From Streptomyces smyrnaeus (lineage in GTDB: Bacteria; Actinomycetota; Actinomycetes; Streptomycetales; Streptomycetaceae): a stretch of 64,000 nucleotides of DNA. The notes under the pieces were generated by a model. That model did no database searches. It saw nothing but the letters and a program-made list of their open reading frames with translations, and was not told the origin of the DNA. The position numbers and the translations under genes were made by a program. Of the stretch, positions 1-64,000 are shown one piece after another. The stretch is from contig NZ_JAFFZM010000008.1 in assembly GCF_017676345.1 (NCBI RefSeq), positions 124,001-188,000 of the forward strand. The letters run 5' to 3'. Each line of letters begins with the position of its first letter. Within the stretch, counting starts at the first letter, position 1.

Positions 1-1885
1 GCCGCATCCCCTGCTGCCGGGACGCGTGGTCGGTGCCGTACGAGGCGGTGTGGCTCACCCGCACCTGCGGCCAGGTCTCACGGATCATGCGCGCGCAGTA
101 GCCGCCGGGCAGGTCGCAGGACTCCAGCTCGGTGTGGAGCTCGACGACCTGCTGCGGGGGCACGTTCATCGCCCGCAGCTCGTGCAGCAGCTGCCACTCC
201 GGGTGCGGGGTGCCCGGCGCGGAACGGCGGATGAGCTGCTGCTCGGAGCCGTCGGGCGCGCGGTAGCGCAGGACGGCCATGTAGCCGGGACCGACCGTGG
301 GCTGACCGGGCTGCGGCTGCGGCGCACCGGGCGGCGGCCCGCCGGGGCCCGGCGCCATGGCGGGAGCCGGGGCGCCGGGCGGGGGAGTACCGGGCGCACC
401 GGGCGGCGGAGTGCCGGGCGCTCCAGGTGCACCGGGTGCGCCGGGCGCACCCGGGGGCGCGGGCACGGTGGGGCCGCCGGGGCCGGGGCCGGCCAGCATT
501 GTCGCCGCCTGGTGCACGCCGCCACCGCCCGTACCGCCGGGGGGCGGGGTGGCGGAGTCGCCGGGGGCGTCCGCCTTCGGCTGCTGCCCGCTCTGGTTGA
601 TCTGCTCGGCGAGGTCGTCGGCCGAGACCATCTGCGTCGGCACATAGCCGCCGCCCGGCCCACCCGGCGCGCCGGGAGCACCGGGTGATCCCGGTGCTCC
701 GGGAGCACCCGGCGCGGAGGGCGGCGGTGGAGTGCTGTGGCCACCGCCGGAACGGCTTGCGGGGGCCCCGGGGGCTCCGGGGGTGCCGGGAGCACCGGGC
801 GGCGGAGGCACGGAGGGACCCGTACCCCTGGAGGACGGCTGGGCCGGGGTGGAGCCGCGCGCGGCACGGCTGGTGGCGGCGTCCGCGACGTCACCGGAGC
901 CGGGGGTGCCGGGCGCCCCGGGGGCGCCCGGCATCTGGAGACCGCCTTGGGAGGGGTCGGCCAGCATGGTGGCGGCATGGTGCACCCCGCCGCTCCCGGG
1001 GCCGGCGCCCGTGTCACCGCCCGTTCCCGTGTCGCCCGTGCCGGGATCACCCGTTCCCGTGTCACCCGCGCCGGGGTCGCCTCCGGGCGCGCCGCCCTGG
1101 GAGGGCCCGCCGGAGGGCCGGGCCGGGGAGTGACCGAAGTCGGTGTCCGGACCGTCGAGAGCGGGAGCCACCGTCGTCCTGGGCAGCACACTGCCCTCGG
1201 GCAGCAGTTCGGTACGCGCCTCGGAGCCGGGGGGCGGCGGGGTGTCGTCCTCGTCGCTGCCCATCAGCGGCGGCGCGAACACGGTCGCGGGCGGCGCCTG
1301 CGCCTCGCCCCTTCCGGCGCCACCGGTGTCGGCGCCGTCCCAGGGGCTGGCCCCGGGCGGGTTCCCGCCCAGCGAGTCCCCGGCGGAGGCGGCGGCAGCA
1401 GCCGGGGCGGCAGGGGAGGCCGGCGGCGTGTCCGGCACGGCGGAGCCCGGAGCACCGGGCGCAGCTGTCGGACCGGGCGCACCGGAGGTTTCCGGGCCGT
1501 CGGCGCGCCGGTCCGGGATGCCCATCTTGTCGGCCGCCTGCTGCAGCCACTCGGGCGGCGTCAGCAGGAACGAGGTCGCCTCCAGATCGAGCCGCTGCTG
1601 GGGCGGCGGAGGTGCCACGGCCGGTTCCTCGCCGTACTCCTCCTCGTAGCGGCGGATGACCTCGCCCACCGGCAGCGCGGGCCACAGCGTCGTCTCGCCG
1701 CTGTCGCGGGCGATGACCAGCCGGACGTTGCCGCCGTCCGAGACCGGTCCGCCCTCGCGGTCCTCGGCCCAGGCGACGAAGCCCAGGTCGAACTCGCGCA
1801 CCAACACCTCACGGTGCTGGTAGCCGGGTACGTCACCGTTGACCCAGCGCTCGGCGCGCTCCTGGGCCTGCGCCAAGGTCACCAT
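1..1885 (-). CDS. YrhB/Imm35-like domain joined to a C-terminal deaminase-like domain (partial)
   Basis: The gene runs off the left edge; 628 codons are visible. The ATG at 1885 follows a GGAGAGG ribosome-binding site, 7 bp after the stop of the upstream SUKH gene, so the two are probably cotranscribed. Residues 1-90 look like a YrhB/Imm35 immunity-type domain (core RLVIARDSGETTLWP, ending near RRYEEEYG). Residues about 130-530 are a low-complexity Pro/Gly/Ala linker with collagen-like GAPGAPGAPG runs. From about 534 a folded part carries HPEW (about 557) and ESCDLPGGYC (about 585-594). This H-x-E plus paired-Cys pattern fits zinc-dependent nucleic-acid/nucleotide deaminases of polymorphic-toxin systems. 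There is no signal peptide. I infer a cytosolic protein carrying an immunity-type and a deaminase-type domain in one chain; the substrate is unknown. Confidence 0.75.
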   Translation of the reverse strand, partial: MVTLAQAQERAERWVNGDVPGYQHREVLVREFDLGFVAWAEDREGGPVSDGGNVRLVIARDSGETTLWPALPVGEVIRRYEEEYGEEPAVAPPPPQQRLDLEATSFLLTPPEWLQQAADKMGIPDRRADGPETSGAPGPTAAPGAPGSAVPDTPPASPAAPAAAAASAGDSLGGNPPGASPWDGADTGGAGRGEAQAPPATVFAPPLMGSDEDDTPPPPGSEARTELLPEGSVLPRTTVAPALDGPDTDFGHSPARPSGGPSQGGAPGGDPGAGDTGTGDPGTGDTGTGGDTGAGPGSGGVHHAATMLADPSQGGLQMPGAPGAPGTPGSGDVADAATSRAARGSTPAQPSSRGTGPSVPPPPGAPGTPGAPGAPASRSGGGHSTPPPPSAPGAPGAPGSPGAPGAPGGPGGGYVPTQMVSADDLAEQINQSGQQPKADAPGDSATPPPGGTGGGGVHQAATMLAGPGPGGPTVPAPPGAPGAPGAPGAPGTPPPGAPGTPPPGAPAPAMAPGPGGPPPGAPQPQPGQPTVGPGYMAVLRYRAPDGSEQQLIRRSAPGTPHPEWQLLHELRAMNVPPQQVVELHTELESCDLPGGYCARMIRETWPQVRVSHTASYGTDHASRQQGMR

Positions 1886-1892
1886 CGCGCTC

Positions 1893-2906
1893 TCACCTCT
1901 CCACAGGGACGGCGCGGGCGAAGCCGCCGTCCACCATCAGGTTCGCCACGGTCTCCAGCTCCGGCGGGTTGCCGGCCAGCCGCAGCAGGAACTCGTCGAA
2001 GTCCGCGCCGCACGGCCGCAGCAGCCGCTCGACCCGCTCCTGGACCTGCATACCGTCGGCGTCCCGGGCGTCGTCGTACGCGCAGAACCACACCGAACCG
2101 GGCGCCTCGCCCTTCACCTTCACCGCGATCAGCCCACCCTGCACGAATCCGACCCCCAGGTAGTCCTTGGTGAGGTGGTCGCGCAGGCACTTGTTGATGT
2201 AGACGAGATCGTTGACGGCCGCGTCGTCACGCACCGTGAAGAACGGCTGGTCCACCAGCAGGCCCAACTCCGCGTCGAGCGCGACCCCCTGGGGCGCGCA
2301 GCCGCCCGCGACCTTCAGGAACGTCCGGTAGGCACCGGGCAGCCGATAGCCCAGCCGCTCCTCGACGTCCACCACCTGCCGCTCGCTCACCGCGGACTCG
2401 GGGCCGTGCGGGACGGCGAAGTGCGCGGGCCGGGTCTCCTGGAGGGGGCGCGTACCGGTCTTCTCGTGGTCGACACCCGCCGTCGTCAAACCGCCGTGGT
2501 GCCGCAGCAGCGCCTTGACCTCGACGGGCACGAGTTCCATCCGGCGGCTGAACGGCACGTGGTGCCACGTCCAACCGTGCGGGGTGGCGACGGACGGCAG
2601 ATCCGCCCACAGCTCGTGCCCTTCGGCGTGCAGCGCGGCATTGGCCGACACGTAGTCCGTCAGGCGCAGTTCGTCGCCACCGAAGCCGTCCGGGGGCTCT
2701 GCGATCTCTGCTGCCGCACGGGCGTACGCGGAGAAGTCCGGGAACCCGCTGTGGTCGACCCGCACCCCCTGGGGGTAGCGGGCCGCCCTGACGGGATCCG
2801 GGAAGTTCACGACCTGCCCGGCGTACGCCCGGTTCGGTGGCGCGGGGGCTTCTCCCCGGCCCTGGGGGCCGGGAGGTGCCCCCACCCCAAGCCGACCTGT
2901 CGTCAT
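1893..2906 (-). CDS. SUKH (SMI1/KNR4) domain protein with WHH-nuclease-like N-terminal half
   Basis: A 337-residue cytosolic protein. Residues about 85-150 contain GWTWHH followed by RRMELVPVEV and RHHGG, the layout of the WHH group of HNH/EndoVII nucleases known as toxin domains. One position usually His in that group is Lys here (VEVKALL), so activity is uncertain. Residues about 185-320 form a SMI1/KNR4 (SUKH) domain (VEERLGYRLPGAYRTFLKVA, then GSVWFCAYDDARD), a fold common in immunity proteins. Nuclease-like and immunity-like modules therefore sit in one chain. The ATG at 2906 has AGGGAG 7 nt upstream. Codons about 8-24 overlap a dispersed repeat also present near 34.97 kb, so the extreme N-terminus may be an in-frame insertion. 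The deaminase-like gene follows 7 bp downstream. Confidence 0.75.
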   Translation of the reverse strand: MTTGRLGVGAPPGPQGRGEAPAPPNRAYAGQVVNFPDPVRAARYPQGVRVDHSGFPDFSAYARAAAEIAEPPDGFGGDELRLTDYVSANAALHAEGHELWADLPSVATPHGWTWHHVPFSRRMELVPVEVKALLRHHGGLTTAGVDHEKTGTRPLQETRPAHFAVPHGPESAVSERQVVDVEERLGYRLPGAYRTFLKVAGGCAPQGVALDAELGLLVDQPFFTVRDDAAVNDLVYINKCLRDHLTKDYLGVGFVQGGLIAVKVKGEAPGSVWFCAYDDARDADGMQVQERVERLLRPCGADFDEFLLRLAGNPPELETVANLMVDGGFARAVPVER

Positions 2907-2976
2907 GGCGTTGGCTCCCTGCTGCTTCTGGCTGGTTCCGAACAGCCTATGCGGTACCGCAGCAGGCAGACACCGC

Positions 2977-3006
2977 CCCTGGTGGTCAGCCCCGCGACCA
3001 CCAGGG
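2977..3006. terminator. Perfect 11-bp inverted repeat, probable terminator of the lipoprotein gene
   Basis: CCCTGGTGGTC and GACCACCAGGG form an 11-bp stem around an 8-nt loop, between the minus-strand lipoprotein gene (ending 3065) and the SUKH gene start (2906). Two further copies of the right arm with its CCCGC prefix follow up to about 3050, so this is a small cluster of one unit repeated three times. No T-run is obvious, which is usual in high-GC hosts. Confidence 0.5.
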
Positions 3007-3064
3007 ACTCAGCCCCGCGACCACCGGCGGCCCAGCCCGCGACCACCAGGGATTCGATCCTCGG

Positions 3065-3931
3065 TCAACGCCCGGTGGCGGCCTCCAGCTTCGCCAACTG
3101 CTTGTCCACCACCGGCTTCGGCTCCGCGACCCGCTCACCCGACAGCGAGGTGGACATGAAGCTCATGGTGTGAGCACCGGAACGGACAACCGTCACCAGC
3201 ACCCCCGTCTTCCTCTTTTCCGGATTTTCCATGAGGAACCGCACGGAGTCGTCGCCCCGGCCCGGAGACGGCCGTGCCTCGACCGTCACCTTCTCGGTCC
3301 TGCCGGCCTTCTTGTCGACGATCTGCTCGCACTGCCGCGCGGCGCTCTTGAGATCGCCCATGAACGCCTCGGCCTCGCCCGGCCGATAGGCGGACAGCAG
3401 TACCTGGTGAATGGTGCTCCGGGCGTTGAGCTCGTCCTCACTTCCCTTGACGATGCCGGCACCGGCCCAGGCGGAGCGCTTCTGCTCGGAGTCGGAGCTG
3501 AAGACATCGATCAGCGGGCGGCACTCCGGGCCGGTCCGCGGAGTGTCGTCGTCGTCCTCACTGAGCGCCGTCTTGCTCTCATTGACCCGATAGCCCGATA
3601 TGTCCCCGGTCTTGAGGAGCGCGGAGCGCAACTGCTGTTCGCCGAGCGGCTTCGCGGCGGCCTTGTCGCTGCCGTCGGCACCACCGCTGCCGCTCGCGTC
3701 ACCCTTGCCGTCCTTGCCGTCCTCGGCGTTGCCGCCCTTGGCGCCGCCGTCCTTGCTGTCGCTCTTGCTGTCACTGCTCGCGCCGCCGCCGCTTCCCCCT
3801 CGGTCGGCGTCGCCTCCTCCACCGCAGGCCGTGAGCGGCAGCAGCAGCGCGGGCAGCGCGGCGGCAGCCACGAGCGTGCGGCGCGGCGCGCGGAGACGCG
3901 CGGGCCGCGTCGTGCGGGTCGTGCGGGTCAT
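3065..3931 (-). CDS. Secreted lipoprotein, function unknown (PknH sensor-like resemblance)
   Basis: A 288-residue protein with a twin-Arg-rich basic start, a hydrophobic stretch (LVAAAALPALLLPL) and lipobox LTAC, so it is probably a lipid-anchored extracytoplasmic protein. A Gly/Ser/Asp/Lys-rich linker of about 60 residues follows, then a folded part with two Cys (ECRPL and RQCEQ) that may form a disulfide. The pattern loosely resembles extracellular PknH-type sensor domains. I chose the ATG at 3931 because GAGAGGG lies 6 nt upstream; the ATG at 3937 abuts the same site. It is flanked by, but not obviously part of, the deaminase/SUKH cluster. Confidence 0.7.
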   Translation of the reverse strand: MTRTTRTTRPARLRAPRRTLVAAAALPALLLPLTACGGGGDADRGGSGGGASSDSKSDSKDGGAKGGNAEDGKDGKGDASGSGGADGSDKAAAKPLGEQQLRSALLKTGDISGYRVNESKTALSEDDDDTPRTGPECRPLIDVFSSDSEQKRSAWAGAGIVKGSEDELNARSTIHQVLLSAYRPGEAEAFMGDLKSAARQCEQIVDKKAGRTEKVTVEARPSPGRGDDSVRFLMENPEKRKTGVLVTVVRSGAHTMSFMSTSLSGERVAEPKPVVDKQLAKLEAATGR

Positions 3932-4120
3932 GGCCATCCCTCTCGGTCGCGGAGGCTGGCCATCATCCGCCGCCCCGGGGGGCGCCACAAGGCGCCCTTC
4001 ACGATGTCGCCACCACCGCCACAATTCCATGACATCACCGGCGGAATGATCGACTCATGCGCCACACTGCATACTTGGGCGAGCCCCGGCACAGAGGGGA
4101 CACTCTGGGAGGAAGCTCCA

Positions 4121-4768
4121 TTGCACACGGCACCACAGGCGCATACACCGCGGCAGCCGGAAGCGCCGCAGTCGCAGCACGGCTCGTACAGCAGCTCGTA
4201 CAGCAGCGGCGACCCGCGTATCGGCTGGATAGCCGCAGTCGACTCCCTCAGCGCCACCGCACCGGTCCTGCTCCAGCGCCGCGACGGCATCCTGCCGGCC
4301 GTCGCCGCCGCCCTGTCCATCCGTGGCGAGACCCTCACCTGCACGGGCAGCAAGGGCGAACGTCCACCCACCCACCACCCCTTGGTGCAGGACTTCCTCG
4401 ACACCCTCACCACCGAGCGCCGCTCCCGCCAGACCGGCCGCTGCCCCGAAGCCGTACTGCTGTCGCGCTATCTGACCGCCACCGAGGCCGTCCGTGCGGA
4501 GAAGCGCGGCGGACGCAAGGCCGCCAGGAACGCGCGGAGCGGCAAGGGGACCGTCGGCAAGGCCTCCCGCACCGGGAAGGCGACCAAGCCGCTCACGCTC
4601 AGCGAGGCCAAGCGCGCCCTCAAACACGCCAAGCTCACCGCGCGCCGCATCCGGGAGGACGGCGACCCGCTGCACGGCAGCTACGCGCCGCCGTGCCGCT
4701 CCTGCGGGGCGCTGCTGGCCCACTTCGGGGTGCGGGCCGTCGACCCGGCACAGGAGAGCGCGCAGTGA
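4121..4768 (+). CDS. YwqJ-related nucleic-acid deaminase
   Basis: A 215-residue protein whose two zinc-site motifs are GRCPEAVLLS (Cys-x-Glu, residues about 107-116) and YAPPCRSCGALL (Cys-x-x-Cys, about 189-200). These are hallmarks of the YwqJ family of deaminases found in toxin systems. Between them is a basic Lys/Arg-rich stretch that could contact nucleic acid. The usual ATG start is absent; TTG at 4121 is chosen because GGGAGG sits just upstream and the next residues (HTAP) resemble family N-termini. The stop overlaps the start of the SUKH-3 gene by 4 bp (GTGA), so the deaminase and its likely partner are translationally coupled. There is no signal peptide or export domain, unlike classical secreted toxins. 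Confidence 0.8.
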   Translation: MHTAPQAHTPRQPEAPQSQHGSYSSSYSSGDPRIGWIAAVDSLSATAPVLLQRRDGILPAVAAALSIRGETLTCTGSKGERPPTHHPLVQDFLDTLTTERRSRQTGRCPEAVLLSRYLTATEAVRAEKRGGRKAARNARSGKGTVGKASRTGKATKPLTLSEAKRALKHAKLTARRIREDGDPLHGSYAPPCRSCGALLAHFGVRAVDPAQESAQ

Positions 4769-5307
4769 CCACCCGTTTCCCCGTCGCCGTCGACGACCCG
4801 CTGCGCACCGCCGGGTGGGAGCCCGGCCGCTGGGACATCCGGCAGGCCGAACAGTGGGCCGACACCCTGCGCGGCCACATCTCGCCCGGCGGCCACCGGC
4901 ACGCGGTCTTCCCCGCGGCCGTCGAGGTGTGGGCCGAGTTCGGCACCCTGCACATCACCCCCACGGGCCCCGGCCGGCATCTGGCCCCCTCACCCGTGTA
5001 CATCGACCCGCTCCCCGGGCTGCACTCGGCGCGCACCTTCTCCGATCTCGGCCGCGCGCTCGGCACCCAGGTCTGCCCGATCGGTATCGAGGGCGAGGAC
5101 GAGGCGCTGCTGGCCATCGACGCCGAGCGCCGTGTCTACAGCATCGACGCGACCGGCGACTGGTATCTGGGCGCCGACTTCGACGCCGCCCTCTCCGCCC
5201 TGCTGATGGGGCTGGTCCCGGCCCGGCTGAGCGCGACCCCGCCGCCCACTCCCCCGCCGGAGAGCAGCACGGGCCCCGAGGGCCTCACGAACGCGCGTAC
5301 GGGATGA
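4765..5307 (+). CDS. SUKH-3 family immunity-type protein
   Basis: A 180-residue soluble protein. The core reads EVWAEFGTLHITPTGPGRH, then LGTQVCPIGIEGEDEA and VYSIDATGDWYLG, the pattern of the SUKH-3 family found beside deaminase toxins. The GTG start at 4765 lies inside the preceding deaminase gene (GTGA overlap), indicating coupled translation and probably a complex. The last residues (Pro-rich, ending ARTG) run into a tandem repeat shared with the end of the convergent histidine kinase gene. I infer that it binds or restrains the YwqJ-type deaminase; that is not shown by the sequence. Confidence 0.8.
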   Translation: MTTRFPVAVDDPLRTAGWEPGRWDIRQAEQWADTLRGHISPGGHRHAVFPAAVEVWAEFGTLHITPTGPGRHLAPSPVYIDPLPGLHSARTFSDLGRALGTQVCPIGIEGEDEALLAIDAERRVYSIDATGDWYLGADFDAALSALLMGLVPARLSATPPPTPPPESSTGPEGLTNARTG

Positions 5308-5358
5308 TTCCGGTCGTGCGCACGGGGCGATTCACGGTCGTGCGTACGGGATGATCGC
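5295..5358. repeat. Three imperfect 23-24 bp tandem units at convergent gene ends
   Basis: Units start at 5295, 5318 and 5342 with GCGTACGGGATGATTCCGG, GCGCACGGGGCGATTCACGG and GCGTACGGGATGATCGCCG. The third unit encodes the last residues of the minus-strand kinase (IIPYAR). The first would encode the same residues again beyond its stop, and the SUKH-3 gene ends inside it. This looks like a slippage duplication of the kinase C-terminus. Confidence 0.8.
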
Positions 5359-6900
5359 CGAGACGCGGAAGCCGCCCGCGTCCGTCGGCCCGGAGACGAA
5401 ACCGCCACCGAGCGCCGTCACCCGCTCCCGCATCCCCACCAGGCCGTTGCCGCCGCTGGGCAGACCCGCGTCGGCCGCGCCGTCGGCGGCCGGATCGTTC
5501 TCGACCTGGAGTGCGACCTCGGCGGTGCGGTGCGCGACCCGTACCCGGGTGGCCGCCCCCGCCGCATGCTTGTGCACGTTGGTCAGCGCCTCCTGGACCA
5601 CCCGGTAGGCGGTCTGCTGCACCGGCGGAGGGCACGTGCCGTCGGGGCTGCCCTCGACGCTGAGCTCCACCGTCATCCCCGCGGCGCGTGACTGTCCGAC
5701 CAGCACGTCGAGCTGCGCGAGGGAGGGCACGTCCGGCACGTCGGAGGAGGCGGCGCCCTTGTCGGCGCGGGGCCCGCCGTCGTGCGCCCCCGTCCGCGCT
5801 CCCTCCTTCCGGGCTTCCGCGGCACCCGTGCTCGCCCGCCCGGCGACCGCCGAGGCGAACTCGGCCAGTCGTGAAGGAGCCTCGGCGGCGCCGTCACCGG
5901 GCTGCCCGTCGACGGCGTCGGAATCCCCCATGGCCGCCGAGCCGGTCGCGGCGGTGGCGGTCGCGGCGGAACCTGTCGCGGAGCCGGGACGGGAGCCTTC
6001 CGCCACATGGGACCGCTCCACCTTGTCTGTCTTGTCCGATTTATCTGCGCGCTCCGAACGCTCCGTCCGCTCCGTACGCTCCGTTTCACCGGACCGCAGT
6101 ACGCCCAGCATCGTGCGCAGCTCGTTGAGCGCCTGGCGGCCCATATCGCCCACCAGTGCGGCGTTCTTGGCGGCCTTCTCCGGGTCCTTGAGCGCCACCG
6201 CCTGGAGCGCCGCAGCGTGCACCACCATCAGGCTCACCCGGTGTGCGACCACGTCGTGCATCTCCCGCGCGATGCGGGTGCGCTCCTCGTTGCGCGCCCA
6301 CTCGGCGCGCTCCTCCGCCCGGTCGGCCAGCAGTGACAGTTCGCGCTCCAGGCCGTCGGCGCGCTCCCGCAACGACTCCACCAGCCGCCGCCGCGCGCCC
6401 ACGTACAGGCCGAGCAGCACGGGTGGGGCCGTCACACCGATCGACATGAGGACGGTCACAAGGGGGACGAACCAGGCCGAGGGGTTGAAGTCGGGGTCCT
6501 GCCCGATGCTCTGATCGAGCCGGAAAGCGGTGATCACCAGCATGCCGAGGGCGGCCATCGAGGCGAGCAGTCCGGTGATCCGGCGGGGCACCTCGGTGGC
6601 GGCGAGCGTGTAGAGGCCGACGACGCTGAGGAAGGTACCCATCTCGGCCGGTATGACGGCGATGGCGACCAGGACGACGGCTATCGGCCAGCGGCGACGC
6701 AGCACCAGCATCGCCCCCGCGACGGCGCCGAGCACCACCGCGAGCACACTGGGAATCCCCACTTCCCGGGCGAAGCCCTGACCCTGCAGCGCACACTCCG
6801 CGGCGGAGGCCGCGCCCAGGGCGATGTCGAGCACCGCACTCCGTGGTCTCTCCCACCACCACGGCCCGCCCCGCGTACGGTTTTCCCCCGTCTCGGTCAT
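5332..6900 (-). CDS. Sensor histidine kinase, HisKA_3 (NarL) type, orphan
   Basis: A 522-residue membrane kinase. About six hydrophobic segments fill the first 170 residues with almost no extracellular loop. A helical linker and the dimerisation/phosphoacceptor motif EMHDVVAHRVSLMVVH (about 210-225) follow. An ATPase domain carries the N-box (ALTNVHKHA) and a G-box (GNGLVGMRERV) near the C-terminus. Between these lies an unusual insert of over 100 residues, first made of Glu-Arg-Thr and Asp-Lys repeats, then Ala/Gly/Thr-rich. No response regulator is adjacent, so it is an orphan or pairs with a distant partner. Starting at ATG 6900 leaves out a non-conserved upstream extension. The gene converges on SUKH-3 with only 24 bp between stop codons. 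Confidence 0.85.
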   Translation of the reverse strand: MTETGENRTRGGPWWWERPRSAVLDIALGAASAAECALQGQGFAREVGIPSVLAVVLGAVAGAMLVLRRRWPIAVVLVAIAVIPAEMGTFLSVVGLYTLAATEVPRRITGLLASMAALGMLVITAFRLDQSIGQDPDFNPSAWFVPLVTVLMSIGVTAPPVLLGLYVGARRRLVESLRERADGLERELSLLADRAEERAEWARNEERTRIAREMHDVVAHRVSLMVVHAAALQAVALKDPEKAAKNAALVGDMGRQALNELRTMLGVLRSGETERTERTERSERADKSDKTDKVERSHVAEGSRPGSATGSAATATAATGSAAMGDSDAVDGQPGDGAAEAPSRLAEFASAVAGRASTGAAEARKEGARTGAHDGGPRADKGAASSDVPDVPSLAQLDVLVGQSRAAGMTVELSVEGSPDGTCPPPVQQTAYRVVQEALTNVHKHAAGAATRVRVAHRTAEVALQVENDPAADGAADAGLPSGGNGLVGMRERVTALGGGFVSGPTDAGGFRVSAIIPYARP

Positions 6901-7128
6901 ACCGACCACCCTACGACCGCCCCCCGGCAGCTTGCCCTGCCGATCCCCGGAACATCCCATTCCGCTCGTTCGTCCGTGACCGGACGGTTTCCCTCGGCGA
7001 GACAGCGCGGCGGCGTGCGCCGGGACAACACCCCCGCCCCTCGCCATTACCGTCGCGTGCGGACCTGATCGTGCGGCATAGTATGGGGTGCCCGATCAGC
7101 CGGAGCGGCATATCGGACATACAGTTAA

Positions 7129-7199
7129 TCCCGGGTCGACTAAGGGCAAGTCAGCGGTTTTTGGTGCCGTCGATGGGGGTTCGAATCCCTCCCCGGGAG
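7129..7199 (+). tRNA. tRNA-Gln (anticodon TTG)
   Basis: A full cloverleaf can be folded by eye. The acceptor stem is TCCCGGG with CCCGGGA, and the D stem is GACT with AGTC. The anticodon stem is GCGGT with GCCGT (two G-U pairs) around loop TTTTGGT, giving anticodon TTG. The T arm is GGGGG-TTCGAAT-CCCTC, with discriminator G at 7199. The 3' bases read CCCA, so CCA is not cleanly encoded. It lies just upstream of glmU. tRNA genes are common integration sites, but no integrase or duplicated 3' end is visible here. Confidence 0.92.
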
Positions 7200-7331
7200 C
7201 CCACTCCCCTTCACGGGCGCTCTCCCCGCTCCCCGCCGCCACTGCCACGCGCGCACCCGTCGACGTCGGCGTGCGCCGACCCACCGGTATTCTGCGGACA
7301 GCACCCACCCCCGAAGCCGAAGGGCACACCC

Positions 7332-8903
7332 GTGAGCGTCACTCGCCCGGCAGCCGTCGTCGTTCTCGCAGCGGGTGAGGGCACCCGCATGAAGTCGGCG
7401 ACTCCGAAGGTCCTGCACGAGCTCTGCGGCCGTTCGCTGGTCGGCCATGTCGTCAGCGCCGCGCGAGCACTGGATCCGGAGCAGCTGGTCGTGGTCGTCG
7501 GGCACGCGCGGGAGAAGGTCACCGCGCATCTGTCGCAGCTGGACCCCGGCATCCGTACCGCCGTACAGCACGAGCAGAACGGCACCGGGCACGCCGTCCG
7601 GATGGCGCTGGAGGAGCTGGGTGAGGACGGCCCCGCCGGGACGGTCCTGGTGACCTGCGGCGACACCCCGCTGCTGACCGGCCGGACGCTGCAGCAGCTG
7701 GCGGACACCCACGCCGCGGACGGCAACGCCGTCACCGTACTGACCGCCGAGGTCCCGGACGCGACGGGTTACGGCCGGATCGTCCGCGAGAGCGGCGGTG
7801 GCGCGGTCACGGCGATCGTGGAACACAAGGACGCGAGCGAGGAGCAGCGCGCCATCCGGGAGATCAACTCGGGGGTGTTCGCATTCGACGGTCGACTGCT
7901 GGCGCAGGCGCTCGGCAAGGTCCGTACCGACAACAGCCAGGGTGAGGAGTACCTCACAGATGTGCTCGGCATCCTGCGGGAGGCCGGTCACCGGGTGGGC
8001 GCCGCCGTGGCGGGTGATCACCGCGAGATCGCGGGCATCAACAACCGCGTACAGCTGGCCGAGGCCCGCCGGATGCTCAACGGCCGACTGGTGGAGGACG
8101 CCATGCTGGCGGGCGTCACGGTCATCGACCCGGCCACCACGTGGCTGGACGTGGGCGTGACCTACGAGCCGGACGCCCTGGTCCACCCGGGCACCCAGCT
8201 GCTGGGCAGCACACATCTGGGTCCGGACAGCGAGGTCGGGCCGAATACGCGGTTGACGGACACCCGGGTGGGTGCGGGCGCCACGGTCAGCAACACCGTC
8301 GCGCAGGGCGCGGAGATCGGCGAGGGCGCCTCGGTCGGGCCGTACACCTATCTGCGTCCGGGTACCCGGCTGGGCCGCAAGGTGAAGGCCGGCAGCTATG
8401 TGGAGATGAAGAACGCCGAGATCGGCGAGGGCACCAAGGTGCCGCACCTTTCGTATGTGGGTGACGCGGTGATCGGCGAGCACAGCAACATCGGCGCGGC
8501 GAGCGTCTTCGTGAACTACGACGGTGAGAGCAAACACACCACGACGGTCGGATCGCACTGCCGCATGGGTGCGGACAACATGTATGTGGCTCCTGTCACG
8601 GTCGGGGACGGTGCCTACAGCGCCGCCGGGTCCGTGATCACCAAGGATGTACCGCCCGGCTCGCTGGCCGTGGCGCGCGGCCAGCAGCGCAACATCGAGG
8701 GCTGGGTGGCCCGGAAACGACCGGGCAGCGCCTCCGCGCTGGCAGCTCAGGCGGCCCAGTCAGCCGACGAGGCGCAGACGGCAGCCGCGCAGGATGCGAC
8801 CCGAGCAGCCTCCCGAGCATCGTCCGAGAGCCCCTCGGAGGCGGCTGAAACCACCCGTTCCACCGAGGGTGCGACCGGGCAGGTTCCCGCCGAAGAGGGT
8901 TAA
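7332..8903 (+). CDS. glmU: Bifunctional UDP-GlcNAc pyrophosphorylase / glucosamine-1-phosphate acetyltransferase
   Basis: GlmU acetylates glucosamine-1-phosphate and then uridylylates it to UDP-GlcNAc, the cytosolic precursor for peptidoglycan. The 523-residue product begins with the nucleotidyltransferase signature AAGEGTRMKSATPKVL (about 13-28). From about residue 250 it runs through hexapeptide repeats of a left-handed beta helix (IGEGASVGPYTYLRPG, then NAEIGEGTKVPHLSYVGD and GVFVNYDG-like turns). After the catalytic part there is a tail of over 50 residues rich in Ala, Ser, Thr and Glu, longer than in typical GlmU. GTG at 7332 follows a GAAGGG site. prs follows 164 bp downstream, a common actinobacterial pairing. 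Confidence 0.96.
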   Translation: MSVTRPAAVVVLAAGEGTRMKSATPKVLHELCGRSLVGHVVSAARALDPEQLVVVVGHAREKVTAHLSQLDPGIRTAVQHEQNGTGHAVRMALEELGEDGPAGTVLVTCGDTPLLTGRTLQQLADTHAADGNAVTVLTAEVPDATGYGRIVRESGGGAVTAIVEHKDASEEQRAIREINSGVFAFDGRLLAQALGKVRTDNSQGEEYLTDVLGILREAGHRVGAAVAGDHREIAGINNRVQLAEARRMLNGRLVEDAMLAGVTVIDPATTWLDVGVTYEPDALVHPGTQLLGSTHLGPDSEVGPNTRLTDTRVGAGATVSNTVAQGAEIGEGASVGPYTYLRPGTRLGRKVKAGSYVEMKNAEIGEGTKVPHLSYVGDAVIGEHSNIGAASVFVNYDGESKHTTTVGSHCRMGADNMYVAPVTVGDGAYSAAGSVITKDVPPGSLAVARGQQRNIEGWVARKRPGSASALAAQAAQSADEAQTAAAQDATRAASRASSESPSEAAETTRSTEGATGQVPAEEG

Positions 8904-8972
8904 GACCGGGTATCCGGTTGTATGACGCTGGGCGTACGGTTATGGGGAGCCTGACAGGCCATGCGGCCGAAA

Positions 8973-9028
8973 ACCGATGCCGCCCCCGTTGACCGATGCG
9001 GCCCCGCCAACCGACGCCGCCCCCCGCT
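8973..9028. repeat. Three imperfect 18-19 bp tandem units before prs
   Basis: ACCGATGCCGCCCCCGTTG, ACCGATGCGGCCCCGCCA and ACCGACGCCGCCCCCCGC follow one another directly in the untranslated region before prs. They are Streptomyces-like simple tandem repeats and may only reflect slippage, but they end about 40 bp before the prs start. Confidence 0.6.
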
Positions 9029-9067
9029 GAGCCGCCGTGCGGCGCACCACACAGGGAGACAACAGCA

Positions 9068-10045
9068 GTGACCGGGATCAAGACGACCGGCGAGAAGAAA
9101 CTCATGCTCTTCTCCGGCCGCGCCCACCCCGAACTCGCCGAAGAGGTCGCCAAACAGCTCGGTATCGGCGTGGTCCCGACCAAGGCTTTCGACTTCGCGA
9201 ACGGTGAGATCTACGTCCGCTTCCAGGAGTCGGCGCGCGGCGCCGACTGCTTCTTGATGCAGAGCCACACCGCGCCCATCAACAAGTGGATCATGGAACA
9301 GCTCATCATGATCGACGCGCTGAAGCGGGCGTCGGCACGGAGCATCACCGTGATCGTCCCGTTCTACGGCTACGCCCGGCAGGACAAGAAGCACCGCGGG
9401 CGCGAGCCGATCTCGGCGCGGCTGATGGCCGACATGTTCCAGTGCGCGGGTGCGGACCGCATCCTCACCGTCGACCTGCACACCGACCAGATCCAGGGCT
9501 TCTTCGACGGCCCGGTCGACCACCTGTTCGCGCTGCCGCTGCTGGCGGACTACGTGGCGGCCAAGACCGACCGCAACAAGCTCACTGTCGTCTCCCCCGA
9601 CGCCGGCCGGGTCCGGGTGGCCGACCGCTGGGCCGACCGGCTCGGCGCCCCGCTGGCCATCGTCCACAAGCGCCGTGACCCGGATGTGGCCAACCAGGTG
9701 ACCGTGCACGAGGTCGTCGGCGATGTGAAGGGCCGGGTCTGCGTCCTGGTCGACGACATGATCGACACCGGCGGCACCATCTGCGCCGCGGCCGACGCGC
9801 TGTTCGCGAACGGCGCCGAGGATGTCATCGTCACGGCCACACACGGCGTGCTCTCCGGCCCGGCCGCCGACCGGCTGAAGAACTCCAAGGTCAGCGAGTT
9901 CGTCTTCACCAACACCCTGCCCACCCCCGGCGAGCTGGAGCTCGACAAGATCACGGTGCTGTCGATGGCACCGACGATCGCCCGCGCGGTGCGCGAGGTG
10001 TTCGAGGACGGCTCAGTGACCAGCCTCTTCGACGAGCAGGCCTAG
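9068..10045 (+). CDS. prs: Ribose-phosphate pyrophosphokinase (PRPP synthetase)
   Basis: It makes PRPP from ribose-5-phosphate and ATP for nucleotide, His and Trp synthesis. The 325-residue length matches class I enzymes. Visible motifs are FANGEIYVRF near 40, the flexible loop YARQDKKHRGREPISARL (about 100-117), the metal-binding DLHTDQIQGFF, and the PRPP-binding loop VLVDDMIDTGGTI. GTG at 9068 has GGGAG upstream. It follows glmU on the same strand; both enzymes feed nucleotide-sugar metabolism. A long inverted repeat separates it from rplY. Confidence 0.96.
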   Translation: MTGIKTTGEKKLMLFSGRAHPELAEEVAKQLGIGVVPTKAFDFANGEIYVRFQESARGADCFLMQSHTAPINKWIMEQLIMIDALKRASARSITVIVPFYGYARQDKKHRGREPISARLMADMFQCAGADRILTVDLHTDQIQGFFDGPVDHLFALPLLADYVAAKTDRNKLTVVSPDAGRVRVADRWADRLGAPLAIVHKRRDPDVANQVTVHEVVGDVKGRVCVLVDDMIDTGGTICAAADALFANGAEDVIVTATHGVLSGPAADRLKNSKVSEFVFTNTLPTPGELELDKITVLSMAPTIARAVREVFEDGSVTSLFDEQA

Positions 10046-10152
10046 GCCCCACGGGGGCATGGCGGGACGCCCCGGGGCACGGCGGTGGGCCGCGCCGAGG
10101 CAAGGCGCTTGCCCGCTCGCGGGTGAGGCCCGCTCCCCGTTGATCGATTTCC

Positions 10153-10208
10153 GACCGGCCTCCCTCGCCGCGTAGACTCTGCGAGTCGCTCGGCGAGGGA
10201 GGCCGGTC
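10153..10208. promoter_or_regulatory. 18-bp perfect inverted repeat with nested 5-bp stem before rplY
   Basis: Arms GACCGGCCTCCCTCGCCG (10153-10170) and its exact complement (10191-10208) enclose a 20-nt loop. That loop folds again as GACTC-TGC-GAGTC and contains a -10-like TAGACT. It lies between prs and rplY. It could terminate prs, or act as an RNA leader or operator for rplY. Confidence 0.6.
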
Positions 10209-10335
10209 TTCGACGTCTGGGATCCGACGTCCGGACCGGATGCTCCGTTATCGACGCGCGCTCTTCGTAGCAGGTCCGTCGGGACCGAGTGGCACCGCAG
10301 ACACCCGTACCACCGTCACTCACGAGGAGCGCAGC

Positions 10336-10944
10336 ATGGCTGACGTCAACATCAGCGCGACCATCCGCAACGAGTTCGGCAAGGGCTCGGCCCGCCGTCT
10401 CCGCCGCGAGGAGAAGGTCCCCGCCGTCATCTACGGTCACGGCGCCGACCCCGTCCACGTGGCCCTGCCCAGCTACGACATGATGATGGCGCTCAAGACC
10501 CCGAACGTCCTGATCCACCTGGACGTCGAGGGCAAGAAGGAACTCGTCATCCCCAAGGCCGTCCAGCGCGAGGCCATCCGCGGCTTCCTGGTCCACATCG
10601 ACCTGCTGACCGTCAAGCGCGGCGAGAAGGTCGAGGTCGAGGTCCCGATCCACATCGAGGGCGAGCTGGCCCCGGGCCAGAACCTGATCGAGCACGTCTA
10701 CAACTCGCTGCCGGTCGAGGCCGAGGCCACCCACATCCCCGAGTCGGTGACCGTCTCCGTCGAGGGCCTGAACGTCGGCGACCAGATCCTCGCCAAGGAC
10801 ATCACCCTGCCGCCCAACACCTCGCTCGCCATCGAGGGTGACGAGACCGTCATCCAGGTCCTGGCCGCCCAGGCCGAGGAGCCCGCGGCCGAGGGTGCGG
10901 AGGCCGCCGAGGGCGAGGCCCCGGCCGCCCAGAGCGCCGAGTAG
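10336..10944 (+). CDS. rplY: 50S ribosomal protein L25 (CTC form)
   Basis: bL25 binds 5S rRNA in the large subunit. The 202-residue product has the N-terminal L25 domain ([19 protein letters not shown], about 18-36) and the longer C-terminal TL5/CTC domain ([19 protein letters not shown], then [17 protein letters not shown]). It ends in an acidic Ala/Glu tail typical of actinobacteria. ATG 10336 follows GAGGAG. Large perfect inverted repeats flank the gene (10153-10208 and 11008-11060), so it is probably its own transcription unit and may be regulated through RNA structure. Confidence 0.96.
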
Positions 10945-10963
10945 GACCCCGCGCCACTGCGCA

Positions 10964-10989
10964 GAGCAGGGGCCCGCGCGCCTCTGCTC
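10964..10989. terminator. Hairpin after rplY
   Basis: GAGCAGGGG pairs with CCTCTGCTC (nine pairs, one G-U) around loop CCCGCGCG, 20 bp after the rplY stop codon. It is the first of two consecutive hairpins, a likely intrinsic terminator without a T-run. Confidence 0.6.
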
Positions 10990-11007
10990 GGGGCGCGACC
11001 CCGTGGT

Positions 11008-11060
11008 CCGCGGGCGCCGGACGGGACTGCCGACACCGGCACACCGTCCGGCGCCCGCGG
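11008..11060. terminator. 17-bp perfect inverted repeat with nested stem between rplY and pth
   Basis: CCGCGGGCGCCGGACGG (11008-11024) is exactly complementary to 11044-11060. The 19-nt loop contains a second small stem TGCCG/CGGCA. It lies 63 bp before the pth start. With the preceding hairpin it forms a double structure, acting as terminator or as a leader of pth. Confidence 0.6.
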
Positions 11061-11123
11061 CACGGGAACCCAGGAGGGGACCGGCGCACAGCCGGGCACG
11101 ATCTGACGACCGGAGGACCACGT

Positions 11124-11714
11124 ATGTCGGCCACCACCCCGTGGCTCATCGCCGGACTCGGCAACCCGGGCCCCGACTACGCCGGCAACCGCCACAACGT
11201 GGGCTTCATGGTCGCCGATCTGCTCGCCGGCCGCATGGGCAGCAAGTTCAAGTCGCACAAGGCGGCCCGCGCCCAGGTGGTCGAGGGCCGCATCGGGATC
11301 CCGGGCACCACCAGCACCCGAGTGGTGCTCGCCAAACCGATGTCCTACATGAACGTCTCCGGCGGCCCCGTCAAGGCGCTGCTGGACTTCTACGGCATCG
11401 GCGCCGACCGCCTCGTCGTCGTCCACGACGAACTCGACCTCGACTACGGCACCCTCCGCCTCAAGCTCGGCGGCGGCGACAACGGCCACAACGGACTCAA
11501 GTCCCTCACCAAGGTTCTGGGCCGCGACTACTACCGCGTCCGCTTCGGCGTCGGCCGACCCCCCGGCCGGATGCAGGTCGCCGACTACGTCCTCAAGGAC
11601 TTCTCCGCCGCGGAACGCAAAGAACTCGACTACTTCGTCGACCGCACCGCCGACGCGTGCGAGTCGCTGATCGCCGACGGCCTGGAACGCGCCCAGAGCA
11701 CGTACAACAGCTGA
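11124..11714 (+). CDS. pth: Peptidyl-tRNA hydrolase
   Basis: It frees tRNA from peptidyl-tRNA released by stalled ribosomes. The 196-residue product has all family motifs: [18 protein letters not shown] with catalytic His24 and Asn14, [21 protein letters not shown] with the catalytic Asp, and [15 protein letters not shown] 11124 follows GGAGG. It sits after rplY, as is usual in actinobacteria. Confidence 0.96.
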
Positions 11715-11737
11715 CGCGCCGCATTGCGGCCCGCGGG

Positions 11738-12751
11738 TCAGTCGCGGTTGATGGCCTGGATCTCCTTGACGGTGACGGCCACCTCGTCGACGGACTCCCC
11801 GTCCGGCATCTGATGGCGCGGCGTTCCGTCCGGGCTGTCGCCCTCGGCCCAGGAGACGCGCCAGGTCAGATACGCCTTGAGCGTGTGGGCCGCTCCCTTC
11901 GCGGTGACGCGCCGATACGTGATGTTGCAGTCGGCGTCCTCGGTGTCCACCGCGTAGCCCCCACCGTCGCTCTCGGCCAGGTCGTACGTGCACGACGCCG
12001 GATCCGCGTCGTCCGTCCCCGCCACCAACCGCAGCGTCGCAGGTTCGGCCACCGTGGTGGCCGCCAGGTCCAGCCCCGCCTCCTGAATGGCGGCGGTCAC
12101 CCATACCCGGCCCAACTTCTTGGCGAAGCGGGCGTGGGTGGCGAGATTCACCACCTGCTGCTTCGGCTTCGGCGAGAGGGCCAACGGCGGCGCGGGCAGC
12201 GTCGTCTTCTTGTAAGCGAGCCCGGCGAGGATTTCCGGGTCGAGCACGGGCGCATCGGTGGGCGCCGGGTCGTCGGGCCCGACGAAGACGAAGCCGTCCT
12301 GATCGAGGCACTTCTGAGGAGTGCCACCGGTGCTGCTGGTGTCGTACCGCATGATGTACCACTGACCTTTGTCCCCGATATGCATATCGGGGTACTTCGC
12401 CCGCACCCCACCCTCCCGGCTTGCCCCCTCCCCGTGCCGTACATCAACGGTCGTGGCGTACGCGGAGAACTCCTCCGGCGAGTACCGGGGCTCGTACCAG
12501 CACGCCGGCGGCTCCCACTGCCCTCCCCGCACCGGCGCCATGGGAGTCCCCCCGGCCTTCGGCACATTGTGGAGGGAGAACTCGACCCGGGAGGCGATGT
12601 CGTTGGGTTTGTTGTTTTGCGGAGGTGGGGAGGGTTCGGTGGTACCGCCCCAGCCACCGCCGTTCCCGGCTAAGGCGGGGGGCGCCGACGATAAGAGCAT
12701 CGCCGTGGCAGCCAGAACCGACGCAGCGGTTCTCTTGTTCACCGTGCGCAT
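11738..12751 (-). CDS. Secreted protein of unknown function, last gene of the WXG100-like operon
   Basis: A 337-residue protein with a Sec signal peptide (positive start, TAMLLSSAPPALA, cleavage expected near ALA-GN). A Pro/Asn-rich stretch and a domain with six Cys follow (ACWYEP, QKCLDQ, SCTYDL, DCNITY). Trp-rich patches (YLTWRVSWAEG) near the end suggest an extracellular beta-rich fold. I do not recognise the family. Its start overlaps the end of the preceding lipoprotein gene by 13 bp, so the two are cotranslated. It converges on pth with 23 bp between. Confidence 0.65.
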   Translation of the reverse strand: MRTVNKRTAASVLAATAMLLSSAPPALAGNGGGWGGTTEPSPPPQNNKPNDIASRVEFSLHNVPKAGGTPMAPVRGGQWEPPACWYEPRYSPEEFSAYATTVDVRHGEGASREGGVRAKYPDMHIGDKGQWYIMRYDTSSTGGTPQKCLDQDGFVFVGPDDPAPTDAPVLDPEILAGLAYKKTTLPAPPLALSPKPKQQVVNLATHARFAKKLGRVWVTAAIQEAGLDLAATTVAEPATLRLVAGTDDADPASCTYDLAESDGGGYAVDTEDADCNITYRRVTAKGAAHTLKAYLTWRVSWAEGDSPDGTPRHQMPDGESVDEVAVTVKEIQAINRD

Positions 12752-13389
12752 TTCTTGTCACCACTTTTCCCTGCCATCGAAATAACCACCCATGTATCAC
12801 CGCGCTTCTCCATGATGGCCTTCCCGCTGACGAAATCGTTGATGCTCGGCCTGGTACGAATCACCTTTCCCGTCTTCACCATCTTGGCGAAAGCATCGCG
12901 TTGGCTTTCACAGAAGGTGACGGAAGCAGAGCTCTTCCCCAGGGTGACCTTGCGGTCGTAGTAGCGGTACGTGCCCGTTCCCACTTTTCCGTCCGCACGG
13001 TACTGTTTGACACGCGACTGGACTTGCTGCCCCGCGGCGTCTTGGTAGTAACGGTGAACTACCGGCACATCCGGCTCACCTGTCGAGTACGCCAGCGCCA
13101 TGGCCTTGACCGCGTACGCGTGATCCCGTAGAACCTTGGCCTTCTTCGGATCACGCGTCGCCTCGTCCTCGAAGACGACACGAACACCCTTGGGAAGATC
13201 TAAGTTCGGCGCGCCCAAACTCTTCGACCGGCTCGGACTCGAACTCGGCGATGCCGAGGCCGACTTCTTACCGTCCTTCGCCCCCTCGATGTCACCCTTC
13301 CCGGACTCGTCACCGCTCCCGCAGGCACTGAGCAGCACCAGACCTGACACCGCTGCCGTCGCCATCACCGCACGTGTGAATGAGCTCAC
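12739..13389 (-). CDS. Lipoprotein, operon partner of the WXG100-like protein
   Basis: A 216-residue lipoprotein with signal segment VMATAAVSGLVLLSAC, where LSAC is the lipobox (lipidated Cys near residue 23). A Ser/Lys-rich linker and a roughly 150-residue folded domain follow. That domain has a Tyr-rich section (VVHRYYQDAAG, GTGTYRYYDRKV) and a late Cys pair (TFCESQ, DKKCAR). It overlaps the upstream gene by ATGA and the downstream secreted-protein gene by 13 bp. The family is unknown; it is presumably exposed on the outer face of the membrane. Base composition is less GC-rich than in the flanking core genes. Confidence 0.65.
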   Translation of the reverse strand: MSSFTRAVMATAAVSGLVLLSACGSGDESGKGDIEGAKDGKKSASASPSSSPSRSKSLGAPNLDLPKGVRVVFEDEATRDPKKAKVLRDHAYAVKAMALAYSTGEPDVPVVHRYYQDAAGQQVQSRVKQYRADGKVGTGTYRYYDRKVTLGKSSASVTFCESQRDAFAKMVKTGKVIRTRPSINDFVSGKAIMEKRGDTWVVISMAGKSGDKKCAR

Positions 13390-13997
13390 CGGCTACCTTC
13401 CCCTCTTTTGATGTGGACCGGCCCCTCGGGCAGCTCATCGGCGCCCTTGCATTTGTAGACGTTCTGCGCGAGGGTGCGGGCTGCGTAACCGGTCAATTCT
13501 GCGAGTTTCGTCATGCCGGCCGCATCGGCATCACGCGCCTTGCTCGCGCCTACATTCAAGAACAAGGTGTTGTCGGGGCCTTCAGCAGTAGGACATGGGA
13601 TGCCGAAGTGGACCGTCCCGTTGAACTCGTCGTACGTTCCGCGAGCAGGACCGAGTTCCGCAACAAATTTGTTCTCTTTTTCCAGCTCGGCGAGGGGGTC
13701 GTTCGGGAAGCCCGAGTAGTCGACCCGGAAGCTGACACTTCTCCCCTTGGCACTCAGCTCGCAGACCGGGACGTCAGACATTCTGCGGCTTCCCGGGAAA
13801 TTTCGAACGAGATGCGATTCCACTCCCCCCTCCCCTCCACTGAGAAGCGGCTCCAATTTCTTACCGGAAAAAGTACCGCCACATACACGTTCGGGTATGG
13901 CAATACCTTCTTCATTGCTGGGGCGGAGCCACCATACAGTTGCGGTAAGAACAGCTACGACCAACGCTGCGCACAGCGCGAGCGTCCGTTTCCCCAT
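13386..13997 (-). CDS. Membrane-anchored protein of unknown function
   Basis: About 203 residues from the preferred start at 13997 (GGAGGG 6 nt upstream). A longer frame begins at 14030 in an ATGA overlap with the WXG100-like gene, but its first codons are themselves the ribosome-binding region. One N-terminal transmembrane or signal segment (TLALCAALVVAVLTATVWWL) is followed by an extracytoplasmic domain with four Cys (RVCGGTF, PVCELS, IPCPTA, YKCKGA), probably two disulfides. The domain is predicted to face outward and could bind the exported partner. I recognise no family. Confidence 0.6.
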   Translation of the reverse strand: MGKRTLALCAALVVAVLTATVWWLRPSNEEGIAIPERVCGGTFSGKKLEPLLSGGEGGVESHLVRNFPGSRRMSDVPVCELSAKGRSVSFRVDYSGFPNDPLAELEKENKFVAELGPARGTYDEFNGTVHFGIPCPTAEGPDNTLFLNVGASKARDADAAGMTKLAELTGYAARTLAQNVYKCKGADELPEGPVHIKRGEGSR

Positions 13998-14026
13998 CAG
14001 GGCCCTCCGACCTTCCTCCACCTCCC

Positions 14027-16342
14027 TCATTTTCCCGGGAAATCATCGGCCACCGCGTTCGCAACGTCGGTAGCTGCCCAGTCCAAGGCTTCACCTTTCA
14101 CACCCGCACGTTCTCCAGCGATTTTCGCGATCTCCTCCATCGCCTTTGCTTCCCGCATCTTTTCAGCGGCAAGAAAATCCCTGCGTCCTTCCTCCACTTG
14201 ACGAACTACTTCCTCGGGGTCTTTTCGATACTGATCGAAAACTGCCTCTTGGACCGCACCCGCAATCTGCCCTGCGGCTTCGCCTCCGTAGGTGAGGCGA
14301 CCCAAGCCCATGTCCACAATCGCCCCGACCAACTCTTGTTTCTTGTCCAACGATTCGTTGTACCGTTCGACGGCTCCGACTCTGTCCTGCGCTTTTTCGA
14401 TACCCTCAGCTCTCCCTTCGGCTGCCGCAGCCGCAACCTTCGCGCCCGGCTCCGCGCCCTTGACCGCTGCATCCGAAAGACTGTTGTCTCCAGGCGGTTC
14501 GTGCATCGCGTTACGCAGGATCTCTGCCGAGACCGCGTGAGAGGCGTGCGTAATGGAGGCGTATCCGTCCGCATCCTGGGAGGCTGCCCGCAGGAAGCGT
14601 CCGAGTTCGTCGCCTTTCAGGTTTCCGACCTCTGCGACCTTCCCCTGCTCGGCAATAAGGCCGTCCGGAACGTGGACGATGCCGCGCTGCACATCGCGCA
14701 TGTAGTCGGCAGCCATATTCCCCATGTGCGGCTGGAGCGGTTCCAACTCTCCACCGTGCTCCACCAAAGAAGCGTTTTCCGCTCCGCCCAGCCGCGACAC
14801 CACGCGACGGAACAAGTCCGCCTGTTCCTGCGTATGCTTCAGCGGCGGGCCCTCGTCGCCCGGGGGGCGTCCCGTCGTTGCTGCTTCAATTGCGCTGCCC
14901 AGGGCGTCCTTGCCGCGTTTTGACTCGTCGTCGTCTCCGTCGGGCGGCCAGTCGCGAGGGTCGATCGGCTCCTCCCGGCTCTTGTCACCGAAGAAGTAGT
15001 CGAAGTTGGACAGTTCCTCGGGGCCGTGCTTGTCGCCGCCGGTGTAGCCGTTGAAGAACTCGGTCGCCGCGTCCGGGCTGTGGCTCAGCCCTTTCATCAG
15101 GCCGGCCATCGGGTCGAAGCCCGTGCCGCCCTTGGGGTCGAGGTTCAGGACGCCGTCGCGTCGGGCGTTGTGGGGGTTGGGCCAGCCGGCGGAGCCGTAC
15201 TCGTTCCTGCGTTCGGTCTCGACCATGTCGTTGCCGACCGCGTTCAGGAAGCCCTCGTCGTACTTGCCGTGCCGCAGCATGTTGCCCAGCACCTGATAGC
15301 CGAGGACTTTCTGCTGGGGCATGGCGCCTTTGCCCCGCTCGTTGCTCTGCGGGTCGTGGAGGAAGATCGGCTCCTTGCCGACTTTCTTCAGTTCCTCCGT
15401 CCACGCGCTGCCGAGGTGGGTGACGTTTCCGTCCTTGCCGCCACCGGGATGGGTGGCCAGCGCGAGGCCGCGGTCCAGTGAGTTCTGGATGGTTCGGGAG
15501 AGTTCGCGGCGGGTGTCGCCGCCGTCCGTGGAGGCGTCGATGCCTAATTGACCGTGCAGGCGCAGCGCCTTCTTTGACCCCAGTTCGCGGTAGAAGCGGG
15601 TGGCGAACTCGGCGTCCGTCGCGTTGTACTTGGTCAGATCGCGGAGCCGCTGCAGGTCCGGCGTGCTGAGTTCCTTGCCGTGTGCCGCCAGTTCCAGCTC
15701 TTTCCTGGCGAGGCCGGCCGCCTCCTTGGCCTGGGCGTCGTCCAGGGATTTGTACGTGGCGTGGCCGGCGTCGTACTTGTCCTTGCCGTGGCTCTTGCCG
15801 ATGTACCGCGCGGCGGTGGCGTCGATCTCGCGGGCTTTGCCGATCAGGAAGTTCAACCGGGTCTCGATGGCGTCCCTGGCTTCCCGCTCCTCGGGGGTGC
15901 GTTTCTTGCCGGTGCCGCCGATGTAGTAGCCGCTGGCCGTCGTGGCGTCGTCCGTTCCGTACCGGAACTCGCAGGACACGGTGCCGTTTCCGTTGTCCGT
16001 GACGTGGACGTCGAGTTTGCGGGCCTTCTCCTTCTCGGCCTCCACGTCCTTTTGGATGGCGACCAGGTCCTCGTGCGCGCCGTCCATCAGTTTCCAGATG
16101 CTTTCGGCCTCGCGCCGCAGGTCCTCGACCTCTTCCGCGATCTTCCGCACGAAGGGGCGTACCGCGTCCGCGTTGGCTCCGGCCCATCTCGCTTGCCGGG
16201 CCTTGGCGTTCATGTCGTCCTCGGCCTCGGAAGCCCGCGTCGTGAGTTCGCTTTGGATCTGCTTCCAGTCCGCCGCTGCCGTGCCGAAGCTGGATAAGTC
16301 CACCGACAGCAGGTCGGTGTAGGTGATCTGGGACTCCTTCAT
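14027..16342 (-). CDS. Large WXG100-like protein, candidate type VII-type effector or scaffold
   Basis: A 771-residue protein without a signal peptide. The N-terminal 110 residues are helical with a central WAG turn (QARWAGANADAV, about 50-61), the hairpin of WXG100-like domains used for ESX/type VII secretion. The middle (about 110-450) is charged and contains HLGSAWTEELKK and MLRHGKYDEGFLNAVG, resembling the actinobacterial DUF6571-type family. The C-terminal third is helical and rich in Ala, Glu and Lys. That third is encoded by visibly less GC-rich DNA than the N-terminal part, which would fit exchange of a C-terminal module. The start at 16342 follows the small first gene of the operon by 33 bp; three genes for exported or anchored proteins follow with overlaps. 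Confidence 0.65.
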   Translation of the reverse strand: MKESQITYTDLLSVDLSSFGTAAADWKQIQSELTTRASEAEDDMNAKARQARWAGANADAVRPFVRKIAEEVEDLRREAESIWKLMDGAHEDLVAIQKDVEAEKEKARKLDVHVTDNGNGTVSCEFRYGTDDATTASGYYIGGTGKKRTPEEREARDAIETRLNFLIGKAREIDATAARYIGKSHGKDKYDAGHATYKSLDDAQAKEAAGLARKELELAAHGKELSTPDLQRLRDLTKYNATDAEFATRFYRELGSKKALRLHGQLGIDASTDGGDTRRELSRTIQNSLDRGLALATHPGGGKDGNVTHLGSAWTEELKKVGKEPIFLHDPQSNERGKGAMPQQKVLGYQVLGNMLRHGKYDEGFLNAVGNDMVETERRNEYGSAGWPNPHNARRDGVLNLDPKGGTGFDPMAGLMKGLSHSPDAATEFFNGYTGGDKHGPEELSNFDYFFGDKSREEPIDPRDWPPDGDDDESKRGKDALGSAIEAATTGRPPGDEGPPLKHTQEQADLFRRVVSRLGGAENASLVEHGGELEPLQPHMGNMAADYMRDVQRGIVHVPDGLIAEQGKVAEVGNLKGDELGRFLRAASQDADGYASITHASHAVSAEILRNAMHEPPGDNSLSDAAVKGAEPGAKVAAAAAEGRAEGIEKAQDRVGAVERYNESLDKKQELVGAIVDMGLGRLTYGGEAAGQIAGAVQEAVFDQYRKDPEEVVRQVEEGRRDFLAAEKMREAKAMEEIAKIAGERAGVKGEALDWAATDVANAVADDFPGK

Positions 16343-16375
16343 GCCCCGCCGTTCCCCCCTCGGTATGGCGATGGC

Positions 16376-16870
16376 TCAGTGCAGCAGTCTGGAGATCTGT
16401 GACGGCGTGAGCTCTGTTCCGTCCTTACCCAGAATCTGGGCACCGATCTTCCGGTCCTCTTCTCCGTGGTGGTCCTTGGAGAAGTCCAGGTGGTTGGAGA
16501 TGTGGGCGCACCCTTGAAGCACTGTGTTCACCTGCGAGGTCCAGAACTTCGCGGTGCGGGCCAGTTCCTCGCCCAGTAGGAACGAGTGCGTCTTCAGCTG
16601 TGTGGCCGCGCGTCCGGTCGCCCCGGAACCGTTGCCGTCCTCGCCCCCGCCGAGGTCGGCCGACTTCCGCAGTTTGCGCCAGAGGTTGTAGGCGGCATGC
16701 CCCACGCGTCCGAGGTCGTCTCGTTGGACGACCAGCCATCCGGACCCGTCGAGACGACTACCGGCTCCCGGCCCGGTGTCCGGCGTGGTGGCCTGGTTGA
16801 GGCGCATGGCGGTCGATTCGGTGCCGCCTGAGCTGCTTTTGAGGTCGTTCCACTCCTGCTCGAAGGACAT
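16376..16870 (-). CDS. Small soluble helical protein, first gene of the WXG100-like operon
   Basis: 164 residues from ATG 16870, starting MSFEQEWNDLKSS. It is probably helical, with no signal or transmembrane segment and a Gly-rich middle. The later stretch FLLGEELARTAKFWTSQVNTV resembles the helix pairs of ESX-type partner proteins. A longer open frame upstream covers a GT/CT-rich repeat and is not credible as coding. Position and size suggest a secretion chaperone or heterodimer partner for the downstream WXG100-like protein. That is inference from context only. Confidence 0.6.
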   Translation of the reverse strand: MSFEQEWNDLKSSSGGTESTAMRLNQATTPDTGPGAGSRLDGSGWLVVQRDDLGRVGHAAYNLWRKLRKSADLGGGEDGNGSGATGRAATQLKTHSFLLGEELARTAKFWTSQVNTVLQGCAHISNHLDFSKDHHGEEDRKIGAQILGKDGTELTPSQISRLLH

Positions 16871-16909
16871 CCAGCAACCGCTCCGTCCGATCCCCGGCTC
16901 TCTTCCACG

Positions 16910-16943
16910 GTGTGTGTCTCTGTGTGTGCCTCTGTGTGTCTCT
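16910..16943. repeat. GTGTGT/CTCT-rich simple repeat before the WXG100-like operon
   Basis: Three imperfect copies of a roughly 10-bp unit TGTGTGTCTC lie 40-70 bp upstream of the first operon gene. Low-complexity dinucleotide DNA is rare in this genome. It occupies the likely promoter or leader of the operon, where slippage could change spacing. Confidence 0.6.
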
Positions 16944-17044
16944 ACTGTCACGTAGCGGCACGCGCAGTGACTGTAGTGCACATGTGACGGACTGGGGAGA
17001 GGATTCGAGGGCTCCGGGTGAGGGCCCGGCGCAGCCGTGAGGGA

Positions 17045-17611
17045 TTACTTCCCCCGGCTCGCCCGCAGCATCTCCTCGATGGCCGTGAGGCGGTCCGCGA
17101 GACGGTCGATGTCGGCTCGGGTGGCTTGCTGCGCCTCGGCGCCGGGGACGACGAGCAGCCTGCCGTCCGGCTCCAGGCTGCCGTGCTCGACGGTCTCGAC
17201 GGTGCCGCCGGTCTGGAGCCGTACCGCTTCCTCGACCTCTCCGGTGCGCAGTCCGAGGCGCCGCATCGCGCGGCGGACGATCCGGCCGTCCTCGATGACG
17301 GTGGTCGGCTTGCCCTCCAGCAGTCGGGCGCTGTGCCCCTCGACCGCCAGCAGCCTGTTGACGAGCGCGTTGACGCCCACCAGGGTGGCGGCGCCCACCA
17401 CGCCGCCGAGCAGGCTGTAGTCGTCGCCGATGACGGCGTTCTGTACGACGTTGGACAGCAGGAAGATCACGACGAAGTCGAACGTGTTCATCGACGCCAG
17501 TCCGCGCTTTCCGGCCAGCCGGAACAGTACGACGATGACGGTGTACACCAAGACGGTGCGCAGGATCTTCTCGACGACCGGGATCTCGATGGTCATCATG
17601 TCGTGCCACAT
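17045..17611 (-). CDS. DUF421 (YetF-like) membrane protein
   Basis: A 188-residue protein with three N-terminal transmembrane segments (ILRTVLVYTVIVVLFRLAG, FVVIFLLSNVVQNAVIG, LGGVVGAATLVGVNALV). The conserved LAGKRGLASMNTFDFV motif lies between the first two. A cytosolic domain follows (EGHSARLLEGKPTTVIEDG). This matches the DUF421/YetF family, whose biochemical role is poorly known. The ATG at 17611 has GGGAGG upstream; a second ATG lies four codons later. The C-terminal domain lacks part of the typical YetF length and ends in a helical tail. Confidence 0.8.
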   Translation of the reverse strand: MWHDMMTIEIPVVEKILRTVLVYTVIVVLFRLAGKRGLASMNTFDFVVIFLLSNVVQNAVIGDDYSLLGGVVGAATLVGVNALVNRLLAVEGHSARLLEGKPTTVIEDGRIVRRAMRRLGLRTGEVEEAVRLQTGGTVETVEHGSLEPDGRLLVVPGAEAQQATRADIDRLADRLTAIEEMLRASRGK

Positions 17612-17696
17612 GTCGTCTGGCCTCCCTCTCGGTTCTGACAGTTCCCACAGTGGAGTTGCGGTTTCCCGATAGGCGCCGCAACGCGCGGAGAGAGAA

Positions 17697-17775
17697 CGAG
17701 AGAAGGGGCGGCCTGGGAAGGAAGGGGGAGGAGGGAAGGAAGGAAGGGGAAAGGAGAGGCAGCGGTGAAGGGGGC
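17697..17775 (+). repeat. Long polypurine tract with G-quadruplex potential
   Basis: The 309-bp gap between the DUF421 gene and the next gene holds a nearly pure A/G stretch on the plus strand. Within 17715-17749 four runs of at least three G (17715, 17724, 17733, 17746) are separated by 4-10 nt, a G-quadruplex pattern. It lies upstream of the divergent DUF421 and membrane-protein starts. The rest of the gap holds a CGTACGCCCGTACGCCCGTACC-like short repeat near 17811 and an inverted repeat at 17869. Confidence 0.6.
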
Positions 17776-17868
17776 AGCGGCTCCTGGAGACGGCTTCGAC
17801 CGCGCCGACCGTACGCCCGTACGCCCGTACCGGAAGACTCGACTCCGATACGGCCCCAAGCACGTACA

Positions 17869-17894
17869 AGCCGGTCACCCAAGGTTGACCGGCT
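17869..17894. promoter_or_regulatory. 9-bp inverted repeat overlapping a TTGACC -35-like site
   Basis: AGCCGGTCA and TGACCGGCT flank an 8-nt centre, 27 bp before the downstream ATG. The right arm overlaps TTGACC (17885-17890), a plausible -35 element, with AGGATC about 18 bp further on. It could be an operator or the end of an upstream hairpin. Confidence 0.35.
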
Positions 17895-17920
17895 ACCGTC
17901 AAGTGGCCAGGATCTCCGCC

Positions 17921-18436
17921 ATGTCTTCACGAGCCGCACAGACCACAGTCAAGCGCAGCCGTATGCGGCGGCTCGGCGAGAGCGCCTTCGGGATGCTGCT
18001 GCTGGCGCGGGCCGGGCTGATGGCGCTGATCGCGCTGGTGCTGGTGGTGGCCGGGGTATGGACGTCGTGGGAGACGGCGGCCACCGCCATGACGGGCGAC
18101 GAGCGCGGCACCGTCACCGTGAAGGAGTGCGGGGACGACGAGTGCACCGGGACGTTCCTCGGCGAGAAGACGTCCGAGCCGGAGCGGGTGACCGTCTCCG
18201 AGTTCGTCTCCGGCGGTGAGGGCCGGACGCTGGACGTGGCCGTGCAGCCCGGCACCGACCACGTCGTTCGGACGGGACCGGCCGGGATCCTGTACGCGTG
18301 GGTGCCGCTGGGCGGGGCCCTGCTGCTGGCGTCGCTGGTGATCGCCGGCGGGCTGCGGATGCGGAAGACGGCAGTGGTCACCGGGTTGTGCGGAGCGCTG
18401 GTCATGGGCGGGGCCTGGGCCCTGCTCACCTTCTGA
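17921..18436 (+). CDS. Small membrane protein, function unknown
   Basis: A 171-residue protein with a basic cytosolic start, then a transmembrane segment (LMALIALVLVVAGVW). An extracytoplasmic part of about 75 residues with two nearby Cys (KECGDDECTG) follows, and two C-terminal transmembrane segments (AWVPLGGALLLASLVIAGG and AVVTGLCGALVMGGAWALL). I recognise no family. Its last codons form the left arm of a long inverted repeat shared with the convergent ppc gene region. Confidence 0.7.
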   Translation: MSSRAAQTTVKRSRMRRLGESAFGMLLLARAGLMALIALVLVVAGVWTSWETAATAMTGDERGTVTVKECGDDECTGTFLGEKTSEPERVTVSEFVSGGEGRTLDVAVQPGTDHVVRTGPAGILYAWVPLGGALLLASLVIAGGLRMRKTAVVTGLCGALVMGGAWALLTF

Positions 18437-18480
18437 CGCGCGGAAGGGAAGCGCGCAGAAGGGAAGCAGGGCCCAGGCCC
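18411..18480. terminator. 16-bp perfect inverted repeat between convergent genes
   Basis: GGGCCTGGGCCCTGCT (18411-18426, inside the end of the membrane-protein gene) is exactly complementary to 18465-18480. The 38-nt spacer holds a second small stem GCGCG/CGCGC. Its position between convergent stops (18436 and 18498) suggests a bidirectional terminator with one arm in coding sequence. Confidence 0.65.
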
Positions 18481-18497
18481 GTACGCCGCGGAGGCCG

Positions 18498-21401
<2,904 letters not shown>

Positions 21402-21562
21402 AGGTGCGGCTCCCTTGCGGGGTTGCTTCCCTTGCGGGGGTGCTTCGGGCAGGTGGCGGACCGCGCTGTCCGACGGAACAAGGATAGGTCGGCCCCAGCG
21501 TGGTACAGGACTCCCGTCCGAGAGGTGGGCAGCGCGGCGGACCGCCCCGACGCGCACCCCTC

Positions 21563-21617
21563 TTGTCCCGTGACTCACGGCTGCCATACTTACGACGCCG
21601 TAGGTTACGGAACCGTA
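21563..21617 (+). promoter_or_regulatory. Probable desaturase promoter with TACG-type inverted repeats
   Basis: TTGTCC (21563) and CATACT (21585) are 16 bp apart and fit a sigma-70-like promoter. Directly downstream are TACG-ACGC-CGTA (21591-21602) and TACGG-AA-CCGTA (21606-21617), two small inverted repeats 30-60 bp before the desaturase ATG. They are candidate operators for the TetR-type regulator encoded downstream. Confidence 0.4.
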
Positions 21618-21646
21618 GCCATACCGAGGTCCAATGAGGGACATCT

Positions 21647-22786
21647 ATGACGACAAGCCCGGACGTGCTCGACAGTTCGCCACAGGCCGCCCCCGCCGAC
21701 TCGCCGGAGGCCGCCTCCACACCCGGACCGGCCGCAGGTGCCGCCTCCCCGACCCCGCTCCCGTCCGCGACGCTGGGTGGTGAGAAGCGGCGCTCGGCCG
21801 AACAGATCGCGCTGCTGCTGTTCATCACCGTCCCGTTCGTCGCACTGGTGGCCGCGGTGCCGCTGGCCTGGGGATGGGGGGTGAGCTGGCTGGATCTGGG
21901 GCTGATGGTCGCGATGTACTTCATCGGCTGCCACGGCATCACGATCGGCTTCCACCGCTACTTCACACACGGTTCGTTCAAGGCGAAGCGGCCGCTGCGG
22001 ATCGCGCTCGCCGTCATGGGCTCGCTCGCCGTCGAGGGCCCGCTGGTGCGCTGGGTCGCCGACCACCGCAAGCACCACAAGTTCTCCGACGCCGAGGGCG
22101 ACCCGCACTCCCCGTGGCGCTACGGGGAGACGATCCCCGCGCTGATGAAGGGCCTGTGGTGGGCGCACGTCGCATGGATGTTCGACGAGGAGCAGACCCC
22201 GCAGCACAAGTACGCGCCCGACCTGGTCAAGGACCCCGCGCTGCGCGCCGTCTCCCGCCAGTTCGTGATGTGGACCGTCATCTCGCTGATGATCCCGCCG
22301 GTGATCGGCGGACTCGCCACCTGGTCGTGGCAAGGCGCGGTGACCGCCTTCTTCTGGGGCTCGCTGGTGCGCGTCGCACTCCTGCACCACGTCACCTGGT
22401 CGATCAACTCCATCTGCCACGCCGTCGGCAAGCGCCCCTTCAAGTCCCGGGACCGGTCGGGCAACGTGTGGTGGCTGGCGGTCCTGTCCTGCGGCGAGTC
22501 CTGGCACAATCTGCACCACGCCGACCCCACCTGCGCCCGGCACGGCGTCGAGCGGGGACAGATCGACTCCAGCGCGCGCATCATCCGTTGGTTCGAGAAG
22601 GCCGGCTGGGCGTACGACGTGCGCTGGCCGAAGAGCGAGCGGCTGGACTCCAAGCGCTCCACGGACGGTTCACGCCGTCGCAGGACCGAGCAGCCCGTCC
22701 CGAACGGCACCGAGCAGGACCCGGCGACCGACGGGACGAGTGAGGCCGACTCCCGCCGTCCCGACCGGTCGGCCCAGGCGGCATGA
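21647..22786 (+). CDS. Membrane fatty acyl delta-9-type desaturase
   Basis: It introduces a double bond into acyl chains using a di-iron centre fed by an electron donor. The 379-residue protein has the three histidine boxes HRYFTH (103-108), HRKHH (140-144) and ESWHNLHH (about 282-289), and about four transmembrane segments. This is the stearoyl-CoA desaturase layout. The first 45 and last 45 residues are disordered, Pro/Ser/Arg-rich tails. A TetR-family gene follows 74 bp downstream on the same strand and probably regulates it. Confidence 0.93.
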   Translation: MTTSPDVLDSSPQAAPADSPEAASTPGPAAGAASPTPLPSATLGGEKRRSAEQIALLLFITVPFVALVAAVPLAWGWGVSWLDLGLMVAMYFIGCHGITIGFHRYFTHGSFKAKRPLRIALAVMGSLAVEGPLVRWVADHRKHHKFSDAEGDPHSPWRYGETIPALMKGLWWAHVAWMFDEEQTPQHKYAPDLVKDPALRAVSRQFVMWTVISLMIPPVIGGLATWSWQGAVTAFFWGSLVRVALLHHVTWSINSICHAVGKRPFKSRDRSGNVWWLAVLSCGESWHNLHHADPTCARHGVERGQIDSSARIIRWFEKAGWAYDVRWPKSERLDSKRSTDGSRRRRTEQPVPNGTEQDPATDGTSEADSRRPDRSAQAA

Positions 22787-22859
22787 TGCTGTGCTGACCC
22801 AGGGGCCCAGCCAGGCCCCCGGGTCCCGAGACAGCCATACGACAGGGAAGGCCCACTCT

Positions 22860-23552
22860 GTGCCGACCGACGAGACGACGCCGCCGACGACGCCGTTCAG
22901 CGGCGGGACGCCGCCGTCCAGCAGTCCGAAGAAGCGTGCCCGTCGCCGGATGACCGGCAAGGAGCGCCGCGAACAGCTGCTGGACATCGGCCGCACCCTC
23001 TTCGCCGAACGTGGCTTCGAGGGAACGTCGGTGGAGGAGATCGCCCACAAGGCCGGGGTCTCCAAGCCTGTCGTCTACGAACACTTCGGCGGCAAGGAGG
23101 GCCTGTACGCGGTCGTCGTCGACCGCGAGATGCGGCGCCTGCTGGACATGGTGACCGGGGCGCTCACGGGGGGCCACCCCCGTGAGCTGCTGGAACAGGC
23201 CGCCTTCGCGCTGCTCGACTACATCGAGCAGTACACCGACGGCTTCCGCATCCTGGTGCGAGACTCCCCCCTCCCCCAGTCGACCGGCACCTTCGCGTCG
23301 CTGATCTCCGACATCGCCACCCAGGTCGAGGACATCCTCGGCCGCGAGTTCAAGAACCGCGGCTTCGACGCCAAGCTCTCCCCCCTCTACGCCCAGGCCC
23401 TCGTCGGCATGGTCGCCCTCACGGGGCAGTGGTGGCTCAACGTCCGCAAGCCGAAGAAGGCCGAGGTGGCGGCGCATCTGGTCAACCTCGCCTGGCACGG
23501 CCTGGACGGGCTGGAGCAGAAGCCGCGCCTGATCGGTCACAGGAGGTCGTGA
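22860..23552 (+). CDS. TetR-family transcriptional regulator
   Basis: A 230-residue regulator. Residues about 33-80 form the TetR helix-turn-helix (RREQLLDIGRTLFAERGF, then EEIAHKAGVSKPVVYEHFG). The C-terminal domain is all-helical and ends in Trp-rich LTGQWWLNVRKPKK. GTG 22860 is supported by GGGAAGG. As the second gene after the desaturase it is a plausible controller of membrane-lipid desaturation, like FasR/DesT-type regulators; the ligand (perhaps acyl-CoA) is inferred only. Confidence 0.88.
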   Translation: MPTDETTPPTTPFSGGTPPSSSPKKRARRRMTGKERREQLLDIGRTLFAERGFEGTSVEEIAHKAGVSKPVVYEHFGGKEGLYAVVVDREMRRLLDMVTGALTGGHPRELLEQAAFALLDYIEQYTDGFRILVRDSPLPQSTGTFASLISDIATQVEDILGREFKNRGFDAKLSPLYAQALVGMVALTGQWWLNVRKPKKAEVAAHLVNLAWHGLDGLEQKPRLIGHRRS

Positions 23553-23657
23553 ACCATCGGCCCCCCTGCGGGGGCCGCCACCCATTTGGACGACCTCCGT
23601 CGTACCCGCCCGCTACCGTGGAAGCGCAGGCCGAGAATCCCACTTATGGGAGGAACA

Positions 23658-24326
23658 ATGACTGCCGAGCCGATCGCCGGGCACGAGCCCGAGCCTGAGC
23701 GCCAGCCTGAGGCCGAGCGTCAGTCTGCGCCACAACCCGCGCGCGAACCCGGCAGGCGCTGGCCGAGGCCGCCCCTGGACGGATACACCGTGGACGACCT
23801 GTTCACGCTGCCCGACCTCCCGCCGCACACCGAGCTGATCGACGGGAGTCTGGTTTTCGTGAGTCCGCAGCGGGATTACCACAGCATCGTGATCGACCTT
23901 TTGCTGGCGGGCCTGCGCAGCAGCGTCCCGAAGACGCTGAAGGTGCGCCGCGAGATGGCAGTCGTGCTGGACCGGAAGAACGCTCCTGAGCCGGACATCT
24001 GTGTGGTGAACGCCGATGCCGTCACCGAGCGGAGTCTGACGCGGTACGCCGTGGAGAATGTCCAACTGGCAGTAGAGGTCGTCTCCCCCGAATCGGAAGC
24101 CCGCGATCACGACACCAAGCCGCACAAGTACGCCGCAGCGCGCATCCCGAACTTCTGGCTGGTGGACCAGGCGGGCGCCGACGAGCACCCCGTCGTACGA
24201 GTCTACGAACTCGACCCCGTCACAAAGGCATACGCGCTGACCGGCATCCACCACAACCGGCTCAAGGTGAGCGTGCCGTTCGACATCGACATCGACATCA
24301 CCTCGGAAGCGCTCGACGAGTTCTGA
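23658..24326 (+). CDS. Uma2-family PD-(D/E)XK restriction-like protein
   Basis: A 222-residue protein with the Uma2 fold. The entry motif is YTVDDLFTLPDLPPHTELIDG, given here as a position guide (about 43-63). It has the acidic pair in APEPDICVVNADAV, AVEVVSPESEARDHD, and the Lys-bearing KPHKYAAARIPNFWLVD. These map to the PD-(D/E)XK nuclease core. A 30-residue Glu/Pro/Arg-rich N-terminal tail precedes the fold. Uma2 proteins are numerous in Streptomyces and cyanobacteria with no settled role. ATG 23658 follows GGAGGAA. Confidence 0.85.
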   Translation: MTAEPIAGHEPEPERQPEAERQSAPQPAREPGRRWPRPPLDGYTVDDLFTLPDLPPHTELIDGSLVFVSPQRDYHSIVIDLLLAGLRSSVPKTLKVRREMAVVLDRKNAPEPDICVVNADAVTERSLTRYAVENVQLAVEVVSPESEARDHDTKPHKYAAARIPNFWLVDQAGADEHPVVRVYELDPVTKAYALTGIHHNRLKVSVPFDIDIDITSEALDEF

Positions 24327-24433
24327 GGGTTCTTCGCGGCGGGCCGAAAATCCCTCGGTCCGAAACGGAACGTGTGGGAAGCTCCCCTCGCGGTGTGCCG
24401 AGGTGTGCACACCTTCGACCGCGGAGGACGAGG

Positions 24434-24997
24434 ATGTTCGCGATATCCCTGGGTGACGACGGCGCGGAACTGCGCCCTCTCGAACCGTGGCAGGCCGAGG
24501 AGTTCCTCGCCCACATCGAGCGCGGGCGGGAGTTCATCGGGGCGCATGTGGGGCTGCCCGACGCCAACAAGGATCTGGAGTCGGCGCGCGCCTTCCTCCG
24601 GTCCTACGCCGAGAAGGCCGCCACCGACACCGGGCGGATCTACGGCATCTGGACGGCCGAGGACGAGTTGGTCGGCGGGGTGCTCTTCCGCACGATGGAC
24701 GTGCCCCAGGGCAACGCCGAGGCCGGCTGCTGGCTCGAACCCTCAGCCGTGGGCAAGGGACTGGTGACCCGCGCGGTACGCGTCATCATCGACTGGGCCG
24801 TCGAGGAACGGGGCATCCACCGCGTCGAGTGGCACGTGTCCGCGGCGAACGAGCCCAGCATCGCCGTCGCCCGCCGCCTGGGCATGACGAAGGACGGCGT
24901 CCTTCGGGAGAGCTTCCTCTACCGCGGCAAGCGGGCCGACATGGAGATCTGGTCGGTCCTCGCCCCGGAGTGGCGCGCCGGCAGAAAGGCGTCCTAG
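24434..24997 (+). CDS. GNAT-family N-acetyltransferase (RimJ/RimL-like)
   Basis: A 187-residue GNAT protein. It has AELRPLEPWQAEEF near the start, the core ENELVGGVLFRTMDV-like strands, an acetyl-CoA-binding region around EPSAVGKGLVTRAV, and the RimL-type ending GIHRVEWHVSAANEPS then ARRLGMTKDGVLRES. It probably acetylates a protein N-terminus or a small molecule; the substrate is unknown. ATG 24434 follows GGAGG. Confidence 0.88.
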   Translation: MFAISLGDDGAELRPLEPWQAEEFLAHIERGREFIGAHVGLPDANKDLESARAFLRSYAEKAATDTGRIYGIWTAEDELVGGVLFRTMDVPQGNAEAGCWLEPSAVGKGLVTRAVRVIIDWAVEERGIHRVEWHVSAANEPSIAVARRLGMTKDGVLRESFLYRGKRADMEIWSVLAPEWRAGRKAS

Positions 24998-25075
24998 CGC
25001 CCTCCCCCGCACCCCGACAGCGACCACGACCGCAGCCGCGGCCGCGACAGCGACCGCAGCCAGGACCGCGACGAG

Positions 25076-25115
25076 TCACCGCTTCACCGCTTCACCGGTT
25101 CACCGCTTCACCGCG
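25076..25115. repeat. Five tandem octamers overlapping the end of tam
   Basis: TCACCGCT is repeated five times with one or two changes. The fourth copy supplies the stop codon of the minus-strand methyltransferase gene. A short GCGAC/CGCAGCC-rich stretch precedes it. It may be slippage-generated sequence that can alter the C-terminus. Confidence 0.7.
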
Positions 25116-25903
25116 ACCGCGAAGACCCGGCGGAACGGGAACGCCGTCGTGCCGTCCGCGGCGCGTGGATATGCCTCGCGGAGAGCTTCCGCGTACTCGG
25201 CGAGGAAGCTGTCGCGGGCGGCGGGGTCGTCGGCCAGGCGGGCCAGTACGGGGCGCAGTGCGGTGCCCTTGGTCCATTCGAGTACGGGGTCGGGGCCGGT
25301 CAGCCGGTGGAGGTAGGTCGTCTCCCAGGTGTCGACGTCGCAGCCCTCGGGGCCCAGCGGGGCGAGGAGGTCCGCGTACTCGGCGGGGCTCAGCACGGTG
25401 TCGGCGCGGGAGGGTGCGCCGACGCGGTCGCGCCAGCGTGGGGAGTCGCGCAGTTCACTCAACAGGGTGTGGCTCGGTGCCCGGAAGTTGCCGGGCACCT
25501 GGAAGGCGAGGACGCCGCCGGACGGCAGGGCCGCGAGCCACTCGGGGAAGGAGTTCTGGTGGCCGGGCACCCACTGGAGGGCGGCGTTGGAGAACAGCAG
25601 CCCGAAGTTCTCCCCGGGGTCGGGGCGCCAGTGGGCCAGGTCGGCGTGGGCGAAGTCGAGGCGGCCCGGCCGGGCGTGCGCCGCGGCCTCGCGGAGCATC
25701 TCCGGTGAGTTGTCGTATCCGGTGATGTGCGCCTCGGGCCACCGCTCGGTCAGTGGTGTGCTGGGGCCACCGGGGCCGCAACCGAGGTCGGCGATCCGGA
25801 CGCGAGGATGACCCGGCAGTTGATCGGGTACCTGTGCGAGGAGATCGAGAACGGGACGAAGGCGAGGGCCTGAGTGCCGTAGATACTGCTGGGGGTCCCA
25901 CAT
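25100..25903 (-). CDS. tam: Trans-aconitate 2-methyltransferase
   Basis: It uses SAM to methylate trans-aconitate, an inhibitor of aconitase, and so detoxifies it. The 267-residue class I methyltransferase starts MWDPQQYLRHSGPRLRP. Its SAM motif is IADLGCGPGGPSTPL, followed by ITGYDNSPEMLREA and the family motif SNAALQWVPGH, ending FPFRRVFAVAVKR. ATG 25903 lacks a clear binding site; a GTG five codons upstream (25918) has AGAGAG before it and is an alternative. It is divergent from the MarR-type gene tamR with a perfect palindrome between. Confidence 0.9.
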   Translation of the reverse strand: MWDPQQYLRHSGPRLRPVLDLLAQVPDQLPGHPRVRIADLGCGPGGPSTPLTERWPEAHITGYDNSPEMLREAAAHARPGRLDFAHADLAHWRPDPGENFGLLFSNAALQWVPGHQNSFPEWLAALPSGGVLAFQVPGNFRAPSHTLLSELRDSPRWRDRVGAPSRADTVLSPAEYADLLAPLGPEGCDVDTWETTYLHRLTGPDPVLEWTKGTALRPVLARLADDPAARDSFLAEYAEALREAYPRAADGTTAFPFRRVFAVAVKR

Positions 25904-25924
25904 GGCAGCAGGGTGCACGCACTC

Positions 25925-25942
25925 TCTCTTGACGTCAAGAGA
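25925..25942. promoter_or_regulatory. 18-bp perfect palindrome, probable TamR operator
   Basis: TCTCTTGAC-GTCAAGAGA lies midway between the tam and tamR starts. MarR-family regulators typically bind such palindromes between divergent genes, and TamR of Streptomyces coelicolor is known to control tam and itself in response to trans-aconitate. A degenerate second half-site, CTTCACGTCGACA, follows immediately. Confidence 0.8.
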
Positions 25943-25962
25943 CTTCACGTCGACACAACCTC

Positions 25963-25968
25963 TACACT
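25963..25968 (+). promoter_or_regulatory. -10-like hexamer of a probable leaderless tamR transcript
   Basis: TACACT ends 6 nt before the tamR ATG and no ribosome-binding site is visible, so transcription would start at or next to the ATG. Leaderless messages are common in Streptomyces. Confidence 0.5.
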
Positions 25969-25974
25969 GATCCC

Positions 25975-26472
25975 ATGGAGGACGAGGTCGACCGTTTGGT
26001 GGCAGCATGGCGCCGAGAGCGCCCTGACCTCGACGTCGAGCCGCTCGAGGTGCTCAGCCGGGTCAGCAGACTGGCCCGGCACCTGGACCGCGCCCGCCGT
26101 ATCGCGTTCTCCGAGCACGGTCTGGAGCCGTGGGAGTTCGACGTGCTGACCGCGCTCCGCCGTGCGGGCACCCCCTACCAGCTCTCGCCCGGCCAGTTGC
26201 TCACCCAGACCCTGGTCACGTCCGGCACGATGACCAACCGCATCGACCGCCTCGCCAAGAAGGGGCTCGTCGAACGACTGCCCGACCCCAGCGACCGGCG
26301 CGGGGTCCTGGTCCGGCTCACGGCCGAGGGACGGGACCGCGCCGACAGCGCACTGGCCGGGCTGCTCGACCAGGAGCGCGCCATTCTCGCCGAGCTCTCC
26401 CCGCTGCAGCGCGGCGAATTGGCCTCACTGCTGCGTCAGCTGACGGCACCGTTCGACAACATTCCCACCTGA
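25975..26472 (+). CDS. tamR: MarR-family regulator, TamR
   Basis: A 165-residue winged-helix regulator. It has a long N-terminal helix (DRLVAAWRRERPDLDVEPLE) and the DNA-binding helices around SPGQLLTQTLVTSGTMTNRIDRL. The wing is LPDPSDRRGVLVRLT and a C-terminal dimerisation helix follows. The divergent tam gene and the perfect palindrome between them identify it as TamR, which senses trans-aconitate and related metabolites in S. coelicolor. The tam/tamR pair acts when oxidatively damaged aconitase lets trans-aconitate accumulate. Confidence 0.88.
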   Translation: MEDEVDRLVAAWRRERPDLDVEPLEVLSRVSRLARHLDRARRIAFSEHGLEPWEFDVLTALRRAGTPYQLSPGQLLTQTLVTSGTMTNRIDRLAKKGLVERLPDPSDRRGVLVRLTAEGRDRADSALAGLLDQERAILAELSPLQRGELASLLRQLTAPFDNIPT

Positions 26473-26525
26473 GCCCTGTCCCGGGGCTCTACCCCGCGCG
26501 CACCCCGGGCCGTACGATCACGCGC

Positions 26526-27287
26526 ATGGCCATGGGCGCGCGGTTCGAGGGACATACGGTCATCATCACCGGTGGCGGCTCCGGCATCGGTGCCGCCACG
26601 GCGCACCGGCTCGCCGACGAGGGCGCAGCCGTCGTCATCCTCGACAAGGAGGAGGCCGGTGCGCACCGCACCGCGCGGGAGATCACCGCCTCGGGCGGAC
26701 GGGCGGCGTTCGTTCTCGGTGACGTCACGGACGAACCGGCCTGGAGGCGCGCGGTGGAGACCGCCCGCGAGGGGTTCGGGCCGGTGGACGGGCTGGTCTG
26801 CAACGCGGCACTGGTGCGCGGTGGCGCCGTCGACGAGATCTCCGTCTCCGACTGGGAGGCCCAGCTCGGAGTGAATCTGACCGGAGCCTTCCTCGGAGTC
26901 CGTGCCTGCGCCGGCGATCTGCGTGAGCGGGGCGGCGCCGTGGTGCTGACCTCCTCCGTGCAGGCCCTCGTCGGACTGCCCGGACGGCCCGCGTACGCCG
27001 CCAGCAAGGCGGGCCTCACCGGGCTCGGCCGCCAGCTCGCCGCCGACTTCGGTCCCCGGGTACGGGTCAACTCCGTACTGCCGGGTCCGATCATGACGCC
27101 CGCCTGGGACGAGGTCGACGAGGAGGACCGGCGACAGGCGGCCGGCGAGACGGTCGTCGGCCGCCATGGGCGCCCCGACGAGGTCGCCGCCGCCATCGCC
27201 TTCCTGCTCTCCCAGGACGCCTCCTTCGTGACGGGCGCCGGACTGGTGGTGGACGGAGGCTGGAGCGTCTTCAAGAACTCTGCGTGA
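26526..27287 (+). CDS. Short-chain dehydrogenase/reductase
   Basis: A 253-residue classical SDR. It has the nucleotide-binding motif TGGGSGIG (about 16-23), acidic LDKEEAG after the second strand (favouring NAD), a VCNAAL motif, catalytic Ser in LTSSVQA and YAASK. The C-terminus DASFVTGAGLVVDGGW resembles FabG-like enzymes. ATG 26526 or 26532 could start it; no strong binding site is seen. It follows tamR by 53 bp and may be cotranscribed. The substrate is unknown. Confidence 0.88.
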   Translation: MAMGARFEGHTVIITGGGSGIGAATAHRLADEGAAVVILDKEEAGAHRTAREITASGGRAAFVLGDVTDEPAWRRAVETAREGFGPVDGLVCNAALVRGGAVDEISVSDWEAQLGVNLTGAFLGVRACAGDLRERGGAVVLTSSVQALVGLPGRPAYAASKAGLTGLGRQLAADFGPRVRVNSVLPGPIMTPAWDEVDEEDRRQAAGETVVGRHGRPDEVAAAIAFLLSQDASFVTGAGLVVDGGWSVFKNSA

Positions 27288-27325
27288 GCCGAGCCGGGCC
27301 CTTCCCGAGCGAGCCGCCCCGGCCC

Positions 27326-27757
27326 TCAGTCGGCCATGTCCGCGTGGGCGATGGCCCGCTCGATACGGGCCCGCACCAGATACTCGCCGGGGACGGCATT
27401 GCGTGCCCCGAAGGCCTCGGCCCGGTCGGCGCCCATGTAGCGGCCGGCGATCCGGGTGGCCCACTCGCGCATCAGCTCCAGATCGTCGATGAACTCGGCC
27501 GCGACGCATTCCAGCATCACAAAGCTGAACGGCGGCTCCTGGGTGTCCACACAGAGCGCGAAGCGCGGGTCGCGGCGCAAGGAGCGGTACTTGAGCGAAC
27601 TGCCGCCGGTGTTGAAGAGCAGCTGGCCCTCCTCGTCCAGCAGGAACCATACGGGGGTGACATGGGGGCGGCCGTCCTTGCGGGTGGTCGCCAGCTTTCC
27701 GGTGCGAGTGCCCGTGAGGACGAAGTCGCGCCACTGGGCTTCGGTCATCTGCTGCAT
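27326..27757 (-). CDS. PPOX-fold flavin/F420-dependent enzyme
   Basis: A 143-residue single-domain protein of the pyridoxamine-phosphate-oxidase-like split-barrel fold. It has GKLATTRKDGRPHVTPVWF (about 20-38), LLFNTGGSSLKYRSLRRDP and FALCVDTQ. In actinobacteria such short forms usually bind F420 or FMN and reduce small molecules. ATG 27757 has GGAG 8 nt upstream. The longer frame upstream crosses repeat DNA and is rejected. It is convergent with the SDR gene. Confidence 0.85.
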   Translation of the reverse strand: MQQMTEAQWRDFVLTGTRTGKLATTRKDGRPHVTPVWFLLDEEGQLLFNTGGSSLKYRSLRRDPRFALCVDTQEPPFSFVMLECVAAEFIDDLELMREWATRIAGRYMGADRAEAFGARNAVPGEYLVRARIERAIAHADMAD

Positions 27758-27786
27758 TGCCACGTCTCCGCAGTCGGTCCGGACGA

Positions 27787-27846
27787 TCGGATCAGAGGTG
27801 ATCACGGGCTTCGGATCAGAGATGATCAGGTGATCACGAACTTCGG
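27787..27846. repeat. Direct repeat with three TGATCA palindromes before the PPOX gene
   Basis: TCGGATCAGAGGTGATCACG and TCGGATCAGAGATGATCAGG begin two imperfect copies (27787 and 27811). The second copy carries an extra TGATCA-containing segment of about 7 bp. They sit 30-90 bp upstream of the minus-strand PPOX start, where a promoter or operator would be expected. Confidence 0.5.
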
Positions 27847-27932
27847 ACCTCAGCCTAGAGCCCGGCACCGACAGGAGGAGCCGGACACGACGCGGGAGGC
27901 GGCAGCCGGAGCCGGACCCGAGGGCGCCGGAG

Positions 27933-28841
27933 TCAGCGTGCTCCCGCCGGCTCCAGCTCCGCCGGGCCCACCCCGGCGCGCCGGGCCAGGGCGACGGCCT
28001 GCAGGGTCGAGTGGACGCCCAGCTTCCCCAAAACGTTCTGCATATGGGTGCGCACCGTGTGCGGCGACAGATACAGCCGTTCCGCGACGGCCTTGCGTCC
28101 CAGCCCCGCCACCATGCACCGCAGGACCTCCCGCTCGCGCGGGGTCAGGGACTCAACGAGGCGTTCGCTCTCGGTGCGGTGCTTGCGGCTGGCGGTCAAC
28201 TCCTTGAGCACGCCGGTGAGGAGGGCGGGCGGCAGATGGGTCTCGTCCTTGAGGACGCCGCGGATCACCTGCAGCAGCCGGGAGAGGGAGCAGTCCTTGG
28301 CGACCCAGCCGCCCGCGCCCGCCTGGAGCGCAGCGGCGGCGTGCCGGGGGTCGTCCCGTTCGGCCAGGACGACGGTGCGCACCGTCGGATAGTCGGCGCG
28401 CACGCGCGCCACCAGCGGTAATCCGCCGGTGGCGACCGCGGTCGCCGGCGTATCGGCGGTCGAGGCGACCGCAGCGCCGGTGACCACCGCTGCCGACGGG
28501 TCGTCGGAGGCGCCCAGCAGTCTGCCGGGCAGGTGCCGGTCACCGTTGGCCCGTGCCGAAGCAGGCTGGGGCGCTCCGCCCTGGGCGGGCACCGGGCCCG
28601 GGCCGGGCATCGCACCGTGGGCGGGCTGCGCCGCGCCGTTCAGCGGTGCGCCCAGGTCGGCGTCGACGAGCAGGACGTCGAACCGGCGGCCCTCTGCCGC
28701 GCCACGCTCCAGATGGCGCAGCGCTGCCGCGCCACTGCCCGCCGCGCCGACTTCGACGTCCTGTTCCGCCGCGAGCGCCGCGGCCAAGGACTCGGCGAAA
28801 ATGCGGTGGTCGTCGACCACCAGCACGCGAATACGTTGCAT
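27933..28841 (-). CDS. LuxR/NarL-type response regulator with expanded receiver domain
   Basis: 302 residues. The N-terminus VLVVDDHRIFAESLAAAL and the phosphoacceptor region VLLVDADLG are intact, and the conserved Lys is present in WVAKDCS. However, about 80 residues of low-complexity Pro/Ala/Gly/Thr sequence (about 65-145) are inserted just after the acceptor Asp, splitting the receiver. The output domain is a standard LuxR helix-turn-helix (LTPREREVLRCMVAGLGRKA, then LSPHTVRTHMQNVLGKLGVH). ATG 28841 follows a GGGGG site. No sensor kinase is adjacent; pairing with the orphan kinase at 5.3-6.9 kb is only a guess. Confidence 0.87.
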   Translation of the reverse strand: MQRIRVLVVDDHRIFAESLAAALAAEQDVEVGAAGSGAAALRHLERGAAEGRRFDVLLVDADLGAPLNGAAQPAHGAMPGPGPVPAQGGAPQPASARANGDRHLPGRLLGASDDPSAAVVTGAAVASTADTPATAVATGGLPLVARVRADYPTVRTVVLAERDDPRHAAAALQAGAGGWVAKDCSLSRLLQVIRGVLKDETHLPPALLTGVLKELTASRKHRTESERLVESLTPREREVLRCMVAGLGRKAVAERLYLSPHTVRTHMQNVLGKLGVHSTLQAVALARRAGVGPAELEPAGAR

Positions 28842-29151
28842 GGCACCCCCTGGCAGTGCGGGCACGGCGCCCATGCGCGGGAAAGCGCGCCATCGACACG
28901 GCCGCCGCCGTGTTCGCTGTCTACCCCGCCCCTGGGCGTCGTACCCGGCTGTCTCGCCCCCTGATCAGCACCGGCCCCCACCGGCGCTGTACAAGATTCA
29001 GGGTACGGCTGGGCTGTGACAACGGAAGGCAAATCACAAAAATCGTTCCACTCGTGACTCCACGAGGGGCGCGCCGGGGCACGTCAGGAGCGCACGCGCG
29101 CGGCCGGAAGCCGCGCACGGGACAGCCGCCGCGCGCCCGGGAGCAGCCGTC
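28842..29151. other. 310-bp intergenic region without a gene
   Basis: It lies between the response-regulator start and the galK stop. It contains one AT-richer patch (about 29020-29060) with TTGTCA and GAATCT 17 bp apart on the minus strand, a possible promoter for the regulator. GC-rich GCGCGCG runs near galK's end could terminate the gal operon. No open frame here has a convincing start. Confidence 0.4.
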
Positions 29152-30309
29152 TCACAGGCGCCGGGCACCCGCGCTCGGCACCGCCTCGAACACCTGCGGC
29201 ACCAGATGGCCCCCGGCCTCGAACGCCGAGGTCACCGCCTCTGCGATCTTCTCGGTCTGGGCCTCCTCGGCCAGCACGATCGCCGAACCGCCGAAGCCGC
29301 CGCCGGTCATCCGGGCGCCGAGCGCACCCGCGGCGAGCGCGGTGTCGACCACCAGGTCCAGCTCCTCGCAGGAGACGCGGAAGTCGTCCCGCAGGGAGGC
29401 GTGCCCCGCGGTCAGCACCGCGCCCACCGCACGCGTCTCGCCCGCGTCCAGCAGGGCGATCGTCTCCTCGACCCGCCGGTTCTCCGTGACGATGTGCCGC
29501 ACACAACCGCGCACCTCGGGGTCGTCCAACCGGGCGTCCAGGCGGGCGAGCGCCGCGTCGAGCTCCTCATGGGCCACATCGCGCAGCGCCGCCACTTCGA
29601 GCGCCCTCGCGCCCGCCTCACACGCCCGGCGGCGCCCCGCGTAGGCGCCGTCGGCCAGCGTGTGCTTGACGCGGGTGTCGACGACGAGCATCCGCAGCCC
29701 CTCGGCGGAGAGGTCGAAAGGTACCTGCCGCTGAGTCAGGTCGCGGGTGTCCAGGTGCAGTACATGGCCCTCGGTGCAGCAGGCGGAGGCCATCTGGTCC
29801 ATGATCCCGCAGGGCATGCCGACGAAGTCGTTCTCCGCGCGCTGGCACAGCCGCGCCAACCACGGCCGGGACAGCCCCAGCTCGTACAGCTCCGACAGCG
29901 CGAGCGCGGTGGCGACCTCCAGTGCCGCCGACGAGGAGAGCCCGGCACCGGTGGGCACGGTGCTGGAGATCTGCACGTCCGCGCCGCCGATCGGCAACCC
30001 CGCCTCGCGCAGCGCCCAGACGACACCGGACGGGTACGCGGCCCAGCCGCCGTCCGCGCCCGGCGTCAGCTCGTCGAGCCGCAGCTGGTAGGCGGCGCCC
30101 GGCACATCCGCCGAGTGCAGCCGCAGCACACCGTCGTCGCGCCGGGAGACGGCCGCGTGCACGGTGTGCGGAAGGGCGAGGGGCATCACGAAACCGTCGT
30201 TGTAGTCCGTGTGTTCGCCGATGAGGTTCACCCGGCCCGGCGCCGCCCAGACGCCCTCCGGCTCGGCCCCGTAGACCTCCACGAACCCCTCGCGGACCTT
30301 CCGACTCAC
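29152..30309 (-). CDS. galK: Galactokinase
   Basis: It phosphorylates galactose with ATP, the first committed step of the Leloir pathway. The 385-residue GHMP kinase has GRVNLIGEHTDYNDGFVMP (about 25-43), the ATP loop PTGAGLSSSAALEVATALAL and C-terminal MTGGGFGGSAIVL. The GTG start overlaps the galE stop (GTGA). It is the last gene of galT-galE-galK. Confidence 0.96.
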   Translation of the reverse strand: MSRKVREGFVEVYGAEPEGVWAAPGRVNLIGEHTDYNDGFVMPLALPHTVHAAVSRRDDGVLRLHSADVPGAAYQLRLDELTPGADGGWAAYPSGVVWALREAGLPIGGADVQISSTVPTGAGLSSSAALEVATALALSELYELGLSRPWLARLCQRAENDFVGMPCGIMDQMASACCTEGHVLHLDTRDLTQRQVPFDLSAEGLRMLVVDTRVKHTLADGAYAGRRRACEAGARALEVAALRDVAHEELDAALARLDARLDDPEVRGCVRHIVTENRRVEETIALLDAGETRAVGAVLTAGHASLRDDFRVSCEELDLVVDTALAAGALGARMTGGGFGGSAIVLAEEAQTEKIAEAVTSAFEAGGHLVPQVFEAVPSAGARRL

Positions 30310-31313
30310 GCTGCGCCCTCCGGTGTCCGCTCCTGGGCTGTGCCTGCCACGTCCTGCGCGAATCGCCAGGCGTCCGCCACGATCTCCTCCAGTCCGCTGC
30401 GCTCCGGCCGCCAGCCCAGCGCCTGCCGGGCCCGGTCGGCGGAGGCGACCAGCACGGCCGGGTCGCCTCCCCGGCGCGGGGCGACCGCCTCAGGTACGTC
30501 GTGCCCGGTGACCTTGCGGACGGTCTCGATGACCTCCCGTACCGAGAAGCCGTTGCCGTTGCCGAGGTTGCAGATCAGATGCTCGCCCGCGGTCGCGCTG
30601 TCGAGGGCGAGGAGGTGGGCCTTGGCGAGGTCGGCGACGTGGATGTAGTCGCGCACGCAGGTGCCGTCGGGCGTCGGATAGTCGTCACCGTAGACGGAGA
30701 TCTTGGCGCGCCGCCCCTGGGCGACCTGGAGCACCAGCGGGATGAGGTGCGACTCGGGGTCGTGGCGCTCACCGTAGGCGGCACCGTCGGCGGCGAAGTA
30801 GGCGCCCGCCACATTGAAGTAGCGCAGCGAGGCCGCGGCCAGCCCGTGGGCCGCGCACTCGCCGCTGATCATGTGGTCGACGGCCAGTTTCGAGGCTCCG
30901 TACGGGCTGGTGGGCGCGGCGGGGTCGGTCTCGGTGATGGGGGTGCGCTCCGGTTCGCCGTAGACGGCGGCCGTGGAGGAGAAGACCAGCTTGCCCACGC
31001 CCGCCCGGCGCATGGCGGCCAGCAGTTCGATGGTGCCGCCGACGTTGTTGCGCCAGTACTTCTCGGGATGCTCGACGGACTCGCCCACCTTGGAGTGCGC
31101 GGCGAAGTGCAGTACGCCGTCGTACGAGGCGTCCAGTACGCGTGCGGCGTCCTGGATGCGGCCGCTGACGAACTCGGCACCGGCCGGTACGCCCTGGGAG
31201 AAGCCGGTGTCGAGGTCGTCGAGCACCGTGACGGTGTGCCCTGCCTGCAGCAGGTGGGCCGCCACGACGCTGCCCACATATCCGGCCCCGCCGGTCACCA
31301 GGTACTTAGCCAT
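30306..31313 (-). CDS. galE: UDP-glucose 4-epimerase
   Basis: It interconverts UDP-galactose and UDP-glucose. The 335-residue extended SDR begins LVTGGAGYVGSVVAAHLL (NAD fold). It has the catalytic Ser in FSSTAAVYGEP and the SPYGASKL Tyr-x-x-x-Lys. Gene order and the GTGA overlap with galK show an operon. The ATG at 31313 overlaps the ends of two short reading frames in the galT-galE spacer, and its AAAGGAC binding site lies in a 32-bp repeat copy. Confidence 0.95.
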   Translation of the reverse strand: MAKYLVTGGAGYVGSVVAAHLLQAGHTVTVLDDLDTGFSQGVPAGAEFVSGRIQDAARVLDASYDGVLHFAAHSKVGESVEHPEKYWRNNVGGTIELLAAMRRAGVGKLVFSSTAAVYGEPERTPITETDPAAPTSPYGASKLAVDHMISGECAAHGLAAASLRYFNVAGAYFAADGAAYGERHDPESHLIPLVLQVAQGRRAKISVYGDDYPTPDGTCVRDYIHVADLAKAHLLALDSATAGEHLICNLGNGNGFSVREVIETVRKVTGHDVPEAVAPRRGGDPAVLVASADRARQALGWRPERSGLEEIVADAWRFAQDVAGTAQERTPEGAA

Positions 31314-31492
31314 TGCCCCAGTCCTTTGTTCGCTTCTCCGCCCACACGGCAGCCTGACCCACCGTCCTCGACCGCGCCCCGGCAGCCGCGTGCACGTCGC
31401 TCACCAACGTCCTTCGTTCGCTTCTCCGCCCGCACGGCGGTCGCCTCCGCGTCGACGGGCCCCACGAAACCATCTCTGTCTGTGCGTTTCAT
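31295..31492 (-). CDS. Candidate small gene between galT and galE (65 codons, duplicated and frameshifted)
   Basis: An ATG at 31492 overlaps the galT stop (ATGA) and has GGGAGG with a 7-nt spacer, a better initiation site than many annotated genes here. The 65-residue frame starts MKRTDRDGFVGPVDAEATA and continues to a stop inside galE. An 88-bp duplication (32-bp repeats at 31321-31352 and 31409-31440) places the same codons AEKRTKD twice, in different frames. The second frame ends AEKRTKDWGNG with its stop overlapping the galE ATG. I infer an ancestral peptide of about 32 residues that coupled galT and galE translation, altered here by the duplication. There is no known family; the call is tentative. 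Confidence 0.4.
   Translation of the reverse strand: MKRTDRDGFVGPVDAEATAVRAEKRTKDVGERRARGCRGAVEDGGSGCRVGGEANKGLGQWLSTW
31321..31440. repeat. 32-bp direct repeat pair, 88 bp apart, in the galT-galE spacer
   Basis: GTCCTTTGTTCGCTTCTCCG... at 31321-31352 and GTCCTTCGTTCGCTTCTCCG... at 31409-31440 match at 29 of 32 positions. On the minus strand each copy starts within GCGGAGAAGCGAAC and ends in AAGGAC, usable as a ribosome-binding site. In related species a constitutive internal promoter (galP2) has been placed upstream of galE; I see no clear promoter here. Confidence 0.8.
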
Positions 31493-32634
31493 GAAGCCAC
31501 CTCCCGCAGGCGCTGCGCCGCGGCTTCCGGGGGCACATCGTTGATGAACACGTTCATGCCGGATTCGGAACCCGCGAGGAACTTCAGCTTGCCGGGAGCC
31601 CGTCGGATGGTGAAAAGCTCCAGATGCAGTGCGAACTCGTCGCGAGCCGCGAGGCGGGGATCGCCGTCGACAGAGCTGTCGACGGGGCTGTCGGCGGAGC
31701 CGCCGGGGAACGGCGCCTGGTGCCAGGCGGCGATGTAGGGGGTACGGGACTCCCTCTCGCCGAACAGGCGGTCGAAGCGGCGCAGCAGCTCCAGGTAGAT
31801 ACGGGGGAACTCCGCGCGGGCCTCCTCGCCGAGCGCGAGCAGATCGGGCACCCGGGATCTGGGGTACAGATGCACCTCGTACGGCCAGTGTGCGGCGTAG
31901 GGCACGAACGCCGTCCAGTGTTCGCCCTCGATGACCACCCGCTCCTGGGCGGCGCGTTCGGCCGCGACGAGGTCGTCGAAGAGGTTGCCGCCGGCCTTGG
32001 CCGCGTGCTCGGCCACGGAGCGCAGCATCCGGACGGTGCGCGGGGTGGTGAACGGATAGCCGTAGATCTGACCGTGCGGGTGGGAGAGGGTCACCCCGAT
32101 CTCCTCGCCGCGGTTCTCGAAGCAGTACACCTGCTCGACACCGGGCGATCGGGACAGATCCGCGGTGCGGTCGGTCCACACGTCCAGGACGAGTCGGGCC
32201 TGCTCCTCGTCGAGGTCGGCGAAGGAGGCCTGGTGGTCCGAGGTGAAGCTGACGACCTCGCACCGGCCGGCGCCGGGCGCGTGCCGGAAGAGCCCGGCGG
32301 AGTCCTCGGTCTCCTCCTTGCCGGGCGCGCCGTGGAAGGAGGGGAAGCGGTTCTCGAAGACGGCGACGTCGTAGTCGGGCTCCGGGATCTCGCTCATCCG
32401 CCCCTCCCGGGAGGGGCACAGCGGGCACTCGTCGGCCGGCGGGTGGTACGTGCGGGCGTTGCGGTGCGCGGTGACGCCGATCCACTCGTCCAGCAGCGGG
32501 TCGTGCCGGATCTGGGAGAGCGCCTCCGTGGCGGGCATCGGGCGCCGGTCGACGGCGGTGCGGACGGCGTCGTCGCTCAGGTCGTAGTAAACGATCTCGC
32601 GGCCGTCGGCAAGACGGCCTGAGGTCTTCTTCAC
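31489..32634 (-). CDS. galT: Galactose-1-phosphate uridylyltransferase
   Basis: It transfers UMP from UDP-glucose to galactose-1-phosphate. The 381-residue protein has zinc-site Cys (ECPLCPSREG), VFENRFPSFHG, and the active-site His triad TLSHPHGQIYGYP. The late motifs EVHLYPRSRVPDL and FALHLELF are also present. GTG 32634 is preceded by GAGGAG. First gene of the gal operon; divergent from the symporter. Confidence 0.95.
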   Translation of the reverse strand: MKKTSGRLADGREIVYYDLSDDAVRTAVDRRPMPATEALSQIRHDPLLDEWIGVTAHRNARTYHPPADECPLCPSREGRMSEIPEPDYDVAVFENRFPSFHGAPGKEETEDSAGLFRHAPGAGRCEVVSFTSDHQASFADLDEEQARLVLDVWTDRTADLSRSPGVEQVYCFENRGEEIGVTLSHPHGQIYGYPFTTPRTVRMLRSVAEHAAKAGGNLFDDLVAAERAAQERVVIEGEHWTAFVPYAAHWPYEVHLYPRSRVPDLLALGEEARAEFPRIYLELLRRFDRLFGERESRTPYIAAWHQAPFPGGSADSPVDSSVDGDPRLAARDEFALHLELFTIRRAPGKLKFLAGSESGMNVFINDVPPEAAAQRLREVAS

Positions 32635-32658
32635 CGGATGGCTCCTCGTTCCTAGGCC

Positions 32659-32678
32659 TCAAACATAATCACACACAA
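32659..32678 (-). promoter_or_regulatory. Candidate galP1 operator/promoter hexamers upstream of galT
   Basis: On the minus strand TTGTGTGTGATTATGTTTGA lies 25-45 bp before the galT GTG. It contains TGTGTG, TGTGAT and TATGTT, resembling the TGTGAT-like hexamer repeats described for the galactose-inducible, glucose-sensitive galP1 promoter of S. lividans/coelicolor. The same words TCAAACA and ATCACA recur on the plus strand near 32815. Confidence 0.5.
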
Positions 32679-32814
32679 GGAACCAGGAGCCAACAGCGAA
32701 CGAAAGGCGACAGCGAACCGGGCAGTGCGGCGGCTTTCCACCTCCGCTCTCCGCCCTGGAGCGTCGCGACAGAGCGGGCAAACCGGATGATCCGCCGATG
32801 CCACCCCTCGACAA

Positions 32815-32831
32815 TCATCACAATCAAACAA
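32815..32831 (+). promoter_or_regulatory. Matching hexamer motif on the symporter side
   Basis: TCATCACAATCAAACAA carries the same ATCACA and TCAAACA words found in the galT leader, in swapped order, about 90 bp before the symporter ATG. This suggests one regulator controls both divergent units. The surrounding 281-bp region is AT-rich for this genome. Confidence 0.4.
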
Positions 32832-32915
32832 ACTCCTGCAACATGACCTTTCAAAAAGTGAAACGTCGGCGGTACGTTCGCGTCCGTTCCGATCGCGCAA
32901 TGAAGCGAGTGACCC

Positions 32916-34586
32916 ATGTTGCACCTGGCCGAAGGGCTACGGCTCCCCACCAACGGACTCGACTACACACTCCTCGGCATCTACTTCGCCGTCGTACTCG
33001 GGATCGGCTTCGCCGCCCGGCGCAGTGTGAAGACCAGCCTCGACTTCTTCCTCTCCGGCCGGTCGCTCCCCGCCTGGATCACCGGCCTCGCCTTCGTGGC
33101 GGCCAACCTCGGTGCCACCGAGATCCTCGGCATGGCGGCCAACGGCGCCCAGTACGGCGTCTACACCGTGCACTGGTACTGGATCGGCGCCATTCCCGCC
33201 ATGGTCTTCCTCGGCCTGGTGATGATGCCGTTCTACTACGGCTCCAAGGTCCGCTCGGTGCCCGAGTTCCTGCTGCACCGGTTCGGGCCCTCCTCCCACC
33301 TGCTCAGCTCGGTCATCTTCGCGGTCTCCTCCGTACTGATCGCCGGCGTCAACCTCTACGCGCTCGCCCTCGTGCTGAAGGCGCTGCTGGGCTGGGAGCT
33401 GTGGATCTCCATCGTCGTCGCGGGCTTCTTCGTGCTCGCGTACATCACGCTCGGCGGACTCTCCTCGGCGATCTACACCGAGGTGCTGCAGTTCTTCGTG
33501 ATCCTCGCCGCGCTGATCCCGCTCACCGTGGTGGGCCTCAAGCGCGTCGGCGGCTGGGGCGGCATCACCGACACCCTCTCCGGTGAGAAGGGCGGCGCCT
33601 TCATGACCGCCTGGGACGGCACCGGGATCGGCTCCGACAACCCGCTGGGCGCCAACTGGCTCACCATCGTGCTGGGCCTCGGCTTCGTGATGAGCTTCGG
33701 CTACTGGACGACCAACTTCGCCGAGGTGCAGCGCGCGCTGTCCGCCAAGAACCTCTCCGCGGCCCGGCGCACCCCGCTGATCGCGGCCTTCCCCAAGATC
33801 TTCATCCCCGCGGTCGTGGTCATACCCGGCCTGATCGCGCTCGTCATGGAACCGACGCTGGGCAAGACCGAGGACGGGTTGCAGTACAACGACGCCATCC
33901 CGGTGCTGATGCGCGACCTGCTGCCCAACGGCGTGCTCGGTATCGCGGTCACCGGTCTGCTGGCGGCGTTCATGGCCGGTATGGCGGCCAACATCTCCTC
34001 CTTCAACACCGTCTTCACCAACGACATCTACGCGGCGTATCTGAAGAAGGACCGGCCCGACGAGCACTATGTGGCCACGGCCCGCTGGGTCACCGTCGTC
34101 GGCGTGCTGATCGGCATGGGGACGGCGTTCATCGCCTCCTCGTTCAGCAACATCATGAACTATCTGCAGACGCTGTTCTCCTTCTTCAACGTGCCGCTGT
34201 TCGTCGTCTTCATCATCGGCATGTTCTGGAAGAAGACCACGCCCGCCGCGGGCTTCTGGGGGCTGCTGACCGGCACCGCCGGCGCGATGGTGAACTACTT
34301 CTGGTTCTACAAGCAGGGCGTCATCGACATCCCCAGCGACCAGGGCGCCAACTTCGTCTCCTCGATCGTGGCCTTCGTCGTGGGCTCCGTGGTCATGGTG
34401 GCCGTCACACTGTTCACCAAGCCGAAGCCGGCCGAGGAACTGGCGGGGCTCGTCTACGGCACCCGCTCGCCCGGCGAGCCGGAGCCGCCCGGCGAGGGCG
34501 ACGACGCCTGGTACCGCAGGCCCGCGCTGCTCGGCTGGGGCGCGCTGATCCTCGCCGCCGTCTGCTACATCCCCTTCTCCTTCTGA
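32916..34586 (+). CDS. Sodium:solute symporter, probable galactose/sugar uptake
   Basis: A 556-residue SSS-family transporter with about 14 transmembrane segments. It has SLDFFLSGRSLPAWITGL near residue 40, FVAANLGATEILGMAANG (sodium/substrate core), FGYWTTNFAEVQRALSAKN and NISSFNTVFTNDIY. These signatures match SGLT-like sugar symporters. Adjacency to galTEK and the shared hexamer motifs argue for galactose import. ATG 32916 has only a weak GCGAG site. A small membrane-protein gene follows 28 bp downstream and is probably cotranscribed. Confidence 0.92.
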   Translation: MLHLAEGLRLPTNGLDYTLLGIYFAVVLGIGFAARRSVKTSLDFFLSGRSLPAWITGLAFVAANLGATEILGMAANGAQYGVYTVHWYWIGAIPAMVFLGLVMMPFYYGSKVRSVPEFLLHRFGPSSHLLSSVIFAVSSVLIAGVNLYALALVLKALLGWELWISIVVAGFFVLAYITLGGLSSAIYTEVLQFFVILAALIPLTVVGLKRVGGWGGITDTLSGEKGGAFMTAWDGTGIGSDNPLGANWLTIVLGLGFVMSFGYWTTNFAEVQRALSAKNLSAARRTPLIAAFPKIFIPAVVVIPGLIALVMEPTLGKTEDGLQYNDAIPVLMRDLLPNGVLGIAVTGLLAAFMAGMAANISSFNTVFTNDIYAAYLKKDRPDEHYVATARWVTVVGVLIGMGTAFIASSFSNIMNYLQTLFSFFNVPLFVVFIIGMFWKKTTPAAGFWGLLTGTAGAMVNYFWFYKQGVIDIPSDQGANFVSSIVAFVVGSVVMVAVTLFTKPKPAEELAGLVYGTRSPGEPEPPGEGDDAWYRRPALLGWGALILAAVCYIPFSF

Positions 34587-34614
34587 GCCCCGACGCGAAG
34601 GACACCGAAGCGCA

Positions 34615-34929
34615 ATGAGCGACAACAGCACCCCGAAGCCCGCCGCCCAGCAGGTGGCCAAGGAGATCGAGGAACTGGAGAAGCGGTCGCAGACCGCGGC
34701 CCGCCTCTTCGACGTACGGCGCATCATCGGCGGCTTGTTCGTGGTCTACGGCGTGATCGTCACCATCGCCGGGATCTTCGCCTCCGAAGAGGACCTCAAG
34801 AAGGCACAGGACATCAACATCAACCTGTGGACGGGCATCGCCATGCTGATACTTGGCGTCGCCTTCCTCGTGTGGCTGAGGCTGAGCCCGACCATCCCGC
34901 CTCCGGCGGAGGGGGAAGCCGACGAGTAG
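34615..34929 (+). CDS. Small two-helix membrane protein, symporter partner
   Basis: 104 residues with a helical charged start (EIEELEKRSQTAARLFDVRR), then two transmembrane segments (IIGGLFVVYGVIVTIAGIF and LWTGIAMLILGVAFLVWL). An acidic Pro-rich tail ends the protein. Small proteins of this kind frequently follow SSS symporters in Streptomyces; an accessory or stabilising role is inferred. The preceding gene ends 28 bp upstream. Confidence 0.8.
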   Translation: MSDNSTPKPAAQQVAKEIEELEKRSQTAARLFDVRRIIGGLFVVYGVIVTIAGIFASEEDLKKAQDININLWTGIAMLILGVAFLVWLRLSPTIPPPAEGEADE

Positions 34930-34939
34930 GGGCGCCCCG

Positions 34940-35040
34940 AAGGGGCGCGGGGAACTGCTCCCCCAGCCTCCGGCCGGGAGGTGCCCCCACAACCACAGCC
35001 TGCCCGCAGGCTGTAACGGACGGACAGGGGCAGCCCCCTT
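34940..35040. repeat. Dispersed intergenic repeat, copy A (with insert)
   Basis: It begins AAGGGGCGCGGGGAACTGCT and ends near GACAGGGGCAGCCCCC, the same frame as copies at 50.7 and 61.95 kb. This copy carries an extra segment with GGCCGGGAGGTGCCCCCA (34972-34989). That exact 18-mer also occurs inside the SUKH/WHH gene at 2867. The preceding GGGGCGCCCCGAAGGGGCG can form a terminator hairpin for the symporter operon. Confidence 0.75.
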
Positions 35041-35061
35041 CCCCACCACGACCCGGTGAGG

Positions 35062-35736
35062 TCAGCCAGTGGCGCCGCCCGCGCGGTCCAACAAGCCCGT
35101 GCGGGCGGCCAGGGCGGCGGCCTCCAGCCGCGAGCCGACCCCCAACTTCATGAGCACCCGCTGCACATGGGTCCGCGCCGTGCTGGGCGCGATCCCCATT
35201 CCCGCGGCGATCAGCCGGGTGTCCTCGCCCTCGGCCACCCGTACCAGCACCTCCACCTCCCTCGGGGTCAGCATCTGCAGCAGCCGGGCGCCCTCGTCGT
35301 CCGGCTCGGCGGCCGGGTTCAGCAGTTCGGCGAAGGACTGCGTCAGCAACTGCGGTGCCACGGCGGACTCTCCGGCCCTGGCCTTGACCATGGCCCGTTC
35401 GACGCCCTCGATCCGCTCGTCGTGCCGCACATAGCCGGACGCCCCCGCCGCGAAGGCGGAGGCGATCCCGCGCGGGCTCGGCACCGGGCCGAGCACCACC
35501 ACCGCGATCTGCGGTTTCTCTCTCTTGATCCGCACTACCGGGTCGAAGACACCCGGTTCGGCCGGCGTCGCCGTGCCCAGCAGACACACCTCCGGTGCCC
35601 TGCTGATCACCAACTCGGCGGCGCCGCCGCTGGGCGCGGCCGCCGCCAGCACACGGTGTCCGCGCAGCTTCAGCGCCGAGGCAAGGGCCTCGGCGAGCAG
35701 GCGGTGGTCGTCGACCACCATGAGCCGCACGCTCAT
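35062..35736 (-). CDS. LuxR-type regulator with atypical (non-phosphorylatable) receiver
   Basis: 224 residues. The N-terminal acidic pair is kept (LMVVDDHRLLAEALASAL). The strand that should carry the phosphoacceptor Asp reads PEVCLLGTATPAEPG, the switch Thr/Ser position is Gly (VVVLGP), and the conserved Lys region is YVRHDERIEG. The receiver is therefore probably not phosphorylated and may respond by ligand or protein binding. The DNA-binding domain is intact (LTPREVEVLVRVAEG, then APSTARTHVQRVLMKLGVG). ATG 35736 follows GGGGGAG. It stands alone after the gal/symporter region. Confidence 0.87.
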   Translation of the reverse strand: MSVRLMVVDDHRLLAEALASALKLRGHRVLAAAAPSGGAAELVISRAPEVCLLGTATPAEPGVFDPVVRIKREKPQIAVVVLGPVPSPRGIASAFAAGASGYVRHDERIEGVERAMVKARAGESAVAPQLLTQSFAELLNPAAEPDDEGARLLQMLTPREVEVLVRVAEGEDTRLIAAGMGIAPSTARTHVQRVLMKLGVGSRLEAAALAARTGLLDRAGGATG

Positions 35737-35893
35737 CAAGCTCGCTCCCCCCACACACTCCCGTCGGCCCCGCACCCCCCGGCGCAGCCGTCCCTTGTTC
35801 TCCGGGAAGCTACACGCTCACTCGCCGTTCCGCGCCCCTTACGGGCTGAAATCCCCAAGGGAGGGCTTGAACCCGGCGCCTGAAGACAGCCAT

Positions 35894-35923
35894 CGGCCCG
35901 CCATGGCGCAGCATGGCGGGCCG
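35894..35923. terminator. 12-bp hairpin after the first PQQ-propeller gene
   Basis: CGGCCCGCCATG and CATGGCGGGCCG form a perfect 12-bp stem with loop GCGCAG, 40 bp beyond the minus-strand stop at 35964. A clear factor-independent-style terminator. Confidence 0.75.
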
Positions 35924-35963
35924 GTCGTGTGGGGTGTCGGGTCGCGTGGGTGGCGGGTTCGGC

Positions 35964-37766
35964 TCAGTCGCTGGTCGGTGCGAAGCCGACCGCGAGCCGC
36001 GGCTCCTCGTCGTTCAGGCTCGAACGGTTCTCCGAGAGCGTCTTCTCCAGCAGGAAGAACCTGTTGTGTTCGAAGATCAGCGGCGTGTCCAGCGAACCGG
36101 GGGAGACGGAGAACGCCTGCTCCCCCTCGTCGAAGTCGGAGGCCGGCATCTTCAGCAGCGTCGTCTGCTTGCCCTTCTTCGGCTCGATGGTGACGATTTC
36201 ACCGCCGTGCCCGATGCTGGGCGTCTTGTAGCCCAGCACGTTGGAGCCCTGCGTCTTGAACGGGATGATCTCGCGGCTCTTGCCCGACGGCGACTTCCAC
36301 TTGGTGCGGCCGGAGTCGAAGTCGAAGGCCATGATCTCGTTGACCTGGGACAGGCTGTCGGAGCCGCCGTCGTGCTGGGAGGTCGCCAGGTAGACCGCTT
36401 CGGGGCCGACCGCGATGCCGTAGCAGCTGTTGACGTCCACCCGGCACGGCTTCTCGTAGCGGTCGCCCAGGGAGATCTTCGCCTTGAGCTTCTTGTCCTC
36501 GCCGACGGTCAGCACATCGCTGGTCAGCTCGTCCCCCGCGCCGGCGACCAGCACCAGCGGCTTGGTGGAGGCGACGCGGACGTTGCGGACGCCCTTGGGC
36601 GGCTCGTACTTCCACTTGGCCTTGCCGGTGTCCAGGTTCAGCCGCTGCACGGAGATCTGCGGCGACTTGATGCTGCTGCCGCACTCCACGACGGCGACCA
36701 GTTCCTCGCCGCCCGCGTAGCCGACGTCACGGCACTCGCTCGGCTTGGCCTCCCACAGCTTCTTCTTGTTGGAGATCTTGTAGCCGGCGGAGCCACCGAT
36801 CCACGCCGCGGCCACGGTGTCACCGCTGATGGCGACGCTGTCGACGGACTGGGTCTCCATGTTGGGCATCGTCTGGTCCCAGGCGATCTTCTTCGCGTCC
36901 AGGTCGACGACGACCAACCGGGTGCAGTCGGCGCTGTTGGAGATGGTCTCCTGCACGACGACGGCGACCTTATGGTCCTTGGTCATCTCGTTGGAGGCCG
37001 CGCAGACGTTGCCCTTGAGCGAGAGCTTGGTCTCCCTGCCCGACTTGAACTCCTTGATGATCATCTCCTGGACCGAGGACTTGGCGAACACCTTGTCCGT
37101 GGCCCAGCCGCCGTTGACGCTCGTGTAGTCCTTGACCTCGGGCGCCTTCATGTCGACGATCTGCTTGGCCTGCGTGTTCTTCGGCGGCGCGTTGGGGTCC
37201 TTGTTCTCGGAGGTCTTCTCGCCCCCGCCCTTGGACTCGTTCTCCTTGCCGCCGTCGTCCTTGGTGAGGAAGAAGACACCGCCGACGGCTATCACCGCGA
37301 CGGCGACGACACCGGCGACAACCGCGATGATCTTGGAGTTGCTCTTGCCGCCACCCCCGCCACCGGGCATCCCGGCGCCGGTGTTGGCGTACGGGTAACC
37401 CCCCGGCGGCTGCTGCGCGTAGCCGCCGGGCGGCGGGCCGGGAGGACCGGGAGGACCAGGCTGTCCGGGCGGGCCCGGCGGTGGGGGTGTCACGGCGCCG
37501 AAGGCGGCCTGCGTGGGAGCCGCGTGCGCGTTCTGCTGCGGGTAGCCGTATCCGGAAGGTGCCGCGGGCGGGGGCTGTGACGGCGGCCCGCCGGGTGCCT
37601 GCGCAGGCGGCGGGGGCTGCTGCGGATAGCCGTACGACGGCTGCCCGGCGTCCGGCTGCTGCGGGTAGCCGTAGGACGGCTGCCCCTGCTGATCCCGCGG
37701 CGGTTCCTGCGGTGCGCCGAAGCCTCCGGATGGCGGCTGGCTAGGCGGCGGAGGCGGCTGCGACAT
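35964..37766 (-). CDS. Pro-rich membrane-anchored PQQ-like beta-propeller protein, copy 1
   Basis: A 600-residue protein. The first 140 residues are a cytosolic Pro/Gln/Gly/Tyr-rich tail with repeated YGYPQQP units. One transmembrane helix follows (IIAVVAGVVAVAVIAVGGVFF, about 148-168), then a charged linker and an extracytoplasmic domain with WD/PQQ-like blade repeats (KIAWDQTMP, KLWEAKP, AKWKYEPP, TKWKSPS). A paralogue lies immediately upstream. The domain order resembles signalling proteins whose propeller senses an extracellular ligand, but without a kinase. ATG 37766 has GAGGG. Function unknown. Confidence 0.8.
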   Translation of the reverse strand: MSQPPPPPSQPPSGGFGAPQEPPRDQQGQPSYGYPQQPDAGQPSYGYPQQPPPPAQAPGGPPSQPPPAAPSGYGYPQQNAHAAPTQAAFGAVTPPPPGPPGQPGPPGPPGPPPGGYAQQPPGGYPYANTGAGMPGGGGGGKSNSKIIAVVAGVVAVAVIAVGGVFFLTKDDGGKENESKGGGEKTSENKDPNAPPKNTQAKQIVDMKAPEVKDYTSVNGGWATDKVFAKSSVQEMIIKEFKSGRETKLSLKGNVCAASNEMTKDHKVAVVVQETISNSADCTRLVVVDLDAKKIAWDQTMPNMETQSVDSVAISGDTVAAAWIGGSAGYKISNKKKLWEAKPSECRDVGYAGGEELVAVVECGSSIKSPQISVQRLNLDTGKAKWKYEPPKGVRNVRVASTKPLVLVAGAGDELTSDVLTVGEDKKLKAKISLGDRYEKPCRVDVNSCYGIAVGPEAVYLATSQHDGGSDSLSQVNEIMAFDFDSGRTKWKSPSGKSREIIPFKTQGSNVLGYKTPSIGHGGEIVTIEPKKGKQTTLLKMPASDFDEGEQAFSVSPGSLDTPLIFEHNRFFLLEKTLSENRSSLNDEEPRLAVGFAPTSD

Positions 37767-37916
37767 GAACAATCCCTCGTTACGGGCAGACCGGGCGCCC
37801 GGCCCCTCGAACCCCCGTAGGGCGGAGCAAATCGGACAATGTGGCCTACCAATGGCAGACTTCGGAGCGGAAGTTCTTTCTACCATCGGACACCGAGGGC
37901 CCGGATCGCGGTTCCG

Positions 37917-39533
37917 TCACCGTCCGGTACCGAACCCCATGGCCATCGGTGCGGCGTCCTTCTGCGACTCCTCCTTCCCGTACAGCAGGCTCCGCTGGAG
38001 GAAGAGCCGACCGCCCTCGTAGAGCGCCGGGGCACTGGTGCTCATGGTCGGTACCCGGAAGTTGCCCTGCTGCTCGGCGCTCTTGTCCGGCAGCCGCAGC
38101 AGCCCGCGCTGCTTGCCGTCCTTCGCCGAGACGCTGACGACCTGGCCGCCCTTCCTCAGGGTCGGTGTCACATAGGCGATCGCCTTGTCGCCCTCGATGC
38201 CGATGGGGTAGACGGTGCGGTCGTCACCGGAGCTGGACTTCCACTTGGGCTCGCCGCTGTGGAACCCGAAGCCCATCACCTCGTTGGTCTCGGCGAAGTC
38301 GCCCTTGCCGTCGTGCTCCTTGGTCGAGACGAAGACCGTCTCGTCGGTCGCCACGACGTTGAAGCACGACTCGCTTCCCATGTTGCCGATCCCGCAGCCC
38401 GGTTCGTAGCGCTTGCCCAGGCTGAAGGTGGCGGCGACGGACCCCTTGTCGTCGATGGTCATGACCTCCGACTCGACCTCGCCGCCGGTGCCCACCACCA
38501 GCACGATCGGATCGGTGTCCACCACCCGGACGGAGCGCCCGTCCTCCACGCCTCGGGGCAGTTTGACGTCCCAGGTGGAGTGGCCGGTCTTCGGGTCGAG
38601 CTGGTTGACGGTCAGGGTGCTGCCGCACTCCAGGACCACCAGCAGCCGGGCGCCGCCGCCGTAGCGGGTGTGCTCGCAGGTCTCCCCCGTCTCCTTGCTC
38701 TTCCACAGCGGGTCGCCGCCCTCGATCGGGTACGCGGCGAAACCGCCGATCCAGGAGAGGGCGACGGTGTCCTGGGCAACCGTCAGGTTGAGATCGCCGC
38801 CGCCGAAGATGGTGTCGCCGAAGGGGACGGGCTTCTCCCAGAGCTTCTCGCCGGTGTCGACGTCGAAGACCGCGACGCTGTTGCAGCCGTGGCCGCTCTT
38901 CTCGAAGCCGACTGCCGTCAGGTGCTCGTCGGTCATGTGCGGCGACGCGGCACACACCGGTCCGCCCAGCGGGATCCGCCAGGCCCGCTTGCCGCTCATG
39001 CGGTAGCCCTCGACGGCGTTGATCGAGGACTTGGCGTAGATCTTCTTCGTGGCCCAGGCGCCGTCCGCTCCCTTGGACTCCTTGACGTGGGTGTTGGGCT
39101 GCTCAAGGGTGAACAGCTGCTCGGCCGTCCGGCCGCCGGCGACCGCGCTGCCACCGTCGGCCTGGCCGCCCCCGCCGCCCCCGCCGTCGTCGCCGGTGAA
39201 CATCCATATGCCGCCCGCGATCAGTACCACGGCGACCACGGCCGCGACGGCGGCGAGCACCTTGGTATTGGCCCCGCCGGACCCGGTCGGCGGGCCCGAG
39301 GGCGGCTGCGGCCCGTAAGGACCCTGCGGGACCGGAGCAGACGGCGAAGACGGAGGAACCGGCGGCGCCGACGGATAGCCGCCGTACTGCGGCTGCCCGG
39401 CGCTCCCGCCGCCCGGCGGCTGGGCCGGCGGTGGTCCCGGCGGACCTCCCGGGGGCGGGGAAGGGGGCTGCGGAGGCGGGCTCCAGCCACCGTGCGGCGG
39501 CTGACCGGGCGGCGGGGGCGGTGGCTGTGTCAT
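37917..39533 (-). CDS. Pro-rich membrane-anchored PQQ-like beta-propeller protein, copy 2
   Basis: A 538-residue paralogue of the next gene with the same plan. It has a Pro/Gly-rich tail (GQPPHGGWSPPPQPP), one transmembrane helix (VLAAVAAVVAVVLIAGGIWMF), a Gly-rich linker and an extracytoplasmic propeller (EKLWEKPV, DPLWKSKE, STWDVKLP, PKWKSSS). Several Cys (PVCAAS, HGCNSV, GCGIG) may form disulfides. Shared words such as YAKSSINA/FAKSSVQE and YEPGCG/YEKPCR show a tandem duplication. ATG 39533 has GAGGAA. Cotranscription is likely (150-bp gap). Function unknown. Confidence 0.8.
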   Translation of the reverse strand: MTQPPPPPPGQPPHGGWSPPPQPPSPPPGGPPGPPPAQPPGGGSAGQPQYGGYPSAPPVPPSSPSAPVPQGPYGPQPPSGPPTGSGGANTKVLAAVAAVVAVVLIAGGIWMFTGDDGGGGGGGQADGGSAVAGGRTAEQLFTLEQPNTHVKESKGADGAWATKKIYAKSSINAVEGYRMSGKRAWRIPLGGPVCAASPHMTDEHLTAVGFEKSGHGCNSVAVFDVDTGEKLWEKPVPFGDTIFGGGDLNLTVAQDTVALSWIGGFAAYPIEGGDPLWKSKETGETCEHTRYGGGARLLVVLECGSTLTVNQLDPKTGHSTWDVKLPRGVEDGRSVRVVDTDPIVLVVGTGGEVESEVMTIDDKGSVAATFSLGKRYEPGCGIGNMGSESCFNVVATDETVFVSTKEHDGKGDFAETNEVMGFGFHSGEPKWKSSSGDDRTVYPIGIEGDKAIAYVTPTLRKGGQVVSVSAKDGKQRGLLRLPDKSAEQQGNFRVPTMSTSAPALYEGGRLFLQRSLLYGKEESQKDAAPMAMGFGTGR

Positions 39534-39591
39534 CGCGGTTCCTCAGAACGGAGCAAGGCGATTCTTTGTACCACCGACCACGGGTGTGTTG

Positions 39592-41463
39592 TCATGCACC
39601 CTCAGTGTCGGCCAGCTCCAGCCAGCGCATCTCCAACTCCTCGCGCTTCTCGCGCACCTCGCGCAGTTCGGCGTCCAGCTCGGCGACCCGCTCGAAGTCG
39701 GTGGCGTGCTCGGCCAGTTCGGCGTGCAGGGTCGCCTCGCGCTGCTCGGCCTTCTCCACCTGGCGCTCGATCCGCTGCATCTCCTTCTGCGCGGCCCGGG
39801 AGAGCCCGGCGGGCTTGGCGGGCGACTTGGCCGACGCGGCGGGCTGTTCGACCGCGGTCTGCTCCGGCGCCGCGGCGGGGGTCGCCGCCGCTGCCCTGGC
39901 CTCCATCCGGGCGCGCCGCTCCAGATACTCGTCGATACCGCGCGGCAGCATCCGCAGCGTCGCATCGCCCAGCAGCGCGAGGACGCGGTCGGTGGTGCGC
40001 TCGACGAAGTACCGGTCGTGCGAGATGACCACCAGGGAGCCCGGCCAACCGTCCAGCAGGTCCTCGAGCTGGGTGAGGGTCTCGATGTCCAGGTCGTTGG
40101 TCGGCTCGTCCAGGAACAGGACGTTGGGCTCGTCCATCAGCAGCCGCAGGATCTGCAGCCGCCGCCGCTCACCGCCGGACAGGTCGCCCACCGGCGTCCA
40201 CTGCTTCTCCTTGGCGAAGCCGAACCGCTCGCACAGCTGCGAGGCCGTCATCTCGCGGCCCTTGCCGAGGTCGATCCGGGAGCGAACGGCCTCCACCGCC
40301 TCCAGGACGCGCAGCGTCGGCTCCAGCTCGGCCACCTCCTGGGAGAGATAGGCCAGCTTCACCGTCTTGCCGACCTTGATCCGCCCCTCGGTCACCAGCG
40401 GTGAGGCCTGCTCACCACCGGTGCGGGCGGTGTCGGCGAGGGCGCGCAGCAGCGAGGTCTTGCCCGCGCCGTTGACCCCCACGAGACCGATCCGGTCGCC
40501 GGGGCCCAGCTGCCACGTCAGATGCTTGAGCAGCACCTTCGGCCCGGCCTGTACGGTCACGTCCGCCAGCTCGAAGACGGTCTTGCCCAGCCGCGAGTTC
40601 GCGAACCGCATCAGCTCCTGGCTGTCCCGGGGCGGCGGCTCGCCCTCGATCAGCGCGTTCGCGGCCTCGATACGGAAGCGCGGCTTGCTGGTACGGGCCG
40701 GAGCGCCGCGCCGCAGCCATGCCAGCTCCTTGCGCATCAGGTTCTGCCGCTTGGTCTCCTCCTGCGCGGCGATACGCTCCCGCTCGGCACGGGCGAAGAC
40801 GTAGTCGGAGTAACCGCCCTCGTACTCGTGCACCGAGCCGCGCTGCACATCCCACATGCGGGTGGCGACCTGGTCGAGGAACCAGCGGTCGTGCGTGACA
40901 CACACCAGCGCGGAGCGGCGGGCCCGCAGATGGCCAGCCAGCCAGGAGATGCCTTCGACGTCGAGGTGGTTGGTGGGCTCGTCCAGCACGATCAGGTCCT
41001 GCTCGGCGATGAGCAGCTTGGCGAGCGCGATCCGGCGGCGCTCACCGCCGGAGAGCGGGCCGATCACGGTGTCCAGGCCCTGCGGGAAGCCCGGCATGTC
41101 CAGGCCGCCGAACAGCCCGGTGAGCACGTCGCGGATCCGTGCGACGCCCGCCCACTCGTGGTCGGCCATGTCGCCGACCACCTCGTGCCGGACGGTGGCC
41201 TGCGGATCGAGGGAGTCGTGCTGGGTCAGCACACCGAGGCGGAGGCCGCCCGCGTGGGTGACCCGGCCCGCGTCCGGCTCCTCCTGCCGGGCGAGCACCT
41301 TGATCAGGGTGGTCTTGCCGTCTCCGTTGCGGCCCACGACGCCGATCTTGTCGGCCTCACTGACGCCCAGGGAGACGGCGTCGAGGAGGGTGCGGGTGCC
41401 ATGCACCTTGTCGACGGCTTCCATGTTGACGAGGTTCACGGGGTTACCGCGGTTGCCAGCCAT
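39592..41463 (-). CDS. ABC-F family ATPase (Uup-like)
   Basis: A 623-residue soluble protein with two ABC ATPase domains and no transmembrane part. It has Walker A GRNGDGKTT and GVNGAGKTS, signatures LSGGERRR in both halves, and Walker B IVLDEPTNHLD and LFLDEPTNDLD. A charged linker (about 235-270) joins them and a C-terminal coiled coil (EMQRIERQVEKAEQREATL) follows, typical of Uup. ABC-F proteins act on ribosomes (rescue or antibiotic protection) or, for Uup, on DNA/ribosome quality control. A hairpin (41475-41491) sits just before its ribosome-binding site. Confidence 0.9.
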   Translation of the reverse strand: MAGNRGNPVNLVNMEAVDKVHGTRTLLDAVSLGVSEADKIGVVGRNGDGKTTLIKVLARQEEPDAGRVTHAGGLRLGVLTQHDSLDPQATVRHEVVGDMADHEWAGVARIRDVLTGLFGGLDMPGFPQGLDTVIGPLSGGERRRIALAKLLIAEQDLIVLDEPTNHLDVEGISWLAGHLRARRSALVCVTHDRWFLDQVATRMWDVQRGSVHEYEGGYSDYVFARAERERIAAQEETKRQNLMRKELAWLRRGAPARTSKPRFRIEAANALIEGEPPPRDSQELMRFANSRLGKTVFELADVTVQAGPKVLLKHLTWQLGPGDRIGLVGVNGAGKTSLLRALADTARTGGEQASPLVTEGRIKVGKTVKLAYLSQEVAELEPTLRVLEAVEAVRSRIDLGKGREMTASQLCERFGFAKEKQWTPVGDLSGGERRRLQILRLLMDEPNVLFLDEPTNDLDIETLTQLEDLLDGWPGSLVVISHDRYFVERTTDRVLALLGDATLRMLPRGIDEYLERRARMEARAAAATPAAAPEQTAVEQPAASAKSPAKPAGLSRAAQKEMQRIERQVEKAEQREATLHAELAEHATDFERVAELDAELREVREKREELEMRWLELADTEGA

Positions 41464-41474
41464 CTCACTCCTGT

Positions 41475-41491
41475 TGGGGACCAGCTCCCCA
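41475..41491 (-). promoter_or_regulatory. 6-bp hairpin next to the ABC-F ribosome-binding site
   Basis: TGGGGA and TCCCCA around GCTGG end about 4 nt before CAGGAG of the ABC-F gene. It could modulate translation, as leaders of some ABC-F genes do, but it may be chance. Upstream to about 41580 lies a short CCGGGAGGGG tandem repeat. Confidence 0.3.
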
Positions 41492-41590
41492 GGGTAGCCC
41501 CGCCGAGGGGCCTGCCGAGCAGCGGCCGGGGGTCGGAGGTCCGGGAGGGGATCGGGCGGCCCGGGAGGGGGTCGGCGCGCGGGCCCGGGC

Positions 41591-42451
41591 TCAGCTGCCG
41601 TGCAGCATCAGCGCTATGCCGCCGACCATGAGCACACTCGCCGCGGTCCTGGGCCAGCCGAAGCGCTCCTTGAAGAAGAGGGCACCGATCGCGGCCCCCG
41701 CGATGATCGACGACTCGCGCAGCGCCGCCACCGGTGCCAGCGGCGCCCGCGTCTGGGCCCACAGCACCAGTCCGTACGCCAGCATGGACAGTGCGCCGCC
41801 CACCAGCCCGCGCAGCGCTATGGGGCGCAGCTGCGCGGCCAGCTCCCCGCGACGGGTCGCGAGCGCCCACAGGGGGATCGGCAGGCCCTCCAGGAGCATC
41901 AGCCACGCGATGTAGCCGAGCGAGGTGCCCGAGGCCCGTACGCCCACGCCGTCCACGACGGTGTACGAGGCGATGGCCAGCCCTGTGCACACGGCGGCGG
42001 TCAGCGCGGGCCACTGCGGGCCGGCCGCCTTGCCGACTCCGGTGCGCAGTCCCCACAGGGCAACCCCGACCAGCCCCACCGACGCCAGCAGCACCCCCGC
42101 GAGCTGCCAGGCGTCGGGCATCTCGTGCACGAACACCGCCGCCAGCACGGTCACCACCAGCGGCGCCGTACCCCGCGCGATGGGGTACATCTGCCCGAAC
42201 TCCCCCATCCGGAAGGAGCGCATCAGCAGTGCCTGGTAGACGACGTGCAGCACCGCCGAGACGAGCAGCGCCGGCCACGCCCCGGCGGCCGGCAGCGGCG
42301 CGAAGCAGGCGAGGAGGGCCCCGCACAGCGCGCCGCCGCCACCGACCAGCGTGAAGGCGAGCAACTGGTCACGGATGCCGTGCGCCAGGGCGTTCCAGGT
42401 GGCATGAGTGAGCGCCGCGGCCAGGACCGCGGCGACGACCATCGGCGTCAC
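41591..42451 (-). CDS. EamA/DMT-family transporter
   Basis: A 286-residue inner-membrane protein of ten predicted helices with the two-fold EamA plan. The first half contains ALTHATWNALAHGIRD and MYPIARGTAPLVVTVLAAV; the second contains ALRESSIIAGAAIGALFFKERFG and ends AASVLMVGGIALMLHG. Such proteins move small metabolites; the substrate is unknown. The start is GTG 42451 or ATG 42442; neither has a strong binding site. Confidence 0.85.
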   Translation of the reverse strand: MTPMVVAAVLAAALTHATWNALAHGIRDQLLAFTLVGGGGALCGALLACFAPLPAAGAWPALLVSAVLHVVYQALLMRSFRMGEFGQMYPIARGTAPLVVTVLAAVFVHEMPDAWQLAGVLLASVGLVGVALWGLRTGVGKAAGPQWPALTAAVCTGLAIASYTVVDGVGVRASGTSLGYIAWLMLLEGLPIPLWALATRRGELAAQLRPIALRGLVGGALSMLAYGLVLWAQTRAPLAPVAALRESSIIAGAAIGALFFKERFGWPRTAASVLMVGGIALMLHGS

Positions 42452-42540
42452 CGGGCGCCGCCGGCCGCGGCGCGGATGCGGGATCGGTGTGTCATGTACG
42501 GGACGCTACCGCCCGGTGATCGAGCGGTTTCCCCGGGGCG

Positions 42541-44181
42541 TCAACCGGCGGCGTCCAGCACCTTGCGGACGACGGGACCGGCGTTCTCGTTGCCGTGCCC
42601 GGACTCCGGGACCACGGCAGCGGCGGCGACGTCACCGGAGTAGGCGGTGAACCAGGCGTTCGGCTTCTTCTGCCCGTCGACCTCCGCCGAGCCGGTCTTG
42701 GCTCCGAAGTCACCACCCAACCCGGCCATCGGCTTGGCCGCGGTCCCGCTCGTGGCGGTGAGCTTCATCAGGGACTTGAGGTCCTTGTGCACACCGGGCT
42801 TCATGCTGCGCGGCGCCTTGGCGAGGGAGCGCTTGTCGAGGGAGGGGGACACCAGGTACGGCTGCTTGAAGGTGCCGTTCTGCACGGTGGCGGCGACGGA
42901 CGCCATGTTGAGCGGGTTCATCCGCACGCCGCCCTGGCCCATGAGGGAGGCGGCCATCTGGGCGTCGGACTGCACGGGGACCCTGCCGTCGAACGTGCTG
43001 GTGCCGGTCTTCCAGTTGAGGCCGATCCCGAAGACGTCGCGCGCCTCCTTGGTGAGGTCGTCGTCCTTCAGCTTGGGCGCCTGGCTGATGAAGGCGGTGT
43101 TGCAGGAACGGGCGAAGCTCTGCGCGAAAGTGCCGTTCTTGATCTCGAACTTGTCGTCGTTCTGGAACTTCCAGCCCCCGTACGTGAAGTACTTGGGGCA
43201 CGGGTGCGCCTTGCCGGGCGAGGCGAGTCCCTTGTCGAGCAGCATGGCGCTGGAGACGACCTTCATGGTGGAGCCGGGAGCCAGCGAGCCCTGCAGCGCG
43301 CTGTTGAAGCCCTTGGCGGGCGAGTTGGCGATGGCCAGGATCTCGCCGGTGCTGGGCTTGACCGCGACGACGGACGCCTTCTCCTTGCCGCGTACGGCGG
43401 CCTCGGCCGCGCGCTGCGCCTTGGCGTCGATGGTCGTCTTCAGCTTGCCCGGGGTGGGCTTGGACAGCTGGCGCAGCACGTCCTTGGTCTTGCCCTTGGC
43501 GTCGACGATCCGGGTCTGCACGCCGGGGGAGCCGTCGGTCTTGTCGCCGTAGCGCTTGCCGAGGTCGCTGATCACGCCGGCCAGGGCGGGGTGATCGTCG
43601 GCGCTGAGCGGCGAGCCGTCACGGTCGACGGCGGTGACGGGCGGGGTGCCCGACTCGTCCGTCTTGACCGTCTGGCCGTCCTTGAGCTCGGGGTGCAGCA
43701 CGGACGGCTTCCAGTCGACGACCGGCTCACCGGTGCCGGGGGCGCGGACGATCTCCAGTGCGGAGTCGTAGTTCCAGGCGGAACGCTTCTGGCCGTAGGC
43801 GACCCGTGCCGTGACATCGAAGGGCACCTTCTCGCCGTCGGCCGCCTTGGGGCTGACGGCGACCTTGGTGACGTGGGCCTTGCTGCGGAAGGTGCGCAGC
43901 GCCTTGCCGGCCGCTGTGGAGTCGTCGGTCAGCGCGGCGGCCTTCTTGGTGTCGCCGTCGGCCCAGGCGCCGAGGAACGCCTTGGCGGCGGTACGCACTT
44001 CGCGGGGGCTGAGCGGACCCTTCTTGGCCTTGCCCGGCGCCTTGCCCTCGTCCTCGGCGGCGACGGTGCCCTTGCTCTCCTCACCGTCGCTGCCGACCAG
44101 GGCGTAGACGCCGACGCCGGTGAGCCCGACGACGGCGGCTGCGACCCCACCGATCACGGCCATCTTCTGTGTGTCGCGCAT
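42541..44181 (-). CDS. Penicillin-binding protein (class B-like transpeptidase with NTF2-like domain)
   Basis: A 546-residue protein with an N-terminal membrane anchor (MAVIGGVAAAVVGLTGVGVYALV). An NTF2-like MecA_N-type domain follows (VRTAAKAFLGAWADGDTKK), then a dimerisation section. The transpeptidase domain has all three motifs: GSTMK (active-site Ser), RSCN and KTGSAEVDG. It cross-links peptidoglycan outside the membrane. Similar PBPs next to ssgE-type genes are thought to act in sporulation-stage wall synthesis. The gene precedes (in transcription) the EamA gene and follows pmt by 308 bp. Confidence 0.92.
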   Translation of the reverse strand: MRDTQKMAVIGGVAAAVVGLTGVGVYALVGSDGEESKGTVAAEDEGKAPGKAKKGPLSPREVRTAAKAFLGAWADGDTKKAAALTDDSTAAGKALRTFRSKAHVTKVAVSPKAADGEKVPFDVTARVAYGQKRSAWNYDSALEIVRAPGTGEPVVDWKPSVLHPELKDGQTVKTDESGTPPVTAVDRDGSPLSADDHPALAGVISDLGKRYGDKTDGSPGVQTRIVDAKGKTKDVLRQLSKPTPGKLKTTIDAKAQRAAEAAVRGKEKASVVAVKPSTGEILAIANSPAKGFNSALQGSLAPGSTMKVVSSAMLLDKGLASPGKAHPCPKYFTYGGWKFQNDDKFEIKNGTFAQSFARSCNTAFISQAPKLKDDDLTKEARDVFGIGLNWKTGTSTFDGRVPVQSDAQMAASLMGQGGVRMNPLNMASVAATVQNGTFKQPYLVSPSLDKRSLAKAPRSMKPGVHKDLKSLMKLTATSGTAAKPMAGLGGDFGAKTGSAEVDGQKKPNAWFTAYSGDVAAAAVVPESGHGNENAGPVVRKVLDAAG

Positions 44182-44246
44182 CCGAGTTCTGCCTCTCCAC
44201 CCCGCCTTGGCCTTGCGGCCGAAGTCCTGACGCCAGGCACCCTAGA

Positions 44247-44268
44247 GCACGTTCATGACAGAACGTGC
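44247..44268. promoter_or_regulatory. 8-bp inverted repeat upstream of the penicillin-binding protein gene
   Basis: GCACGTTC-ATGACA-GAACGTGC lies 66 bp before the ATG, next to TAGGGT on the minus strand, a -10-like element. It could be an operator. The rest of the 308-bp pmt-to-PBP gap holds CCGCCGC-GCC-GCGGCGG near 44353-44369, a plausible pmt terminator, and no gene. Confidence 0.4.
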
Positions 44269-44489
44269 CCCGGTATGCCCGTTTGGCCCCTTCTTCCGGA
44301 GATCTGGCTTCCAGGTTTCACCGGTTCCGGGAATCCGGACCGCAGAGCGGAACCGCCGCGCCGCGGCGGCCGCACTCCCGCGGCCTCTGGGGCAGACGAG
44401 CGGCACGGGGCGATCGGTTCCGGATAGCGGCCTTGTGTCCGAATCGCGATCTTCGAGTCATCCGAACGTTGCCGGGCGGCCGGCTGCCG

Positions 44490-46277
44490 TCAGATCCACG
44501 AATCCAGCCACATCCGGTGCCGCCACTCCCCCATGGGGATCGTCTGCCCGGTGTAGATCGGCCAGAAATAGATGAAGTTCCAGACGATGAGCAGCCCCAC
44601 GACCCCCGCGGCCACCACGCCCAGGGTGCGCCGTCTGTCGTCCGTGCCCGGTGGTCCGGCCAGCGCTCCGGCCGCCATCGCCAGTCCCAGACACAGGAAC
44701 GGCAGGAACACCACGGCGTAGAACAGGAAGATGGTGCGCTCCTGGTAGGCGAACCAGGGCAGATAGCCGCCCGCGACACCGCACAGGATCGCGCCCGCCC
44801 GCCAGTCGCGGCGGAAGAACCAGCGGTAGAAGACATAGACGAGGGCCGCGCACGCGGCCCACCACAGCACCGGGGTGCCCAGTGCGAGGACCTCCCGGGC
44901 GCACCCCTCGGCCTTGTCGGTGCAGCCGTCGGTGCCCGCCTTGGGCGACTCGTAGAAGTAGGAGACGGGACGGCCCAGTACCAGCCAGCTCCACGGGTTC
45001 GACTGATAGGTGTGACCCGAGGTCAGGTTGACGTGGAAGTCGTAGACCTGGCTCTCGTAGTGCCACAGGCTGCGCAGCGGCCCCGGCAGCCAGCCCCAGG
45101 GGCCCGCGGCGCCCTGCTTGTCCGCCCAGTCGCGGAAGTAGCCGCCGGAGGTGGCGAACCAGCCCGTCCACGAGACGACATAGGTGACCACCGCGACCAC
45201 GGGCAGCGAGACGAAGGCGGGCAGCGCGTCCTTGCGGAGCATCGCCGGGAAGGGCCGGGAGGCCCCCGCGGTGCGACGTGCTCCCATGTCCCACAGGACG
45301 GTCAACAGACCGAACGCGGCCAGCACATACAGCCCGTTCCACTTGGTGGCGCAGGCCAGCCCCAGGCACACCCCGGCCGCCAGCCGCCAGGGCCGCAGCC
45401 CCAGGCCCGCACGGTCCCCCACGAAGGCGTCCGGCAGCGGCGCACCGGTGCCGGGCCCTTCGTCGGTGCTCGCGCACGGCAGCCGCGCGGCGAGCCGTTC
45501 CCGGGTCCGGTCGCGGTCGACGAGCAGACAGCCGAACGCGGCCAGCACCCAGAACATCACCACCAGGTCCAGCAGCGCGGCCCGGCTCATCACGAAGTGC
45601 AGCCCGTCCACGGCCATCAGGGCGCCCGCCAGGCAGCCCAGCGCCGTCGAGCGGAACAGCCGCCGCCCGATACGGCACAGCATCAGCACCGAGAGGGTGC
45701 CGAGCAGCGCCATCATGAACCGCCAGCCGAACGGATTCAGCCCGAAGAGGGCCTCACCGAGCCCGATGATCCACTTGCCGACCGGTGGATGGACGACGTA
45801 CGAGCCCTCCGGCGAGAGGGGGATGTGCTGCGGATCGCCCAGGATCTTGTCGTTGGCGTTGTCCGGCCATGTCCCCTCGTACCCGTAGTGGATGAGCGAC
45901 CAGGCGTCCTTGGCGTAGTACGTCTCGTCGAATATGACGGCGTGCGGGGAGCCGAGTTGCCAGAAGCGCAGCACCCCGGCGAGGAGCGCGATCAGCAGCG
46001 GCCCGCCCCAGGCGGCCCAGCGCGCCAGCCGCACGGAGACCTCGGGCGCCAGTCCGAAGACCGCCCCCAGCCGCGGGTCCGGCGCGGGGAAGGCCGGGGT
46101 GAGCCGGTCGCGGACACCGGCACGGGGCCGGGCCGCGTAGCCGAAGCGGCGCAGTCGCGCCTGCCACCTGGGGAGCCGCACAGGGTCGTCCCCGATCCCG
46201 GCGCTGGCCTCGCGGTCCGGGCTGCCGGGCCCGCCCTGCCTGCGGTCGGCTTCCCCCACGGTGTCACTGGTCGTCAC
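44490..46277 (-). CDS. pmt: Dolichyl-phosphate-mannose-protein mannosyltransferase
   Basis: It transfers mannose from polyprenyl-phosphomannose to Ser/Thr of exported proteins. The 595-residue GT39 protein has the catalytic acidic pair in FDETYYAKDAWSLIHYG after the first helix, HPPVGKWIIGLGEALFG, and about 10-11 further transmembrane segments. It ends in GEWRHRMWLDSWI. The GTG at 46277 is preferred: TACGAT ends 7 nt upstream and no binding site is seen, suggesting a leaderless message; ATG 46286 overlaps that hexamer. It is divergent from rsmI. Confidence 0.92.
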   Translation of the reverse strand: MTTSDTVGEADRRQGGPGSPDREASAGIGDDPVRLPRWQARLRRFGYAARPRAGVRDRLTPAFPAPDPRLGAVFGLAPEVSVRLARWAAWGGPLLIALLAGVLRFWQLGSPHAVIFDETYYAKDAWSLIHYGYEGTWPDNANDKILGDPQHIPLSPEGSYVVHPPVGKWIIGLGEALFGLNPFGWRFMMALLGTLSVLMLCRIGRRLFRSTALGCLAGALMAVDGLHFVMSRAALLDLVVMFWVLAAFGCLLVDRDRTRERLAARLPCASTDEGPGTGAPLPDAFVGDRAGLGLRPWRLAAGVCLGLACATKWNGLYVLAAFGLLTVLWDMGARRTAGASRPFPAMLRKDALPAFVSLPVVAVVTYVVSWTGWFATSGGYFRDWADKQGAAGPWGWLPGPLRSLWHYESQVYDFHVNLTSGHTYQSNPWSWLVLGRPVSYFYESPKAGTDGCTDKAEGCAREVLALGTPVLWWAACAALVYVFYRWFFRRDWRAGAILCGVAGGYLPWFAYQERTIFLFYAVVFLPFLCLGLAMAAGALAGPPGTDDRRRTLGVVAAGVVGLLIVWNFIYFWPIYTGQTIPMGEWRHRMWLDSWI

Positions 46278-46320
46278 GCGGGCCATCGTAGGGATCGCCG
46301 GGGCGCCGTGCGCGGGCGCG

Positions 46321-46362
46321 TCGCCACCGCGTGTGGTGTCGGTCGCCACCGCGTGTGGTGTC
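46321..46362. repeat. 22-bp tandem duplication between pmt and rsmI
   Basis: TCGCCACCGCGTGTGGTGTC occurs at 46321 and again at 46343. Each copy contains the inverted pair CCAC/GTGG, so the duplicated unit is itself palindromic. It lies in the 133-bp divergent promoter region and could be a duplicated operator. Confidence 0.7.
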
Positions 46363-46410
46363 AGGGGTGACGCCGCACCGGGGGACGGGCGGCACTGCGA
46401 GGATGGGCGG

Positions 46411-47277
46411 GTGACTGGAACGCTCGTGCTCGCCGGCACCCCCATCGGCGACCCCTCCGACGCCCCGCCCCGACTCGCGGCCGAACTGGCCGACGCCGAT
46501 GTCGTGGCCGCCGAGGACACCCGGCGGCTGCGCAAGCTGACCCAGGCGCTGGGTGTCACCCCGGCCGGGCGGATCGTCTCCTACTTCGAGGGCAACGAAG
46601 CCGCCCGTACGCCCGAGCTGGCCGAGGCGCTGGCGGAGGGGGCGCGGGTGGTGCTGGTGACGGACGCGGGCATGCCGTCGGTCTCGGACCCGGGGTACCG
46701 GCTGGTGGCGGCGGCCGTGGAGCGGGGAGTGCGGGTCACCGCCGTCCCCGGCCCCTCGGCGGTGCTGACGGCGCTGGCGGTCTCGGGGCTGCCGGTGGAC
46801 CGGTTCTGCTTCGAGGGGTTCCTGCCGCGCAAGCAGGGCGAACGGCTCGGCAGGCTGCGCGAGGCCGCCCAGGAGCGGCGCACGCTGGTCTACTTCGAGG
46901 CGCCGCACCGGCTGCAGGCCGCCCTCGCCGCGATGGCCGAGGTCTTCGGCGCCGAGCGCGAGGCCGCCGTGTGCCGGGAGCTGACCAAGACCTACGAACA
47001 GGTGCGGCGCGGACCGCTGGGCGAGCTCGCGCGGTGGGCGGCCGAGGGGGTGCGCGGCGAGATCACCGTCGTCGTGCGCGGTGCCGACGCGCCCTCCGCG
47101 GGCCAGGCGGACGCCGCGGAGCTGGCGCGCCGGGTCGCCGAGCGCGAGGAGGCGGGCCAGCCGCGCAAGGAGGCGATCGTGGAGGTGGCCCGCGCCGCGG
47201 GGGTACCGAAGCGGGAGGTCTTCGACGCCGTGGTCGCCGCCAAGAACGCCCAGGGCGCCTCCCGGCCGAAGGCCTGA
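46411..47277 (+). CDS. rsmI: 16S rRNA 2'-O-ribose C1402 methyltransferase
   Basis: A 288-residue SPOUT-unrelated, tetrapyrrole-methylase-fold enzyme that methylates 16S rRNA near the decoding site. Motifs are LAGTPIGDPSD at the start, VAAEDTRRLRKLTQALG, LVTDAGMPSVSDPGYRLV and AVPGPSAVLTALAVSGLP. FCFEGFLPRKQGER, YFEAPHRLQAAL and the C-terminal RKEAIVEVARAAGVPKREV follow. GTG 46411 follows GAGGA. It is divergent from pmt. Confidence 0.94.
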   Translation: MTGTLVLAGTPIGDPSDAPPRLAAELADADVVAAEDTRRLRKLTQALGVTPAGRIVSYFEGNEAARTPELAEALAEGARVVLVTDAGMPSVSDPGYRLVAAAVERGVRVTAVPGPSAVLTALAVSGLPVDRFCFEGFLPRKQGERLGRLREAAQERRTLVYFEAPHRLQAALAAMAEVFGAEREAAVCRELTKTYEQVRRGPLGELARWAAEGVRGEITVVVRGADAPSAGQADAAELARRVAEREEAGQPRKEAIVEVARAAGVPKREVFDAVVAAKNAQGASRPKA

Positions 47278-47473
47278 GGAGCCCGGCGCAGCCGGCCGGG
47301 CAGGTAAAGGACTTGCCCGGCAAGGCAAAGGGAAGGTCCATGGACGCCCTTCACCTTGACGCTCGGCCCAAATTTCCCCAAACGGAGGAAAAGCCCCACC
47401 GAGCCGCCTTCCGGTCCGCTCATACGAGGAGTGCACTGGCAGTGGGCGTGATGCGCCCCAGGAAGGAGCTGCC

Positions 47474-47764
47474 ATGAAGCACGAGAGCGGCAACGGCAAG
47501 GACATGCCCCACTCCGGGCGGGAGACGGTGCACGAGGCGTACTCGTTCGCCTGCATGAAATGCGGCCACGGGTGGGAGCAGGAGTACGAGATACAGCATC
47601 TCGAATACACCGACGGCAGGCCTCTGGTCGTGTATTACGAGGACGGGAAGCGCGTCCCCTCGCCGCTCACCAAACCCACGTGCCGCTTCTGCGACGCGCA
47701 TGTCGTCCGCATCATGCGTTCCGGGCGCGTCTCGAAGGCGGAGGCTGCACTTCCGCACCACTGA
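47474..47764 (+). CDS. Small C4 zinc-ribbon protein
   Basis: A 96-residue protein with CMKCGHGW (about 27-34) and CRFCDAHVV (about 70-78), a rubredoxin-like zinc knuckle with four Cys. A Tyr-rich loop (VVYYEDGKRVPSP) lies between. ATG 47474 follows AAGGAG. Such proteins are widespread and uncharacterised in Streptomyces; nucleic-acid or protein binding is likely. A hairpin at 47830-47848 downstream may terminate it. Confidence 0.85.
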   Translation: MKHESGNGKDMPHSGRETVHEAYSFACMKCGHGWEQEYEIQHLEYTDGRPLVVYYEDGKRVPSPLTKPTCRFCDAHVVRIMRSGRVSKAEAALPHH

Positions 47765-47770
47765 GCGACG

Positions 47771-47848
47771 CCGCGGTGCACTGAGGCGAGTGGCGCCGCG
47801 GTGCCGCCGAGGCGAGTCGCGCTGCGGGGCCGCCTCCCCCGGAGGCGG
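47771..47848. terminator. 25-bp tandem repeat followed by an 8-bp hairpin
   Basis: CCGCGGTGCACTGAGGCGAG (47771) and CCGCGGTGCCGCCGAGGCGAG-like sequence (47796) are tandem copies. Next comes CCGCCTCC-CCC-GGAGGCGG (47830-47848), a probable terminator of the zinc-ribbon gene just before the tatD promoter. Confidence 0.55.
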
Positions 47849-47862
47849 ACAGCGCCGCGCTT

Positions 47863-47868
47863 TATCAT
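47863..47868 (+). promoter_or_regulatory. -10-like hexamer of a probable leaderless tatD transcript
   Basis: TATCAT ends 7 nt before the tatD ATG and no ribosome-binding site precedes the start. Confidence 0.45.
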
Positions 47869-47875
47869 CGCCGGT

Positions 47876-48754
47876 ATGTCCACCCCCGCGACCCCGAACA
47901 GCGCAGCGACGAACGCCGCCAAGGCTCGGGCGGCCCAGGCACCCCCGCCGCCGCCCGAGCCGCTGGCCTTCCCGGTCGCGGACTCCCACACCCACCTGGA
48001 CATGCAGGAGTCCTCCGTCGCCGACGCGCTGACCGCGGCAGCCGCCGTGGGTGTGACGACGGTCATCCAGGTCGGCTGCGACCTGGAGCGCTCCCGGTGG
48101 GCCGCCGAGACGGCCGCCGCCTGGAAGAGCGTCTGGGCCGCCGTCGCACTGCACCCGAACGAGGCGCCCCGGCTGAGCGCGGAGGGCGGCCAGGAGGCGC
48201 TGGACGAGGCGCTCGCGGGCATCGAGAAGCTGGCCGGGCTCGGCCAGGTGCTCGCCGTCGGCGAGACCGGACTGGACTACTTCCGCACCGGCCCCGAGGG
48301 CATCGCGGCGCAACAGCGCTCGTTCCGCGCCCACATCGAGCTGGCCAAGCGGCTGGACAAGGCCCTGGTCATCCACGACCGCGAGGCCCATGCGGATGTG
48401 CTGCGCATCCTGGACGAGGAGGGCGCCCCCGAGCGGACCGTCTTCCACTGCTACTCCGGCGACGCCGAGATGGCACGGTTGTGCGCCGACAAGGGCTATT
48501 TCATGTCCTTCGCCGGAAACATCACCTTCAAGAACGCGCAGCCGCTACGCGACGCCCTCGCCGCGGCGCCGCCCGAGCTGCTGCTGGTGGAAACGGACGC
48601 GCCGTTCCTGACCCCGGCACCCCACCGGGGCCGCCCCAACGCGCCGTACCTGATCCCGCTGACCCTGCGGGCCATGGCCGCGACCAAGGGCATGGACGAG
48701 GAGCGGCTGGCCCGCCATGTGGCGGCGAACACGGCGCGCGCCTTCGGCTACTGA
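47876..48754 (+). CDS. tatD: TatD-family metal-dependent DNase
   Basis: A 292-residue TIM-barrel hydrolase. Metal ligands are visible in DSHTHLDM, VGETGLDYFR, VIHDREAHADVLRIL, FHCYSGDAEMA and LLVETDAPFLTPAPHRG. The family shows 3'-5' exonuclease activity and is linked to DNA repair. The first 30 residues are an Ala/Pro tail. ATG 47876 is nearly leaderless. It is followed by rsmA and ispE, a conserved bacterial grouping. Confidence 0.93.
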   Translation: MSTPATPNSAATNAAKARAAQAPPPPPEPLAFPVADSHTHLDMQESSVADALTAAAAVGVTTVIQVGCDLERSRWAAETAAAWKSVWAAVALHPNEAPRLSAEGGQEALDEALAGIEKLAGLGQVLAVGETGLDYFRTGPEGIAAQQRSFRAHIELAKRLDKALVIHDREAHADVLRILDEEGAPERTVFHCYSGDAEMARLCADKGYFMSFAGNITFKNAQPLRDALAAAPPELLLVETDAPFLTPAPHRGRPNAPYLIPLTLRAMAATKGMDEERLARHVAANTARAFGY

Positions 48755-48790
48755 GAGCGGACGCCGGGCGTCGGGCGCCGGGCGGGGCCG

Positions 48791-48796
48791 TAAACT
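48791..48796 (+). promoter_or_regulatory. -10-like hexamer of a probable leaderless rsmA transcript
   Basis: TAAACT ends 6 nt before the GTG of rsmA, with no ribosome-binding site between. Confidence 0.45.
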
Positions 48797-48802
48797 GGCG
48801 CG

Positions 48803-49750
48803 GTGAGCGCTGCCCCTTCCGACCCGTCCGCCGTCTCCGACGCCTCCGGCAGCGGTGTGCTGCTCGGCCCCGCGGAGGTGCGGGAGCTGGCCGAAGCGCT
48901 GGGGGTGCGGCCCACCAAGCAGCGCGGGCAGAACTTCGTGATCGACCCGAACACGGTGCGCCGCATCGTGCGCACCGCCGAGCTCGGTGGCGACGACGTG
49001 GTGGTGGAGGTCGGCCCCGGGCTCGGCTCGCTCACCCTGGCGCTGCTGGAGACGGCGGCGCATGTCACCGCGATCGAGGTCGACGACGTGCTGGCCGCTT
49101 CCCTGCCCGCGACCGTACGGGCCCGGTTGCCGGAGCGCGCCGGGCGCTTCTCCCTCGTGCACGAGGACGCCCTGCGGGTCACCGAGCTGCCCGGGCCGCA
49201 GCCGACCGCGCTGGTGGCCAACCTCCCCTACAACGTGGCCGTCCCGGTGCTGCTGCACCTGCTGGCGACGTTCCCGAGCATCGAGCGGACGCTGGTGATG
49301 GTGCAGTCCGAGGTCGCCGATCGGCTGGCCGCGCCGCCCGGCTCGAAGGTCTACGGGGTGCCGTCGGCGAAGGCCGCCTGGTACTGCGAGGTCAAGCGGG
49401 CCGGAGCGATCGGGCGCAACGTGTTCTGGCCGGCGCCCAACGTCGACTCGGGGCTGGTCTCGCTCGTACGCCGGGCGCATCCGCCCCGGACCCGCGCGAG
49501 CCGCACGGAGGTGTTCGCCGTCGTCGACGCCGCGTTCGCCCAGCGGCGCAAGACGCTGCGGGCCGCGCTGTCCGGGTGGGCGGGGTCGGGCGCCGCCGCC
49601 GAGCAGGCGCTGCGCGCCGCCGGGGTCTCCCCGCAGGCGCGCGGGGAGTCGCTGACCATCGCCGAGTTCGCCGCGATCGCGGAGCACGGCCCGCGCCGGG
49701 AGGCCGCGCCGGGCCGACGGGACGGAGACGACGAGGAGCACACCGCGTGA
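48803..49750 (+). CDS. rsmA: 16S rRNA dimethyladenosine transferase (KsgA)
   Basis: It dimethylates two adjacent adenines near the 3' end of 16S rRNA. The 315-residue protein has [14 protein letters not shown], the SAM motif [16 protein letters not shown], the catalytic [11 protein letters not shown] and the C-terminal [18 protein letters not shown] 48803 lies 6 nt after TAAACT, consistent with a leaderless message. Its stop overlaps the ispE start (GTGA). Confidence 0.95.
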
Positions 49751-50700
49751 TCCAGCCAGCCGCTGCCACCCCCACCGGCCCCACCGGGACGGTCACCGTG
49801 CGTGTTCCCGCCAAGGTGAATGTGCAGTTGTCGGTGGGCGGTCTACGTCCCGACGGCTTCCACGGCCTGGCCAACGTCTTCCTCGCCGTCGGTCTGTACG
49901 ACTCGATCAGCGCGACCCGCGCCGACGCGCCACTGCTGACCGTCTCCGGACCGGACGCCGCGCAGGTGCCGCAGGACCGCACCAATCTGGCGGCACGCGC
50001 CGCCGAACTGCTGGCCGAGCGGCACGGGCTGGCACCCGATGTGCATCTGCACATCGCCAAGGACATCCCCGTGGCCGGCGGTATGGCGGGCGGCAGCGCC
50101 GACGCGGCGGGCGCCCTGCTGGCCTGCGACCGGCTGTGGGGCCTGAACACCCCGCGCGAGGAGCTGCTGGCGCTCTGCGCGGAGCTGGGCTCGGACGTGC
50201 CGTTCAGCTTCGCCGGCGGCGCGGCGCTCGGCCAGGGCAGGGGCGAGCGGCTGACCCCGCTGGAGGTGGGCGGCGCCTTCCACTGGGTGTTCGCGGTCGC
50301 GGACGGCGGCCTGTCGACACCGGACGTCTACCGCGAGTGCGACCGGCTGCGGGAAGCGGCCGGTACCGGCTCCTCGGCAGCCGATGTGCCCGAACCCGTC
50401 GCCTCCGAGGCCCTGTTGGCGGCGCTGCGGGCAGGCGAAGCGCAGGCGCTGGCCGCGACCCTGCACAACGACCTCCAGCCGGCGGCGCTCTCGCTGCGGC
50501 CGTCGCTCGCCGAGACTCTTGAGACCGGTCTGGCCGCGGGCGCACTGGCGGCGCTGGTCTCCGGCTCCGGCCCCACCTGTGCGTTCCTGACGGCCGACGC
50601 CGACTCGGCGAGCCGCACCGCGCACACCCTCACCGCCTCCGGCACCTGCCGCACGGCCCGCGCCACCACCGGCCCCGCGCCGGGCGCGACGGTGGTGTGA
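49747..50700 (+). CDS. ispE: 4-diphosphocytidyl-2-C-methyl-D-erythritol kinase
   Basis: A GHMP kinase of the MEP isoprenoid pathway. The 317-residue protein has [20 protein letters not shown] near the start, the ATP loop [27 protein letters not shown] and C-terminal [11 protein letters not shown]. It overlaps rsmA by 4 bp and is translationally coupled. It supplies isoprenoid precursors, including the polyprenyl phosphate used by Pmt and wall synthesis. Confidence 0.95.
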
Positions 50701-50714
50701 CGGCGCGCACCGTC

Positions 50715-50788
50715 AGGGGCGCGGGGAACTGCGCGAGCGACCACAGCACACCCGCAGACTGCGACGAACAGCAAGGGGCAGCCCCTTT
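50715..50788. repeat. Dispersed intergenic repeat, copy B, ending in a hairpin
   Basis: AGGGGCGCGGGGAACTGCGC, then CCCGCAGACTGCG and GCAAGGGGCAGCCCC, matches copies A and C. The final AAGGGGC-A-GCCCCTT, between the convergent ispE and serine-hydrolase stops, can serve as a terminator. Confidence 0.75.
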
Positions 50789-52021
50789 TCAGCCTGCGGC
50801 AGCCACAGCGGAGCGCAGCGCCCGGATCACAGCCTGCGGGCGGGGGTCGCTGGTGACGGAGCGGTGGTGGGTGTTGGTGACGTAGCCGAAGGACGTGGCC
50901 GTCTCCGGGTCGGCGAAGCCGAGGGAGCCGCCCCGGCCGGGGTGGCCGAAGGAGCCTGGGCCCAGCAGCGGGCAGGCCGGGCCGTGCAGCATGTAGCCGA
51001 GTCCGAAGCGGGTGCCCACGACCAGTACCCGGTCGGGTCCGTCGGACTCCAGCGAGCGTGCCTGGGTGAGCGTTGCGGGGGTGAACAGCCGGCGCGCCGT
51101 ACCCAGCGGGCCCAGCAGCGCCGCGTAGAAGGCGGACAGGGAGCGGGCCGTGGCGATACCGTTCGCGGCGGGGAGTTCGGCGGCGCGGTAGGCGGGGTCG
51201 TTCTGGTCGGGTTTCGGCGCGATGGCGCCGAAGGCGCGGCGGGTCAGCGAGCCCGGGTCGGCGTAGGCGTCGGTCACCGCGCGCTTGGGGCGGGTCCGCA
51301 GCGCACCCGGCTCGGGCGCGGGCGCCTCCCGTTCGGCGACCCGGGCCACCCGGCCCTGGGCCGCGATCCGGTCGGGCAGCCCGATCCACAGATCGAGTCC
51401 CAGGGGCCCGGCCACCTCGTCGGCGAACCAGCGCCCCAGGGTGCGGCCGCCGCTGGCGCGTGCCACCAGTTCGCCCAGCAGCCAGCCGAAGGTGTGCGGG
51501 TGGTAGCCGTGTGCCGTGCCCGGCTGCCACTCCGGCGTCTGAGCGGCGAGCGCCCGGGCCGCCCGCCCCGGCTCCAGCGCCTCCTCCAAGGTGAGCGGGA
51601 CGTCCAGCGCGGGCAGTCCCGCCCGATGTGTCAGCAGGTGGCGGACCAGGACGCGTTCCTTGCCCGCCCTGTTGAACTGTGGCCAGTACGCGCCGACCGG
51701 CGCGTCCAGGTCGAGTTGGCCGCGCTGGTGCAGCAGATGCGGGACGGCCGCCGCCAGCCCCTTGGTGACCGAGCGGACGACGACGGCGGTGTCCTCGCTC
51801 CAGGGCGCCGCCTGCGGGTCGGCCGGGTCGGTGCTGCCTGCCCACAGGTCGACGACCTTGCGGCCCTCCCGGTGCACGGCCAGCGCGGCGCCCTGCTCGC
51901 CGCGCTGCTCGAAGTTGCGTATGAAGGCGTCCCGGACGGGCTCGTACCCGTCCGCCACCGTGCCGTGCACCGCGATCTCAGTGCCGTGCCCCGCCACCGC
52001 TGTGTGAACGACCTCTGCCAC
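50789..52021 (-). CDS. Beta-lactamase-family serine hydrolase (EstB/class C-like)
   Basis: A 410-residue cytosolic-looking protein, as no signal peptide is seen. It has the Ser-x-x-Lys motif VVRSVTKGLAAAV (about 85), the Tyr motif GYHPHTFGWLLGEL in place of the usual YSN, and the late GHPGRGGSLGFADPE. Members act as esterases or beta-lactam-tolerant peptidases. GTG 52021 follows GAAGGAA; a longer frame upstream lacks support. It is convergent with ispE. Confidence 0.88.
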   Translation of the reverse strand: MAEVVHTAVAGHGTEIAVHGTVADGYEPVRDAFIRNFEQRGEQGAALAVHREGRKVVDLWAGSTDPADPQAAPWSEDTAVVVRSVTKGLAAAVPHLLHQRGQLDLDAPVGAYWPQFNRAGKERVLVRHLLTHRAGLPALDVPLTLEEALEPGRAARALAAQTPEWQPGTAHGYHPHTFGWLLGELVARASGGRTLGRWFADEVAGPLGLDLWIGLPDRIAAQGRVARVAEREAPAPEPGALRTRPKRAVTDAYADPGSLTRRAFGAIAPKPDQNDPAYRAAELPAANGIATARSLSAFYAALLGPLGTARRLFTPATLTQARSLESDGPDRVLVVGTRFGLGYMLHGPACPLLGPGSFGHPGRGGSLGFADPETATSFGYVTNTHHRSVTSDPRPQAVIRALRSAVAAAG

Positions 52022-52125
52022 GGTTCCTTCGCTCCTGTCGCCTTGAGGGCGCTTTTGTGACGCCGCGCCCCCCATGGTCCTACGGAGGGCTCAAGGCTGT
52101 GCGACGGGGGCAGGGCTGCACCCCG

Positions 52126-52959
52126 TCAGGCAACCGGCACCGTCACCGACCGAGGGTCGAAACCGAAGGGCAGCTCCAGCCGATGGGCCCGCATCAGCTC
52201 CACGTCGGAGAGCAACTCCTGCGTCGGCCCGTCGGCAACCAGCACCCCGTCGCTGAGCACCACCGAGCGGGGGCACAGCTCCAGCGCGTACGGCAGGTCG
52301 TGGGTGACCATCAGCACCGTCAGCTCCAGCGAGAGGATCAGATCGGCCAGCTCGCGGCGGGCCGCCGGATCAAGGTTGGAGGACGGCTCGTCCAGTACGA
52401 GGATCTCGGGCCGGCCGGCCAGCACGGTGGCGACCGCGACGCGGCGCCGCTGGCCGAACGAGAGGTGGTGCGGCGCCCGGTCCGCGTGCTCGGCCATCCC
52501 CACCCGCTCCAGCGCCTCGTGCACCCGCGCCTCCAGCTCGGCGCCGCGCAGCCCGGCGGCTGCCGGTCCGAACGCCACATCCTCCCGCACCGTCGGCATG
52601 AACAGCTGGTCGTCCGGGTCCTGGAAGACGATGCCGACCCGGCGCCGGATCTCCGCGAGATGAGGGCGCCCGGCCTTGAGCCCGGCGACGGTGACCGATC
52701 CGGCACCCGGCGTCAGGATGCCGTTCAGATGCAGCACCAGCGTGGTCTTTCCGGCGCCGTTGGGGCCGAGCAGCGCGACGCGCTGGCCGCGCGGCACGGT
52801 CAGGTCGACGCCGAACAGCGCCTGGTGGCCGTCGGGGTAGGCGTAGGCGAGACCGCTCACCTGGAGGGAGGGCACCTCGGCGGCGCCGGGGGCGGGGTCG
52901 GCGGTGCCGGGGGTGCGGGCGGTACCGGGGTTATCGGCGGTGGAGGTCAAAGGGTCCAT
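52126..52959 (-). CDS. cbiO: ABC/ECF transporter ATPase, cobalt/nickel type
   Basis: 277 residues. Walker A GPNGAGKTTLVLHLNG, the Q-loop VFQDPDDQLFM typical of CbiO, signature LSFGQRRRVAVA and Walker B ILVLDEPSSNLDP are present. A 45-residue Pro/Ala/Thr tail precedes the fold. It overlaps the cbiQ stop by 13 bp. It energises metal-ion uptake with CbiQ and CbiMN. Confidence 0.92.
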   Translation of the reverse strand: MDPLTSTADNPGTARTPGTADPAPGAAEVPSLQVSGLAYAYPDGHQALFGVDLTVPRGQRVALLGPNGAGKTTLVLHLNGILTPGAGSVTVAGLKAGRPHLAEIRRRVGIVFQDPDDQLFMPTVREDVAFGPAAAGLRGAELEARVHEALERVGMAEHADRAPHHLSFGQRRRVAVATVLAGRPEILVLDEPSSNLDPAARRELADLILSLELTVLMVTHDLPYALELCPRSVVLSDGVLVADGPTQELLSDVELMRAHRLELPFGFDPRSVTVPVA

Positions 52960-53711
52960 CCCAACAGGCAGATCGCGAGGGCGGTGAGCGGCAGGGCGGC
53001 CGAACGGGCCCACTCGGCCCGGCCGGCGGGCCCGTCACCGAGGGCGGGCGGCATGGTCCCGGTGTAACCGCGGCTGAGCATCGCCAGGTGCACACGTTCG
53101 CCCCGCTCGTAGGAGCGGATGAACAGCGAACCGGCCGATTTGGCCAGTACCCCCCAGTGCCGGGGGCCGCGTGCCTCGAAGCCGCGCGAGAGGCGGGCGG
53201 TGCGCATCCGGCGCATCTCCTCGCTGATGACGTCGGCGTAGCGCACCATGAAGGTGGCGATCTGGCACAGCAGCGGCGGCATCCGCAACCGCGCCAGCCC
53301 CAGCAGGAGTTCGTCGAGCCTGGTCGTCGAGGCGAGCAGCACCGAGGCGGCCACTCCGAGGGTGCCCTTGGCCAGCACGTTGAACGCGCCCCACAGGCCC
53401 GACTCGGACAGCGTCAGCCCCCAGACGGTGATCCGCTCCCCCTCCGCGACGAACGGCAGCAGCACCGCGAACGCCACGAAGGGCACCTCGATCGCCATCC
53501 GGGTCAGCAGATGGCGCGGCGGCACGCGGGAGACGGCGGCGACCGCGGCCAGCAGCAGCGTGTAGGCGCCGAACGCCCAGACGGCCTCGCGCGGGGTGGC
53601 GACGACCAGCAGGACGAAGCAGAAGACCGCCGCCAGCTTGCAGTGCGCGGGCAGCGCGTGCACGGGCGAGTGGCCGTGCTTGTAGAGCTTGTGCGCGTGT
53701 CCTGCGCCCAT
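52947..53711 (-). CDS. cbiQ: Cobalt/nickel ECF transporter T component
   Basis: A 254-residue membrane protein with about five helices. The hallmark Ala-Arg-Gly type coupling motifs are MRTARLSRGFEARGPRH and VHLAMLSRGYTG, which dock to the ATPase. An N-terminal HAHKLYKHGHSPVHALPAH, rich in His, is typical of CbiQ. It is 12 bp after cbiMN and overlaps cbiO, so this is one operon. Confidence 0.92.
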   Translation of the reverse strand: MGAGHAHKLYKHGHSPVHALPAHCKLAAVFCFVLLVVATPREAVWAFGAYTLLLAAVAAVSRVPPRHLLTRMAIEVPFVAFAVLLPFVAEGERITVWGLTLSESGLWGAFNVLAKGTLGVAASVLLASTTRLDELLLGLARLRMPPLLCQIATFMVRYADVISEEMRRMRTARLSRGFEARGPRHWGVLAKSAGSLFIRSYERGERVHLAMLSRGYTGTMPPALGDGPAGRAEWARSAALPLTALAICLLGWTL

Positions 53712-53723
53712 CCCGGCCGGCCC

Positions 53724-54872
53724 CTAGCCCTCGGTGGCGGGCGGGGCGGTGGGGGCGCCCTCGGCGGTCCGGACCCCGGCGGCCTCCTGCTGGGCCTGGT
53801 CGCGACGGCGGCGCAGGAGGACGAAGACGCCCGAGCCGACGGCGAGGGTGGCACCCACCCCGATGACGCCCGCCAGACCGCCGGAAAGCCGTGCGTCGGC
53901 GATGTCCTTGACGCCGTAGTCGGCCAGCGGGGAGTCCTCCGCCGCGTGCTTCTCCGCCTTCTTGTCGATGCCGTGGTCGGCGGCGACCTTCTCCAGCCCG
54001 TCGGGGCTGGACGAGGCGTAGAAGCTGAGCCCTCCCGCACACAGCAGGGTGACGACGAGGCCGGTGATCCACAGCGGCCGGGTGGAGCGGCGCCGAGGGG
54101 TGGCGGGGGCCGCCGGGGAGGCGGGCGCGGGCGCGGCAGCGGGCCGGGGTGCCGCGTCGGGGTCGGCGGACAGCGGCGAGGGGCGCAGTTGGAGCCGTAC
54201 GGTGAGCCGGTCGCGTGCCGCGTACACCAGGTCGGGTCGGACGGCCACCACCGCTCCCACGGTCGCTGCGGTGATCACCGCCTCCCCGATGCCGATGAGC
54301 ACATGCACGCCGACCATCGCGCCGAACACCTTGCCCAGCGCGACGTCCGTCGTCCCGCCGAGCGCGTAGAGAGCGGTGAAGGCGACCGCTGCCGCCGGGA
54401 CGGAGACGAGCGCGGCGACGAAGGAGGTGCCGGTCACCATGGACCGCCGGCGCGGCAGCACCCGCAGCAGCCCGCGGAAGATGCCGTAGGCGACCAGCAC
54501 GGTCACCACGCCCATGTCCGTGATGTTGGTGCCCAGCGCGGTCAGCCCACCGTCCGCGAACAGCACGGCCTGCAGGAGCAGTACGACGGACACGCACAGC
54601 ACGCCCGTGTACGGCCCCACGAGTATCGCCGCCAGCGCGCCACCCAGCAGATGGCCGCTGGTGCCCGCGGCCACCGGGAAGTTGAGCATCTGCACGGCGA
54701 AGATGAACGCGGCCACCAGTCCGGCCAGCGGCGCCGTCCGCTCCCCCGCCTCGCCGGGACCGCCGCCCAGTTCGCGCCGCGCGCCACGCAGGGAGACGGC
54801 GACAGCCGCGGCGGCGACGACTCCCGTACCGGCCGAGACGGGGGCGTTGATGAATCCATCGGGTACGTGCAT
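53724..54872 (-). CDS. cbiM: CbiM-CbiN fusion, substrate-binding membrane component for Co/Ni
   Basis: A 382-residue protein starting MHVPDGFINAP; the N-terminal Met-His serves as metal ligand in CbiM/NikM, which fixes the start at 54872 rather than the longer frame. The CbiM part (about 1-235) has VQMLNFPVAAGTSGHLLGGA. A Pro/Ala linker joins it to a CbiN-type end with SSSPDGLEKVAADHG and two helices. The fused NikMN/CbiMN layout is common in actinobacteria. A Nur-box-like site upstream suggests nickel. Confidence 0.92.
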   Translation of the reverse strand: MHVPDGFINAPVSAGTGVVAAAAVAVSLRGARRELGGGPGEAGERTAPLAGLVAAFIFAVQMLNFPVAAGTSGHLLGGALAAILVGPYTGVLCVSVVLLLQAVLFADGGLTALGTNITDMGVVTVLVAYGIFRGLLRVLPRRRSMVTGTSFVAALVSVPAAAVAFTALYALGGTTDVALGKVFGAMVGVHVLIGIGEAVITAATVGAVVAVRPDLVYAARDRLTVRLQLRPSPLSADPDAAPRPAAAPAPASPAAPATPRRRSTRPLWITGLVVTLLCAGGLSFYASSSPDGLEKVAADHGIDKKAEKHAAEDSPLADYGVKDIADARLSGGLAGVIGVGATLAVGSGVFVLLRRRRDQAQQEAAGVRTAEGAPTAPPATEG

Positions 54873-54947
54873 CGAGGCACTCCGCTTCCTCACGGCTTCT
54901 CACAACGGCCCGGCAATGGCCTGGCAGCGGCCGTCTCCAGCCTTTTG

Positions 54948-54978
54948 AGAATAGCGGTCAGATGCAAAGAGTTCGCAA
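54948..54978 (-). promoter_or_regulatory. Nur-box-like site and -10-like element upstream of the metal transporter
   Basis: ATGCAA-AGAGT-TCGCAA (54962-54978, plus strand) fits the Streptomyces nickel-uptake regulator pattern tTGCaa-n5-ttGCAA at all strongly conserved bases. On the minus strand TATTCT (54953-54948) lies 8 nt downstream, so a bound Fur-type Nur protein would cover the -35/spacer. I see no cobalamin riboswitch signature in the 285-bp region, arguing for nickel control. The evidence is by eye only. Confidence 0.55.
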
Positions 54979-55157
54979 GAGGGCGATTCGAATGCCCGGA
55001 ATTGGGAGGGCTCGTGGGGTCCTGTCCCCCACCCTGTGGCAGAGCTCACCAGGCCGTTCGGGTGACTGTGCCGCTTCAACAAGCGTCTGACAGAGCGAAG
55101 GGGCAACCCGGTCCGAGCGATGAGCGCACCGGGAACCCCCGACCCAGAGGAGCAGAA

Positions 55158-55571
55158 GTGTCCAAGGTCATCACCCGCATCGTGCAGGCTCAACTGATCA
55201 CCCGGCCGCCCGCGACCCGGCCTTTGACACCCGCTCTCCGGTACGACACGGACGATCCGCTGGCCGTGCGGATCGTCTTCCCCTCCGAGATCTCCCTGGA
55301 CGGCGAGGAAGTCGCCTGGGCCTTCTCCCGCGAACTGCTCGCCGAGGGGCTGCGCGGGCCCGCGGGCGAGGGCGATGTCCACATCTGCCCCTGCGGGCAG
55401 GAGCGGACAGTGATCGAGCTGTACGCCGGCGAGGGCGTCGCGGTGCTGGAGTTCCGCGCCGCCGATCTGGGGCGGTTCCTCCAGCACTCCTACGACCTGG
55501 TGCCGGCCGGTGCCGAGACGGCGCTGCTGGACCTGGAGGAGGGGTTCGCCGCACTGCTGCGCGGCGTATGA
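55158..55571 (+). CDS. ssgE: SsgA-like sporulation/cell-division protein, probably SsgE
   Basis: A 137-residue SALP with the family core VFPSEISLDGEEVAWAFSRE (about 36-55). It continues ELLAEGLRGPAGEGDVHICP, then TVIELYAGEGVAVLEF and RFLQHSYDLVPAGAE. SALPs occur only in sporulating actinomycetes and control septation, wall processing and spore separation. The neighbourhood (PBP, pmt, rsmA, Ni/Co transporter) matches that of ssgE in S. coelicolor, hence the symbol. GTG 55158 follows AGAGGAG. A terminator follows at 55636. Confidence 0.85.
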   Translation: MSKVITRIVQAQLITRPPATRPLTPALRYDTDDPLAVRIVFPSEISLDGEEVAWAFSRELLAEGLRGPAGEGDVHICPCGQERTVIELYAGEGVAVLEFRAADLGRFLQHSYDLVPAGAETALLDLEEGFAALLRGV

Positions 55572-55635
55572 CCGGGCGTCGGCGGGCCCGTCCGTCGGCC
55601 CGGCGGCCGACCGCCGCCGCTCCCGGCATGGGAAA

Positions 55636-55688
55636 CCCCCGCCCACCCGCTCCCTTCGGGAGACAGCTGGACGGGGGCTCTTCTTTCA
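55636..55688. terminator. Bidirectional terminator between ssgE and the MMPL gene
   Basis: An outer CCCCCG...CGGGGG stem with inner CTCCC-TTCG-GGGAG is followed by CTCTTCTTT on the plus strand. It sits between convergent stops at 55571 and 55697. Confidence 0.75.
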
Positions 55689-55696
55689 GCGTCGGC

Positions 55697-57952
55697 TCAC
55701 ACCCCGGTGCGCTCCGGCTCCCGCGGCGGGGGAACCACAGCGGGGGCCTGGTCCGAGTGCAGCTGCTTTTGCAGGCGTTCGCCCTCCACGTCGACATTGG
55801 GCAGGGCCCGGTCCAGCCAGCGCGGCAGCCACCAGGCGTGCCGCCCCAGCAGGGCGAGCACCGCGGGCACGATGGCCATCCGCACCACGAAGGCGTCGTA
55901 GAGGATGGCGACGGCGAGGCCGAAGCCCATCATCTTGATCATGGATTCGGACGAGCCGATGAACCCGGCGAACACGCTGATCATGATGACGCCCGCCGCG
56001 GTCACCACTCGCGCGCCCAGCCGGAATCCGCTGACGATGGCCTGGCCGGGGTTCTCCCCGTGCACATACGCCTCGCGCATCCGCGTGACGAGGAAGACCT
56101 CGTAGTCCATCGCGAGCCCGAAGATCACACCGATCATGAAGATCGGCATCATGCTCATGATCGGCCCGGTCTGTTCGACGCCGATCAGGCTCGCCAGCCA
56201 GCCCCACTGGAAGACGGCCACCACGGAGCCGAGTGCCGCCAGCACCGACAGCAGGAAGCCGAGCGCCGCCTTGAGCGGCACCAGCACCGAGCGGAAGACC
56301 AGCATCAGCAGTACGAAGGCCAGGCCCACGACCAGCGCCAGATAGGGCACCAGTGCGTCATTCATGACCTGCGAGAAGTCGATGGCGACCGCGGTGGCGC
56401 CGGTGACCAGCAGGGTGGCACCCGTCTCCTTCTCGATCGCGTCCGACTGGTCACGGATGTCGCGCACGATGTCCTCGGTGCGCGCGTCGCTGGGGCCGTA
56501 CTTCGGGATGGCGGTCAGAGTGGCGGTGTCAGCGGCGTCCCACTGCTTCTTGTTCGGCTGCGCCGGGGTGACGGCGACGACGCCGTCCACCTTCTGCAGC
56601 CGCTTCTGGATCTCGGCGGCAGCGGCCTGCGGGTCGTCGGCGCCCTTCATATCGGCCACGGCCATCAGCGGGCCGTTGAAGCCCGCCCCGAAGCCGTCGG
56701 AGAGCATGTCGTACGCCTTGCGCTGGGTGGTCTTCTCCGGCTGGTTGCCCTCGTCGGGCAGGCCCAGCTTCATGGCGCCGACCGGCAGCGCCAGGGCGCC
56801 GAGCGCCAGTACGGCGGTGACCAGCACCAGTACGGGACGGCGCAGCACGAAGCTCGCCCAGCGGGCGCCGGCCTTGGGGCGCTGGCCCTCCGCGTCCGCG
56901 GCGGGCGGCACTCCGGTGGCGGGGTTGGCCTTGCGCACCCGGCGGCCGAAGATCCGCTTGCCGACCATTCCGAGCGCGGCGGGCACCAGCGTGAGTGCCA
57001 CCAGCACGGCGATGACCACGGTGCCGGCGGCGGCCATACCCATCTTGGTGAGGACCGGGATGTTGACGACGGAGAGCCCGACCAGCGCGATCACGACGGT
57101 CAGACCGGCGAAGACCACGGCGGAGCCCGCCGTTCCGACGGCACGTCCGGCCGCCTCCTCGCGGTCCCGGCCCTCGGTCAGCTCCGCGCGGTAGCGGGAG
57201 GCGATGAACAGCGCGTAGTCGATGCCGACCGCGAGGCCGATCATCATGGCCAGCGTGGTGGTGTTGGCCGACAGGCCGAGGGTGGCGCCGAGCGCGGTGA
57301 TCGAGGAGATGCCGATCATCACGCCGATCAGCGCGGTGATCAGCGGCAGCCCGGCCGCGATGAGGGAGCCGAAGGTGAGGATCAGTACGACGGCGGCGAT
57401 GCCGATGCCGAAGATCTCCGCGTTGCCCATCTCGGGCTCGACCAGCAGCGCGTCACCACCGGTCTCCACCGTCAGGCCGGTGCCGCGGGCCGACTGTGCG
57501 GCGTCCTTGATCGTCTCGCGGGTCTTGTCGGTGATGTCCTGGGCCGGGACCTTGTAGGTCACCGAGGCGTAGGCGATGCTGCCGTCTTTGCTGATCGCCC
57601 CGCTGCCCTTGGCGAAGGGGTCGGAGACGGCTGCCGCCTGGCCGCCGCTCAGCTCCTCGCGCGCCTCCTGGACAGCGGCCTTGTTGTCGGAGGCGGTGAT
57701 CTTCTCGCCGGTGGGCGCGCGGAAGACCATCCGGGCCGTCGCACCCTCCGCGTTGGCGTCCGGGAAGCGCTCTTCCAGCAGGTCGAAGGCCTTCTGGGCC
57801 TGGGTGCCTGGCAGTGCGAAGTCGTCGTCGGGCGGGCTGGAGGCAGTGGACGCGCCACCTATGGCGAGCGCCAGCAATGCCACCCATATCAGGGCGACGA
57901 TGCGGCGGCGCCGGAAGGCGAGTCTGCCGATCTTGTACAGGAACGTGGCCAC
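55697..57952 (-). CDS. MMPL/RND-family exporter
   Basis: A 751-residue protein with about 11-12 transmembrane segments and two large extracytoplasmic loops. Motifs include GIDYALFIASRYRAEL (helix 4 Asp-Tyr pair of MMPL proteins), its second-half counterpart GLAMDYEVFLVTRMRE, and FGSLIAAGLPLITALIGV. MMPL proteins export lipids, siderophore-like or small hydrophobic compounds; the cargo is unknown. GTG 57952 has GGAGA upstream. It is divergent from the tricorn-like protease with possible operators between. Confidence 0.9.
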   Translation of the reverse strand: MATFLYKIGRLAFRRRRIVALIWVALLALAIGGASTASSPPDDDFALPGTQAQKAFDLLEERFPDANAEGATARMVFRAPTGEKITASDNKAAVQEAREELSGGQAAAVSDPFAKGSGAISKDGSIAYASVTYKVPAQDITDKTRETIKDAAQSARGTGLTVETGGDALLVEPEMGNAEIFGIGIAAVVLILTFGSLIAAGLPLITALIGVMIGISSITALGATLGLSANTTTLAMMIGLAVGIDYALFIASRYRAELTEGRDREEAAGRAVGTAGSAVVFAGLTVVIALVGLSVVNIPVLTKMGMAAAGTVVIAVLVALTLVPAALGMVGKRIFGRRVRKANPATGVPPAADAEGQRPKAGARWASFVLRRPVLVLVTAVLALGALALPVGAMKLGLPDEGNQPEKTTQRKAYDMLSDGFGAGFNGPLMAVADMKGADDPQAAAAEIQKRLQKVDGVVAVTPAQPNKKQWDAADTATLTAIPKYGPSDARTEDIVRDIRDQSDAIEKETGATLLVTGATAVAIDFSQVMNDALVPYLALVVGLAFVLLMLVFRSVLVPLKAALGFLLSVLAALGSVVAVFQWGWLASLIGVEQTGPIMSMMPIFMIGVIFGLAMDYEVFLVTRMREAYVHGENPGQAIVSGFRLGARVVTAAGVIMISVFAGFIGSSESMIKMMGFGLAVAILYDAFVVRMAIVPAVLALLGRHAWWLPRWLDRALPNVDVEGERLQKQLHSDQAPAVVPPPREPERTGV

Positions 57953-58076
57953 GAGAGAGGTTCTCCGGTCTCGAGGTCGGACAGTCGGACGGTGGATGGA
58001 GCAGAGCGGAACGGAAGCAGCAGAGCCGGGTGAGCCGAGGGATCTTGAGGGAACACGGCGGGGAGGTGCCGAGCCC

Positions 58077-58136
58077 GACAATGAGAGCTCATGTCAATCG
58101 ACGCTCGCTCGCACCCGTAAGGGTGAGTCCGGACTC
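58077..58136. promoter_or_regulatory. Cluster of palindromes between the MMPL and tricorn genes
   Basis: Three structures sit within 60 bp: GACAATGAG-AG-CTCATGTC (58077-58095, one base short of perfect), CACCC-GTAA-GGGTG (58112-58125) and GAGTCCGGACTC (58125-58136, perfect). TTGACA on the minus strand overlaps the first and may be the MMPL -35 element. Candidate operator region; no adjacent regulator gene is present. Confidence 0.45.
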
Positions 58137-58195
58137 GGAAATGAGGGACACGTCACAACTTGCTTGGGTGCAAATACACACGAAACATGGAATAG

Positions 58196-61100
58196 ATGAC
58201 CGACGACGGCGCGTATCTCCGCTTTCCACATCTGCATGGCGATCTGCTCTGCTTCGCCGCCGAGGACGACCTTTGGGTGGCTCCTGTCCCCGAGGCCGGG
58301 GAGCCCTCGGAGCGGGCGTGGCGGCTGACCGTGGACCGGACCCGGATCGGCCACCCGCGCTTCTCGCCGGACGGGCAGCGCATCGCCTTCACCAATTGGC
58401 GCAGCCTGGACCCGGAGATCTACCTGATCTCCGTACGGGGCGGCCCCGAGCGGCGGCTGACGTACTGGGGCGCGACCGACACCCGGGCGCGCGGCTGGAC
58501 CCCCGAGGGCGATGTGCTGGCGGTGGCCTCGCACGGGGAGCCGTTCGCGCACCGGGCGTGGGCGTACCGCATCCCCGTCGACGGACCCGACGGCCCGCCC
58601 GCCGGCCGCCCGGATGTCTCGTGCCCGGGCAGCAGGCTGCCGTGGGGGCCGGTCTCGGACATCGCCGTGGCCGAGCAGGAGGGCGAGCGCCGCACCCTGC
58701 TGCTGACCGGGACACCGCCGCATGAACCCGCAAGCTGGAAGCGGTACCGGGGCGGGGCCACGGGGCGCATGTGGCTGCAGGGCGAGCGGCTGCTGCCGGA
58801 GTTGGAGGGGAATCTGGACTCGGTGATGCTGGTGGGCGACCGGGTCGCCTTCCTCTCCGACCACGAGGGCATCGGCAATCTGTACTCCTGCCGCCCGGAC
58901 GGCACCGATCTGCGCCGCCACACCGACCACGACGCCTTCTACGCCCGGCACGCGGCCACCGACGGACGGCGCGTGGTCTACCAGTGCGCGGGCGAGCTGT
59001 GGATGGTCGACGACTTCGCGCACGTGGCACGCCCCCGGCGGCTCGACGTGCGGCTGGGCGGCCCGCGCGCGGGACGGCGCTCCTACCAGGTGCCCGCCGC
59101 CGCGCATGTGAACGCGCTGGCCGTCGACCCCACCGGGCGGGCGAGCGCAGTGGGCGTACGCGGCAGCCTGTACTGGCTCACCCACCGCGACGGACCCGCG
59201 CGGGCGCTGGCGGACACCCCCGGGGTGCGGGTGCGGATGCCCACCATGCTGGGCGACACCGGACGGATCGCCTATGTCACCGACGCGGAGGGCGAGGACG
59301 CCATCGAGATCGCGGACCTGCCCCGCGCCTCCCGGCCCCGGCCCGCCTACCGGATCGCCGCCGGCCGGCTGGGGCGGGTGCTGGAACTGGTCGCCGCACC
59401 CTCCGGTGAGCGGCTGGCGGTCGTGGCGCACGACGGGCGGTTGCTGCTGGTCGATGTGCCCGACACCACCGAGACCCCCGAAGCGGACGGCGAGCCCGCT
59501 GCGGAAGTCCCCGTCAGCGAGGTGGCGTGCTCCGAGAACGGGCCGGTGCACGACCCGGCGTTCTCCCCCGACTCGCGCTGGCTGGCCTGGGCGCACCCGG
59601 GGGTGGGCCGGTCGCTGTCCTGCATCCGTATCGCGAAGGTCACCGGGAGCGTCGGCGGGCCGGAGGGCGAGCGCACGGTCCTCGACGTCACCGACGGGCG
59701 GTTCGAGGACGAGCAGCCGGTCTTCACCCGGGACGGGCGCTATCTCGCGTTCCTCTCGTGGCGCGGCTTCGACCCGGTCTACGACGTGCACACCGGAGAT
59801 CTCTCCTTTCCGCTGGGCTGCCGTCCGTATCTGGTGCCGCTCTCCTCGGCGACGCTCTCGCCGTTCGCGCTGACCCCCGAGGGGCGCCCGGCGGCGGGCG
59901 GGCTCGACCCGCAGGACCGCCCGGCCCCCGGCGAGGAGGAGGGCCCCGAGGCGTCGGTGCTGGTGGAGGCGGAGGGACTGGCGAACCGGGTCACCCCGTT
60001 CCCGGTGACGGCCTCCAAGTACACGGCGCTGTGCCCGGTGGCCGGGGGCGGGCTGATCTGGCTGCGGTACCCGATCTCCGGCGCACTCGGCGAGACGTTC
60101 GTCAACCCGGCCGACACCTCCGGCCGCCCGACACTGGAACACTTCGACCTGACCACCGCCAAGCGCACCGAACTCACCAGCGACGTCGACTGGTTCGCAC
60201 CCAGCGGCGACGGCACCCGGCTGGTCGTCAACGACGAGGGACTGCTGCGGGTCGTCCCGGCCGACCAGCAGGCCGACTCCGACACCACCACCTACATCGA
60301 CCTGCGCCGCATCCTGCACGACGTCGACCCGGCGGCCGAGTGGCGGCAGTCCTACGCCGAGGCGGGGCGGCTGATCAGGGCCTACTTCTGGGACCCGGGG
60401 ATGAGCGGCATCGACTGGGAGGCCGTCCTCGACCAGTACCGGCCGCTGGTCGAACGCGTCGCCTCCCCCGACGAGTTCGCCGACCTGCTGCGCGAGGTGC
60501 TCGGCGAACTCGGCACCTCGCACGCCTACGTCACCCCCGCCCGGCGCGACGAGGGCCCCTCGCACTACCAGCGGCCCATCGGCTTTCTGGGCGCTGATCT
60601 CATCCACACCCCCGAGGGCGACTGGCAGATCGGCCGCATCCTGCCGGGCGACTCCTCCGACTCCCGGGCCCGCTCCCCGCTGGCCGGCTCACCGGTGCGG
60701 GAGGGCGCGGTGCTGACGCATGTGGACGCCCGGCCCGTCGACTCCTGCAGCGGTCCGGCACCGCTGCTGGCCGCGGCCGGCGGCACCACCGTGGAGCTCA
60801 CCCTTCAGCAGGAGGGACCGCGCCGGGTCGCGGCCGTCCCGCTGATCGACGAACGCCCGCTGCGCTACCAGGACTGGGTGGCGCGGCGCCGGGACGTCGT
60901 ACGCGAGTTGAGCGACGGGCGCTGCGGCTATCTGCACATCCCCGACATGGGCGGCTCCGGCTGGGCGCAGTTCAACCGGGACGTACGCCTGGAGGTCTCC
61001 CGGCCCGCGCTCATCGTGGATGTACGGGGCAACGCGGGCGGGCACATCAGCGAACTCGTCCTGGAGAAGCTGACCCGCACCATCCTGGGCTGGGACCTGA

Positions 61101-61546
61101 CGCGCAACGCGCAGCCCGTCACCTACACCAGCAACGCTCCGCGCGGCCCGGTGGTCGCCGTCGCCGACGAGGCCACCGCCTCCGACGGCGACATGATCAT
61201 CGCCGCGTTCCGGCTGCTCGGTCTGGGTCCGGTCGTCGGCGCCCGCACCTGGGGCGGGGTCGTCGGTATGACGGGCAGGCACCGGCTCGGCGACGGCACG
61301 GTGATCACGGTGCCGATGAACGCCGCGTGGTTCGAGGGCTACGGGTGGTCGGTGGAGAACCGCGGTGTGGAGCCGGACATCGAGGTGCTGCGCACCCCGC
61401 TGGACTGGGCCGAGGGCCGCAGCTCCGTGCTGGGCACCGCCGTGAGCACCGCCCTCGACCTGCTGGAACGGCACCCGGCCCGGACCCCGCCCGACTACCG
61501 GGACGTCCCCGACCGCTCCCGCCCCCCGCTCCCGCCGCGTTACTGA
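58196..61546 (+). CDS. Tricorn-like protease
   Basis: A 1116-residue cytosolic protein. The first ~650 residues form beta-propeller repeats (FSPDGQRIAFTNWRS, FSPDSRWLAWAHPG, RDGRYLAFLSWRG). A helical core, a PDZ domain (SPVREGAVLTHVDARPVDS) and a C-terminal Ser-protease domain follow. The catalytic His is in LGTSHAYVTP (about 775) and Ser in ATASDGDMIIAAF (about 996), with GVVGMTGRH and ENRGVEPDIEV completing the site. Tricorn degrades oligopeptides downstream of the proteasome, which Streptomyces possess. ATG 58196 has no clear binding site. Confidence 0.92.
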   Translation: MTDDGAYLRFPHLHGDLLCFAAEDDLWVAPVPEAGEPSERAWRLTVDRTRIGHPRFSPDGQRIAFTNWRSLDPEIYLISVRGGPERRLTYWGATDTRARGWTPEGDVLAVASHGEPFAHRAWAYRIPVDGPDGPPAGRPDVSCPGSRLPWGPVSDIAVAEQEGERRTLLLTGTPPHEPASWKRYRGGATGRMWLQGERLLPELEGNLDSVMLVGDRVAFLSDHEGIGNLYSCRPDGTDLRRHTDHDAFYARHAATDGRRVVYQCAGELWMVDDFAHVARPRRLDVRLGGPRAGRRSYQVPAAAHVNALAVDPTGRASAVGVRGSLYWLTHRDGPARALADTPGVRVRMPTMLGDTGRIAYVTDAEGEDAIEIADLPRASRPRPAYRIAAGRLGRVLELVAAPSGERLAVVAHDGRLLLVDVPDTTETPEADGEPAAEVPVSEVACSENGPVHDPAFSPDSRWLAWAHPGVGRSLSCIRIAKVTGSVGGPEGERTVLDVTDGRFEDEQPVFTRDGRYLAFLSWRGFDPVYDVHTGDLSFPLGCRPYLVPLSSATLSPFALTPEGRPAAGGLDPQDRPAPGEEEGPEASVLVEAEGLANRVTPFPVTASKYTALCPVAGGGLIWLRYPISGALGETFVNPADTSGRPTLEHFDLTTAKRTELTSDVDWFAPSGDGTRLVVNDEGLLRVVPADQQADSDTTTYIDLRRILHDVDPAAEWRQSYAEAGRLIRAYFWDPGMSGIDWEAVLDQYRPLVERVASPDEFADLLREVLGELGTSHAYVTPARRDEGPSHYQRPIGFLGADLIHTPEGDWQIGRILPGDSSDSRARSPLAGSPVREGAVLTHVDARPVDSCSGPAPLLAAAGGTTVELTLQQEGPRRVAAVPLIDERPLRYQDWVARRRDVVRELSDGRCGYLHIPDMGGSGWAQFNRDVRLEVSRPALIVDVRGNAGGHISELVLEKLTRTILGWDLTRNAQPVTYTSNAPRGPVVAVADEATASDGDMIIAAFRLLGLGPVVGARTWGGVVGMTGRHRLGDGTVITVPMNAAWFEGYGWSVENRGVEPDIEVLRTPLDWAEGRSSVLGTAVSTALDLLERHPARTPPDYRDVPDRSRPPLPPRY

Positions 61547-61696
61547 CCCGCACCGCTCCGCACCACCCCGCAGCGCTTTGCAGGCTTTGCACCTTTTGAT
61601 ACGGAATGCGGGTTACGGCGTGGCGTGGCAGGGTGGAAAGTGCCCATGAGGACATGCCCATGAGGACACGTATCCGATCCGTCCGAAGGAGTGACG

Positions 61697-61888
61697 ATGG
61701 GCTTCGCAGACCAGTTCAAGTCCAAGGCAGAGCAGCTTCGGCACAAGGGCAAGGCAAAGGCGGAGGAGAGCAAGTCCCGCTCCGGCGGCAAGCAGGGCGG
61801 CGGCGGCCAGGACGCCCGCGAGAGGGCGCAGGAGCTCAAGGACAAGGCCCAGCAGCGCGCCCAGGAGTGGAAAGACAAGAACCGCTGA
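61697..61888 (+). CDS. Small hydrophilic helical protein (CsbD-like composition)
   Basis: 63 residues, highly charged: MGFADQFKSKAEQLRHKGKA, then a Gly-rich hinge and ARERAQELKDKAQQRAQEWK. No transmembrane segment. It resembles small stress-induced, disordered or coiled proteins such as CsbD. ATG 61697 has AAGGAG 5 nt upstream. A strong terminator (61909-61937) follows, so it is monocistronic. Function unknown. Confidence 0.75.
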   Translation: MGFADQFKSKAEQLRHKGKAKAEESKSRSGGKQGGGGQDARERAQELKDKAQQRAQEWKDKNR

Positions 61889-61908
61889 CGCGCTCCCACG
61901 GCCGACAA

Positions 61909-61937
61909 GGGGCACCCTCCTGCTACGGGGGTGCCCC
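61909..61937. terminator. 9-bp GC hairpin after the small hydrophilic gene
   Basis: GGGGCACCC and GGGTGCCCC are separated by 11 nt, 20 bp beyond the stop at 61888. Confidence 0.75.
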
Positions 61938-62018
61938 TGTCCGTCTTCCGCAGGCTGCGGGTGCGCTTGTGGTTGCTCGCGCAGTTCCCCGCGCCCCTTA
62001 CTGGGCGCGGGGAACTGC
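61938..62018. repeat. Dispersed intergenic repeat, copy C, in inverted pair
   Basis: The complement of this stretch reads AGGGGCGCGGGGAACTGCGC ... CCCGCAGCCTGCGG, the same element as copies A and B. Its start is duplicated in inverse orientation, giving GCAGTTCCCCGCGCCC (61981-61996) opposite 62003-62018, a perfect 16-bp stem with a 6-nt loop. It ends 10 bp before the SDR stop. Confidence 0.8.
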
Positions 62019-62028
62019 GGGGCAGGCC

Positions 62029-62919
62029 CTACCGCGAGGCGCGGGCCTTTTCGTCGGCTTCGCCGCCCGCGCCGACCAGCCCCATGGACACCCCGCCCGC
62101 CGCCTGGAGCCTGGCGGCCACCGCCCGCATCTCGCGCCGCCCCAGCGGGCCGCCGATCAGCGGCGGCAGATAGCCGCGGATGCCCTGCATGCCGCGCAGC
62201 CACCACTGGCCGTACACATGCGGGGCGCGGCGCTCGATACCGGCGACGAGGCGGTCGACGGCGGGACCGAGCGGGTAGGTCTTGTTGGTGGGCCACGGCA
62301 GCCGCTGCCGTACGTCCCGCATCACCTCGTCCGCGTCGGCGCCGCGCACCATGTCGGTGTCCGTCCAGCTCAGATAGCCGACACCGACGCCCACCCCCTT
62401 GTAGCCGACCTCCGCGCGCAGGCTGTGCGCGAACGCCTCCACACCTGACTTGGAGGCGCAGTACGCCGTCATCATCGGGGCCGGCGTGATGGCCGCGAGC
62501 GAGGCGACCTGCAGGAAGTAGCCGCGCGACTCCTCCAGTACGGGCAGGAACGCGCGCCCGGTGACGGCGCCGCCGATGAGGTTGACCTCGATCACCCGGC
62601 GCCAGGCCACCGGGTCGGAGTCCATGAAGGGCCCGCCCGTGGCCACCCCGGCGTTGGCGACGGTGATGTCGACCTTCCCGAAGTGCTCCTTGACCTCGTC
62701 GGCGACCCGCGCCATGGCCTCGTGGTCGGTGACGTCGGCGTACCAGTGCGCCGAGTCCGTGTGCAGGGACTCGCTGACCCGCTTCAGCTCGTCCGGCTCC
62801 AGCCCGACCAGCGCGATCCTGGCACCGCGCGCCGCCATCTTCCGCGCCAGCAGCGCCCCCACACCACGGGCCGCACCCGTGATGACGGCGACCTGCCCCT
62901 CCAGACCGACCCTGCTCAT
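62029..62919 (-). CDS. Short-chain dehydrogenase/reductase
   Basis: A 296-residue classical SDR. It has TGAARGVGALLARKMAARG (about 15-33), a VANAGVATGG motif, catalytic QVASLAAITPAPMMTAYCASK, and a longer C-terminal part with PWPTNKTYPLGPAVDRLVAG. Larger SDRs of this type occur in lipid or xenobiotic operons with hydrolases and monooxygenases. ATG 62919 overlaps the hydrolase stop (ATGA) and follows AAGGAG. Confidence 0.88.
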   Translation of the reverse strand: MSRVGLEGQVAVITGAARGVGALLARKMAARGARIALVGLEPDELKRVSESLHTDSAHWYADVTDHEAMARVADEVKEHFGKVDITVANAGVATGGPFMDSDPVAWRRVIEVNLIGGAVTGRAFLPVLEESRGYFLQVASLAAITPAPMMTAYCASKSGVEAFAHSLRAEVGYKGVGVGVGYLSWTDTDMVRGADADEVMRDVRQRLPWPTNKTYPLGPAVDRLVAGIERRAPHVYGQWWLRGMQGIRGYLPPLIGGPLGRREMRAVAARLQAAGGVSMGLVGAGGEADEKARASR

Positions 62920-63899
62920 GCGCTCTTCTCCTTCGTCATGGCTGCGGCGTCGTCGGCGGCGACGTCGACAGCCGGGAGGTGGTCCCTGGCGAGCCCCGCG
63001 AGGACGGCACCGACCGTCTCCGGCTCCTCCAGCGGCGTCATGTGCCCGCGCCGCTGCAGTTCGTGCACGCCTGTGCAGTCGGGCAGCATCGCGGCCAGCC
63101 GGTGGGCGTGCGGGAGCGGGGTGAGGCGGTCGTGGGTGCCGATGACGACGGCGGTGGGCGCGTCCAGCCGCGGCACCTTGGCCGCGAGGTCGAGCCCGGC
63201 CAGCACCCCGCCCCAGGCGGACCGGACGCGCGTCGGACAGGCGTGCACGATGTGCGCTGTGGCCTGCACGGTCTCCGGCTCCGGACGCGGCCCGAGGGTG
63301 CCGTACGCGAGGGCCTTGCGGGTCAGCGGGGTGACCGGGCCCAGCGGCGCCGCCGAGCCCAGCAGCGCCCGGTGTGCGACGGCGCGCACCGACTCGGAGC
63401 GGAACGGCAGCACCCGCGCCTGGCCCGTCAACTGCTCGGCGCCGGTGCTGCACAGCAGCAACGCGGCAGCGTGCTCGCGAAGTTGCCTTCTGCCCGCCGC
63501 CGCCATGATCGTCATGCCGCCCATGGAGTGACCGCCGACGACGGCCTGTTCGCCCGGCTCCAGTGCGGCGTCCAGTACGGCGCACAGGTCGTCGGCGAGC
63601 ATGGCGGTGCTGTAGGCCAGGGGGGCGTCGGCGGCCGGGCTGCGGCCGTGCCCGCGCTGGTCGTAGACGATGACGCGGTGGCCGCTCGCGGTCAGCTCGC
63701 GGATCACCGGCGCCCAGAAGAGGGTCGAGCAGGTCCAGCCGTGGGCGAGGACGACGGCGGGGTCCTCGGGGCTGCCGTGCACCTCGACGGGGAAGCGCAC
63801 CCCGTCCCCGGAGCGTGCGGTCAGCTCGCGCGCGGGCGCGGGCGGCGCATAGCGCCCGGTCAGCCCCTTGCGCGGACGGGTACCGGCTAGGCGGCTCAT
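62916..63899 (-). CDS. Alpha/beta-fold hydrolase
   Basis: A 327-residue hydrolase with LAHGWTCSTLFWAPV (oxyanion side), nucleophile elbow VVGGHSMGGMTIMA, Asp in VVIGTHDRLTPL and His in RRGHMTPLEEP. This is a complete triad. A basic, Ala-rich N-terminal tail precedes the domain. It sits between two ATGA overlaps and so is part of a three-gene operon. The substrate is unknown, likely an ester. Confidence 0.9.
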   Translation of the reverse strand: MSRLAGTRPRKGLTGRYAPPAPARELTARSGDGVRFPVEVHGSPEDPAVVLAHGWTCSTLFWAPVIRELTASGHRVIVYDQRGHGRSPAADAPLAYSTAMLADDLCAVLDAALEPGEQAVVGGHSMGGMTIMAAAGRRQLREHAAALLLCSTGAEQLTGQARVLPFRSESVRAVAHRALLGSAAPLGPVTPLTRKALAYGTLGPRPEPETVQATAHIVHACPTRVRSAWGGVLAGLDLAAKVPRLDAPTAVVIGTHDRLTPLPHAHRLAAMLPDCTGVHELQRRGHMTPLEEPETVGAVLAGLARDHLPAVDVAADDAAAMTKEKSA

Positions 63900-64000
63900 C
63901 GCACGTCCTCCCGCACATCCGAGGACGCGGCCGAGGGCAGATCCCCCGCGGCGGGGAAGGCGTCGATGGCGGCTCCCTTGCTGACGCTCCCGGCCGGCAG
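63896..64000 (-). CDS. C-terminal end of an upstream operon gene (partial)
   Basis: Only the last 34 codons are visible, ending SDVREDVR and overlapping the hydrolase start by ATGA. The stretch is acidic and Ala-rich, without motifs. In Streptomyces a hydrolase plus SDR pair of this type is often preceded by a flavin monooxygenase gene, but nothing in these residues proves it. Confidence 0.5.
   Translation of the reverse strand: MPAGSVSKGAAIDAFPAAGDLPSAASSDVREDVR

Follow-up and report, generated by a model that had tools for sequence, protein, structure and literature searches.

Does the cbiMN-cbiQ-cbiO operon in the window (by which we mean the whole 64-kb stretch of DNA analysed) answer to nickel through the regulator Nur, and is nickel the metal that its products bring into the cell? 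Family models call this type of transporter a cobalt importer, and the DNA upstream of the operon contains a short element that resembles a Nur-binding site. Our analysis indicates that the element is very probably a genuine Nur operator, at which nickel-bound Nur would repress cbiMN-cbiQ-cbiO, a predicted ECF-type nickel importer. Across the Streptomyces loci examined, such an assignment would link a transporter that goes by the name of cobalt importer to a regulator and probably to a metal.

The Operon and Its Neighbourhood

The features discussed here are collected in Table 1. The M, Q and O components are present together in the window operon, and the Q and O genes also accompany cbiMN in 80/80 relatives (here and below, the best 80 of 503 confirmed cbiMN loci). 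The window cbiMN is the sole CbiM match in its genome (8.08 Mb in 69 contigs). The true start of cbiO is possibly later than annotated. The start codon chosen for cbiMN gains in credibility because, according to passages of PMC6828968, residues 1 and 2 of NikM/CbiM contribute to binding the substrate. The divergent SsgA-like gene on the other side of the intergenic region is not thought to belong to the putative Nur unit. A tRNA gene was also observed in the window, at positions 7129-7199.

Table 1. Features of the cbiMN-cbiQ-cbiO region (window coordinates).
Feature	Position	Strand	Basis and remarks
Putative Nur box (6-5-6)	54962-54978	minus (gene strand)	TTGCGAACTCTTTGCAT (54978-54962); sequence and conservation
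CTC element	54979-54981	minus	directly 5' of the box on the gene strand
-10-like hexamer TATTCT	54948-54953	minus	TANNNT begins 25 nt from box start
Predicted 5' leader	54873-54941	minus	start placed 37 nt from box start, from promoter spacing and the leaderless class
cbiMN (nikMN-like), CbiM + PDGLE fusion	53724-54872	minus	382 aa, start MHVPDGF; PF01891 E 5.4e-55, PF13190 E 1.7e-22
cbiQ, T component	52947-53711	minus	TIGR02454 160.1 bits, above cut-off; PF02361
cbiO, ATPase component	52126-53013	minus	ABC_tran; best NCBIfam models are ECF/CbiO ATPases, below cut-offs
Divergent SsgA-like gene	55158-55571	plus	PF04686 E 1.4e-29

In one of the relatives (L018, from position 4001 onwards), the CbiMN frame runs without a stop over the 1500 bases read (499 aa), which is longer than in four others compared and may point to a fusion or an altered end.

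A Nur-Box-Like Element Upstream of cbiMN

Read on the plus strand, the box is ATGCAA-AGAGT-TCGCAA, and on the gene strand it is TTGCGA-ACTCT-TTGCAT; it is separated by 8 nt from the TATTCT hexamer and by 89 nt from the cbiMN ATG (54872). Compared with TTGCAA-N5-TTGCAA, it has 2 mismatches over the full 12 letters. The original prediction had claimed agreement with the published Nur consensus (tTGCaa-N5-ttGCAA, quoted in passages of PMC3919588) at all strongly conserved bases and had placed a -10-like TATTCT beside the box. Both claims are correct: every capital of the consensus fits on the plus strand (in the gene-strand reading the last A is a T), and the hexamer is present on the minus strand at 54953-54948.

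Taken alone, a single box is within chance, and neither the window nor the genome counts rise above those of shuffled or reversed controls. At up to 3 mismatches, the window contains 1 site, while shuffled windows average 4.13. The degenerate pattern WTGCRANNNNNTYGCAW is matched exactly at 2 places in the whole genome vs 3 for the reversed control; the two places are the cbiMN box and a site before a gene for a NikA-like binding protein (SBP_bac_5). With an extended pattern, four places in the own genome were matched without mismatches (the nikA-like gene, sodF, cbiMN and one site at C36), and 32 matches were obtained at up to one mismatch vs 93 for the reversed control. Genome-wide site counts show no enrichment over reversed controls and were used solely for telling which genes are matched. 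Outside nikA-like, sodF and cbiMN there are 29 further matches at up to one mismatch; six of these were inspected (L103, L107, L110, L117, L122 and L128, with L107 located before a LacI-type gene) and looked like chance matches.

Conservation of the Box at cbiMN Loci

What raises the box above chance is its conservation across relatives. The 80 relatives (L016-L095) lean to near kin; they are Streptomyces records, one of them titled only Actinobacteria bacterium, and the conservation count refers to these loci. Control windows (n = 1410) were drawn from the relatives' own loci. A box with at most 3 mismatches was found no further than 450 bp upstream of cbiMN in 80/80 relatives vs 19/1410 control windows. 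When at most 2 mismatches were allowed in the same 450-bp regions, the box was found in 76/80 relatives vs 0/1410 control windows. Among shuffled upstream regions (n = 4000), 172 contained a box at up to 3 mismatches and 16 at up to 2. Within 400 bp of cbiMN, the box (at most 3 mismatches) is present in 79 of the 80 relatives. One relative, L056, had been considered as a locus without the box; this was rejected, since the box and the same -10 block are located there 410 bp upstream of cbiMN. When the promoters of the window and the 80 relatives are aligned on the box, TTGC-N9-GCA is seen to be kept in all 81.

The position of the box in the promoter is nearly constant. In 67 of these 81 promoters, the distance from the box start to the beginning of TANNNT is exactly 25 nt, and in most of the other 14 a hexamer resembling CATCAT or CACCAT can be made out by eye at much the same position. 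With this spacing, the box would cover the expected location of the -35 region and of part of the spacer, a position expected of a repressor site. A generic scan of the region for the sigma-70 consensus predicted no promoter, and for this reason the -35 element itself is only presumed.

Nur and Its Probable Other Targets

Four FUR proteins are encoded in the genome. The protein that adjoins one of them (L013:1381-1863, minus strand) bears the sequence KGCYxGQE, which we take to be the YgfZ motif. A YgfZ-type neighbour agrees with the neighbourhood of S. coelicolor Nur in passages of PMC4531530, and the best solved match of the FUR protein in question is 3eyy (265.2 bits, E 1.6e-78), which PMC7055735 identifies as S. 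coelicolor Nur; the second-best structure scores 75.6 bits (E 3.8e-20). We regard this protein as the Nur orthologue.

Besides cbiMN, the box is found in front of two genes that are of interest in this respect. One is the nikA-like gene, so labelled on the basis of SBP_bac_5 family membership and the box; the other is a gene for an Fe/Mn-type superoxide dismutase (named sodF here), which is preceded by TTGCAAGTAATATGCAA. A Ni-SOD gene is also encoded in the genome. A search of 121 genus members, among them the genome that contains the window, gave NikA-like proteins at E<=1e-60 in 57 and SodF at E<=1e-30 in 104. A box with at most 3 mismatches is located no more than 150 bp upstream of the gene at 30/30 nikA-like loci (the best 30 of 57) and at 29/30 sodF loci (the best 30 of 104), while control stretches further upstream contained it at 0/30 nikA-like and 0/30 sodF loci. 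At a single sodF locus (L170, from genus member G113), no recognisable box was found within 150 bp. Nur repression of the cbiMN-cbiQ-cbiO operon would thus appear well supported at the level of sequence: the importer is most likely nickel-repressed, because the box matches the Nur site and is kept before the same genes in the loci examined. Since a NikA-like protein is present in 57 of the 121 genomes, many species may depend on a single nickel importer. Where both systems are present, the suggestion is that the same sensor controls two importers of nickel.

Search for a Cobalamin Riboswitch

An Rfam cobalamin scan had been set beforehand as a test that could refute the original prediction, according to which the operon lacks a B12 riboswitch. 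The scan was negative throughout: no match to the cobalamin riboswitch model (RF00174) at gathering score was found in the 64-kb window or in 80/80 relatives (scanned as 16, 17, 16, 16 and 15 loci), and no cobalamin riboswitch is among the four Rfam matches obtained up to E = 5 in the region 53700-55700.

Elsewhere in the genome, there are eight cobalamin riboswitches above the cut-off and one match below it. Downstream of seven of the eight are genes for MetE, two Peripla_BP_2 proteins, CobD/CbiB, a PALP enzyme, a ribonucleotide reductase and CobN. The PALP enzyme is ca. 1 kb from its riboswitch and so is less sure; the eighth riboswitch is L010. The ninth match (27.2 bits, below the 31.5 threshold) is at L192 (C45:267500-276500). 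It precedes an ECF set in which a CbiQ-like protein and a double ABC ATPase are accompanied by a prenyltransferase-like protein and by a possible ECF S component, the latter matching PF12822 with 27.9 bits, below the 30.7 cut-off. No CbiM domain was found in the six ORFs scanned at L192, nor was there a Nur box within 2 mismatches. SCO5958 of S. coelicolor is described in passages of PMC4991794 as an ATPase annotated for cobalt transport with a putative B12 riboswitch, and L192 is probably its counterpart. Since L192 is behind a riboswitch match and cbiMN is behind a Nur box, this genome seems to contain two ECF systems, each controlled in its own way.

Nickel or Cobalt as the Cargo

The CbiN Pfam domain was not found in the window operon, the N part of which is PDGLE, a domain that we take to be NikN. 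Three NCBIfam models named after CbiN match weakly, far below the cut-off (best 41 of 191 bits). The closest solved S component is 4m58 with 70.9 bits (called CbiM in its record and presumably the nickel-binding NikM2), while the cobalt CbiM 5x3x scores 39.9 bits. NCBIfam labels parts of the system "cobalt"; of these models, that for CbiQ scores above its cut-off, while those for CbiM stay below. In passages of PMC2667541, CbiN is specific to cobalt uptake and NikN is dissimilar to it.

The original prediction, that the operon imports nickel under Nur rather than cobalt under cobalamin, has two parts that fared differently. Control by Nur stood, being backed by the Nur orthologue, the conserved box shared with other genes, the promoter spacing and the lack of a riboswitch. 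Nickel is favoured as the cargo, though not proved, by the regulator, the lack of a CbiN Pfam domain and the closest solved relative. If the operon does encode a nickel importer, cobalt for vitamin B12 would have to come from elsewhere.

Proposed Mechanism and Alternatives

When nickel is plentiful, Ni-loaded Nur, a member of the Fur family, would occupy the 6-5-6 box over the -35 region and spacer and would thereby block RNA polymerase. Under nickel shortage, apo-Nur would release the box and cbiMN-cbiQ-cbiO would be transcribed. The ECF-type importer would then bring in nickel in parallel to the NikA-like ABC importer, and a switch from nickel to iron superoxide dismutase would take place alongside under the same shortage. 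In this explanation, Nur binding at the box, nickel repression, the -35 element and the nickel cargo are the inferred parts.

One can ask whether the box is merely a chance match in an AT-richer promoter, standing before a cobalt importer that is controlled otherwise. The window and genome counts, which do not exceed the shuffled or reversed controls, would allow this, but the presence of the box in 80/80 relatives, with 76 at up to 2 mismatches vs 0/1410 controls, and its near-constant promoter position make a coincidence hardly conceivable. A real operator, in turn, might serve the divergent SsgA-like gene, or both genes: the intergenic region that contains the box is common to both genes, the SsgA-like start being 180 bp from the box, and an SsgA-like neighbour is present at 64/80 loci. 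However, the other 16 loci have no SsgA-like match at E 1e-10, the box being present at 80/80, and it is relative to the cbiMN -10 that the box keeps its place in 67/81 promoters; we therefore regard a role for SsgA-like transcription as extremely unlikely.

The identity of the protein and of the metal can also be questioned. Fur-family proteins bind palindromic operators, and another of the four FUR proteins might recognise the box; by eye, one of them is beside zinc-transporter-like genes and two are beside catalase-type genes. Zur and FurA boxes differ from the Nur box, and the element before cbiMN fits the published Nur consensus and is common to the nikA-like gene and sodF, so that binding by a regulator other than Nur seems very unlikely. 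Alternatively, Nur would repress the operon as proposed, and its cargo would be cobalt or both metals, the repression limiting, for example, mixed Ni/Co entry. The CbiM-family names agree with this, the domain type does not fix the metal, and for the Salmonella CbiMNQO system a table of PMC7689651 gives both Co(II) and Ni(II), though the text of that paper says it is cobalt-specific. Yet no cobalamin riboswitch was found at gathering score at 81 loci (the window and the best 80 of 503), while B12-related genes of this genome have them, and the operon lacks a CbiN Pfam domain, CbiN being cobalt-specific per PMC2667541. We consider cobalt or mixed cargo unlikely and retain nickel import repressed by Nur as the preferred reading.

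Comparison with Known Systems

The S. coelicolor Nur regulon shares with the system described here the regulator orthologue, the 6-5-6 box and the presence of boxes at sodF and a nikA-like gene; unlike in that regulon, the box is here also found at an ECF-type cbiMN-cbiQ-cbiO operon. Passages of PMC7055735 name nikABCDE and sodF as repressed Nur targets and add the induction of sodN; nikABCDE and sodF are also the Nur targets in PMC4531530, and sodF and sodN appear as Nur-related genes in passages of PMC3919588. No report of cbiMN-cbiQ-cbiO under Nur was found in the literature searched, most subscription papers lying outside it. An ECF nickel importer under Nur may, however, already have been described in a study of S. 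coelicolor nickel homeostasis (Kim et al. 2015, Metallomics, doi 10.1039/C4MT00318G). The proposal that the operon is a Nur target, which we consider sound, would extend a known regulon and would be a fairly ordinary addition to a known circuit.

Like the group I ECF transporters NikMNQO and CbiMNQO, the window operon encodes a CbiM-type S component with a Met-His start, a T component and a single ATPase gene; it differs from them in that M and N are fused, in having PDGLE and no CbiN Pfam domain, and in being located behind a Nur box, not a cobalamin riboswitch. The riboswitch-associated ECF system (SCO5958/L192) has a CbiQ-like T component and ATPase domains in common with the window operon, but L192 has another S component, with no CbiM domain in six ORFs and no Nur box.

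Leader Classes and the CTC Flank

In 36 of the 81 aligned promoters, the cbiMN start codon (35 GTG, 1 ATG) follows the box start by 36-38 nt, which places it at the predicted transcription start, and a Shine-Dalgarno-like tetramer was found in 0/36 of them. In the other 45 promoters, the start codon is always ATG and is at least 63 nt from the box start; 44 of these 45 have a Shine-Dalgarno-like motif. On a quick tree of the 81 CbiM regions, few branches of which are strongly supported, the two leader classes need 2 changes vs ca. 26 with shuffled labels. Because of the start position, the lack of a Shine-Dalgarno-like tetramer and the 2 changes on the tree, cbiMN mRNA is likely leaderless in one Streptomyces lineage; the window belongs to the leadered class.

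The CTC directly 5' of the box is present in 77/81 cbiMN promoters. From the cbiMN alignment and the flanks of the own nikA-like and sodF boxes, the idea of an extended asymmetric Nur operator, CTC-TTGC...GCAA-CAAG, had been derived. It was dropped, as CTC is found on either side of the box at only 1/30 nikA-like and 3/30 sodF loci; owing to this rarity, we do not regard CTC as part of the general Nur operator. It is possible, though we hold it to be rather doubtful, that the cbiMN promoter has a Nur switch design of its own. Such a design would combine a start codon shifted onto the transcription start in one lineage, so that a leaderless mRNA is made under nickel shortage and the first two residues of its product, Met-His, help to hold the metal, with a CTC flank that gives a second input or a separate nickel threshold for the ECF vs the ABC importer.

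Taken together, these promoters offer a clean example of a repressor site whose position in the promoter would be preserved even though predicted mRNA leaders vary in length from ca. 0 to ca. 370 nucleotides. The upper end of this range was observed at L056 (3591-4001), where the cbiMN leader has grown to ca. 370 bases between promoter and start and contains, as judged by eye, recurring CCGTGAC-like words.
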